Positions 1 to 37,364 of a stretch of 37,364 nt of DNA are shown one piece after another. The stretch lies in contig JAFYGB010000058.1 in NCBI GenBank assembly GCA_017543445.1, positions 1 to 37,364 of the forward strand, read 5' to 3'. A program made the translations under genes and the position numbers. Source of the stretch: Lachnospiraceae bacterium. GTDB lineage: Bacteria > Bacillota > Clostridia > Lachnospirales > Lachnospiraceae. Position 1 is the first letter of the stretch; every line of letters starts with the position of its first letter. Below the pieces are notes generated by a model. It saw nothing but the letters and a program-made list of their open reading frames with translations. It was not told the origin of the DNA and ran no database searches.

Positions 1-29
1 CTACAACTCAAGTAGGCCTCATAGCTCTC

Positions 30-97
30 TTGGGATGTTGACACCCAACCAAAAGGAAGAACTCTTCTGGAATCAGGCTTAGTGCCTGGTTTCCGGA
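30..97. other. Two adjacent hairpins at the left window edge
   Basis: One hairpin pairs TTGGG (30-34) with CCCAA (44-48). The second, at 66-97, pairs TCTGGAA with TTCCGGA around an inner stem CAGGC/GCCTG with a 5-base loop. They lie directly after the stop of the small minus-strand ORF, so they could be a terminator or attenuator (there is no good U-run), a structured RNA, or the end of a mobile element lying outside the window. Confidence 0.4.
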
Positions 98-105
98 GAT
101 CGTTT

Positions 106-189
106 TCACAAATCGTGTCCACTTACTTGACTATAGTTCATAGCGCAACTAAACGCCAAAATAATAGCTATTAATCTTTTAACTCTCAT
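106..189 (-). CDS. 27-codon signal-peptide-like ORF, possibly truncated gene
   Basis: It begins ATG at 189 after a good ribosome site (AAGGAG at 199-204). The peptide starts MRVKRLIAIILAFSCAMNY: a basic start, a hydrophobic stretch and small residues with a Cys, like the signal peptide of a secreted protein or lipoprotein. A TGA stop (106-108) then cuts it short, and further in-frame stops follow. It could be a genuine short secreted peptide or leader peptide, or the 5' end of a secreted-protein gene that has been broken. Its downstream context is outside the window. The name and function are unknown. Confidence 0.35.
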   Translation of the reverse strand: MRVKRLIAIILAFSCAMNYSQVSGHDL

Positions 190-204
190 TTTATGACTCT
201 CCTT

Positions 205-385
205 CATTATTATGTTTATTCCCGCATAATACGAAGCAGATGCCGATCCGGTATGCCCTTCCTGCATTCCGTGACCGTGCGGTTTAGCATCGCCCAGTCA
301 TGAATTTCAGCGTGCTGATAATTTGTTTAGAAATTATCGAACAAAGCTCGCCCCCTCCCCACATTTTTCTGATTTTTTCAAGACA
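205..385 (-). promoter_or_regulatory. Long structured 5' leader of unknown type
   Basis: About 180 bases lie between the promoter at 391-419 and the start codon at 189. They contain a perfect 8-bp hairpin (GATAATTT pairing with AAATTATC, 317-338), followed by GC-rich stretches with further pairing potential (GATGC and GCATC segments around 235-290). The length and the short AT-rich run before the ribosome site resemble a riboswitch or other cis-regulatory leader. I could not match it to c-di-GMP-I, SAM, THF, preQ1 or T-box consensus elements from memory. Confidence 0.35.
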
Positions 386-390
386 ATATT

Positions 391-419
391 AATATAATAT
401 ACAACAGACAAAATGTCAA
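391..419 (-). promoter_or_regulatory. sigma-A promoter reading leftward off the window
   Basis: Read on the minus strand there is a perfect -35 TTGACA (414-419), a 17-base spacer and a -10 TATATT (391-396). It points toward the small ORF at 106-189 and leaves a leader of nearly 200 bases before its start codon. It lies just beyond the stop codon of the DUF2156/GNAT gene, so it starts a new transcription unit. Confidence 0.75.
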
Positions 420-425
420 CAAAAT

Positions 426-1856
426 TTATGGACGATTATTTAAAGTAAACCAGTAAAACTCTTCTTCCTCATCACTCAGGACAAAACCATTTTTCGTGAT
501 CATCTTATATGATGCCAGATTCTCATGATAGCACCGTGCCTTGCAGCTTAGCCCGAGTTCCTGCGAGGCATAGCGTGCCATTGCGCCGAATGCAGCTGCG
601 CCGTAACCGTGGCCGTGAAATGCGGGGCGTATTCGACAGCCGATCTCCACATCGCCCCGGGAGGTGAACTGCCAGAGGATGCCTTCGCCGATCATTTCCC
701 CGTCGGGCGTTTCGCGGATCGCGAAATTGATTGAATCACCGCAGGCATTGTCATGGAGGATCGAGTGATAGAACAAACCTTCACAGACCGGTCCGGTCAA
801 TGATACATCCTCGCGGTAATCATAACCCCAGTAGCGGTTATTCTCGACATCGGTGTTGAGCAGGTAACAGGCATGCTTATCTTCCGGACGGATCTCGGTC
901 AGAACGACCATGCCGGCGTTAAGTGTCGGAAAAGCCTCCGAAACACGGGCTCCGGGCGTATTCACATGTACCAGATATTTATGTCCCATCGAGATCGGAT
1001 GATATTGCTGTTTCGATGTACGAAGCCCGGAATCACCCGAATCATCCTCACGGTTAATGGTTGTGCATTTGCCGGGGAAAAGCTCGTCTACGAGCCTCAC
1101 AAGGCCATTATACATGGTCGGATACGCCCCTTCATAAGAAAGCAGTGCCTTCTCTACGTGGATGACCAGCATATTACCGACGATCTCTGCTACAGAGAAG
1201 GCGGCGATCGCATCCTCGACTTCAAGCACGGCGACGATCATATCGAAACGATCTGCCACGTTCAGAAGCTCCTGCGCTGCTGCGAGTTCCAACTTCTCGA
1301 GATGGTTTGCGTCCGTATGCTCTGTTTCATACTGTTGCAGCATCGCTTCCAGTTTCGAACCGTCTTCATTCGTAAGCAAACGAACCTTCGGCTCTCCGTA
1401 CATTTTCCGGAATTTATTGATGTGGTTGCGCTGTCCGCTGTATTTCTTACCCGCGAAGGTTTTCGCTTCCTCAAACGAGTAAATGTAATCACTCCAACGA
1501 CGATCATAAGCCCCCATGGAATTCGGAAAGTGCGGATCCTTTTGGATCGTCGCAAACATCGACTCAGAGACAGGATAGAAACGAAGAGGGATATTCCCAG
1601 CCTTCACATACAGTATCAGCTCATCGATCATTCCATCCGGATCCTTACCAACCGGATAAGTAAAGGCTGGCTGGTCTCCTACGTTTTGTCGCAGTACGAA
1701 TGTATCATTCCACACACAGAACTGCATATCCGTGCCTTTATTCCACAGGATCAGACCACCCGCTGTTATATCGCTCGCCGGCGGATCGGTAACAAGCGGC
1801 AGAAAACCTCGGATCTCATATAGTTTCTCCAAAGAATACTTCTCAAATTCAAGCAC
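426..1856 (-). CDS. DUF2156 (LPG-synthase C-type) plus GNAT acetyltransferase fusion
   Basis: A 476-residue cytoplasmic protein with two acyltransferase-fold parts. Residues about 5-285 resemble DUF2156, the aminoacyl-phosphatidylglycerol synthase C-terminal family; conserved-looking stretches include GQRNHINKFRK and TINREDDSGDSGLR. Residues about 310-476 are a GNAT acetyltransferase, with the acetyl-CoA loop region around RIRPAFHGHGYG and the C-terminal YHENLASYKMITKNGF typical of the RimJ/RimL group. The start chosen is GTG at 1856, because GGGAGG sits 8 bases before it; the upstream ATG at 1883 lacks such a site and would place the Shine-Dalgarno sequence inside the gene. There is no signal peptide or membrane segment. 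The gene has its own promoter at 1915-1943, and a c-di-GMP riboswitch unit lies further upstream. The substrate is unknown. Confidence 0.8.
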   Translation of the reverse strand: MLEFEKYSLEKLYEIRGFLPLVTDPPASDITAGGLILWNKGTDMQFCVWNDTFVLRQNVGDQPAFTYPVGKDPDGMIDELILYVKAGNIPLRFYPVSESMFATIQKDPHFPNSMGAYDRRWSDYIYSFEEAKTFAGKKYSGQRNHINKFRKMYGEPKVRLLTNEDGSKLEAMLQQYETEHTDANHLEKLELAAAQELLNVADRFDMIVAVLEVEDAIAAFSVAEIVGNMLVIHVEKALLSYEGAYPTMYNGLVRLVDELFPGKCTTINREDDSGDSGLRTSKQQYHPISMGHKYLVHVNTPGARVSEAFPTLNAGMVVLTEIRPEDKHACYLLNTDVENNRYWGYDYREDVSLTGPVCEGLFYHSILHDNACGDSINFAIRETPDGEMIGEGILWQFTSRGDVEIGCRIRPAFHGHGYGAAAFGAMARYASQELGLSCKARCYHENLASYKMITKNGFVLSDEEEEFYWFTLNNRP

Positions 1857-1914
1857 TGCGTAAACCTCCCATAGCCACGCCATCGTATCAGCAGATGCTG
1901 TTAAAACTGTTTTT

Positions 1915-1943
1915 ATGATATTGTAATTTCAGGGAGATGTCAA
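1915..1943 (-). promoter_or_regulatory. sigma-A promoter of the DUF2156/GNAT gene
   Basis: Minus strand: -35 TTGACA (1938-1943), 17-base spacer, -10 TATCAT (1915-1920). It gives a leader of about 50 bases to the GTG start at 1856. This promoter lies downstream of the riboswitch, so the gene can be expressed without passing the riboswitch terminator. Confidence 0.7.
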
Positions 1944-1962
1944 GAAAAAGAATTCCAGAAAC

Positions 1963-2006
1963 GCAAATGCCCCGTTAAACTAGGGGAAAGTTAACGGAGC
2001 ACTTGC
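1963..2006 (-). terminator. Long hairpin between riboswitch and DUF2156/GNAT gene
   Basis: Two 17-base arms (1963-1979 and 1990-2006) pair with only three differences, two of which can be G-U pairs, around a 10-base loop. On the minus strand it is followed by a mixed T-rich stretch rather than a clean U-run. It probably ends transcripts that come through the riboswitch. It could also be a structural part of a longer RNA. Confidence 0.5.
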
Positions 2007-2129
2007 ATGTGTAAATAAGGAAGGGATGTATACAAAAAAAGTCAGTAAACGATTTTAGGTTGAAAATCCGGTGCCAAGAGCACATTACAGGCGGTTTTTC
2101 GGGCCTGTACAGGAAGAAGAAAAAGGTAC

Positions 2130-2161
2130 AAAAAAACTCCCCGGCTATAGTTTCCGTGGAG
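2130..2161 (-). terminator. Expression-platform terminator of the c-di-GMP riboswitch
   Basis: Minus strand: the stem CTCC(A)CGG pairs with CCG(G)GGAG around a 9-base loop (2137-2161) and is followed by seven Ts (2130-2136). It lies 27 bases after the aptamer, the usual place for a class I riboswitch expression platform. Another hairpin (ACAGGC/GCCTGT, about 2087-2108) follows. Confidence 0.75.
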
Positions 2162-2187
2162 GCTATTGACATACCAAAACAAACGAT

Positions 2188-2256
2188 GGCAACTGGCTAT
2201 CCGGTATTACCCGAACCCTATAGCTTTGCGTCCTTACCTTACGATAAGTTTGCCCC
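2188..2256 (-). ncRNA. Cyclic-di-GMP-I (GEMM) riboswitch aptamer
   Basis: The minus-strand sequence has the hallmarks of the class I c-di-GMP aptamer. P1 is GGCAA closing with TTGCC. A hairpin CTTATC/GGTAAG is capped by a GTAA (GNRA) tetraloop. The nearly invariant GGACGCAAAGC follows, then a third stem GCTAT/ATAGC and the closing CCAGTTGCC. Class I aptamers bind the second messenger with a guanine in the joining segment and a tetraloop-receptor contact. It is preceded by a perfect promoter and followed by an intrinsic terminator, so it is expected to act by transcription attenuation. The regulated gene is unclear: the next gene begins about 330 bases away and has its own promoter. Confidence 0.9.
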
Positions 2257-2285
2257 ACATATCTTCTTCAATTTTCAACACCTTG

Positions 2286-2314
2286 ATTATACCAAGTCCC
2301 TTTACGCTTGTCAA
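2286..2314 (-). promoter_or_regulatory. Consensus sigma-A promoter for the c-di-GMP riboswitch
   Basis: Minus strand: perfect -35 TTGACA (2309-2314), 17-base spacer and perfect -10 TATAAT (2286-2291). Transcription would start about 20 bases before the aptamer. Confidence 0.85.
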
Positions 2315-2344
2315 TAGGTTTTTTAAAAAAAGTTTAGAAAAATT

Positions 2345-3748
2345 TTAGATTTCTTTTTTGGGCGTATTTGAAGCGAAATCTTTGAGTTTCCGATAGACAT
2401 CTCCCACGTGTTCAATGCCGATGCACGTAACGTTTTTCGGGATCTGCAGCTGCTTTACGGCAACGGCCGGAAGCATGCAAACAGAGAAGCCGAGTTTCGC
2501 GGCCTCGTTCAAACGCTGCTGTGCCATGGAGACCTGGCGCACCTCTCCCGTCAGGCCCACTTCGCCGAATACAAGCAGGTTCTCCGGAATGACGAGATCC
2601 CGATAACTGGAGATCAATGCAGTCAGGATGCCCAGATCCAGTGATGGTTCCGCGATACGCATACCACCGGCGATATTGATATATACGTCGTACTCATACA
2701 TGGGCAGGTTCAGTTTCTTCTCCAGTACTGCCGTAAGTAACTGCACACGGTTCGGATCTGCTCCGGTCGTATTTCGACGAGGCAGATTTAAGTTCGTACG
2801 TGCCACGAGCGCCTGGATCTCCAAAAGGACCGGACGCGTTCCTTCCATCGCGCAAGTCACGACGGAACCGGGAGCCTCCACGGGACGCCCCTTCAACATA
2901 TACTCTGATGGGTTCGCAACGGGAACCAGACCGGTCTCCTGCATCTCGAAGACACCGATCTCGTTCGTCGAACCGAAACGATTTTTAACAGCGCGAAGCA
3001 GACGGTACGCCACGCTCCGCTCTCCCTCAAAGTAAAGGACCGTATCTACCATATGTTCGAGAACACGCGGTCCTGCGACTACACCCTCCTTCGTCACATG
3101 ACCGACCAGGAAGATCGGGATACCCAGGCCCTTACTGAGCATCAAAAATACATTCGTCGCCTCCCGCACCTGGGTCACACTGCCCGGCGAAGAAGGGACT
3201 TCCTCATGAAACATGGTCTGTATGGAGTCTATGATGACGATATCCGGGTTTTCCGAGCGAATGGTATCCTCGATGGGGCGCAGGTTCGTCTCGCAGTACA
3301 AAAGCATGGTATCGGCAAATGCGCCCATACGATCTGCACGCATGCGGATCTGCTTCGCCGACTCCTCGCCGGAAATATACAGAACGCGCTTTCCATCCGC
3401 CGCCAGGTTACGGCACATCTGCAGCAGGATCGTGGACTTTCCGATACCGGGATCACCGCCGACCAAAACCAGAGAACCGGGAACGATACCTCCGCCGAGA
3501 ACGCGGTCCAACTCACTGATATGCGTGGAGATACGGGCATGCTCTGCCGTGGAAACTTCATTGATCGCTACCGGCTTCACCGGATCCAGGACCGGGCGGG
3601 ATATAGTTCCCTTCCCTGCGGTCTTCGGTGCCTTCGGTTCTTCAACGAAACTGTTCCACTCTTTACATGCCGGACACTGTCCGAGCCATTTGCTGCTTTC
3701 GTATCCGCATTCCTTACAGAAAAATGCGACGTCCTTTGCCTTCGCCAT
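2345..3748 (-). CDS. radA: DNA repair protein RadA/Sms
   Basis: A RecA-like ATPase that promotes branch migration and processing of recombination intermediates. At 467 residues it has the usual length. The order is the family's own: an N-terminal four-Cys zinc finger (CKECGYESSKWLGQCPAC, residues about 11-28), Walker A GGDPGIGKST near residue 95, the RadA-specific KNRFGS motif near 256, and a C-terminal Lon-protease-like domain (from about 290) with the GGMRI and GEVGLTGEVR stretches. The ATG at 3748 follows GAGGAG by 6 bases. It is the last gene after mcsA-mcsB-clpC and a small gene, the position radA commonly holds in Firmicutes. A hairpin (about 3788-3815) between it and the preceding gene may reduce read-through. 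Confidence 0.97.
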   Translation of the reverse strand: MAKAKDVAFFCKECGYESSKWLGQCPACKEWNSFVEEPKAPKTAGKGTISRPVLDPVKPVAINEVSTAEHARISTHISELDRVLGGGIVPGSLVLVGGDPGIGKSTILLQMCRNLAADGKRVLYISGEESAKQIRMRADRMGAFADTMLLYCETNLRPIEDTIRSENPDIVIIDSIQTMFHEEVPSSPGSVTQVREATNVFLMLSKGLGIPIFLVGHVTKEGVVAGPRVLEHMVDTVLYFEGERSVAYRLLRAVKNRFGSTNEIGVFEMQETGLVPVANPSEYMLKGRPVEAPGSVVTCAMEGTRPVLLEIQALVARTNLNLPRRNTTGADPNRVQLLTAVLEKKLNLPMYEYDVYINIAGGMRIAEPSLDLGILTALISSYRDLVIPENLLVFGEVGLTGEVRQVSMAQQRLNEAAKLGFSVCMLPAVAVKQLQIPKNVTCIGIEHVGDVYRKLKDFASNTPKKEI

Positions 3749-3787
3749 TTGAACTCCTCAAAATGTTAAATCGTGCACAAAACCATG

Positions 3788-3815
3788 CGCGGACCATTCC
3801 GTAACGAATGATCCG
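3788..3815 (-). terminator. Hairpin between the small conserved gene and radA
   Basis: GCGGA and ATTC segments pair with GAAT and TCCGC around a 6-base loop. On the minus strand it is followed by ATGGTTTTGTG, a weak U-run. It is likely a partial terminator that sets radA expression below that of clpC. Confidence 0.45.
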
Positions 3816-3832
3816 CCGCATAGTAAGCGATA

Positions 3833-4249
3833 TTATGCATGCTTCTTAACGGTTACAGCGACCGGTTTTCCCTGCTCAAGCTCGATATTCAGAGCCAGCT
3901 TTCCGCCGAGGTTGGTACGCAGCAGATCGACCTGCTTGTTATCCAGATATACCTCATAATCGGTCTCATCTTCGAGCATCACGATGACCTGTGCGGTCTT
4001 CGGCCCCTCTACCGTGAAACTTACGCCGTCTTTTGTGGTCGTGTAATCAAACACGGACGTTCCCGGAACCGACTCGTACGCAAACAAACCATTTCGCTCC
4101 AGCTTCGTGATCTCTTCGAAGGTCTTTACCTTGAAAACATCTCCGCCATAGGAAAAGCCGTCCAGCTTCGCTTTCTGTGCGAGGGTGTAATCCCCGAAGC
4201 AAAGTTTTCCGTCTGCCTGCTGCTTGATCAATTCTTTTACGACTGCCAT
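3833..4249 (-). CDS. Conserved hypothetical protein of the clpC operon
   Basis: A 138-residue soluble protein with no signal peptide or membrane span. The first 60 residues contain an unusual conserved-looking stretch (DGKLCFGDYTLAQKAKLDGF, then FKVKTFEEITKLERNG), and the second half reads as a small beta domain. Similar proteins in Clostridia are often labelled 'endosialidase', as far as I recall, but I see no glycosidase features, so I do not adopt that name. ATG at 4249 follows GGAGG. The gene begins 18 bases after the clpC stop, so it is co-transcribed with the stress operon. The function is unknown. Confidence 0.8.
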   Translation of the reverse strand: MAVVKELIKQQADGKLCFGDYTLAQKAKLDGFSYGGDVFKVKTFEEITKLERNGLFAYESVPGTSVFDYTTTKDGVSFTVEGPKTAQVIVMLEDETDYEVYLDNKQVDLLRTNLGGKLALNIELEQGKPVAVTVKKHA

Positions 4250-4267
4250 TTTGTTGCCTCCTGCATG

Positions 4268-6709
4268 TTATGCTTTTTTATTGAATAATAATCCGTTTTC
4301 GTCTGCCGAGATGATGACCTTATCACCCTTCTTGATGGTGCCTTCCAGGATCTCTTCGGCCAGTTTATCTTCCAGACTGGTCTGGATGGTCCGACGCAGC
4401 GGACGCGCGCCGTATTTCTCATCATAGCCGTGCTCGACCAGATAGTTCTTCGCCTTCTCGTCGATATCAAGTTGGATGTTCATCTGGTCCTTAACGCGGC
4501 CCTGGATCTCCGAGAGCATCACATCCGCGATCTCGATCATCTGGTCGCGTCCCAACGAATGGAACACGATCTGTTCATCGATACGGTTTAAGAACTCCGG
4601 TTTGAACATCTGCTTCACTTCGTCCATCACGCGGGTCTTCATGTACTCGTAATCCGCTTTCGCATCTGACGCGGCTCCGAAACCGAGGCGCTTCGGCGAA
4701 ACGATGTTCGCTGCACCACAGTTGGATGTCATGATCAGGACGGTATTGCGGAAATCGACCCGACGTCCCTGGGAGTCGGTGATCTGTCCGTCGTCCAGCA
4801 CCTGAAGCAGAATGTTGAACACATCCGGATGTGCCTTCTCGATCTCGTCAAAAAGGATGACCGAGTACGGGTTCCTGCGGACCTTCTCAGAGAGCTGGCC
4901 GCCCTCTTCGTAGCCCACGTATCCAGGTGGAGAACCAACGAGTTTACTTACGCTGTGCTTCTCCATGTATTCCGTCATGTCGACGCGAATGAGTGCATTT
5001 TCCGTTCCGAAGATTGCTTCGGCCAATGCTTTCGAGAGTTCAGTCTTACCGACACCGGTCGGTCCCAAAAACAGGAAGGAACCGGTCGGGCGCTTCGGGT
5101 TCTTCAGGCCCACACGACCGCGGCGGATCGCACGCGATACCGCGGAAACTGCCTCGTCCTGTCCGATCACCCGCTTATGCAGGATCTCTTCGAGTTTCTT
5201 CAGGCGCTGCGTCTCACCCTCTTCGAGGGTACGCACCGGGATCTTCGTCCAACCTGAAACGACATCGGCGATCTCTTCCGCACCGACGGTCAGTTCGCGG
5301 TTCTCCTTCTGCTGCTCCCATTTCTTCAGAAGCGCATCGATCTTCTCCTGCTTCTTCTGCTGTTTTTTATGGATCTCTCCGGCCTTCTCATAGTTCTCGG
5401 ATTTGATATATTCTTCTTTGGTTTTATTGAGTGCCTCCATCTCCTCTTCGAGCTTCTTAACCTCTTCGGGCGGATTAAACGCCGAGAGTCGCAGTTTGGA
5501 GGCTGCTTCGTCCATAAGGTCGATCGCCTTATCCGGGAGGAAACGGTCGTTGATATAGCGAATGGACAGTTTCACTGCTGCCTGCAGTGCTTCATCCGTG
5601 ATGGTCACTTTATGGTGTGCTTCATACGCGGGACGCAGACCCTTCAGGATCTCGATGCTCTCCGCTTCGTTCGGTTCATCGACCATGACCGGCTGGAAAC
5701 GGCGTTCGAGCGCCGCGTCCTTCTCGATGTGTTTGCGGTACTCGTCGATCGTGGTGGCACCGATAATCTGGATCTCGCCACGCGCCAGGCTGGGCTTCAG
5801 GATGTTGGAGGCATCCAACGCGCCCTCTGCGCCGCCGGCACCGATGATCGTATGGATCTCGTCGATGAACAACAGTACATTTTTATCCAAGCGAACTTCA
5901 TCGATCAGGTTCTTGATACGCTCTTCGAACTCACCGCGATACTTCGAACCTGCGACCATGCCGGACAGATCCAGCATGACCAGTCGCTTATCCGCGATAC
6001 TATCTGGAACATTACCGTCCGCGATCCGCTGTGCCAGGCCTTCGATGACGGCCGTCTTACCAACACCAGGCTCACCGATCAGGCAGGGGTTATTCTTCGT
6101 CCTGCGGCTCAGGATCTGGATGATACGGCCGATCTCCGTCTCTCTTCCGATGACCGGATCGATCTCGTTCTTCGCGGCCAATGCGGTCAGATCCCGCGAA
6201 TATTTATTCAGTGTAGGTGTCTTACCTTTTGCTGCGCGCATGTGGTCGATCTCATCCCGGACTTCGTTGCGGTCCGCGCCCATGGACTGGAAGATATCGA
6301 CATACATCCGGCGGATATCCACCTTCAGTGTATTTAAGATCTTACGCGCTGCGCAGTCATTCTCCCGCAGGATCGCGATCAGGATGTGCTCGGTACCTAC
6401 GAGCTGGCTCTGCATACGCATGGATTCTTTTGCAGCCTGCTCGAGGATGAGCCGTGCACGCGGTGTGTAACCGCCGGCGTCCGCGACCATGGCCGAGCTG
6501 ACCGGCGAGATGACCTCCTCGATCAGGTGTCCGACCTTCTCAGCGGTGATGCCATACTTCGCGAGGATCTCGGAAGCGATCGTATCATCTACCCGCAGGA
6601 TACCCAGCAGGAAATGCTCCGACCCTATATAACTGTGGCCGAACTGCGCGGCGGCCTTCTGTGCCTCTTCGAGCACGGCCTGCGCTTTTCTGGTATAACG
6701 TTCAAACAC
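4268..6709 (-). CDS. clpC: ATP-dependent Clp protease ATP-binding subunit ClpC
   Basis: A AAA+ unfoldase (about 813 residues) that feeds substrates to ClpP and works with McsB-marked proteins. Order: N-terminal Clp repeat domain (1-140); first ATPase module with Walker A GEPGVGKT near residue 210 and Walker B LLFIDEIH; the ClpC-specific linker with a UVR-like coiled segment (EEYIKSENYEKAGEIHKK); second ATPase module with GPTGVGKTE, the pore loop GYVGYEEGG and sensor residues in LMTSNCGA. The start is placed at GTG 6709, giving MFERYTRKAQ as in other ClpC proteins, with AGAGG 9 bases before it; the TTG at 6730 has no comparable site. It follows mcsB by 42 bases. Confidence 0.97.
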   Translation of the reverse strand: MFERYTRKAQAVLEEAQKAAAQFGHSYIGSEHFLLGILRVDDTIASEILAKYGITAEKVGHLIEEVISPVSSAMVADAGGYTPRARLILEQAAKESMRMQSQLVGTEHILIAILRENDCAARKILNTLKVDIRRMYVDIFQSMGADRNEVRDEIDHMRAAKGKTPTLNKYSRDLTALAAKNEIDPVIGRETEIGRIIQILSRRTKNNPCLIGEPGVGKTAVIEGLAQRIADGNVPDSIADKRLVMLDLSGMVAGSKYRGEFEERIKNLIDEVRLDKNVLLFIDEIHTIIGAGGAEGALDASNILKPSLARGEIQIIGATTIDEYRKHIEKDAALERRFQPVMVDEPNEAESIEILKGLRPAYEAHHKVTITDEALQAAVKLSIRYINDRFLPDKAIDLMDEAASKLRLSAFNPPEEVKKLEEEMEALNKTKEEYIKSENYEKAGEIHKKQQKKQEKIDALLKKWEQQKENRELTVGAEEIADVVSGWTKIPVRTLEEGETQRLKKLEEILHKRVIGQDEAVSAVSRAIRRGRVGLKNPKRPTGSFLFLGPTGVGKTELSKALAEAIFGTENALIRVDMTEYMEKHSVSKLVGSPPGYVGYEEGGQLSEKVRRNPYSVILFDEIEKAHPDVFNILLQVLDDGQITDSQGRRVDFRNTVLIMTSNCGAANIVSPKRLGFGAASDAKADYEYMKTRVMDEVKQMFKPEFLNRIDEQIVFHSLGRDQMIEIADVMLSEIQGRVKDQMNIQLDIDEKAKNYLVEHGYDEKYGARPLRRTIQTSLEDKLAEEILEGTIKKGDKVIISADENGLLFNKKA

Positions 6710-6751
6710 GTTGGTTTTCCTCTCTTTCAAACATTACTGACAAAACTTATG

Positions 6752-7789
6752 TCAGCCGACGATCTCGGGCAATGCCGACCGGAGATACTCCGCTCGAAGC
6801 ACGTTCAGCTCGTTCTCGTCCAGTTCTTTTTGATAGTGTACGCGGAGGTTATCCGGAGACACCATCAGCATCAATTTATACAAACTGATGGGTTTGGCAA
6901 ATGAGACCTTATCCGCGGATGCAGCGATGCGGATACGGGACAGGTTCAGAAGCGCTTCGTCGTACCGCATGTAGCGGGCATATTTCAAGATACCATAGGA
7001 ACGGTAGACTTCGTCGTCATTCTGCAGGCTGAAGCGCTGTGCGCGGATGTTGCGCACGCGGCGTTCGGAGCCCGCCAGCTGCATGCCGACCTTCGTCAGC
7101 ACCGACATGATCTCCGACTCGCTCTGGCCGAGTGTCTTCTGGTTGTAGATCACATACAGACCGCTCGGATTCTTATCTTCATAAACGAAGGCGTCGCGGA
7201 TCGCCACACCGTAGCGTCCCAGTTCCGAAGTGATGGTACGGAACCGCTGACTCGAAGCCAGCAGCGGCAAATGCAGCACGAGATACGCGCGCATGCCGGT
7301 CCCGACATTCGTAGGAAACGCCGTCATATAACCATACTTATCGTCAAATGCGTAGTTATAGGTTTCATTGATCGCGTCATCCAGACGGTCTGCCTTCGCA
7401 TAGGCTTCCCTCAGATGGAGACCGCTCTCACTGACCTGCAGACGCAGGTGATCGTCGCAGTTAAACAGCACACTGTAGCTCTCATCCTCCGATACCGTCA
7501 AAGCGATATCTTCGGTCTCCCGAAGGGATGTCTTCGTAAGTACGCTCCGCTCCAGCAAAGCATTCTTCTGCATGCCATCCATCTCCGAAAGATGCAGGCT
7601 GTGGTTCTCCACGCCCTGGGCCGAAAGGATGCCGGAAACGTGGTTCATCAGCTCGCTGCAGAGTTTTTTCCGCTGGTCCGACGGCAGTTTTTCGGGAAAC
7701 ATCTTCCCCTGTATATTTCTGCGCAAACGGATGCGGCTTCCAACGATCACATCCTGCTCTGCGCCGATTCCCTCATACCATTTATCCAT
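6752..7789 (-). CDS. mcsB: Protein-arginine kinase McsB (divergent active site)
   Basis: A phosphagen-kinase-fold enzyme that phosphorylates arginine residues and so marks proteins for ClpCP. At 345 residues it is slightly short for the family. Family stretches are visible: SRIRLRRNI (residues about 19-27), LDDAINETYNYAFDDKYGYM, the strongly conserved PTNVGTGMRAY, and NQKTLGQSE. Two places differ from what I recall of the family. The segment usually near NEEDH or NGEDH reads NCDDHLR, and the glycine/glutamate loop usually YGEGxE reads FVYEDKNPSG. Activity may therefore be altered. It lies 2 bases after the mcsA stop, so the two are translationally linked. Confidence 0.92.
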   Translation of the reverse strand: MDKWYEGIGAEQDVIVGSRIRLRRNIQGKMFPEKLPSDQRKKLCSELMNHVSGILSAQGVENHSLHLSEMDGMQKNALLERSVLTKTSLRETEDIALTVSEDESYSVLFNCDDHLRLQVSESGLHLREAYAKADRLDDAINETYNYAFDDKYGYMTAFPTNVGTGMRAYLVLHLPLLASSQRFRTITSELGRYGVAIRDAFVYEDKNPSGLYVIYNQKTLGQSESEIMSVLTKVGMQLAGSERRVRNIRAQRFSLQNDDEVYRSYGILKYARYMRYDEALLNLSRIRIAASADKVSFAKPISLYKLMLMVSPDNLRVHYQKELDENELNVLRAEYLRSALPEIVG

Positions 7790-7791
7790 GG

Positions 7792-8322
7792 TTACTTCTC
7801 CCCGCTTAGTGCTTTGATCTCATCTCTGTATACGACCGCCTGCTCATAATCCTCCGCGGCCAATGCTTCCTTAAGCCGTACACGCAGTCTCGAGATCTTC
7901 TCTTCGGGCGTCAGCTCTTCGATCTTCTCCGCTGCAGGCTGCTTCTTACCCTGCAGTTTCGGATGCTTTCCGGTGTGGACATCACTGCCCTGCAGTTTAT
8001 GGATGTTCGCGTCGATCAACGGTCCGAAGATGTGATAACAATCTTCGCAGCCAAAGCGACTGCAGTCCACGAATTCCCGATAGGAAGTCTTACATGTCGG
8101 GCAGAAAATCCCCGCATACTCATCCTCTTCTTCGGTGTCGTTTTCTGCGACCATGCCGAGAATACCGGACAGAAGCTGGCTGAACGGAAGTTCTCCTTCC
8201 GAAGGCAGCAGGTCCATCTCGGCTGCGCACTGACTGCAGTAATAATGTTCGGTTCTTTTATTTCCATCCACCTCGGTGACCACCACGGTCGCCTCGCGGG
8301 ACTTGCATTTTTCACATATCAT
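7792..8322 (-). CDS. mcsA: McsA, activator of the arginine kinase
   Basis: A 176-residue zinc-binding adaptor that stimulates McsB and links it to ClpC. Paired cysteines occur at CEKC and CSQC (residues 3-35) and CPTC plus CSRFGCEDC (about 74-96). The C-terminus (about 135-172) is a UVR-type motif, RLRVRLKEALAAEDYEQAVV, as in UvrB/UvrC and ClpC. It is the first gene of the operon. The usual regulator gene ctsR is not in front of it; the next upstream gene is unrelated and ends in a strong terminator. Confidence 0.93.
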   Translation of the reverse strand: MICEKCKSREATVVVTEVDGNKRTEHYYCSQCAAEMDLLPSEGELPFSQLLSGILGMVAENDTEEEDEYAGIFCPTCKTSYREFVDCSRFGCEDCYHIFGPLIDANIHKLQGSDVHTGKHPKLQGKKQPAAEKIEELTPEEKISRLRVRLKEALAAEDYEQAVVYRDEIKALSGEK

Positions 8323-8369
8323 AGGTCCTACTCCTTTGGAGTGATCGAGGCATAAACTACCTCATGTAT

Positions 8370-8398
8370 AGTATACCCTATCCATGTTCATTTTTCAA
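8370..8398 (-). promoter_or_regulatory. sigma-A promoter of the mcsA-mcsB-clpC-radA operon
   Basis: Minus strand: -35 TTGAAA (8393-8398), 17-base spacer, -10 TATACT (8370-8375). The start point would be near 8363, giving a leader of about 40 bases. No CtsR heptad repeat (GGTCAAA type) and no CIRCE element (TTAGCACTC/GAGTGCTAA) is present. A weak inverted repeat GAGG/CCTC spans 8347-8363 at the start point. Confidence 0.75.
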
Positions 8399-8411
8399 TG
8401 GATTAAAGTGT

Positions 8412-8459
8412 GAAAAAACGATGAAAACGGACGGGGCGTCCCCTCGGGGCGTCCCGTCC
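8412..8459 (-). terminator. Terminator of the glucosaminidase/anchored-protein operon
   Basis: GGACGGG (8429-8435) pairs with CCCGTCC (8453-8459), with an inner CCCC/GGGG stem. On the minus strand it is followed by GTTTTCATCGTTTTTT. This is a strong intrinsic terminator separating the surface operon from mcsA. Confidence 0.85.
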
Positions 8460-8503
8460 TGTACATTACGTTTTATTGGATTTCACACAAAGGCGAAACG
8501 TGA

Positions 8504-10852
8504 TCAGAACTCGATAAACTCAAAATCATCATCGTTGGTTTCGTCGTTACCCGAGCCTTTTTCCACCTTCTCTTCGACCGGAGTAAAATCCAGATCGTAA
8601 GTGTTCTTCTTATCGGTCACAGCGTTCAGCTTCATGCCGGCTGCTTTTGCCTTCTCGGCTGCCGCATCCGCTGCCTTCTTCGCTTCTGCAGCCTTCTGTG
8701 CAGCTTCTTTTGCCTTCGCTTCCTTTTCGGCTACTTCCTTAGCTGCTGCTTCCTTTGCTGCTGCAGCCTTAGCCGCTGCTTCTTTAGCCTTTGCTTCCTT
8801 CTCAGCCTGGCGTGCCGCATATGCAGCCGCTACCTGCTGTTTGATGGACTCGTCAACGGTCTGGCCCGGTTTCTTATCCGCCTTCTCTGCGTCAACGGAT
8901 GCCAACTTATTACGGAATGCCTCTGCCTGCTTCGCAGGGATCACCGGCTCTGTCTTAACGGTCGTGTCTTCATCATTGCCGTCTTCGTCGTTGCTATCGT
9001 CCTTCTTATCATTGCCGCCGTTATCGTCGCCGCCGTCGTCGTCACCGCCGTCATCATCGCCGTCTTCGTCATCGTCGTCCTCACTGAAATCGTAACGTGC
9101 ATACAGTGAACGAAGCTTCCATGCAAGGATGATCGCCAGGATCAGGACGATAAACAGAACAAACAGAACTAAGTAGAAAAGCATGCTCTGCTGTTTGCGC
9201 TTCTCGACCAAGTTATTATAGTCGTCGATATCTTTCTTATTCTTCTCCTGAAGAGCCGAAAGGTCTTCTTTTAACTTCTTGATCTCGGCTTCTGCATCGG
9301 GATCCGCCTGTGTCTCCGGCTCCGAAGGAGTTACTTCCGAACTACCCTCCGGAACGGCGTCCTTCGTATAGCGGACGAATGTGCCAATCTTGGTATCGAA
9401 ACGATACCAGCCGACCGTTCCATCTTCTGCCATAGCGTAAACGAGGAATACGCCATCATCTACGTTACCGGACAATGACCATGCATTGATGGTCGGTCCG
9501 CCTTCGTTAACGCGAAGCGTCACCTGACGCTTACCCTCGGTAACATCCGATGCACCGATATTAAGCAAAACATAAACGCCGCCGGTCGGATTTACCGGAT
9601 AATACGGGTAGAAAGAATCATTTTCCGGGTTATATACATAGAATTCTTTCGTCTCGCCGTCCTTCGATGCAAGGCAGTACAAGACCATATCTTTTTGAGA
9701 CTTCGCTACGCTTACATCCGTTCCCTTATAGGAGATCGTCGAACGTGTGAAGCCTGTGGGCATCGCCTCATCCAGCCAGTCAGATTTGATCACCTTCGGG
9801 CCGGAACCGTCGAAGATGTTCGATACTTCTACGTCGTCGCCGCTCACAGGAGCCGTCGTTTCATCGGGATCGGATTCCTTCGTCGGATCCTCTTCGGTAG
9901 TCGCCTCGTCCGTCTCTGTCTCCGCAGGCTTCTCGGTAGGCTTCTCCGTAGGCTTCTCTGTCGGTGCCTCCGTCGGAGGCGTTACGATCACCTCTCCGCT
10001 TTTCGTCTTACGATTTACTTCGATGGTATATTCTTTCTTCGTTCCGTTCGGAGCGGTTACTTCGATGACGATGGTATTCTTTCCAACTACCAGATAGCTG
10101 TTTCCTTTGATGACCAGCTGTGCGTTCGGATCTTCCGTCGTAGCTCCGACATTCATCAAAGTCACGCTGTTCTCTACGTCCGTCGCCGTGTAAGACGTAC
10201 GGTCCGGGGAGAATGCTTCATTGATCGACGCAGGTGCGATCGCCAACGAACTGAGGTTCGCATTACCACCGAGCGGAGGCTGGGTCGGAGCATCCGTAAC
10301 GGGTTCGGTCGGAGCGTCCGTGATCGGCTCGGTCGGAGCATCCGTAATCGGTTCCGTCGGCGCTTCTGTCGGAGGCTCCGTCGGCACTTCGTTCACGTGA
10401 ACGACGATCTTCGGAACAGGGAGAAGCGCATAATTATGCCCCTCAAACGGCTCCATAAATCCAAAGCCATATTCCTTATCGTAAGGGTCGGCCAGGTTTG
10501 CATAGATCGTAGCATCTCCGGCACTCAGTGCAGTAAAGGAAAATGTCTTACTGTACGTAGTGATCGCATCATCAGGATCCTCGCTTACAACGATCTGTCC
10601 GCTCTTGTTGTCTCCATCCAGTGCGACACAGCCGCCTTCGAAGACAAGCGCATAATCCACGGTAGTTGCTCCGGGAACACCCGCGTTTAAAGCAACCGTC
10701 AAAGTCACACTAAACGTGTCGCCAACGGTAACCTCTGTCGAACTGGGTTGCAAAGTCGCCGCACCGTCATCCGCGTAAACCTTCGTAGAAGGCAACAGGC
10801 AACAAGTCAGGATCATTGCAAGTACGATCAAACCGGCTAGTTTCTTTTTCAT
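8504..10852 (-). CDS. Membrane-anchored surface protein with cohesin-like and cadherin-like domains
   Basis: 782 residues. Signal peptide 1-27 (cut near VYA/DD). Residues 30-153 form a beta-sandwich that starts like a cohesin or related Ig-like domain (STEVTVGDTFSVTLTV). A Pro-Thr-Glu linker holds repeated DAPTEPIT units (158-193). Residues 195-282 are a cadherin-like beta-sandwich (NLSSLAIAP, YTIEVNR). A second PTEK-rich linker follows, then an unknown beta region (345-500). A charged helix (520-555) and one membrane span (556-579) lead to a cytoplasmic tail: an Asp/Gly run (590-628), a KEAAAK-type helix (690-740) and an acidic end. ATG 10852 has GGAGC 8 bases upstream. It follows the dockerin-bearing hydrolase by 54 bases. 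The cohesin assignment is inference; no function is proven. Confidence 0.85.
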   Translation of the reverse strand: MKKKLAGLIVLAMILTCCLLPSTKVYADDGAATLQPSSTEVTVGDTFSVTLTVALNAGVPGATTVDYALVFEGGCVALDGDNKSGQIVVSEDPDDAITTYSKTFSFTALSAGDATIYANLADPYDKEYGFGFMEPFEGHNYALLPVPKIVVHVNEVPTEPPTEAPTEPITDAPTEPITDAPTEPVTDAPTQPPLGGNANLSSLAIAPASINEAFSPDRTSYTATDVENSVTLMNVGATTEDPNAQLVIKGNSYLVVGKNTIVIEVTAPNGTKKEYTIEVNRKTKSGEVIVTPPTEAPTEKPTEKPTEKPAETETDEATTEEDPTKESDPDETTAPVSGDDVEVSNIFDGSGPKVIKSDWLDEAMPTGFTRSTISYKGTDVSVAKSQKDMVLYCLASKDGETKEFYVYNPENDSFYPYYPVNPTGGVYVLLNIGASDVTEGKRQVTLRVNEGGPTINAWSLSGNVDDGVFLVYAMAEDGTVGWYRFDTKIGTFVRYTKDAVPEGSSEVTPSEPETQADPDAEAEIKKLKEDLSALQEKNKKDIDDYNNLVEKRKQQSMLFYLVLFVLFIVLILAIILAWKLRSLYARYDFSEDDDDEDGDDDGGDDDGGDDNGGNDKKDDSNDEDGNDEDTTVKTEPVIPAKQAEAFRNKLASVDAEKADKKPGQTVDESIKQQVAAAYAARQAEKEAKAKEAAAKAAAAKEAAAKEVAEKEAKAKEAAQKAAEAKKAADAAAEKAKAAGMKLNAVTDKKNTYDLDFTPVEEKVEKGSGNDETNDDDFEFIEF
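10276..10381 (-). repeat. Coding repeats of a Pro-Thr-Glu linker
   Basis: Near-identical 24-base units encode repeated DAPTEPIT. They separate the cohesin-like domain from the cadherin-like domain. A second, shorter run encoding TEKP units lies at about 9926-9964. These are flexible extracellular linkers, not a CRISPR array. Confidence 0.85.
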
Positions 10853-10906
10853 TTCTTTTGCTCCATTCCGTCCGCCGAACGCGAACCTTTGTTACTTTAT
10901 ATTTCC

Positions 10907-13000
10907 TTAATGTAGGTTTTCTTTTTCATCTTCTTCGGATGCTTCCGAATAAGGTTCCGTCTCAGGTTCCTCCCGGAACACATGGACCTCATAAACACAT
11001 ACTGCGCCGTTTCCGGCCGTCACGCGAAGCGTAAAAACATTCTCCCCATAGGACAATTCCTTCTCGCCTGCTCCCTCGACCCGGGCGTTTTTCGTTCCGC
11101 GTCCGAAGGAGGTCGTATTCTCGATCACATTCGCGATCGCCTGCGCGTCAAAAGTAATACTCTTAACATTCGCGTCGACATGAACGTCATAGCGGAAAAT
11201 GCTTCTCTCGAACTCTGGCTCCAGTCGCGGAAGCGTCGGTTCCGGCTCGGTTTCCGTTTCCGTCTCTTCAACTGAAGGATCTTCGGGCTGTGACGAAGTC
11301 GTCTCGTCATCCTCTGCCGTCGTTTCTTCCGGAACTTCCGAGGTCGTCGGCTCGATCGTCTCCATCTCTGCGATCGAAAGCATCTGCAGATACGGGTTCG
11401 GATTTCCATCGATCACCGGTTTCGGAGCGGGATCCTCCGGCATGTTCTCATAGATCGGAATGTAGAAGATGTAACCGTTATCCATGCATTCCAGCTCCGT
11501 GTATGCCTTCGCAGTACGGACCGCTTCGTTACGTGCGGCCAGCAGGTTTTGCATGTATTGATGACGATACAAGGTGTACACGCCGTTCTTGATGACATTG
11601 AACTTCTGCAAATATAAGGTGAACTGACCGGCCGCGATGTATTTCTCAACGATCCTCTCGGCTCCGCCGCGGATCGCTGCCACCGGGCTGTCCCATCCGT
11701 TCTCTTTCGCATACGTCAGGCCATTCTCGACGATCTCTGCCTCCGTTACGCCGGACGCCGAGAAGTTGAAGTAGTTGTAATACCCTTCAAACCCTTCGTA
11801 CGTTCCGCTGATCAAGGAACTCTTTCCTTCGGTCCCCTGTTCCTGGCGCAGACGCACTGCCAGCATGTACGGGCTGATTCCGTACTCTTCGGACAATGCG
11901 ACGATGCATTCCGCATAGGTCTGCCCGTCGGCGCCGTACAGAGCGAAATCCCGTGTCGGCTTCTGCTCGGAATCATTCACCTTACGCTGCGTCAGAGGAT
12001 AATACCCATAAGCAGCACGCTTTACAAAGAGGCGGTCCAGGTTGCTGAGCGAGCCATCCATATCACCGTCAGCGGCATACACGTAAGGTTCTTCCAACAG
12101 ATAATAGCCTTTGTAATGTCGCTTGAAGAACAAGTAATCGCGCTTCGAGTGCGTCCCATCACCGTCGGTATCCCCGTAGATCAGGCACGTGTAGGTCGCG
12201 TGCGCGGGCTCCACGTAATCCTCCGGAAGTTCTTCCGCGTCCCAAAGCAGTTCGCCGTCCGATACGGTGACCAGATCTCCGGTCCCGATCAGGGCTCCGT
12301 CTGCCTTCGCACTGTGATCCGCATTCCATACCTGGATGATCTTACCATCCTCACAGGCGAGCAGTTTCAGGAAGTCTTCTTTCTTCGTATCCGGTTCGAT
12401 ACCTGTAATAAAGCCGTCCTGAATGAGCAGCGTCGGCTTCACCACATAGGTATGCGCCATAAATGTGCCGGCCAGGATCTTCTCAACGCCCTCGAGCGTC
12501 TGGATCATCGGATTCGAGGCCAGGTACTCAAACTGGAAGATCTCCTCGGAATTCAGGAAATTCCGCGGATCCATGTAGTAGGCGATCGCTTCCCGCGATG
12601 CCTGCACCCAGTTCGGCGCACTCATGATGACAAAAGCGTTTTGATCAAAGTCAAACGTGATGTTTCCTTCGACCGGATCCGTCGCATGGTAGGAGGTCGG
12701 ATAATTCACCGTATTCGGCGTCAGGTTGATGCGATAACCGCTCTCACCTTCCAGCGCCTCCTCCCAGGAAAGCCCCGTCTGATACGGCAAAAACGCCCAG
12801 TTCGGATGTTCCTGATGCAGTTGTGTCAGTTTCTCATAGTAACTTTCCGGAAAGCCCAGCTGCTTCAGCAAGAGCTCGTAAGCCGGATCCTTCTCTGCAA
12901 AAACATCAAAAAATCCCGCATGAAAGAAACCCCCGCCGATGAAAGCGAGGGAGAACAGCAGGATCATGATAATGCTGCAAATCCTCTTCCTTCGTTTCAA
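10907..13000 (-). CDS. Secreted N-acetylglucosaminidase with dockerin module
   Basis: About 697 residues. It has a signal peptide (MKRRKRICSIIMILLFSLAF, cut near VFA/EK). The N-terminal domain (about 35-190) is of the kind found in clostridial wall hydrolases. A small Ig-like module (190-250) is followed by a dockerin-like pair of calcium loops (275-336; GDTDGDG and ADGDMDG, each followed by an FxKR helix). Then comes a GH73/LytD-type glucosaminidase domain (355-500) with the likely catalytic Glu in RLRQEQG (about 387) and YNYFNFSA. A Thr/Glu/Pro linker and a cadherin-like domain (about 600-675) end it. The enzyme should cut the glycan strands of peptidoglycan. TTG at 13000 is chosen because AAGGAG lies 7 bases upstream; the ATG at 13036 has no such site. 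Confidence 0.88.
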   Translation of the reverse strand: MKRRKRICSIIMILLFSLAFIGGGFFHAGFFDVFAEKDPAYELLLKQLGFPESYYEKLTQLHQEHPNWAFLPYQTGLSWEEALEGESGYRINLTPNTVNYPTSYHATDPVEGNITFDFDQNAFVIMSAPNWVQASREAIAYYMDPRNFLNSEEIFQFEYLASNPMIQTLEGVEKILAGTFMAHTYVVKPTLLIQDGFITGIEPDTKKEDFLKLLACEDGKIIQVWNADHSAKADGALIGTGDLVTVSDGELLWDAEELPEDYVEPAHATYTCLIYGDTDGDGTHSKRDYLFFKRHYKGYYLLEEPYVYAADGDMDGSLSNLDRLFVKRAAYGYYPLTQRKVNDSEQKPTRDFALYGADGQTYAECIVALSEEYGISPYMLAVRLRQEQGTEGKSSLISGTYEGFEGYYNYFNFSASGVTEAEIVENGLTYAKENGWDSPVAAIRGGAERIVEKYIAAGQFTLYLQKFNVIKNGVYTLYRHQYMQNLLAARNEAVRTAKAYTELECMDNGYIFYIPIYENMPEDPAPKPVIDGNPNPYLQMLSIAEMETIEPTTSEVPEETTAEDDETTSSQPEDPSVEETETETEPEPTLPRLEPEFERSIFRYDVHVDANVKSITFDAQAIANVIENTTSFGRGTKNARVEGAGEKELSYGENVFTLRVTAGNGAVCVYEVHVFREEPETEPYSEASEEDEKENLH

Positions 13001-13104
13001 AGCCTTGCTCCTTAAAGGTAAGTCGAATGCTTGCATAAGGCATTCCGATGAAGTACCGAAGTAAGTATACTATTCTTTACGATATTTGTCAAGAAAACCG
13101 ACCA

Positions 13105-13134
13105 TGGAAAATGCCCCTGCGCAAGGCGGGGGCA
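13105..13134 (-). terminator. Terminator after rubrerythrin
   Basis: TGCCCC (13112-13117) pairs with GGGGCA (13129-13134), followed on the minus strand by ATTTTCC. It lies 23 bases after the rubrerythrin stop. The U-run is short but the stem is strong. Confidence 0.65.
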
Positions 13135-13156
13135 CCATGAAAAATCATCCGATTTT

Positions 13157-13699
13157 TTAGTAATTATCTGCGGAGATCTCGAAGAAACTCTGCGGGTGTG
13201 CACAAGTCGGGCAGACCTCAGGCGCCTTCTCTCCGACCACGATGTGGCCGCAGTTTCTGCACTCCCAAACCTTCACGGAACTCTTTGCGAAAACCTGTGC
13301 GGTCTCGATGTTCTTAAGCAGCGCGCGATAACGCTCCTCGTGACGTTTTTCGATGGCTGCGACCAGTCGGAATTTCTCCGCCAGTTCGGCAAATCCTTCC
13401 TCTTCCGCCGTCTTTGCGAATGCTTCATACATATCGGTCCACTCGTAGTTCTCACCATCGGCGGCCGCATTCAGGTTCTCTGCGGTATCGCCGATCCCGT
13501 TCAGTTCCTTAAACCATAATTTCGCGTGCTCTTTTTCATTGTCCGCTGTCTTCAGGAACAGATCCGCGATCTGCTCGAAGCCTTCCTTCTTCGCCTTAGA
13601 TGCGAAATAGGTGTACTTGTTTCTCGCCATGGATTCACCGGCAAATGCGGCTTCCAGGTTCTTCTCTGTCTGCGTTCCCGCGTACTTATTCTGTGCCAT
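13157..13699 (-). CDS. rbr: Rubrerythrin
   Basis: A non-heme di-iron peroxidase that protects anaerobes from hydrogen peroxide. 180 residues, the usual length. The N-terminal four-helix ferritin-like domain carries the iron-ligand motifs ([12 protein letters not shown] near 19-30, [10 protein letters not shown] near 53-62, and IEKRHEERY near 116). The C-terminal rubredoxin-like domain has CRNCG (about 148) and CPTCAHP (about 164). ATG 13699 has AAGGAG about 7 bases upstream. It is a single-gene unit with its own promoter and terminator. No PerR box could be confirmed by eye. Confidence 0.97.
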
Positions 13700-13770
13700 G
13701 TCGTTCTCCTTTGCTATATGGGGATTCCCCCGATTTCATGTTCTGCCCATAGATCGGGACGGTTATTTTG

Positions 13771-13799
13771 ATTATATCATACTATATTCCTTCGGTCAA
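13771..13799 (-). promoter_or_regulatory. sigma-A promoter of rubrerythrin
   Basis: Minus strand: -35 TTGACC (13794-13799), 17-base spacer, perfect -10 TATAAT (13771-13776). The leader holds CCCGAT/ATCGGG and GGGGAATCCCC inverted repeats that could form a hairpin before the ribosome site. Confidence 0.8.
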
Positions 13800-13831
13800 A
13801 AGGATTTTCTGTCAAATTCCCGCATTTTGCG

Positions 13832-13859
13832 TTGAATTTTTAGAGAAAAGTGGTAAACT
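13832..13859 (+). promoter_or_regulatory. Promoter of the SNF transporter
   Basis: Plus strand: -35 TTGAAT (13832-13837), 16-base spacer, -10 TAAACT (13854-13859). It is divergent from the rubrerythrin promoter, whose -35 lies 33 bases away. Confidence 0.6.
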
Positions 13860-13909
13860 AGAAGGTAATTGAATTCAACAACACTGAAGGTGTGGAAAGT
13901 GAGGTTATT

Positions 13910-15445
13910 ATGAGTGTTGAAAAACGTGGCAGCTGGGCCACTCGTTCCCAGTTCATCCTGGCGGCAGTCGGTTCCGCAGTCGGCCTGGGCAATGCATGGC
14001 GCTTCCCCGGACTTGCGGCAAAGCATGGCGGCGGCGCCTTTTTGCTGGCTTACCTGATCGCAATGGTAGCGATCGGCATCCCCTTCCTGATGATGGAGAT
14101 CGCCATCGGACGTAAGATGCATCGCGGTGTTCCGGGTGCGCTTCGTGCGATCAACAAACATACCGAACCGGTCGGCTGGTTCGCCGTATCGAACGCTTTT
14201 GTCATTTCCGTTTATTACGCGGTCGTATTCGCTTGGGTCATCCTGATGGCATTTGCAAGTTTCAAATTTGCAGGGATCACCGGTACTCCCACCGCTACTT
14301 CCGATGCTTCCGGCATCTGGGCAGATCTGATCAAAACCACCGGAGATACATCCGGCGTGGACACGATCTCCAGTTACGTCCTTATCTGCCTGCTTCTGGC
14401 CTGGGTACTGATCTATTCCTGTATCCGCAACGGCACGGGAACCGTCGGTAAAGTCGTTAAATATACTGTATTTCTTCCGATCCTCTGTCTGTTGATTCTG
14501 GCCGGTAAGGGTATATTTATGTCCGGTGCTTTCGAAGGTCTGAAGCAATTCTTCGTTCCGGATTTCGGTGAATGGGCGAAATCCGACCTCTGGATCGATG
14601 CCGTCGGTCAGGTCTTCTACTCCCTGTCCATTATGATGGCCATTATGGTTGCATATGGTTCCTTCCTGAAGGAAGACAGCAACATCGCAAAAGATGCGAT
14701 GGTCATCGCATTTTCCGATTTCGCCATCAGCGTTCTCTCCGGTATCGTTCTGTTCACGACCATGGCTGGTACCGGAAGCCTCGACAGCATGACCGAATCC
14801 GGTATCGGTACGGCGTTCATCGTCTACCCGCAGTCCATCGTCCAGCTCTCTGACAGCGGCGTGGTCAATGCTATGTTTGCCTTTGTATTCTACTTCTGCC
14901 TGTGTACGCTTGCGATCGATAGCGCATTTTCCATCATCGAAGGCGTATCCACAGCGATCTCCGATAAGTTCGGCCTGTCGCACAAGAAGACGACCCTTCG
15001 CGTTTGTATCGTTGCCGGTATCCTCTCGATCTGGTTCACGACCGGTGCCGGTCTCGCTTGGCTCGACATCGTCGACCACTGGTGTAACGCGTACAGCCTG
15101 ATCCTGGTAGGTGTCCTCGAGGCGATCGTCATCGGCTGGCTGTTCAATCCTCTGAGAGTTCTCAAGGAAGTCAACCGCAACACCGGCAAGTTCAAAATGC
15201 CTGCCTGGTGGTTCGTGATCTCGATCAAGATCCTGGCGCCTCTGACGCTTCTCGGTTTCTTCATCTGGAACATCGTATCACTGGTCAACAACGGTGGTCT
15301 CTACGACTACACGATTGCCTCCAACATCATCGGCGGATGGCTGATCTTCGGGCTCTGCCTCATCAGCGGTTTCATCGTGAAACTCATCGAGAAGAAGATC
15401 TCGAAAGGCAGTGTTGTCGGCGACGAAGACACATGGACCGATTGA
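13910..15445 (+). CDS. Sodium-dependent neurotransmitter symporter (SNF) family transporter
   Basis: A 511-residue integral membrane protein of the LeuT/neurotransmitter:sodium symporter family, which moves amino acids or related amines into the cell with Na+. The first segment has the family signature AAVGSAVGLGNAWRFPGLAAKHGGGAF in parts: an unwound TM1 with GLGN followed by WRFP. About 11-12 hydrophobic segments follow, ending near residue 490 with a short charged tail. Start ATG 13910 (MSVEKRGSW) has GAGG 5 bases upstream; the GTG at 13892 would add six residues not usual in the family. It is the only plus-strand gene in the window and has its own promoter and terminator. The substrate cannot be told from sequence. 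Confidence 0.95.
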   Translation: MSVEKRGSWATRSQFILAAVGSAVGLGNAWRFPGLAAKHGGGAFLLAYLIAMVAIGIPFLMMEIAIGRKMHRGVPGALRAINKHTEPVGWFAVSNAFVISVYYAVVFAWVILMAFASFKFAGITGTPTATSDASGIWADLIKTTGDTSGVDTISSYVLICLLLAWVLIYSCIRNGTGTVGKVVKYTVFLPILCLLILAGKGIFMSGAFEGLKQFFVPDFGEWAKSDLWIDAVGQVFYSLSIMMAIMVAYGSFLKEDSNIAKDAMVIAFSDFAISVLSGIVLFTTMAGTGSLDSMTESGIGTAFIVYPQSIVQLSDSGVVNAMFAFVFYFCLCTLAIDSAFSIIEGVSTAISDKFGLSHKKTTLRVCIVAGILSIWFTTGAGLAWLDIVDHWCNAYSLILVGVLEAIVIGWLFNPLRVLKEVNRNTGKFKMPAWWFVISIKILAPLTLLGFFIWNIVSLVNNGGLYDYTIASNIIGGWLIFGLCLISGFIVKLIEKKISKGSVVGDEDTWTD

Positions 15446-15470
15446 TCCGATAACTGAATAACATGCAAAA

Positions 15471-15505
15471 GGGCTGCGGCACTTACGTGCCGCAGCCCTT
15501 TTTTT
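15471..15505 (+). terminator. Terminator of the SNF transporter
   Basis: A perfect 12-bp stem (GGGCTGCGGCAC pairing with GTGCCGCAGCCC) with a 4-base loop, followed by seven Ts. It lies 25 bases after the transporter stop. On the minus strand the A-run before the stem lets it also stop the convergent hydrolase transcript. Confidence 0.95.
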
Positions 15506-15507
15506 AA

Positions 15508-15540
15508 ATGTGTCAATGGGGACGGTTCTCTTTGACACAT
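15508..15540. repeat. REP-like palindrome at the 3' end of the hydrolase gene
   Basis: A perfect 9-bp inverted repeat, ATGTGTCAA (15508-15516) and TTGACACAT (15532-15540), encloses a 15-base core TGGGGACGGTTCTCT. This TGTCAA-GGGGACGGTTC-TTGACA form resembles the extragenic palindromes that accompany REP-associated tyrosine transposases (Y1 family) in many bacteria. No transposase lies nearby. The stop codon and final eight codons of the hydrolase fall inside it. Confidence 0.6.
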
Positions 15541-16442
15541 ATCAGACGTTTTAAGAATGTAGTCTGGTCTTTATTGCAACGCTCCGCCATCGGAAGGCGG
15601 ATGTTCACATGGAATACATGACAGGCCTCGGCATCTTCCTTCTTACCGTAGATGCGCGACTGCACGTTAACCCCCTTCTTACGCAGGAAGGTCGCGAACG
15701 GCCGGCACTCCTCTTTCAGCGAATCATTTGCCGCGGAGAAGATGTACGTTGGCGGGTAATCGCCCGTGATGTACGCGTGCACCTCGGTGCGCGGATCCTG
15801 TGCCATACTCACGTCGCCGAAATAATCCAGCATCATCTCGTTCTGCGGACCGGCGATCTTACTGCGAAGCTCATACAAACCGCAGGCCAGCGATATTCCC
15901 CGCAGGACCATGCCGCGCGGCAGTGTAAAACCAAACATCTTCGCATAGGCTTTATTCGTCCAGATCGCCGCAAACTGGCTCACGAGCTGCGCGCCCGCCG
16001 AATCGCCGACCATGAACACATTCGTTTTATCGAGATTATATTTTCTCGCATTGGCCGAGATCCACTTGTACACGGCCAATGTATCCTCCAGCGGTGACGG
16101 GAACCTATTTAACGGCGCAAGGCGGTAGTTGAAATTCACCACGGCAAAACCAAACTGCGCCAGGCGCATCGCGTAAAAGCGATATAACTCCTTATCGCCA
16201 TAGAAATAACCGCCGCCGTGAACGTTTACGATCACCGGAAGCATCTTTCCCGCTTCTTTCACCGGGCGGTAAATGTCCAGCAGGTTCTCCTCGCCATATG
16301 GTCCATAGGAGATGTCCCGAAACTTCTCCACGTCCTCGGGCTCCGTCAGACCCGCATCCCGCTTCGCGTCGCTCATGGCCCACATCTTCCGCATCATCGT
16401 GACTCTGGCCGGGACCTTATCCTTTGTTTCTTTTTTCTTCAT
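15513..16442 (-). CDS. Alpha/beta hydrolase, hormone-sensitive-lipase-like esterase
   Basis: A 309-residue probable carboxylesterase. It has the HSL-family oxyanion motif HGGGYFYG (residues about 75-82), the nucleophile elbow GDSAGA (146-151, Ser 148), a probable acid Asp near SAANDSL, and His in CHVFH (about 278-282). There is no clear signal peptide, so it is probably cytoplasmic. Start ATG 16442 (MKKKETKDK) has GGGGG six bases upstream; the ATG at 16472 would add ten residues. The last codons (VKENRPH and stop) come from a REP-like palindrome, which suggests the original C-terminus was altered by that element. It has its own promoter at 16511-16539. Confidence 0.88.
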   Translation of the reverse strand: MKKKETKDKVPARVTMMRKMWAMSDAKRDAGLTEPEDVEKFRDISYGPYGEENLLDIYRPVKEAGKMLPVIVNVHGGGYFYGDKELYRFYAMRLAQFGFAVVNFNYRLAPLNRFPSPLEDTLAVYKWISANARKYNLDKTNVFMVGDSAGAQLVSQFAAIWTNKAYAKMFGFTLPRGMVLRGISLACGLYELRSKIAGPQNEMMLDYFGDVSMAQDPRTEVHAYITGDYPPTYIFSAANDSLKEECRPFATFLRKKGVNVQSRIYGKKEDAEACHVFHVNIRLPMAERCNKDQTTFLKRLICVKENRPH

Positions 16443-16510
16443 ACCGTACCCCCTTTGTTTTTTTGTATTCATACGTTTTTCTACCGCTATCCGCGTGTCT
16501 CTTATCGAAT

Positions 16511-16539
16511 ATTATAGCATTTACAGGCCTGATTTTCAA
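16511..16539 (-). promoter_or_regulatory. sigma-A promoter of the alpha/beta hydrolase
   Basis: Minus strand: -35 TTGAAA (16534-16539), 17-base spacer, perfect -10 TATAAT (16511-16516). Confidence 0.75.
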
Positions 16540-16570
16540 CACGCGCAAGCTTCTATTCCGCCCCCGAATA

Positions 16571-16617
16571 TGCAAACAACGGCAGGTCCGAGGAGGGAAC
16601 GCCTGCCGTTGTTTGCA
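16571..16617 (-). terminator. Perfect 16-bp hairpin after the lipoprotein gene
   Basis: TGCAAACAACGGCAGG (16571-16586) is exactly complementary to 16602-16617, with a 15-base purine-rich loop. It lies 20 bases after the lipoprotein stop, where a terminator is expected. However, neither side has a U-run, so it may instead be an mRNA-end stabiliser or a repeat of another kind. Confidence 0.5.
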
Positions 16618-16636
16618 ATAGGGTATGTATATGTGA

Positions 16637-17908
16637 TCAAGGCATGGAAAACAGATAAACTGCCTCTGTCTGTGTAACCACCGAAAATTCATCCACCGCG
16701 GTCACCAGCCACGTGCCGTTGGGGGCACTGGAAACGCTTCGTACCATTTTGTGGTGATCCTGGAGATGAAAATCTACAGGTTCGATCTTGCCTTTTTCAA
16801 AACGAAAGATCTCCGAGGAATCGGTGGAAGCGATATCTTCATCGTATCGGCAGATCAGTGTCACACCGCCGCCATTCGAGCCGTTATACAGGTCATCCTT
16901 AGCGAAAATGGTCTCCTCTGTCTGCAGATCCACGATGACACGCGTGATCGCGAAGTTCTCATAGTGCAGATAGCGGTCATCCGTGATCGAAAAATGTGTG
17001 ATATAATATCCCAGTTCATTGATCGCATCTGCCCGATTCATGATACCGTGAACATCGCTGATTGCTTTTACAAGCACATCGTTGATCACTTTTTCGTTCT
17101 TCTTTTGGAAGTTTACGTCGTATTGATCCAGGTAGATGGTGGCCTCGGCACCGTCCCCACCTTTCCACCGGAAGAGATATACACTGTCGCCGCTTACGCA
17201 AACGGCTCGCAACGAACCCTGCTGAGCGTCCGGAACATTAATGACCGCACGAACATTTTCCGTGGTCGGATCGTATTCGTAGATCGTACTATGCTTCGTG
17301 CTCGCTAATTCTTGGTTCATGATCAGCAGCTTTCCATTCAGGATCGCCATGGACGCGTAAGGGAAGCCATCGTGGGAAATGACCTGTTTCTTCATCATAC
17401 CAGCCTTCGGATCAAACACCAGCAAAACCAGATCGTCCGGCTCATGATCGAGCGGATAGCCCTGGATCGCGAGCGTATAGATGCGGCCGTCAAACTCAGT
17501 ACGGCAGAAATCTGCCTCGTACCCCTGCTCCTTCAGGTTACCCAGCAGGATGTCCGTGTTATCCGCCTTTCGGAACAACCGATACTGTGCCGTTGTAGTA
17601 TGCTCATCTTCTCCGAGCTGGAATATGCTGTAGAATATTCCGTCATCCACAGCCGAACACCGTGCCCGTCCGTCGATCTCTCCCAGTTTGTTTCCGTCCT
17701 TGTCGTAGATCGTCTTCATCTTATCCGGCGGAGCGATCGTTTCGTTCAATGAATCATCCTGGGTCGTTACGCTGATTACATCATTCGTGGCCTTTTCATT
17801 CGTAGCTTTTTCACTCCCGTCTTTCTCGCTGTTCTTACATGCCGTGATCAGCGCACACACGACCACAAACACGATCAGCAAGTTCAGTAATTTCGACTTA
17901 CCATCCAT
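16637..17908 (-). CDS. Lipoprotein, probable beta-propeller-like, function unknown
   Basis: 423 residues. The signal peptide ends in a lipobox (LITAC, Cys near residue 24), so the protein should be lipid-anchored outside the membrane. After a Ser/Thr/Asn-rich spacer, the rest consists of repeated beta-strand stretches (YDKDGNKLGEIDG, GKLLIMNQEL, YEYDPTTENVRAVI), suggesting a beta-propeller. Start ATG 17908 (MDGKSKLLN) has AAGGAG upstream; the longer frame from 17968 would bury the signal peptide. It follows the ABC permease by about 105 bases, behind a terminator. It may be a partner of that exporter by read-through, but this is inference. Confidence 0.82.
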   Translation of the reverse strand: MDGKSKLLNLLIVFVVVCALITACKNSEKDGSEKATNEKATNDVISVTTQDDSLNETIAPPDKMKTIYDKDGNKLGEIDGRARCSAVDDGIFYSIFQLGEDEHTTTAQYRLFRKADNTDILLGNLKEQGYEADFCRTEFDGRIYTLAIQGYPLDHEPDDLVLLVFDPKAGMMKKQVISHDGFPYASMAILNGKLLIMNQELASTKHSTIYEYDPTTENVRAVINVPDAQQGSLRAVCVSGDSVYLFRWKGGDGAEATIYLDQYDVNFQKKNEKVINDVLVKAISDVHGIMNRADAINELGYYITHFSITDDRYLHYENFAITRVIVDLQTEETIFAKDDLYNGSNGGGVTLICRYDEDIASTDSSEIFRFEKGKIEPVDFHLQDHHKMVRSVSSAPNGTWLVTAVDEFSVVTQTEAVYLFSMP

Positions 17909-17978
17909 TTCTTTTCTCCTTATTTTCGGTTTCTGAAATAGGAACGGAAGGGGCGGACATTTTCCCACTAAGAAAATG

Positions 17979-18004
17979 AAAAAAGCCGCAGATCTCGCTG
18001 CGGC
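17979..18004 (-). terminator. Terminator after the ABC permease
   Basis: GCCGCAG (17985-17991) pairs with CTGCGGC (17998-18004) around a 6-base loop and is followed on the minus strand by TTTTTTC. It lies 9 bases after the permease stop. Confidence 0.85.
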
Positions 18005-18013
18005 AGTTTTCGA

Positions 18014-20494
18014 TTACCGGATCATAACATCCTCCGTCGGTTTCAGTTTAACGACGGCACGTACGATGATCGAATGAATGATCACCGAGAAGAATAATAG
18101 GATAACTGCGGCAACGATCCATGCTCCGTACTGCGGAGCCCTTATAATGTGGAACTGGCGTCCTTCCATCAGACGCAGGATCTTCCCGGATAGCCAGGTC
18201 CCGCCGAGGATGCCGAGCACGATACCAACGATGTGCGTCAGGATCGACTCACCCAGCACATAGCCGGCCGTCTCCATCGCCGTAAAACCATGGATACGCA
18301 TGACCACCAGGCTGCTCTTCTTGCGGTAGTACTGCAGGTAGATCAGGTTGATCAGAACCCCTCCGGCCATAAACGCGGCGATCGCCGCCAGAAGCGCGGC
18401 TACTGCATTCAGTGCAGTCGTATATTTCAGATATTCCTGCTTCTTATCATTCGTCCGGATCACCGTGACCGGGAGCAGCGATAATCTCTCGCTGATCTCG
18501 TCGCACGTTTCCTCTCCGCACTGGATCAGGATACTGTTGCTCTCCGGCTTTTCGCCATAGATCATCTCGTAGGAATCCGTCGAAAGCAGCAGCTGGCCGC
18601 CAACATAATGGTTATACACGCCAACCACATCCACGACCTTCAAATTCATTCGGCTGTCCAGCAGATACATTCGGTCGCCGCGGTTTATATTTCCCGTCTC
18701 CGAAGCACGAAGGGGGATATATACGCCCGAAATTTCGGACTGTCCGAAATACTCACCGTTCTCGACATCTTCTGCAGAGAAAAAGGCTTCGAGTTTAGTC
18801 GGATCCGCGCAGAGCAGTTCGCCTCCGTTCACGCGACCTTCGGCATAATACAGGCACTCGCGTTCCAGGACTTCGATCCAGCCTTCGTTTGCGTCGCCCT
18901 CCTTCAGGCCGGACGAACGAAGGATATCTAGAATCTCCTGCTTATACTCGCCTTCGAAGTTCACCTTCAGATCGTAGTGCTCCACGTCGGAAAACTGTCG
19001 GTTGATCGATTTTGAGATCGCAAATTTGATGGAAAATCCGGTCACCAGCAGTACCATGCAGCCCGCGATGGAAACCGCGATCATCAAAATGCGCCATTTT
19101 TCCCGCCGAATCTGTCGGCGAATCATCCTTGCATAGAACCTGTATTTGGAAGGGACGGATTTGGGAGAACGCTTTCCTCTGTGTCCCTTACCGTATCTGC
19201 GGCCCGACACCCGGATCTCATCCCGATCATTCAGCAGGGACAACGCCGTCCGTCGGATCAGTCCGACGCAGGCGATGCCTGCAGCCGCCGCGGCGATCAA
19301 CGTCCCCGCGACCAAAACGACCAACGTCATGCCAGGCAAAAACGCAGGATACCCCATGCCGTAAACATAAAAGCGTCCATAGATCAAAAGCATGATCGGC
19401 TGGAGTATACCGAAACCTGCGAGCACACCGATCAGCATGCCTCCTACGGTCGGAACGAGGCCGGCCGTCAGGTATCGCGCGGCAATCTCACGCTTCGTCA
19501 TCCCCACCGCTTTCGCAGTGCCGATCTGTCGTTTATCCTCTTCCACCATCCGATGGATCGAGGAAAAGATCACAAGTGCTCCGACGATCACAAACATGAC
19601 CGCGAATGTACTTCCGATATCGGCAACATTATCCACTGCCGTGCGGATCGCAAAACTGTACATGGAGCTCCAAACGTCCAGCACCATCCAAGGTTCTGCG
19701 TTAGCGTCTCCGGACAATGCTTTTTCGAGGATCATCTCTAAGGACAGCCCCTTCGAATCGCCGGAGATCTGCTGCCCGATGTTCTGCGCCGCCAGAAGGT
19801 ATAAGCGCTTTTGGACCATCTCAACACGATCCTGATAGCTTTGCGAAAACCGGTCGCATCCTTCACTTCCTTCTATCCGAAGGATGACTTTCATGCAGCG
19901 ATTCTGTATTCTCTCAAGGTCGAAAGCCTCTTTTTTTACGATCATGTAGCGTGGGCCCGGGACCTGGATGGGCAGGCAGGCATGTTCCGCATGCTCTGCG
20001 ATACCGCATACCACGAAACGGTGCGTTGCCAGATCCTCATTGTCTCCAACTTCGATCGTATCACCGACAGATATCCCCAGTTCTTCCAGGACCGGGATTT
20101 CCAGGAGACATTCGTCTGCCGTCTCCGGCATCCGTCCTTCCTTCAGGATCACGGTGTTGATCTGCTCCGTCAGGGAGATAACGTCAAAGCCGGTCGCATT
20201 GCCCGTGGCTGAATGGGCGCTCGTGTACCACAGCGGTTCCACCGCTGCTACTCCCTCGGTCTGTCCGATCGCCACCAGATCCTCCTGTGACAAAAGCTTC
20301 GAAGTCGAGATCTCGATATCCCGGAAGCAGGTCTCATTCCAGAAACGGGTGATGTTATTTCGCATGGCCTGCGCAGTATCGATGATCCCGAGATACGCCA
20401 TAACGGCGAGCATGGCCACAACGAAAATGGACAGGCACGCCGCCCTCTGTCTTCGCATATAGCGTATACATAATTTTCTTTGTGTTTTCTTCAT
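18014..20494 (-). CDS. ABC transporter permease, FtsX/MacB type
   Basis: About 826 residues. A membrane span near residues 18-40 is followed by a large extracytoplasmic domain, then an FtsX-type three-span core (about 285-410; with EEDKRQIGTAKAVGMTKREIA), a cytoplasmic stretch, another span (about 470-490), a second outside domain, and three C-terminal spans (about 700-820). This duplicated layout is that of MacB-like exporters of peptides, lipoproteins or antibiotics. Start ATG 20494 (MKKTQRKL) is 2 bases after the ATPase stop and has GGTGATC directly in front, matching the 16S tail; ATG 20503 overlaps the ATPase stop and is an alternative. The substrate is unknown. Confidence 0.9.
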   Translation of the reverse strand: MKKTQRKLCIRYMRRQRAACLSIFVVAMLAVMAYLGIIDTAQAMRNNITRFWNETCFRDIEISTSKLLSQEDLVAIGQTEGVAAVEPLWYTSAHSATGNATGFDVISLTEQINTVILKEGRMPETADECLLEIPVLEELGISVGDTIEVGDNEDLATHRFVVCGIAEHAEHACLPIQVPGPRYMIVKKEAFDLERIQNRCMKVILRIEGSEGCDRFSQSYQDRVEMVQKRLYLLAAQNIGQQISGDSKGLSLEMILEKALSGDANAEPWMVLDVWSSMYSFAIRTAVDNVADIGSTFAVMFVIVGALVIFSSIHRMVEEDKRQIGTAKAVGMTKREIAARYLTAGLVPTVGGMLIGVLAGFGILQPIMLLIYGRFYVYGMGYPAFLPGMTLVVLVAGTLIAAAAAGIACVGLIRRTALSLLNDRDEIRVSGRRYGKGHRGKRSPKSVPSKYRFYARMIRRQIRREKWRILMIAVSIAGCMVLLVTGFSIKFAISKSINRQFSDVEHYDLKVNFEGEYKQEILDILRSSGLKEGDANEGWIEVLERECLYYAEGRVNGGELLCADPTKLEAFFSAEDVENGEYFGQSEISGVYIPLRASETGNINRGDRMYLLDSRMNLKVVDVVGVYNHYVGGQLLLSTDSYEMIYGEKPESNSILIQCGEETCDEISERLSLLPVTVIRTNDKKQEYLKYTTALNAVAALLAAIAAFMAGGVLINLIYLQYYRKKSSLVVMRIHGFTAMETAGYVLGESILTHIVGIVLGILGGTWLSGKILRLMEGRQFHIIRAPQYGAWIVAAVILLFFSVIIHSIIVRAVVKLKPTEDVMIR

Positions 20495-20496
20495 GA

Positions 20497-21234
20497 TCAC
20501 CATTCCAGCATGTCAACGGTACAAGGAGCTGTCTGCGCAGCATCGGAAGCGATCCTGCCTTTTTTCAGCACCACTACGCGACTGGCGATCCTTGCGATCT
20601 CACGGTTATGTGTCACCAGCAGGATCGTCGTTTTTTTCTCCGGATCCGGCTGTTCCTTATTCGTTTGGATCAGGCGTTCGAAAACACGCAAAACCTCACG
20701 TGCAGAGTTCTCATCCAGCGCTGCAGTCGGCTCGTCGGCCAGCAGGATGCGCGGACGCTTAACGAGCGCACGTGCGATGGCATTGCGCTGCTGCTGTCCG
20801 CCGGAGAGCTGCCCGGGCGTATGATCCGCCACATCGGCTAATCCGACCATGTCGATCACCGTATCCACCGGCATCGGATCCTCCACCAGTTCCGCTATAA
20901 ATTCTACGTTCTCGTACGCCGTCAGTTCCGGCATCAGATGGTACTCCTGGAAGATAAAGCCCACATCCCGGCGCCGGTACAGGGTCCTCTCCTTCTCGGT
21001 GATCGTCGTCATGTCCTGTCCGAAGATCTCGAGCTTTCCGGTGGTCAATCCATCCATACAACCGATCATATTCAAGAGCGTGGATTTACCGCATCCGGAC
21101 TCGCCGTTCACCACAACGAACTCCCCGGGATAGATATCTAGCGTAATGCCATCCAAGGCTTTCACCACGCCCGTTCCCGAAGGGAACTCTTTTACGGCAT
21201 TTTCCAAACGGATACAAGGTTTTACTTCATTCAT
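20497..21234 (-). CDS. ABC transporter ATP-binding protein, LolD/MacB type
   Basis: A 245-residue ATPase with all functional motifs: Walker A GESGCGKST (about 47-55), Q-loop FIFQEYH, signature LSGGQQQR, Walker B ILLADEPT with catalytic Glu, and the H-loop LLVTHN. The insertion after the D-loop (QTNKEQPDPEKKT) is slightly longer than usual. Start ATG 21234 (MNEVKPCIRLENAVKEF) is chosen because the longer frame to 21438 runs through the promoter and operator-like palindrome. It forms a two-gene exporter with the FtsX-type permease that follows. Confidence 0.94.
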   Translation of the reverse strand: MNEVKPCIRLENAVKEFPSGTGVVKALDGITLDIYPGEFVVVNGESGCGKSTLLNMIGCMDGLTTGKLEIFGQDMTTITEKERTLYRRRDVGFIFQEYHLMPELTAYENVEFIAELVEDPMPVDTVIDMVGLADVADHTPGQLSGGQQQRNAIARALVKRPRILLADEPTAALDENSAREVLRVFERLIQTNKEQPDPEKKTTILLVTHNREIARIASRVVVLKKGRIASDAAQTAPCTVDMLEW

Positions 21235-21286
21235 ATCGATCCCGCTCTTTCCCTTTTTATTCGTCAAAAAGTCACTGCAACAACGT

Positions 21287-21305
21287 TGAAACTTATGTAG
21301 TTTCA
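21287..21305. promoter_or_regulatory. Candidate operator palindrome at the exporter start point
   Basis: A perfect inverted repeat TGAAACT-TATGT-AGTTTCA touches the end of the -10 box and covers the expected transcription start. The place and the symmetry fit a repressor-binding site, for example of the GntR, TetR or MarR type. No regulator gene of that kind is adjacent. Confidence 0.5.
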
Positions 21306-21333
21306 TTCTACCACAGTTCTCCATAAGCGTCAA
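21305..21333 (-). promoter_or_regulatory. sigma-A promoter of the ABC exporter
   Basis: Minus strand: -35 TTGACG (21328-21333), 17-base spacer, -10 TAGAAT (21305-21310). Confidence 0.7.
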
Positions 21334-21364
21334 CGAAACGGATCGGACAAAGCACTTTTTGCGC

Positions 21365-21412
21365 AAAAAATTCGGGCAGCCCCCCGCTCGCAAATACGAC
21401 GGAAACTGCCCG
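21365..21412 (-). terminator. Terminator after guaA
   Basis: CGGGCAG (21373-21379) pairs with CTGCCCG (21406-21412), with the loop spanning 26 bases. On the minus strand AATTTTTTG follows. It lies 16 bases after the stop of guaA. Confidence 0.75.
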
Positions 21413-21428
21413 GTCTCTATATGATTTA

Positions 21429-22415
21429 TTATTCCCACTCGATGGTGCTTACAGGCTTCTCACTGATATCCCAAAGCACACGGTTTACGCCGGGAACAGT
21501 CGCGATGATACGATCGCGGATCGTGCAAAGCATCTTAAACGGAATCTCCGGAACGGTGGCAGTAACGGCATCCAAGGTGTTTACCGCACGGATGACAACG
21601 GCCCAACCCATGTAACGCTCACCCTTACCGTCGACATAACGGATGCCGGTAGATGTGAAATCCGGGATCGCACAGAAATACTGCCACGGTACGGGATCCA
21701 GCTTACCGATCTCCTCGCGGACGATAGCATCTGCCTCACGCAGGGACTCCAGACGGTCACGAGTGATCGCGCCGACGCAGCGTACGCCCAAGCCCGGGCC
21801 CGGGAACGGCTGACGATATACCATGTTATCCGGAAGGCCGAGTTCCTTACCGACTACGCGAACCTCGTCCTTATACAGGAGCTTCACAGGCTCAACGAGT
21901 TCGAATTTCAGATCCTCCGGAAGGCCGCCTACGTTGTGGTGCGCCTTTACGCCAACGCTCTCCAAAATATCCGGGTAAATGGTTCCCTGTGCCAGGAACT
22001 CCACGCCGTCGAGCTTACGTGCTTCCTCAGCGAATACTTCGATAAATTCCTTACCGATGATCTTACGCTTCTGTTCGGGATCCGAAACGCCCGCCAGTTT
22101 ATCTAAGAAACGGTCGATTGCGTCCACGTAGATCAGGTTTGCGTTCATCTGATTTTTGAAAACTTCGATGACCTGCTCAGGCTCGCCCTTACGCAACAGG
22201 CCGTGGTTGACATGCACGCAGGTCAAGTTCTTACCGATCGCCTTGATCAGAAGGGCTGCGACTACAGAAGAGTCAACGCCTCCGGACAGCGCCAGAAGTA
22301 CTTTCTTATCTCCTACCTGCTCGCGGATCGCTGCGATCTGCTCCTCGATAAAAGCCTGCGCCAGCGCCGGGGTCGTGATACGTTCCATCGTTTCCGGTCT
22401 TACATTACTGCTCAT
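21429..22415 (-). CDS. guaA: GMP synthase, ATP-pyrophosphatase subunit only
   Basis: Converts XMP to GMP with ATP and ammonia. 328 residues, covering only the synthetase half of usual bacterial GuaA (about 510-525). The PP-loop LALSGGVDSSV is at about residues 40-50, PFPGPGLGVR near 210, and the C-terminal dimerisation domain ends in the family's typical ISEKPVSTIEWE. The N-terminal glutamine amidotransferase domain is missing, and no separate amidotransferase gene is in the window. Split two-subunit GMP synthases are known from archaea. Start ATG 22415 (MSSNVRPE) has AAAGGA upstream. It follows proS by 63 bases, probably in one operon. Confidence 0.93.
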   Translation of the reverse strand: MSSNVRPETMERITTPALAQAFIEEQIAAIREQVGDKKVLLALSGGVDSSVVAALLIKAIGKNLTCVHVNHGLLRKGEPEQVIEVFKNQMNANLIYVDAIDRFLDKLAGVSDPEQKRKIIGKEFIEVFAEEARKLDGVEFLAQGTIYPDILESVGVKAHHNVGGLPEDLKFELVEPVKLLYKDEVRVVGKELGLPDNMVYRQPFPGPGLGVRCVGAITRDRLESLREADAIVREEIGKLDPVPWQYFCAIPDFTSTGIRYVDGKGERYMGWAVVIRAVNTLDAVTATVPEIPFKMLCTIRDRIIATVPGVNRVLWDISEKPVSTIEWE

Positions 22416-22478
22416 TTCATTCCTTTCTGCGAGCGTGGCCCGCTCTGCTTTTCCTAATGGTTTCAATCTCTCAGTTAT

Positions 22479-24227
22479 TTATTTGATCGCGTCAGCTACG
22501 CTTTCGATCTCATCGGTCAATGTGCAGATCCAACGCATCGTTGTCTCGATGACCTTATCCAGTTCAACCTTCTCCGAGAAACGCTTATCGCGGGTCGCCA
22601 TTTCGGCAACGCCCTCTTTCATGTTTCTGGGGCTGACCGTGATGCGGATCGGAGCACCGATCAGGTCGGCGTCGGAGAACATAACGCCCGGACGTACGTC
22701 ACGGTCGTCGTAAAGGACCTCGATACCCTTCGCCTGAAGTGCTGCATAAAGGTCGTCTGCCGCCTTCTTCGCCTCGGGATCATCCGAACGGATGCAGCAG
22801 AGGTGAACGGTGAAGGGAGCGATCGTAATGGGCCAGATCGGACCATACTCATCATGTTTTGCCTCACATACGGAAGCAGCCAGACGGCCGACACCGATAC
22901 CATAGCAACCCATGATCGGATAATGCTTCTCGCCATTCTCGTCGATGAACTGCATGTTCATGGACTTTGTATACTTCGTACCGAGCTGGAAGATATTACC
23001 AACCTCGATACCGCGGGAAATGTGGATCGTCTTCTTTCCGCACTTCGGGCATACACCGCCCTCGGTGATCTTCGCGAGGTCAATGTATACTGCCTCCGGG
23101 CAGTCACGCTCCATGGAAAGGCCCGTAAAGTGATAACCCGCGTCGTTCGCGCCGCAGACCATATTATCCGCGCCGATCAGGGACTTATCGTACAGCACGA
23201 TGGTGCCGTCCTTCGCGTCCAGATCGTACGGTCCGATGTAACCGGGAACGATTCCGCTCTCCAGATCGATCACTGCGGGATGTACGTCCTCACCCAAGTG
23301 ATTTGTAAGCTTTGTTTCATTCACATCCAGATCGCCGCGGATGAAGATGATGACATATTCATCCGTACGGTTCAACTGATATACGACCGCCTTTACGCTC
23401 TTGATCGTATCTGCGTTCAAGAACTTGCAGACATCCTCGATCGTCTCCTGACCAGGCGTTGCTACCTTTGTAAGAGCTTCTCTCTCAGCCACGGGAGCAT
23501 TCTCCGTAATGCTTTCCGCTGCTTCCATGTTGGCACGGTAATCACAGGAATCGCAGATCGCGATCGAGTCCTCGCCGACCGGTGAAAGAAGCATATATTC
23601 GTGAGACAGATTACCGCCCATCATACCGCTGTCGGATGCGACCGAAATGACCTCCGGAACGCCGGCACGCGCGAAAATACGCTCGTACGCCTTATAGCAG
23701 ACATCGTAGTACTGCTCCAGATCCTCCTGGCTGGTATGGAAGGAATAAGCGTCCTTCATGGTGAACTCACGCACACGGATCATACCGCCGCGGGGACGCG
23801 CCTCATCACGGAACTTCGTCTGGATCTGGTAGATCATGAACGGATAACGTGTATAGCTGAGGCCATACTCACGTACGAGATGTACCGCAGCCTCCTCGTG
23901 TGTCATACCCAGGATCATCTTGCTGCCGTTGCGGTCCGTAAAACGCAAAAGCTCGCTGCCGACGGACTCATAACGGCCCGACTCCTCCCACAGGGACGCA
24001 GGCATAACGACCGGGAACAGGACCTCCTGTCCATCGATGCGATCCATCTCCTCGCGGATGATGTTCTCGATCTTCTTCGAGATCCGCTTCAGGATCGGAT
24101 ACTGGGAAAAAATACCGTTTCCGACATACTTCATGTAGCCACCGCGCACCATCAGCGCATGGCTGTCAATGACACAATCCGCGGGACGCTCCTTAAAACG
24201 CTCTCCAACAAGCTTGTCTATCTTCAT
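22479..24227 (-). CDS. proS: Prolyl-tRNA synthetase, bacterial type
   Basis: Attaches proline to tRNA-Pro; a class II synthetase of 582 residues. Visible features: motif 2 region with FRDEARPRGGMIRVREF (about 140-156), the inserted editing domain (about 225-390) that removes misacylated alanine, motif 3 with GIGVGRLAASV (about 445), and the anticodon-binding domain from about 480 (VLYDDRDVRPGVMFSDADL). Start ATG 24227 (MKIDKLVGERF) has AGGAGG 7 bases upstream. Its leader (24228-24335) holds a large hairpin but no T-box. Confidence 0.97.
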   Translation of the reverse strand: MKIDKLVGERFKERPADCVIDSHALMVRGGYMKYVGNGIFSQYPILKRISKKIENIIREEMDRIDGQEVLFPVVMPASLWEESGRYESVGSELLRFTDRNGSKMILGMTHEEAAVHLVREYGLSYTRYPFMIYQIQTKFRDEARPRGGMIRVREFTMKDAYSFHTSQEDLEQYYDVCYKAYERIFARAGVPEVISVASDSGMMGGNLSHEYMLLSPVGEDSIAICDSCDYRANMEAAESITENAPVAEREALTKVATPGQETIEDVCKFLNADTIKSVKAVVYQLNRTDEYVIIFIRGDLDVNETKLTNHLGEDVHPAVIDLESGIVPGYIGPYDLDAKDGTIVLYDKSLIGADNMVCGANDAGYHFTGLSMERDCPEAVYIDLAKITEGGVCPKCGKKTIHISRGIEVGNIFQLGTKYTKSMNMQFIDENGEKHYPIMGCYGIGVGRLAASVCEAKHDEYGPIWPITIAPFTVHLCCIRSDDPEAKKAADDLYAALQAKGIEVLYDDRDVRPGVMFSDADLIGAPIRITVSPRNMKEGVAEMATRDKRFSEKVELDKVIETTMRWICTLTDEIESVADAIK

Positions 24228-24275
24228 TTCTAACCTCCTGATACATGCAAGGAAGAAACCCTTTGGGAAATGAAA

Positions 24276-24311
24276 CGCCCTAAACTGCAGCATCGCTGCT
24301 CATTTAGGGCG
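24276..24311 (-). promoter_or_regulatory. Leader hairpin upstream of proS
   Basis: CGCCCTAAA pairs with TTTAGGGCG, with an inner GCAGC/GCTGC stem, followed on the minus strand by TTTCATTT. It resembles an attenuator terminator in the 5' leader. The conserved T-box sequence and the length of a T-box leader are absent. Confidence 0.6.
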
Positions 24312-24335
24312 GTTTTCTTCAATGCCTTATGGATA

Positions 24336-24364
24336 AGTTTATCAAATGCACATGGGGTTGTCAA
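24336..24364 (-). promoter_or_regulatory. sigma-A promoter of proS-guaA
   Basis: Minus strand: perfect -35 TTGACA (24359-24364), 17-base spacer, -10 TAAACT (24336-24341). It sits directly behind the end of the lemA gene. Confidence 0.75.
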
Positions 24365-24379
24365 GAAGAAATGAAGACT

Positions 24380-24922
24380 TTAGAACTTCATATCCACATC
24401 CTGACGCTTGCTTTCGTCGATCTTGAAGAACTCCCGGCGGGATGCGCCAATAATGGCTGCCACCAGAGAATTCGGGAAGGACACGCACATCTGGTTATAA
24501 CGCGAGATATTCGAGTTATAGACACGGCGTGCAGCCTGAAGGTGCTCCTCCGTATCCATGATCGCGATCTGCAGCTGCTTGAACTGATTCGTCGAGCCAG
24601 GCTGCGGATAACTCTCGCCGACCGCCAGGAGCTGTTTTTGCGCATTTTCCATGGCGGCGCCGGTAGCGCCCTTCTGCGCCAGGGTCATCGCCGCACGCAT
24701 CTGGATACTCTTCAGGATGATATCCCTCTCCTCACCCAGATAGGATTTTGCTACATCGAGCATCTTCGTCAAAACATCGAAACGCTTATTCAGCGCAACA
24801 TCGATATCCGCTTCCGCCTCGCTGATCTTCACCTGCATCCGACGGATACCGTTGATCGTCAGGATGATCCATCCCACGATAATAAGTAACACAACACAGA
24901 TAACGATAACAACAGGACTCAT
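24380..24922 (-). CDS. lemA: LemA family protein
   Basis: A 180-residue membrane-anchored protein with one N-terminal span (about 3-24) and a long helical bundle (30-165). Family stretches are present: AEADIDVALNKRFDVLTKM, the central YNSNISRYN and FPNSLVAAIIG, and a short end. LemA proteins are widespread; their molecular role is not settled. Start ATG 24922 (MSPVVIVI) has GAAGGAGGG upstream. It begins 13 bases after the stop of the DUF3137 gene, a usual pairing in Firmicutes. Confidence 0.93.
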   Translation of the reverse strand: MSPVVIVICVVLLIIVGWIILTINGIRRMQVKISEAEADIDVALNKRFDVLTKMLDVAKSYLGEERDIILKSIQMRAAMTLAQKGATGAAMENAQKQLLAVGESYPQPGSTNQFKQLQIAIMDTEEHLQAARRVYNSNISRYNQMCVSFPNSLVAAIIGASRREFFKIDESKRQDVDMKF

Positions 24923-24935
24923 ACTACCCTCCTTC

Positions 24936-25811
24936 TCATTGATACACGTCCAGATTAAACTCCTCAATCGTACGCTGGATCAATGCGATCTCATTTGCGA
25001 CCTCCGCACGGACCTCCTCCACATCGTTCTTACGAAACAGACTCGGTTCCATGGGATTCTTTGAATTATTTATCGCAACATGCAGACGGTTTCCGAGGAT
25101 GCCCAACATGAACCTTCCGTCGGACTGACTGCAGTAACGGTCGATCTTCTCCATCATGTGCGGTGTCAGAAAATAGAACGCATCATGATCATCCTGCGCC
25201 ATGACTACATAACGTTTGTTGAAGTTTTCATCCTCCAAAAAGATCTCGTGGCGCCGCTCGGCTTTTCGGGTGAAGATGCCTTTCCGCTTCTTCGCGTAGT
25301 GAAAACTCTTTTCAAATACCTGCAAGTCGCCGGACAGTTCCTTCGGAAAATCGAACACCATCCATCTTCCTTCGAAGAGAACTGTGGTCGAAGAATTTCC
25401 ATCGCTGTCGGACGAAGAACTTGCAATATAAACATCGGATCGTGAGAACGGAACGCCATTGCATACACCGCTCACATAGTCGTCGCTGCTGAATTCATTT
25501 CCCATCTGGAGTAAGCCCGTGTGGGAGATGAAATTCTCGGAGAAGCCCTTCTTGTAATCCACCATGACTTCGCCGAATGCCTTCTCGAACTGACCGCGGA
25601 TCGCGCTGTCCTTCACGGCATCGAAATATTTCTTCTTACTCGGGTTCGGAATCAGTGCCGTGATGACGATACCGGTCAATGCTCCGAAGATCATTAAAAA
25701 CGGTGAGATCACCACGAGGCAGATCGCGATCAGCAATACGATACCGATCCGTATCCAAAACTGGCTTAACGCCTCTTTGCGAAGCTGCTCCAGTGCAGCG
25801 TCAGAATACAT
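24936..25811 (-). CDS. DUF3137 family membrane protein
   Basis: 291 residues. Two hydrophobic stretches near residues 20-55 form a membrane hairpin (IGIVLLIAICLVV and MIFGALTGIVITALI). The rest is a soluble domain with the family's recurrent features: VDYKKGFSENFISHTGLLQ, a Ser/Asp loop (SSSSDSDGNSS), FEGRWMVFDF, and HVAINNSKNPMEPS near the end. The function is unknown; the constant pairing with LemA suggests a common role at the membrane. ATG 25811 follows GGAGGAT. Confidence 0.88.
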   Translation of the reverse strand: MYSDAALEQLRKEALSQFWIRIGIVLLIAICLVVISPFLMIFGALTGIVITALIPNPSKKKYFDAVKDSAIRGQFEKAFGEVMVDYKKGFSENFISHTGLLQMGNEFSSDDYVSGVCNGVPFSRSDVYIASSSSDSDGNSSTTVLFEGRWMVFDFPKELSGDLQVFEKSFHYAKKRKGIFTRKAERRHEIFLEDENFNKRYVVMAQDDHDAFYFLTPHMMEKIDRYCSQSDGRFMLGILGNRLHVAINNSKNPMEPSLFRKNDVEEVRAEVANEIALIQRTIEEFNLDVYQ

Positions 25812-25923
25812 AGTCCTATCCTCCTCAAAAATCCTTTGATTCGTTTTCCCATGTATACTATAGCATAATGCTACACGGATTTCCTTAAATTATTCTTACA
25901 TCAGCAGCCAATACGCATTTGTT

Positions 25924-26550
25924 CTATGCTTCTCCGGCATAAAACACGTTTTTGTATCCGGCCTGCATGGCCGAAGCCGCCGCGATCCGGCTTTTAACGC
26001 CCTTCGCGCACACAAAGCAGATCGTTTCATCTTTCTTCGCGGGCAATGTTTCGATCGCATCCAGACATCGTGCCAGCGGTATATTGACCGCACCCGGAAG
26101 GTGACCTTCCTCGTACTCTTCGGCATCCCGAACATCGATGATGTGAACGCCTTCACGCATACGCTTTAGATCCTCGTAAGGCAGCCGCCGCGGGGCTTCC
26201 GTTGTTTCCACTCCCGGCGTCACTCCATGTCGCAGCGTCGGATCCGCTGCTCTTGATGCGATCGTCTCGGCTTCCCTCGCGGAGATCGTAGTCTGCATGC
26301 CGAATACCGGCGCTCCGTCTCCCATGATGCCCTTAATATAGACCTGGGCGACATGCTGCACACAGCGGTGACAGTCCAGCAGATCCATCAATCGGTAAGC
26401 CGGTGTGATATCCGGCTCGTCCGCTTCTTTCTTCACGATCAGCAGCCACTCGTGCACGATCTGCGCCGCCGCCTGGCGAGTGACCCCGGTCAGGCGCTTA
26501 GCTAATTCGCGGAGCTCGCACTCCTCTGTAACTGCACTTTTAGTCTGCAT
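25924..26550 (-). CDS. Rhodanese-domain protein with N-terminal helical domain
   Basis: 208 residues, no signal peptide. The C-terminal half (about 115-208) is a rhodanese domain: IDVRDAEEYEEGHLPGAVNI and the active-site loop CAKGVKSR with the cysteine that carries sulfane sulfur (about 179). The N-terminal half is an unassigned helical region with a Cys-His pair in LLDCHRC. Its start codon overlaps the 3' end of the GH27 gene by 11 bases, so the two are translationally coupled although their functions look unrelated. The protein may end early: the usual last helix after the FYAGE strand is missing. Confidence 0.85.
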   Translation of the reverse strand: MQTKSAVTEECELRELAKRLTGVTRQAAAQIVHEWLLIVKKEADEPDITPAYRLMDLLDCHRCVQHVAQVYIKGIMGDGAPVFGMQTTISAREAETIASRAADPTLRHGVTPGVETTEAPRRLPYEDLKRMREGVHIIDVRDAEEYEEGHLPGAVNIPLARCLDAIETLPAKKDETICFVCAKGVKSRIAAASAMQAGYKNVFYAGEA

Positions 26551-28369
26551 TCGGAATTACCTTGATCGTCACATTGTCACAGGCAGCCAGTTTGGAAACG
26601 CTGAATACACCGGTCGTGTTCATTGTAAACATTCCATCCCAAAGATCGATGACGATAAAATTCTTTGCATCGGCATTCCACTTATGATCCGCCGGCAGTT
26701 TATCACCGATCGCATGAAGGATCGCAGAAACATCTACGCTGAAATCACCGGTCTTCTCGGTCTCGCTCACATTGATGAACGAAAGTGCCACGGATCCATC
26801 CGCAAGCGGTTTCGCCAAAATGTCCACGCGGTCAATGTTCGTCAGATACTCACGATCTGCTGCATATTTGCCGGGAATGCTGCTGTAGATACGTTTTGCC
26901 TGCACGCCGAGCGCATCCTGATTCAAGTCGATCAGGCGCTTATTTGCAATGATCTCATAGATCGGATCACCGACCTGCACGCGGCGCAGATCCAGGCCCA
27001 GCATCAGCGGCGCACTCAGCATACACCACATCGCCATATGTGTACGGTACATCGTGTCGGTCAGGTCGTTCATGCCGATCATCAGCATATCCGGATCGTT
27101 CCAGCCCTTATCGAGTCCGGCATACTCGTCCATGATGACCGCCTTGTTGTACTGTGTGGTCACACTCGGTGTGTAGTCGTCCTTCCAGTTTCCGACGCCC
27201 GGATCCCCGTCACTGCCGACGCGGAAGGTAATGTCGTTCAGGATACGCCAGGTATCGCCGACTTTATAGCCCCAGTTCTGCGGCTGCGTCTTACCCCATT
27301 CGCAGATCGAAAGGAGGATATCGTGGTCGGGCTTCTGCTTATTGAGTTCCTTCAACAGAGTCGAATACGAACAGAGCGTATTCTCCTGCCGACGATGGTT
27401 CATAAGACGAACGATATTCGCGCCCGCTTCCAACTTCAATGTGATATCGGAAAATGTTTCAAACACAGTCCGCACCGGTGTCTCCGGTACGAAACCATCA
27501 TACGAAAGGCTCGTCGTCTTCTCGCCGACAGCTACTTGCAGCCAGCTGCCCTGGCCCTCTTCGCGAGATGTCGCATACTCGATCTCGAGGTGATAATCTC
27601 CGGCCTTCGGAACACTTACGTGAAATACCAGCTCGCCGCTACGTGCGCCTACCGGAGAAGGTCCGGGGCCGGTCCCGTCATAGGTACCGATGCTCGTTAC
27701 GCAGTCAGAAGTCTTCACGATGCAGCCGCCGCGGATCTCTCCATCGGTCAATGCACTATAGGTTTTATCGAAGCCATCTCCGAAAACACGGATCGACCGG
27801 ATGGCCGGCGCAAACACATATTTTGCATTCTGCTTATCGGAGAAGGTCGCATTGTCCCAAAGGTAATAACAGTTGTCGACTTTGATAAAATCGATGTCCC
27901 AGTCGATGTACGACTTCGCATCGTCCGCCTCGTGGCCGCAGGTGCCTACATAAGCGCTGCTGCACAGTTTGACGCCGATGTCGTTATACATGCCGAACTT
28001 CAATCCGCGTGCGTGGATGTAGTCCGCCATCGCCTTAAAGCCGCTCGGAAAGCGCTCGGCATTGCTGACCAGAAGCCCGTTTTCACGTGTGTTCTGATAG
28101 CAGCCGTCGTCCAAAACGACATACTGATATCCCAGTTTATCCAGTCCCAGGGCTACCAGCGCATCCGCCATCTGCCGTGTTAAGCTTTCGGTATTCCCGG
28201 TACCGAAGGCATTCCAGCTGTTCCAGCCCATGGGCGGCAGGTGCCCTTTCTTCTTTCCGTGAACGACGTTTCCGTCGTCAAATGTGTCATACCGGTATTC
28301 CGGCAGGACCTCATGGGGTCCCTGTTGGATCTTCGCTTCGATCTCTTCGCGGATCTCTTGCTCTGTCAT
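26540..28369 (-). CDS. Cytoplasmic GH27 alpha-galactosidase with inserted binding module
   Basis: 609 residues, no signal peptide. The catalytic barrel starts with PPMGWNSWNAFG (about 45-56). The nucleophile Asp lies in FIKVDNC (about 165) and the acid/base region is WNDPDML (about 423-429), both as in family GH27. Between them sits an extra module of about 130 residues (about 205-340; AGDYHLEIEYATSREEGQG) that looks like a CBM35-type beta-sandwich interrupting the barrel. A C-terminal beta domain follows (from about 490). It should remove terminal alpha-galactose, or a related sugar, from imported oligosaccharides. Start ATG 28369 (MTEQEIREE) follows AAGGAG; GTG 28390 lies upstream of that site. 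Confidence 0.9.
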   Translation of the reverse strand: MTEQEIREEIEAKIQQGPHEVLPEYRYDTFDDGNVVHGKKKGHLPPMGWNSWNAFGTGNTESLTRQMADALVALGLDKLGYQYVVLDDGCYQNTRENGLLVSNAERFPSGFKAMADYIHARGLKFGMYNDIGVKLCSSAYVGTCGHEADDAKSYIDWDIDFIKVDNCYYLWDNATFSDKQNAKYVFAPAIRSIRVFGDGFDKTYSALTDGEIRGGCIVKTSDCVTSIGTYDGTGPGPSPVGARSGELVFHVSVPKAGDYHLEIEYATSREEGQGSWLQVAVGEKTTSLSYDGFVPETPVRTVFETFSDITLKLEAGANIVRLMNHRRQENTLCSYSTLLKELNKQKPDHDILLSICEWGKTQPQNWGYKVGDTWRILNDITFRVGSDGDPGVGNWKDDYTPSVTTQYNKAVIMDEYAGLDKGWNDPDMLMIGMNDLTDTMYRTHMAMWCMLSAPLMLGLDLRRVQVGDPIYEIIANKRLIDLNQDALGVQAKRIYSSIPGKYAADREYLTNIDRVDILAKPLADGSVALSFINVSETEKTGDFSVDVSAILHAIGDKLPADHKWNADAKNFIVIDLWDGMFTMNTTGVFSVSKLAACDNVTIKVIPNAD

Positions 28370-28433
28370 GGTTTCGTCTCCTTTTCTCACACATCGGGTG
28401 GCTCATCTTCCGATTCCATCTTCTATCCCCACT

Positions 28434-28462
28434 ATTATACTGAAAACAGGCTAAAATTACAA
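28434..28462 (-). promoter_or_regulatory. sigma-A promoter of the GH27-rhodanese operon
   Basis: Minus strand: -35 TTGTAA (28457-28462), 17-base spacer, perfect -10 TATAAT (28434-28439). Confidence 0.7.
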
Positions 28463-28483
28463 GAAAAACCGTACGTTCCGAAT

Positions 28484-28513
28484 AAAAAAAGCGAGTCGGT
28501 CGCGCCAGCTCGC
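28484..28513 (-). terminator. Terminator after the diguanylate cyclase gene
   Basis: GCGAG (28491-28495) pairs with CTCGC (28509-28513), followed on the minus strand by seven Ts. It ends the CE15-GGDEF transcription unit. Confidence 0.8.
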
Positions 28514-28554
28514 CCACTTTATCGCTCATTCCGGCGAAACAGCGCGGGGCACGA

Positions 28555-29619
28555 TCATGCGCCTCTTCGTTTCTTTCCGGATATCCGATAGTATTCGTCT
28601 TTATCACTGTACATATAAGTTTCGGCCTTCGTGGTCAATGCATTCATCTCGACCGTTTCCGCCGGGCTGATCGCATAACCGACAGCGACCTGGTATCCGG
28701 CTTCCCTCACCTGCTGCTGCATGCGACGCATCCGCTCTTCGATCTTCGCAGCACTCCAATCCACGGTATAAGCGAGAAACTCATCGCCGCCGATGCGGTA
28801 GGTATCCCGTTTTCCGAAGTTTTCCTGTACGATATGTGCAATGGTCTGCAACATGATATCGCCGGCTTTATGCCCCTCGGAATCATTCAAAGCATGCAAA
28901 CCATTAACGTCGATGTAGACGCAGCCCAGGCTCTCCACGCAGCGGCGTGGGTACTCCTCCAGATGCCACTCATAAGAATTCCGGTTATTCAGTCCGGTCA
29001 GCTGATCCTTCTCACTCATGTATTGCAGCCGTTGCTCCAAAATGAAGCCATTGACCTTAACACGAACGATGAAAAAGATGCTGACGATCGCTAACATTCC
29101 GAACATGACCGCATTCGAAACATCCGCCATCAGGACCTTACCGCTCTTCGTATGAAAGGCAGCGATCAAATAGATCGTGACATAGAATACCAGAGACGCG
29201 ATCAAACGGATCGGGCGATCGATAAACAAAAGCGGCAGGAACAGCATCAGCACGACAAACGTGACGGTCTGCTCACCGGGGCGGCACAAAGTGCCCATCA
29301 ATATACCATAGATCATGAACAGCGAGATCGCTGCATAGATGGTAAAATACGTAAACTTCAGATGCTTTCGGCAAACTCCCGCAAGAATGAATATGATCAG
29401 GGAGCCGAATACACCAAAAATGAAAACGACCCAGGCTTCCGACATCGCGCGGATCACGAAAACATAGAGAAGTGTCATGATCGTGGTCAAAACGAATGCA
29501 ACCAAAGAATATATCGTCAAGGTAACGACATTCGCATATTCGATCTTATCTTTTACCAAGCGATATGCGTCTTTATCGACATCCGCATAAATGAGTGCGC
29601 TCTTGATCCTCTCCAGCAT
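28555..29619 (-). CDS. Membrane diguanylate cyclase (GGDEF)
   Basis: 354 residues. Six hydrophobic segments (about 30-195) form an N-terminal membrane sensor of no recognised type. The GGDEF domain follows (about 205-350), with DQLTGLNNRNSY at its start, the VYIDVNGLHALND metal/GTP site and an intact GGDEF at 277-281. It should make cyclic-di-GMP from two GTP. The inhibitory RxxD site usually just before GGDEF is not present in its proper register, so product inhibition may be weak. ATG 29619 has AGGA upstream. The gene follows the CE15-like gene by 49 bases. The same window holds a c-di-GMP-I riboswitch. Confidence 0.93.
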   Translation of the reverse strand: MLERIKSALIYADVDKDAYRLVKDKIEYANVVTLTIYSLVAFVLTTIMTLLYVFVIRAMSEAWVVFIFGVFGSLIIFILAGVCRKHLKFTYFTIYAAISLFMIYGILMGTLCRPGEQTVTFVVLMLFLPLLFIDRPIRLIASLVFYVTIYLIAAFHTKSGKVLMADVSNAVMFGMLAIVSIFFIVRVKVNGFILEQRLQYMSEKDQLTGLNNRNSYEWHLEEYPRRCVESLGCVYIDVNGLHALNDSEGHKAGDIMLQTIAHIVQENFGKRDTYRIGGDEFLAYTVDWSAAKIEERMRRMQQQVREAGYQVAVGYAISPAETVEMNALTTKAETYMYSDKDEYYRISGKKRRGA

Positions 29620-29668
29620 CTTCGGTCCTGTCCCGCCTGTCGGCGTCCTCGTGATTTGTCAATAGTTC

Positions 29669-30799
29669 TCAGACGTCCTGTCCCGCGAATACCGTCGTTT
29701 TTAACGGTGCGAGATCCGGCATCGTATCCATCCCGTAGTACATACGGTCGAAATACGGCAGGAAGAGTTTCACATCCTCTTCGATCACCGCATGGCCGAC
29801 CAGATGGAAATGTACGACCAGATGGTCGCTGAGTCCATGCTCTGCATAGACTGCATTTGCCTTTTTGTAACACTCCCACATAGCGGGTGCATTGACCCAG
29901 TCCTCGCCGGTACAGGCGGCTATGATGAAGTAATACCGGTTTTCGTCCATCGCCATCACGGGCAATGTATCCTGCTCCGGCGAAATGTCCGACGGCTCCT
30001 TAAACTCCAGGAACCGATCGACGAACCAGCCGCGCTCCGCATCCGACTGCAGACAGCTGAGGGGTTCGTTCTGTGTATAGGTGTAGGCCTGCGGACCACC
30101 GATGGATGAAAAATCGTAGGTCTTGCCTTCAGAAACATAGTTATACTGTGCCAGGCCGCCCGCACCCGAACAGGTCGGGATCGTCAGACGGAAGCGTTTT
30201 TCGAACGCGCCGCAGACGGCGGTCGCCTTACCCCAGCGGGATACACCGGTCACCATGGATGCTTCGGCATCCAGGCCGAACTCGAGATCCAGGCCTGCAT
30301 AGACCGCATCCAAAACTTTCGATGCGCCCCATGCCCACGCCATCAGACCACCGGTCTGGGTTGCGGGATCCTCGGTGTAAGGATATAGATCGTAGAAGGC
30401 TCCGAGGCGACGTATGTCATCCGAAGCGATCTGATAACAATCCATAAAAAATACGACTACCCCCTGCTCCAGAAGGTAATCCTTCGGGAAGATCGGATGC
30501 ATGCAGACTAAGAACGGAAGTCCTTTAAACTGCGAACTCTCGGCATGACGAAGGGCAAATGCCTCTCGTTGCTCCGATGTCGGAATATAAGCATGAACAA
30601 TGAACGACGAAGTCTTCTCTCCGGCTTCCACTATGATCTTCACCAGTTCTCCACCGATTGGTGCAAACGGGTTCTTCGGTTTCTCTGCGCCAGGCGCAGT
30701 TGCGGGATCCTCACCAAGTCTCTCATACGTGACATTCTCACCCTCACGCCAGATGCCATACATCTGTTCCTCGTAAAACTTCTTAACGTCCATATTCAT
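29669..30799 (-). CDS. CE15-like (glucuronoyl-esterase family) protein, cytoplasmic
   Basis: 376 residues, alpha/beta hydrolase fold. The CE15 nucleophile motif appears as GVSRWGKA (185-192, Ser 187; usually GCSRxGK), followed by the family's GAFEKRFRLTIP and SGAGG stretch. His of the triad is probably in HLVGHAV (about 337). At the place where many members have Glu (PQESG), this protein has PTCSG (Cys 210), so the acid must come from elsewhere or is lost. No signal peptide is present, unlike most known glucuronoyl esterases, which act on lignin-carbohydrate esters outside the cell. ATG 30799 has GGAAGG upstream. Confidence 0.82.
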   Translation of the reverse strand: MNMDVKKFYEEQMYGIWREGENVTYERLGEDPATAPGAEKPKNPFAPIGGELVKIIVEAGEKTSSFIVHAYIPTSEQREAFALRHAESSQFKGLPFLVCMHPIFPKDYLLEQGVVVFFMDCYQIASDDIRRLGAFYDLYPYTEDPATQTGGLMAWAWGASKVLDAVYAGLDLEFGLDAEASMVTGVSRWGKATAVCGAFEKRFRLTIPTCSGAGGLAQYNYVSEGKTYDFSSIGGPQAYTYTQNEPLSCLQSDAERGWFVDRFLEFKEPSDISPEQDTLPVMAMDENRYYFIIAACTGEDWVNAPAMWECYKKANAVYAEHGLSDHLVVHFHLVGHAVIEEDVKLFLPYFDRMYYGMDTMPDLAPLKTTVFAGQDV

Positions 30800-30819
30800 T
30801 TCTGCCTTCCGCTTTATTG

Positions 30820-30872
30820 TCGATAATAGAATCGGTTTACCGGCTCTGAAACCACATATGACCCCTTATCGA
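30820..30872 (-). promoter_or_regulatory. Structured leader of the CE15-like gene
   Basis: TCGATAA (30820-30826) pairs perfectly with TTATCGA (30866-30872), enclosing a smaller CGGT/ACCG hairpin. The structure lies between the promoter and the ribosome site of the esterase gene. Confidence 0.4.
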
Positions 30873-30890
30873 TTCAACACCATTAGAACT

Positions 30891-30919
30891 ATTATAGTAT
30901 ATTCAACTATTTATTTCAA
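30891..30919 (-). promoter_or_regulatory. sigma-A promoter of the CE15-GGDEF operon
   Basis: Minus strand: -35 TTGAAA (30914-30919), 17-base spacer, perfect -10 TATAAT (30891-30896). Confidence 0.75.
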
Positions 30920-30977
30920 GGCATATAGCCCGAATTTTTCATTTTCTTACATTTCTTGCAAAAATGCAAGAAGCAAA

Positions 30978-31010
30978 GATCTCCGAAACACTTGACGCAT
31001 CCCGGAGACC
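30978..31010 (-). terminator. Terminator after the XRE regulator gene
   Basis: GATCTCCG (30978-30985) pairs with CGGAGACC (31003-31010), followed on the minus strand by TTTGCTTC and then a CTTGCA/TGCAAG hairpin with a T-rich loop. It lies 9 bases after the stop. Confidence 0.6.
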
Positions 31011-31018
31011 TGTTTCTT

Positions 31019-31642
31019 TTATTTTTGCTCTTGTTCGTCTGTCAGCACTTTCTTCTGCCAGCTTCTCTCACCGCATTTGGGACATTTCATGAGACGTGTC
31101 CTGCCCATATGCGGCGCATTTAGTGTCCGAAAATACGTCGGGACCAGCCTGTATCCGCACTTTTGGCATTCATAGTATCCTGCCTTCTGTTCGATCACCA
31201 CGCCGACGAGGGCCAGCACGACGATGAACGTAACTCCGACCGCGATCAGCACGGCCTGCAGCCACTCGGGGATATCGGCAAATGCTCCTACCAGGATCAG
31301 GGAAAACGCCGCAATAAACGCCGGAATGCCAAACAGGACTTCGATCCGAAGCATCTGTCGGTTCTGCTCCTCGATCTGACGTTTCATTTCGATCATATTC
31401 TCTTCTGCTCTTCTGTCATATACTTCTGCCATGATTTTTTCGCCCGACAGGAGTTCATTTACATTGATCTTCAGCAATCCGCAAAGTTCCAGCATGATCC
31501 CGGAATCCGGCATGGATCTTCCGTTCTCCCATTTTGATACTGCACGGTCACTGATGCCGAGTTTCTCAGCCAGCGCCGCCTGCGTCATGCCCTGCTCCTT
31601 TCTGCAAGAAGCAATGAATTTTCCGATTTTGATCTGGTCCAT
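31019..31642 (-). CDS. Membrane-bound XRE-family regulator with zinc ribbon
   Basis: 207 residues. An N-terminal Cro/C1-type helix-turn-helix (about 4-62; MTQAALAEKLGISDRAVSKWENG) is followed by a helical linker (70-100), two membrane spans (about 102-150), and a C-terminal domain with two CxxC pairs (YECQKCGY and MKCPKCGE) that should bind zinc. The layout is known among Firmicute XRE regulators; the signal is unknown. Start ATG 31642 (MDQIKIGKF) has GGAGG 8 bases upstream; the GTG at 31651 lies within that site. It begins 80 bases after the beta-helix/LuxR gene and has no clear promoter, so it may be co-transcribed. Confidence 0.9.
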   Translation of the reverse strand: MDQIKIGKFIASCRKEQGMTQAALAEKLGISDRAVSKWENGRSMPDSGIMLELCGLLKINVNELLSGEKIMAEVYDRRAEENMIEMKRQIEEQNRQMLRIEVLFGIPAFIAAFSLILVGAFADIPEWLQAVLIAVGVTFIVVLALVGVVIEQKAGYYECQKCGYRLVPTYFRTLNAPHMGRTRLMKCPKCGERSWQKKVLTDEQEQK

Positions 31643-31722
31643 ATCGGGCACCTCCTTTCATGACCGAGCATAGCCCATCCCGTGGCCAATGTACACGTAC
31701 CGCCGGTTGAGATTCCGACACT

Positions 31723-33549
31723 CTACTGCCGGTTGAGTACCGTACTGTTGATACGTTCCTGCAGTTGTTTTCGGTTTTTTACGCCGATCTTTGCGAAAAT
31801 ATTTGAGATATGGTTCTTTACCGTGGATTCCGATATGAACAGTGTCTTACCGATCTGCGCGCGCGTCTTACCGGAAAGATATTCCCGTAAAACATCGATC
31901 TCACGTTCGGTTAGTTTTCCACTTGCCAAGAGTTCCTGAAGGAAGGCCTCGGCCAGATCGACCGGCTCCGCCTCATAAAGTCCGGCATCCTCTCCGCTTT
32001 CCTCCTGAACTTCCGGCACATCGACTTCTGCGCTATTCTCCCGCGTATCGTTATGGTGGAGCATACGACGTACGATCCAGATCGCAGCTACGATCAGGGC
32101 CGCGGCGCCGAGAATAAGCACTAAGATCCAAAAAAGCATTTTGGCTGCATTTGGAGCACTGACGGGATCTTTGAAGCCGAGAGAATTGACTCCCGGATAC
32201 ATTTTAGCTTTCGTGCTCTCAAAATAGCCGTTTGCGATCTTTTCAACAACTTCCGTCGGGACCTTCTCCCCCTTACGGTCGGAGTTGATGATGTTGTAGT
32301 TCTCTCCGTCCTTCAGCGTTGTCGTGACTTTTTCGTCGCGGATCACGCAGGCGGTGAAATCGATCGTTCCGTCTCTGCCCACCGTTGTTTCGGCATTTTC
32401 CGAAATGACCGAATGAAAATTGAGGTGCTCCTCATCGGCGGACCGGTTGTTTTCGATCGTACAAAAAGCAAACTGTGTAACGCCGGTCGGCACGCCGATG
32501 TTGATCTGGTCGGCCGGGCAGACATAGATCGCCCCCTCTTCCTGCGCGGTGTTTTCGGAGATCGTACTGTTCAGGATATAGACCGGTGACTCCTCATTGC
32601 TTTGAATAACGATACCTCCGCCATAGGTATCGGCGCTATTTCCCGATATCTCACAGGAGTCTACCGTCAGTTTCGTGTTCGTACAAAGAAGTCCGCCGCC
32701 GTAAGGTCCCTGATTACGCAGGATCTCGCTGTCTATAAGCAGAAGTTTGGAGTTTGCGACCGCCAGACCTCCGCCGCCCTGACGGAAGGAGTTTTTCTCT
32801 GCAAAAACGACACGTTCGTTGTCGGCGATCACCAGTTTCTCGACCGTCCCGTTGACACCGCCGAGAACGACTACACTCGTGTAAGAATGGTTCTCCCTGA
32901 ATTTCACACGGGACATAGACAGTTTCGTATTCTTTCCGTTGCACCAGAAGATGCCGCGTTCACTTGTGTTGTTTAAAAATGTGCAGTCAGCGATATCCAG
33001 GCTGGCGCGTGTTCCGAGCCCGACATTTCCGTCCGTATACTGAAAGTACATTGCCGCGCCATATTTCGCACAGTAATTCTTCACCACACAGGAGGAAACC
33101 TTAAACTTCAGATACCCCTTCGCGGTAATACATCCCAAACCGGTCCGGTCCCCGTGGAATGCGTCGAATGACGCAGCTGCATTCGGGTCCCCTGCCGGCA
33201 TCGTATAAGCCCCGTCAAATGTAATGTTTTCAAACGAAACTTCGATCAACTCGCTTTCGACTTCGGAGCCTTCGATCGAAAAATGCGCACGTTTCAACGT
33301 GGAGTTCCCCGGCTTCCCGATGAACTTCACGCTCCGATCGATCTTGATATATAAGTCACTGTCCTGAAACTCGATGTCTCCGACGTAGATCTCTTCCCGA
33401 TCCGAGGCCAATGCCTGCATAAGTCCGGCACGATCCGTGACATAAACCTTATCCTCATCGGCCGAAACGACAGACTTCGAGAAGGAAAAGAAAACGGATA
33501 GAAAAACGATTATGATGATCAGTGATCGTATTGCTCGCAGATGTTTCAT
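31723..33549 (-). CDS. Transmembrane one-component regulator: beta-helix sensor plus LuxR HTH
   Basis: About 608 residues. Signal peptide 1-30 (MKHLRAIRSLIIIIVFLSVF, cut near VSA/DE). Residues about 33-420 are exported and show right-handed parallel beta-helix repeats with N-rich and G-rich turns (ADCTFLNNTSERG, DSCEISGNSADTYGGG, NSTISENTAQEEG), as in pectate-lyase-like or adhesin folds. A membrane span (471-494) leads to a cytoplasmic acidic linker and a LuxR/GerE helix-turn-helix (542-601; LTEREIDVLREYLSGKTRAQ, then ISESTVKNHISNIFAKIGV). The protein should sense something outside and bind DNA directly. ATG 33549 has only a distant GAAAGG; ATG 33591 lies at the expected transcript start. Confidence 0.88.
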   Translation of the reverse strand: MKHLRAIRSLIIIIVFLSVFFSFSKSVVSADEDKVYVTDRAGLMQALASDREEIYVGDIEFQDSDLYIKIDRSVKFIGKPGNSTLKRAHFSIEGSEVESELIEVSFENITFDGAYTMPAGDPNAAASFDAFHGDRTGLGCITAKGYLKFKVSSCVVKNYCAKYGAAMYFQYTDGNVGLGTRASLDIADCTFLNNTSERGIFWCNGKNTKLSMSRVKFRENHSYTSVVVLGGVNGTVEKLVIADNERVVFAEKNSFRQGGGGLAVANSKLLLIDSEILRNQGPYGGGLLCTNTKLTVDSCEISGNSADTYGGGIVIQSNEESPVYILNSTISENTAQEEGAIYVCPADQINIGVPTGVTQFAFCTIENNRSADEEHLNFHSVISENAETTVGRDGTIDFTACVIRDEKVTTTLKDGENYNIINSDRKGEKVPTEVVEKIANGYFESTKAKMYPGVNSLGFKDPVSAPNAAKMLFWILVLILGAAALIVAAIWIVRRMLHHNDTRENSAEVDVPEVQEESGEDAGLYEAEPVDLAEAFLQELLASGKLTEREIDVLREYLSGKTRAQIGKTLFISESTVKNHISNIFAKIGVKNRKQLQERINSTVLNRQ

Positions 33550-33593
33550 AAGGATGTCTGACCGGGAACCTTTCGTACAAATAGTATGCATTT

Positions 33594-33622
33594 ATTATAC
33601 ACTTTCAGCCGTCAAAATTCAA
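33594..33622 (-). promoter_or_regulatory. sigma-A promoter of the beta-helix/LuxR gene
   Basis: Minus strand: -35 TTGAAT (33617-33622), 17-base spacer, perfect -10 TATAAT (33594-33599). The transcript should start near 33587, which rules out ATG 33591 as the translation start. Confidence 0.75.
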
Positions 33623-33677
33623 CCGTTTCCACTCAGCTGATCGCCTGTTACCGGCATGGAGCGTCCATTGGAAAAAC

Positions 33678-33714
33678 ATAAAAAGCCTCCGTGGGATCCT
33701 GCCCACGGAGGCTT
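33678..33714 (-). terminator. Terminator after the DGDxD lipoprotein gene
   Basis: AAGCCTCCGTGGG pairs perfectly with CCCACGGAGGCTT around a 6-base loop (33683-33714), followed on the minus strand by TTTATGTTTTT. Strong intrinsic terminator. Confidence 0.9.
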
Positions 33715-33746
33715 ACTTATGTCGGAGCGGATTTCATCCGTTCTGT

Positions 33747-34664
33747 TTAGTTGACGATACCCACGTACAGGGACAATGCGTCATCGAACTTACTCTGTAT
33801 GTCAACGCCGACCTTGATCTCCTTGCCGTTCTTGAAATAGTGGAACTCGGCCGAGTCAAAACGTGAAGTGATCTGCGGAGCTTCCGTAAGTGTGTCACCA
33901 TATTTCCCCATATAGGTGTACATCTTGCCCTCTTCTGCCAGCGGCGTACAAATATCCCAAACCGCCTTGATGAGTGCATTGACATCGTCGATGGTAGCCT
34001 TGGAACCGGTACGAACCTGCGACTTATCACGATATCTGCCCATGTACTCATAATCTCCGAGCTGGGACTTCAGGTCATCGTAAGTGAAGCCGAAGATCTC
34101 CTTCATGCTTTCGGTCTTCTTTGCATCATCCGGTGCATCCACATGCTTCGTGGAACCATCCGAATTTCGGATCGTATAACCGATGAAGTCTTCTTCGAAC
34201 TCATCGATCGCCTTTTCCACCGTCATGTAGCTGATGAACTGGTTCATGATCTTGAAACTGGTCTTATCCGAACTCCACTGCGGTTTCCAGTCGCCGGCGA
34301 CGAGATACTCATTTGCGGATTCATAATTCGCCGGATCGTCCAAATAGTACTCGGTATAACCTTCCGTGCAATCTCCGTCCGAGTCAAAGTAATACTGCTC
34401 GCTGTACTCTTTTGCATGATAATGCTCTTTCGCCTGCGAGCCTTCTGCGGGGGCCAGTTTGTCGCCGATGATGCCGGAAACAAACGCATTTCCGGAAACA
34501 GGCGCAACCGCCGTGGTGCTGTCCGTCTTACCACTGTCTGCCTTCGTCGTACTGTTGTTGCTGTCCGCTTTGGTGCCTGAGCCCGACGGCCCGTCTTCCT
34601 TCTCACAAGCAGCGAGTGCAAAAACCATGATAAGTACGAGTGCGATACTGATTAGCTTCTTCAT
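33747..34664 (-). CDS. Lipoprotein of unknown function
   Basis: 305 residues. Signal peptide with lipobox LAAC (Cys near residue 20). A low-complexity spacer (Ser/Thr/Lys/Asp, 24-50) is followed by a soluble domain rich in Tyr, Asp and Glu (KEHYHAKEYSEQYYFDSDGD) with no family I recognise; the last 60 residues look like a beta-sheet (AEFHYFKNGKEIKVGVDIQ). Start ATG 34664 has GGAGGAGG upstream; the longer frame to 34886 would run through the previous gene's end. It is a single gene with its own terminator; the leader holds a perfect palindrome. Confidence 0.85.
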   Translation of the reverse strand: MKKLISIALVLIMVFALAACEKEDGPSGSGTKADSNNSTTKADSGKTDSTTAVAPVSGNAFVSGIIGDKLAPAEGSQAKEHYHAKEYSEQYYFDSDGDCTEGYTEYYLDDPANYESANEYLVAGDWKPQWSSDKTSFKIMNQFISYMTVEKAIDEFEEDFIGYTIRNSDGSTKHVDAPDDAKKTESMKEIFGFTYDDLKSQLGDYEYMGRYRDKSQVRTGSKATIDDVNALIKAVWDICTPLAEEGKMYTYMGKYGDTLTEAPQITSRFDSAEFHYFKNGKEIKVGVDIQSKFDDALSLYVGIVN

Positions 34665-34680
34665 AGTCCATCCTCCTCCC

Positions 34681-34715
34681 GGGACATAAAATTGATACTT
34701 CAATTTTATGAGATC
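34681..34715 (-). promoter_or_regulatory. Palindromic leader hairpin before the lipoprotein gene
   Basis: ATAAAATTGA (34686-34695) pairs perfectly with TCAATTTTAT (34700-34709) around a 4-base loop, extended by GGGA/TCCC. It ends next to the GGGAGGAGG ribosome site, so it could be an operator or a translational control hairpin. Confidence 0.45.
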
Positions 34716-34733
34716 CCAAAAGGAAAATAAATA

Positions 34734-34755
34734 GGACTTCCCGCCTCGGAAGTCC
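34734..34755 (-). terminator. Terminator after the YjbR-alkyltransferase gene
   Basis: GGACTTCC (34734-34741) pairs perfectly with GGAAGTCC (34748-34755) around a 6-base loop, followed on the minus strand by TATTTATTTTCC. It ends the TIM-barrel/Nudix/alkyltransferase operon. Confidence 0.75.
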
Positions 34756-34842
34756 CATTTTAGTCCTATCTTCGTCCCAAATCGTTGCAGGAACGTTTTC
34801 GGCGAATGATCACACATCCTCAGTAACAATAGGATATGCAGA

Positions 34843-35532
34843 TCATATGTCCGCATCGGACTCGATCCTGTTCCATTCCTTATCATACTGCTTCACCAGC
34901 TTTCGCTCAGGTTTCCACTGATATTTGCTGAGGTCGACCTTTCCGTCAATGACTTCAATTCCCTCGGCTTCGAGAAGCCGCGCCTGTGCGCCGGACCCGC
35001 CGAAGGCAAACTCCCCCGCCAGTTCTCCCTTTGCATTCACGACCCGAAAGCAGGGAATGTTCTCGGGATCCGGATTTTTATGAAGTGCATTTCCGACGGC
35101 GCGCGCCATCTTCCGGTCGCCTGCGATCTCCGCGACCTGCGCATACGTGGCAACACGCCCGTAAGGGATCTTCTTTACCGCTTCATAGATCCGCTTGGAT
35201 GGGCAATCGCTGACCAGATCGTAACTCTCTGCGATCATCAATCGCACATCACGATCCGGGATGCTCCCGTCCAGGATGATCGTGTTCCAGTGCTCTTTAT
35301 TCTGATGATAGCCCGGTCGGACCGACGGGTAGACCTTCCGCCAGAAGAACGCCTTTTCCGGTTCTACCTTCACATTCAGATGGATATATCCGTCCTTCTC
35401 ATAGGTCCAGAGGAATGCTTTTTGATTCCCCTTATAACGAACCAGTTGCCAATTCGGATCGTGGAACGGGGCGTCCTGGTAAGTCTCGGGAAAGGAAAGC
35501 CCATAGGTTAATGCTTCTTTACGTGTTTTCAT
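34843..35532 (-). CDS. MmcQ/YjbR domain fused to an alkyltransferase-like domain
   Basis: 229 residues. Residues 1-108 are a YjbR/MmcQ domain (PETYQDAPFHDPNWQLVRYKG, a double-stranded-DNA-binding-like fold). Residues 112-195 match the C-terminal domain of O6-alkylguanine-DNA alkyltransferase (IPYGRVATYAQVAEIAGDRK, the ARAVGNAL arginine finger). The active-site motif, normally PCHRV, is PCFRV: the methyl-accepting Cys (161) is kept but the His that activates it is Phe. It may therefore recognise alkylated guanine without efficient repair, or act on something else. Its start codon lies 14 bases inside the Nudix gene end, so it is co-translated. Confidence 0.9.
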   Translation of the reverse strand: MKTRKEALTYGLSFPETYQDAPFHDPNWQLVRYKGNQKAFLWTYEKDGYIHLNVKVEPEKAFFWRKVYPSVRPGYHQNKEHWNTIILDGSIPDRDVRLMIAESYDLVSDCPSKRIYEAVKKIPYGRVATYAQVAEIAGDRKMARAVGNALHKNPDPENIPCFRVVNAKGELAGEFAFGGSGAQARLLEAEGIEVIDGKVDLSKYQWKPERKLVKQYDKEWNRIESDADI

Positions 35533-36043
35533 ACATTTCTTCTTTCAGCATCCGAAGCACGCGAAGTTCCCGTTGGATCATGTGATGATTAAAAGAGTTT
35601 TCACTGGTATATGCGTCATTTACCCGGATCGCTTCGTCGATATCCACGTCCTGCAAAGTGAAACCCAGTTTCTCCTCGTAGCCATCCAGATCCTGCCCGA
35701 TGTTTTCATCGCGCACATCGCAGAAATAATAATAGTTTTCCTGCTCGAAAATGGTGTTCTCGTCCCGGTCGCTGTTTTGTCTCCGCAGGGCGCTTCCGTA
35801 CTCTCGGACGCTCTCCGGGATGACAGCCAGGCCGGCTTCCTCCCGTACCTCGCGAATGAGGGCTTCGATCCGGTCTTCGTCATCATGGATGCCGCCGCCC
35901 GGAAACTTATAATACTTCTCGACCGGGCTGTAGACCAGGCGCAGTTTGCCGGCTCTTCGTATGATCGCTCTCGCAGAGGGTCTGCGGAACACCTTGAAAT
36001 CCTCACCGTAGTCTTTCAGATCGATCGTAAATAGTCTTCTCAT
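35519..36043 (-). CDS. Nudix hydrolase
   Basis: 174 residues. A complete Nudix box runs over GGGIHDDEDRIEALIREV and REEAGL (residues about 48-72; Gx5Ex7REUxEExGU), giving the metal and catalytic Glu residues. Such enzymes cleave nucleoside diphosphate-linked compounds, including damaged nucleotides; the exact substrate is unknown. ATG 36043 is 1 base after the stop of the TIM-barrel gene, with GGAG inside that gene's end, and the 3' end overlaps the alkyltransferase fusion gene. Confidence 0.93.
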   Translation of the reverse strand: MRRLFTIDLKDYGEDFKVFRRPSARAIIRRAGKLRLVYSPVEKYYKFPGGGIHDDEDRIEALIREVREEAGLAVIPESVREYGSALRRQNSDRDENTIFEQENYYYFCDVRDENIGQDLDGYEEKLGFTLQDVDIDEAIRVNDAYTSENSFNHHMIQRELRVLRMLKEEMYENT

Positions 36044-36044
36044 G

Positions 36045-36872
36045 TCAATGCTTCTCCGTACTCAGCCACTGGACCGATTTTTTCAATGCTTCCACCGTCT
36101 TCGTCTCCAGCACGCATCTGGCGTTTCGGCTCTGCGCCAGGCGCAATCGATCCGCCAGATCGATCTCCCCATCCCCCAGGGCCAGATGGTTCTTCGGAGG
36201 ATTCTCCGAGCCGTCATGGATATGGAAATGAATCAGGTGTTCCTGATGTTCCAGGATAAACGGCACATCCTTCTCGCGGGTCGCCTTTGAGTGGCCGATA
36301 TCCCACGTAAGGCCGAATACCGGGCTTTCCAGCAGGTACTCGATGGCTTTTTTCTCGTAGTCCCGGAAGCCGTCCGTATTTTCCACAACGATCCTTATTT
36401 CGTCCTCGCCGATCCATTCTTCACATTTCGCACGAAACGCGGCGAAGGACCTCATATAGGTATCAAAATCACGATCATACATCTGCACTTTCCGATCCGG
36501 CAAAGTGATATAGATCCCGTGATTCATATGCATGTTAAGCGTCAGCGGCTGACTTCTGTCCCCAAACTGATCCCGCAGGATGAGCAGTTTCTTCGCTACC
36601 TCGATCGACCGCCGCACGGTTTCCAAATAAGCATCCGAAACCAACTGGTTAAAATCCGCGATGTTCAGGTTCTCATCCAGATGGATGGTATAGTAGATCT
36701 GCGCCTGCTTTGCGATCCGGATCAGTTCTTCAGTCCGCTCCAATTGATCCACCTGATATTCCGGAAAATTCATGTTCAACTCGATAAACTTCAGCCCCAG
36801 ACTGCTGCACAATGCGACATTGTCCTCCAGTGTCCGGTTCTCGATCAATGTCGGCATTCCAAACTGTATCAT
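36045..36872 (-). CDS. TIM-barrel protein of the AP-endonuclease-2/sugar-isomerase family
   Basis: 275 residues. It belongs to the superfamily holding endonuclease IV and sugar phosphate isomerase/epimerases. Metal-ligand positions are visible: Glu in IVVENTDG, Asp/His in LTWDIGHSK, the HFHIHDG motif, and Glu in CVLETK near the end. No signal peptide. Length and sequence fit sugar isomerases/epimerases better than endonuclease IV (about 280-300 with other motifs), but its operon with Nudix and alkyltransferase genes leaves a DNA-damage role open. ATG 36872 has AAGGAG upstream. Confidence 0.85.
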   Translation of the reverse strand: MIQFGMPTLIENRTLEDNVALCSSLGLKFIELNMNFPEYQVDQLERTEELIRIAKQAQIYYTIHLDENLNIADFNQLVSDAYLETVRRSIEVAKKLLILRDQFGDRSQPLTLNMHMNHGIYITLPDRKVQMYDRDFDTYMRSFAAFRAKCEEWIGEDEIRIVVENTDGFRDYEKKAIEYLLESPVFGLTWDIGHSKATREKDVPFILEHQEHLIHFHIHDGSENPPKNHLALGDGEIDLADRLRLAQSRNARCVLETKTVEALKKSVQWLSTEKH

Positions 36873-36892
36873 CCTATCTTCTCCTTAGCTCC

Positions 36893-36920
36893 TGTATATA
36901 ATGCTTGCTCTAATTTTCAA
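36893..36920 (-). promoter_or_regulatory. Probable promoter of the TIM-barrel/Nudix/alkyltransferase operon
   Basis: Minus strand: -35 TTGAAA (36915-36920), 16-base spacer, weak -10 TATACA (36893-36898). A hairpin AATCGTA/TACGATT (36919-36938) lies directly upstream and may end the preceding transcript. Confidence 0.5.
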
Positions 36921-36958
36921 TCGTATTTTTTTACGATTGTTTTTTCGTCCAAATTCCA

Positions 36959-37096
36959 TCATATACTCGTCGTTTTCTTACTGAGTAGGCATACCGTCTC
37001 GACGTCGTTTTCGTTGAGCAACACCTTGCCACCGTCGTAAACGTCATAATCTACGCGGAATTTAAACCTTATTCGTTTACGGGTGCGGACATCTTT
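36959..37096 (-). pseudogene. In-frame open stretch after the small gene's stop, possible remnant
   Basis: Directly after the TAG of the 82-residue gene, the same frame stays open for 45 codons and then meets TGA at 36959. The translation (with FKFRVDYDVYDGGKVLLNEN and DVETVCLLSKKT) looks protein-like. No start codon with a ribosome site is seen. It may be the broken end of a longer gene, or chance. Confidence 0.25.
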
Positions 37097-37345
37097 CTAT
37101 CGATTTATTATCTCTGTTACTGAATCAATCAGATCTTCACTGAATCCTTCCAGATCATTCAGAGTGATGACCTTCTTTTTTATGAATATGGCAATATCCC
37201 ATATGGCTTCGGATTTATTTATTTCCAGCATCACCCCCGGATGCTTCTTATCATTTTTGATTCTTTTTTCAAGTTCCCAAAAGTGATCAGAAGCATTTCC
37301 CGGAGAACTCAACATTTCGATATACTTCTTTGTCAATTGCTCCAT
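37097..37345 (-). CDS. Small hypothetical protein
   Basis: 82 residues, highly charged and helical (MEQLTKKYIEMLSSPG, WELEKRIKNDKKHPG, then DLEGFSEDLIDSVTEI). No signal peptide or membrane segment. ATG 37345 has AGGAG 7 bases upstream, which supports a real gene. Its A/T-rich codon use differs from its neighbours, suggesting an acquired accessory gene. The family is not recognised. Upstream context lies outside the window. Confidence 0.65.
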   Translation of the reverse strand: MEQLTKKYIEMLSSPGNASDHFWELEKRIKNDKKHPGVMLEINKSEAIWDIAIFIKKKVITLNDLEGFSEDLIDSVTEIINR

Positions 37346-37364
37346 ATAATGCTCCTGCCATTCA

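What the first reader, a model, noticed from the sequence alone, without database searches (positions are those of the whole stretch)
31723..33622. Transmembrane regulator joining an exported beta-helix to a LuxR-type DNA-binding domain
Seen: signal peptide, about 390 residues of beta-helix-like repeats, one membrane span, acidic linker and an intact LuxR HTH, in one chain. LuxR/NarL HTH domains normally sit behind response-regulator, autoinducer-binding or STAND domains. A carbohydrate-binding or polymer-binding beta-helix outside the membrane directly coupled to a cytoplasmic HTH would be a one-component sensor of an external polymer or contact. A membrane XRE regulator lies directly downstream in the same direction, so two membrane-tethered transcription factors may act together.
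Basis: partly seen in the sequence, partly recalled or inferred. Interest (0 to 1): 0.72.

Follow-up and report, generated by a model that had tools for sequence, protein, structure and literature searches.

The report
Membrane-tethered beta-helix LuxR-type gene regulator
This bacterium makes a one-piece sensor whose outer part is a ladder-like beta-helix and whose inner part is a gene switch, and a conserved DNA signature suggests that it controls a neighbouring gene for a surface lipoprotein.

Summary
One intact ORF encodes a signal peptide, a right-handed beta-helix of about 350 residues, one membrane helix, a disordered linker and a GerE/LuxR HTH. Eleven other full-length relatives (43-68% identity) keep this order, all 6 held genomes of the genus carry it, and a more distant branch does too (5 of 6 hits; the sixth is cut by its contig end).

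The XRE neighbour is not conserved. A promoter signature is: RGGAC-N6/7-RGGAC-N14/15-GTCCYATT-N20/21-TANNNT lies before an adjacent lipoprotein gene in 12 of 12 loci, although gene order varies and the lipoproteins belong to three families that align only in their signal peptides. Its shorter form occurs once in 11 of these 12 genomes, twice in the other (both beside the regulator), and in 2 of 390 other genomes sampled from the class.

Best reading: a membrane-tethered one-component activator dedicated to a neighbouring surface-lipoprotein promoter. DNA binding, activation, ligand (perhaps a polysaccharide) and signalling step are inferred. The palindrome may also serve as a terminator in some loci. 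It is a new variant of a known kind: transmembrane transcription regulators, including the 12-TM LuxR activator DadR.

The parts
31723..33549 (-). Regulator gene: signal peptide, beta-helix, TM, linker, GerE HTH (608 aa from the likely start 33549; the longest frame starts at 33591)
33460..33549 (-). Signal peptide (about residues 1-30); lipobox at this place in L020 and L021
   Evidence: hydrophobic N-terminus with VVSA before DEDK; lipobox calls
32335..33393 (-). Exported right-handed beta-helix, residues 53-405
   Evidence: AlphaFold model, Foldseek, Pfam Beta_helix
32071..32127 (-). Transmembrane helix, residues 475-493
   Evidence: hydropathy 3.05 over 19 residues; helix 468-499 in the model
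31915..32070 (-). Cytoplasmic linker, residues 494-545, mostly disordered
   Evidence: pLDDT below 50 at 497-530; mean pairwise identity 0.18 in 493-531
31762..31914 (-). GerE/LuxR helix-turn-helix, residues 546-596
33594..33622 (-). Putative promoter of the regulator gene, TTGAAT-17-TATAAT
   Evidence: TATAAT aligns with one in L013
34730..34767 (-). Putative operator: half-sites AGGAC, GGGAC and GTCCTATT before the lipoprotein gene
34703..34708 (-). Putative -10 box TAAAAT, 21 bases after GTCCTATT
33747..34664 (-). Lipoprotein gene, the proposed target; folded domain 60-305 with no named family
   Evidence: homologues in 7 of 12 loci; model; no Pfam match over cut-off
33683..33714 (-). Terminator-like hairpin between lipoprotein gene and regulator gene

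Best explanation
It is a transmembrane one-component transcription activator. A signal peptide exports the N-terminal part; a right-handed beta-helix stands outside the membrane, one helix crosses it, and a flexible linker holds a GerE-type HTH in the cytoplasm. When the beta-helix meets its ligand (most likely an extracellular or envelope polysaccharide, judged from the fold only) the proteins cluster or dimerise, so that the tethered HTHs occupy the three half-sites RGGAC-N6/7-RGGAC-N14/15-GTCCYATT. The last half-site lies where a -35 box would be, so binding recruits RNA polymerase to the promoter of the neighbouring lipoprotein. In most of these genomes it is the only such promoter, so the circuit serves one surface lipoprotein or its operon. 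Shown: protein architecture, its conservation, and the co-occurrence of the protein with the promoter signature. Inferred: that this HTH binds that site, activation rather than repression, the kind of ligand, and clustering as the switch.
For: Same domain order in 12 of 12 full-length members and in 5 of 6 distant ones. Selection on ectodomain (mean pairwise identity 0.61) and GerE (0.79) but not on TM (0.24) or linker (0.18). Predicted beta-helix. The half-site AATRGGAC was seen in the six genus loci (I had also noticed GTCCYAT upstream in L020 and L021) and then scanned for: the pair recurs at the same 22-23 base spacing in 4 of the 6 loci outside the genus (L016, L018, L022, L023), with the right half alone in L020 and L021. 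The full signature, formulated on these 12 loci, is in 12 of 12 by construction, in 0 of 69 other GerE loci and in none of 30 shuffles. Its shorter form is found once in 10 of 11 relative genomes and twice in L020's, once in the own genome and in 2 of 390 other class genomes. In the 12 loci it precedes lipoprotein genes of three families.
Against: No binding or expression was measured. The palindrome can form a hairpin: its inner arms vary but stay complementary (38 of 60 pairs), 7 of 12 have T-rich tails, and the terminator scan flagged it. Six of the 12 loci are of one genus, so the lines are not independent. Pfam's Beta_helix reaches E 0.001 in only 6 of 12 members. Foldseek TM-scores are low, 0.20-0.39 for the 7 matches at E 0.001 or better. 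Nothing shows a ligand. The distant branch has no such site within the small flanks scanned.
Confidence: 0.65

Rival explanations
1. Same protein, another switch: ligand binding leads to shedding of the ectodomain, an intramembrane protease cuts the TM helix, and a free GerE fragment goes to the promoter (regulated intramembrane proteolysis).
For: Linker and TM are unconserved and the linker is disordered, as a cut-and-release design allows. Proteolysis acts on ToxR, TcpP and CadC (PMC7593790, passages), and RseP cuts RsgI in its TM helix (PMC12203970, abstract).
Against: No protease gene lies in a conserved position next to the regulator among the gene clusters that I could name; no conserved cleavage motif is visible, since no column of 458-545 is invariant.
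Confidence: 0.3
2. The palindrome is not an operator but a terminator or RNA hairpin of the gene upstream; the regulator acts elsewhere.
For: Inner arms complementary in 38 of 60 pairs although their sequence varies; T-rich tail in 7 of 12; flagged as terminator-like in the window. Chance matches elsewhere (L156) look like a terminator.
Against: L014, L015, L016, L017 and L019 have 0-3 T in the ten-base tail. A terminator does not explain the fixed 8-base core, the third half-site, the 20-21 base spacing to a -10 box, or a near-unique occurrence in genomes that carry the regulator.
Confidence: 0.15
3. The regulator is a repressor of the lipoprotein promoter, relieved by the ligand.
For: The site overlaps the -35 region, which also suits a repressor.
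Against: No good -35 hexamer is seen at the proper place, so the promoter looks as if it needs help (sequence; judged by eye). DadR, HcdR and CadR, membrane LuxR proteins, are activators (PMC9734109).
Confidence: 0.2
4. A sequencing artefact or chance fusion joins two genes.
For: None found.
Against: Same order in 11 other full-length relatives and in 5 distant ones.
Confidence: 0.01

Closest known systems
Transmembrane transcription regulators, TTRs (ToxR, TcpP, CadC and others; surveyed in PMC10269533)
   Same: DNA-binding domain and membrane span in one protein with an extracytoplasmic part; 50,302 such proteins were counted and about 56% are single-pass (Results read in part).
   Different: Here the HTH is C-terminal and of GerE type, and the outer part is a beta-helix. 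The words LuxR and GerE do not occur in that paper's main text; its tables were not seen. ToxR and CadC carry an N-terminal winged helix (recalled).
10-12-TM LuxR activators of Coriobacteriia (DadR, HcdR, CadR; PMC9734109)
   Same: C-terminal GerE/LuxR HTH behind membrane spans; activates neighbouring genes in response to an outside compound (passages).
   Different: There the sensor part is a 10-12 helix membrane domain; here a single TM and a beta-helix. Proteins of the multi-TM type also occur among the relatives (L120, L121).
RsgI/SigI polysaccharide sensing of Clostridium thermocellum (PMC12203970, PMC4711584; abstracts)
   Same: Works alike if the ligand is a polymer: an outer part senses an extracellular polysaccharide and transcription changes inside.
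   Different: RsgI is an anti-sigma factor acting through SigI; here the HTH is in the same chain and no sigma factor is involved.
GerE/NarL helix-turn-helix family (Pfam PF00196; GerE structure 1fse)
   Same: GerE domain in 12 of 12 members; among 19 PDB sequences matched, all by the HTH, 1fse is second best at 37 bits.
   Different: No receiver, autoinducer or STAND domain; membrane tether instead.
Two-TM GerE proteins of related genomes (L125, L127)
   Same: An outer part of about 300 residues and a C-terminal GerE.
   Different: Two membrane segments and no beta-helix match in Pfam.

Membership tests
Transmembrane transcription regulator (TTR) | DNA-binding domain and at least one TM region in one protein | tested here: met
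   GerE in 12 of 12; TM segment in 12 of 12
Transmembrane transcription regulator (TTR) | Regulates transcription from the membrane in response to an outside signal | not testable with these tools
   needs expression and localisation tests
GerE/LuxR HTH family | PF00196 match over the curated cut-off | tested here: met
   63.9 bits against 23.5
NarL-type response regulator | N-terminal receiver domain | tested here: not met
   no receiver found by Pfam or NCBIfam; the NCBIfam matches cover the HTH and lie below cut-off
Right-handed beta-helix ectodomain | Beta-helix profile and fold | tested here: met
   PF13229 over cut-off in the window protein, but only 6 of 12 members at E 0.001; model and Foldseek agree; weak PDB sequence match to Rhombotarget A, 21.4 bits
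Beta-helix polysaccharide lyase or hydrolase | Catalytic residues of a PL or GH family | not tested
   no residue-level comparison was made
DadR-type 10-12-TM LuxR | 10-12 N-terminal TM helices | tested here: not met
   signal peptide plus one TM
RsgI-type anti-sigma factor | N-terminal anti-sigma domain with partner sigma factor | tested here: not met
   no such domain in Pfam or NCBIfam scans
Intrinsic terminator (rival for the palindrome) | Hairpin followed by a T run | tested here: inconclusive
   T-rich tail in 7 of 12; flagged in the window

The most novel reading that the evidence does not exclude
A self-contained surface circuit: a tethered beta-helix receptor reads an extracellular polymer and switches essentially one promoter in the genome, always for an exported protein encoded next door. 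The membrane-bound HTH finds its site because co-translational export of regulator and lipoprotein holds their common locus at the membrane, so tether, adjacency and exported target form one design. The lipoprotein cargo has been exchanged between lineages while receptor and promoter stayed together.
Probability: 0.25. Interest if true: 0.82.

Novelty: new variant of a known kind. Interest (0 to 1): 0.62.

Why it matters
How a DNA-binding domain fixed to the membrane finds its promoter is an open question for transmembrane regulators. This family offers a clean test: one receptor, one predicted operator with fixed spacing to a -10 box, and a neighbouring target. It would also show a way for Gram-positive gut bacteria to read outside polymers without a kinase or a sigma factor. 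If receptor and promoter indeed move as a unit between unrelated lipoproteins, they could serve as an orthogonal sensor part.

Tried and rejected
XRE partner: tblastn of the window's XRE protein found no full-length homologue in L013-L023. HTH-only matches lie in L014 and L017 (4.7-5.5 kb upstream) and beside the regulator in L181 and L182. L013 and L021 show little sequence downstream; L013's 726 bases hold an esterase-like frame instead. Frame artefact: rejected by conservation.

GerE site consensus: I recall RWWTRGGYNNYY for Bacillus subtilis GerE, which resembles AAATAGGACTT. Two searches and passages of two papers (PMC4750369, PMC5595907) did not show it, so it stays a recalled lead.

The first operator pattern missed even the window's site, because one half-site there reads GGGACTT; later patterns replaced it. 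A second palindrome in a genus genome (G681, L142) and the two class matches (L154, L156) lie near or in unrelated genes. My notebook gives the reversed control as 9 of 195; counting the printed rows gives 8.

Target lipoproteins: no Pfam match over cut-off for the window's one or for the members of clusters cl6, cl2, cl7, cl8 and cl26 that I scanned. The lipoprotein model arrived late (residues 60-305 folded, mean pLDDT 80.3); a profile search of PDB sequences gave nothing below E 0.02.

Literature: searches listed no report of a beta-helix/TM/GerE regulator; only the held open-access library was searched, and most listed papers were seen as listings.

Full report
1. The observation. The ORF at 31723-33591 on the minus strand has 622 codons and no internal stop. 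Pfam finds GerE (63.9 bits) and Beta_helix (36.3 bits), both above their cut-offs. The first ATG lies two bases behind the TATAAT of the putative promoter 33594-33622, and the nearest relative, L013, starts at the place of the second ATG. I take 33549 as the likely start and number residues from there (608 aa). AlphaFold on 12 sequences gives mean pLDDT 79.6 and pTM 0.67: beta strands over 53-405, a long helix at 468-499, disorder at 497-530 and a helical HTH at 548-607; 27 of the 35 ten-residue blocks of 51-400 reach pLDDT 85. Foldseek against the PDB lists 7 matches at E 0.001 or better: phage tailspikes, chondroitinase B, an AlgE epimerase and a polygalacturonase, at 8-13% identity and TM-scores of 0.20-0.39. 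A profile of the ectodomain matches one PDB sequence, Rhombotarget A, weakly (21.4 bits, 66 positions). The fold class is supported; no close relative is solved.

2. Not an artefact. A scan of genome contigs found 182 stretches that encode a relative; the best 80 were kept. Eleven of the 80 match over the whole length, the other 69 match the HTH part only. All 12 full-length proteins carry GerE; Pfam's Beta_helix reaches E 0.001 in 6 of 12. Identity to the window protein is 43-68%. All 6 held genomes of the genus have the ectodomain and a GerE frame of 603-632 codons. In 299 family genomes 6 had a match: the own one and one other of the genus at full length, four by short matches. In 391 class genomes 3 had a match, only the own one at full length. 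In the family around L020's genome 8 of 246 genomes match at E 1e-20: two known ones and six distant ones. Of the six, five run on into TM and GerE; the sixth is cut by its contig end. Of those five, all have GerE, four Beta_helix and four a Listeria-Bacteroides repeat. Titles of L014, L015, L017 and L022 name rumen or omasum; L013, L020, L021 and L023 carry the label RUG (rumen uncultured genome, recalled); L016, L018 and L019 state no source.

3. Where selection acts. Mean pairwise identity is 0.29 in the signal peptide, 0.61 in the beta-helix, 0.24 in the TM region, 0.18 in the linker and 0.79 in GerE; no column of 458-545 is invariant, and the linker is 45-74 residues long. A rigid coupling is therefore unlikely (inference); clustering or proteolytic release fits a loose tether. 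L020 and L021 have a lipobox where the others have no such motif, and L171 shows one too (sequence), so there the N-terminus should be lipid-anchored outside.

4. The neighbourhood. The lipoprotein gene at 33747-34664 has homologues in 6 of the 11 relative loci, in five directly upstream of the regulator as here and in L018 convergent. In L016, L022 and L023 the gene after the regulator is another lipoprotein (alignment A4), and in L020 and L021 a third kind (A5). The three profiles align with each other only over 26-28 residues of the signal peptide. The XRE gene has no full-length homologue in the 11 loci. The window's lipoprotein is predicted to have a folded domain at 60-305 after a disordered start.

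5. The promoter signature. Aligning regions upstream of the lipoprotein gene in the six genus loci showed a conserved inverted repeat. Searching its half-site in all 12 loci found the pair 22-23 bases apart (start to start) in 10, including 4 of the 6 loci outside the genus; L020 and L021 have the right half only. Reading the neighbouring bases gave a third half-site and a -10 box at fixed distance. The full signature was therefore formulated on these 12 loci and is in 12 of 12 by construction; the informative results are 0 of 69 control loci with other GerE genes (726,375 bases) and none in 30 shuffles. It lies before the adjacent lipoprotein gene in each, whatever its side; L020 has a second one before the regulator. 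The shorter form RGGAC-N14/15-GTCCYATT-N20/21-TANNNT occurs once in 10 of 11 relative genomes and twice in L020's, both beside the regulator (reversed control: 1 of 11), and once in the own genome; of 390 other class genomes 2 have it, while the reversed control hits 18 of 391 by my count. The looser inverted repeat is in 6 of 6 genus genomes and 10 of 189 other relatives; reversed control 8 of 195. With up to 3 mismatches the three-half-site pattern finds in the own genome this site in both orientations and three other places at 3 mismatches; the reversed control finds 5.

6. Reading. The signature goes with the regulator rather than with one lipoprotein family, sits where an activator would stand in for a -35 box, and was not seen in the small flanks of the distant branch, whose recognition helices differ. 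I conclude that it is probably the operator of this GerE domain and that the target is the neighbouring lipoprotein. This rests on co-occurrence; no binding was measured. A reservation: the inner arms of the palindrome vary yet stay complementary (38 of 60 pairs) and 7 of 12 have T-rich tails, so a second role as terminator is possible. Six of the 12 loci belong to one genus, so the number of independent lines is smaller than 12.

7. Known or new. [quoted passage not shown] abstract, passages and part of Results). Membrane LuxR activators are proven in Eggerthella (PMC9734109, passages). In 61 relatives of the window's genome I fetched 18 of the longer GerE frames, not all; six show clear membrane architectures: two with about 11 TM, two with two TM and an outer part, one multi-TM, and one TPR-TM protein. 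None of the four scanned has a Beta_helix match. The combination described here did not appear in my literature searches. I class it as a new variant of a known kind.

Noticed in passing
window 26540-30799 (-): Downstream of the XRE gene lie a glucuronyl-esterase-like protein, a membrane GGDEF protein and an alpha-galactosidase, suggesting plant polysaccharide use; not shared with the other loci in the gene clustering.
   Followed up: partly
L125, L127 (unnamed relatives): Two-TM proteins with an outer part of about 300 residues without Pfam match and a C-terminal GerE domain: another kind of membrane GerE regulator.
   Followed up: partly
L116 (unnamed relative): Multi-TM protein with two GerE matches in one frame.
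   Followed up: no
L016, L020-L023, downstream of the regulator: Runs of exported proteins and lipoproteins without known family follow the signature (clusters cl6, cl2, cl7/cl26, cl8).
   Followed up: partly
L181 6926-7315 and L182 1574-1963: An XRE-type gene lies divergently beside the distant beta-helix GerE regulator; its HTH resembles that of the window's XRE protein.
   Followed up: partly
L119 (genome of 67% completeness): TPR-TM-GerE protein that looks like a Bacteroidota type (recalled); perhaps contamination of that genome.
   Followed up: no
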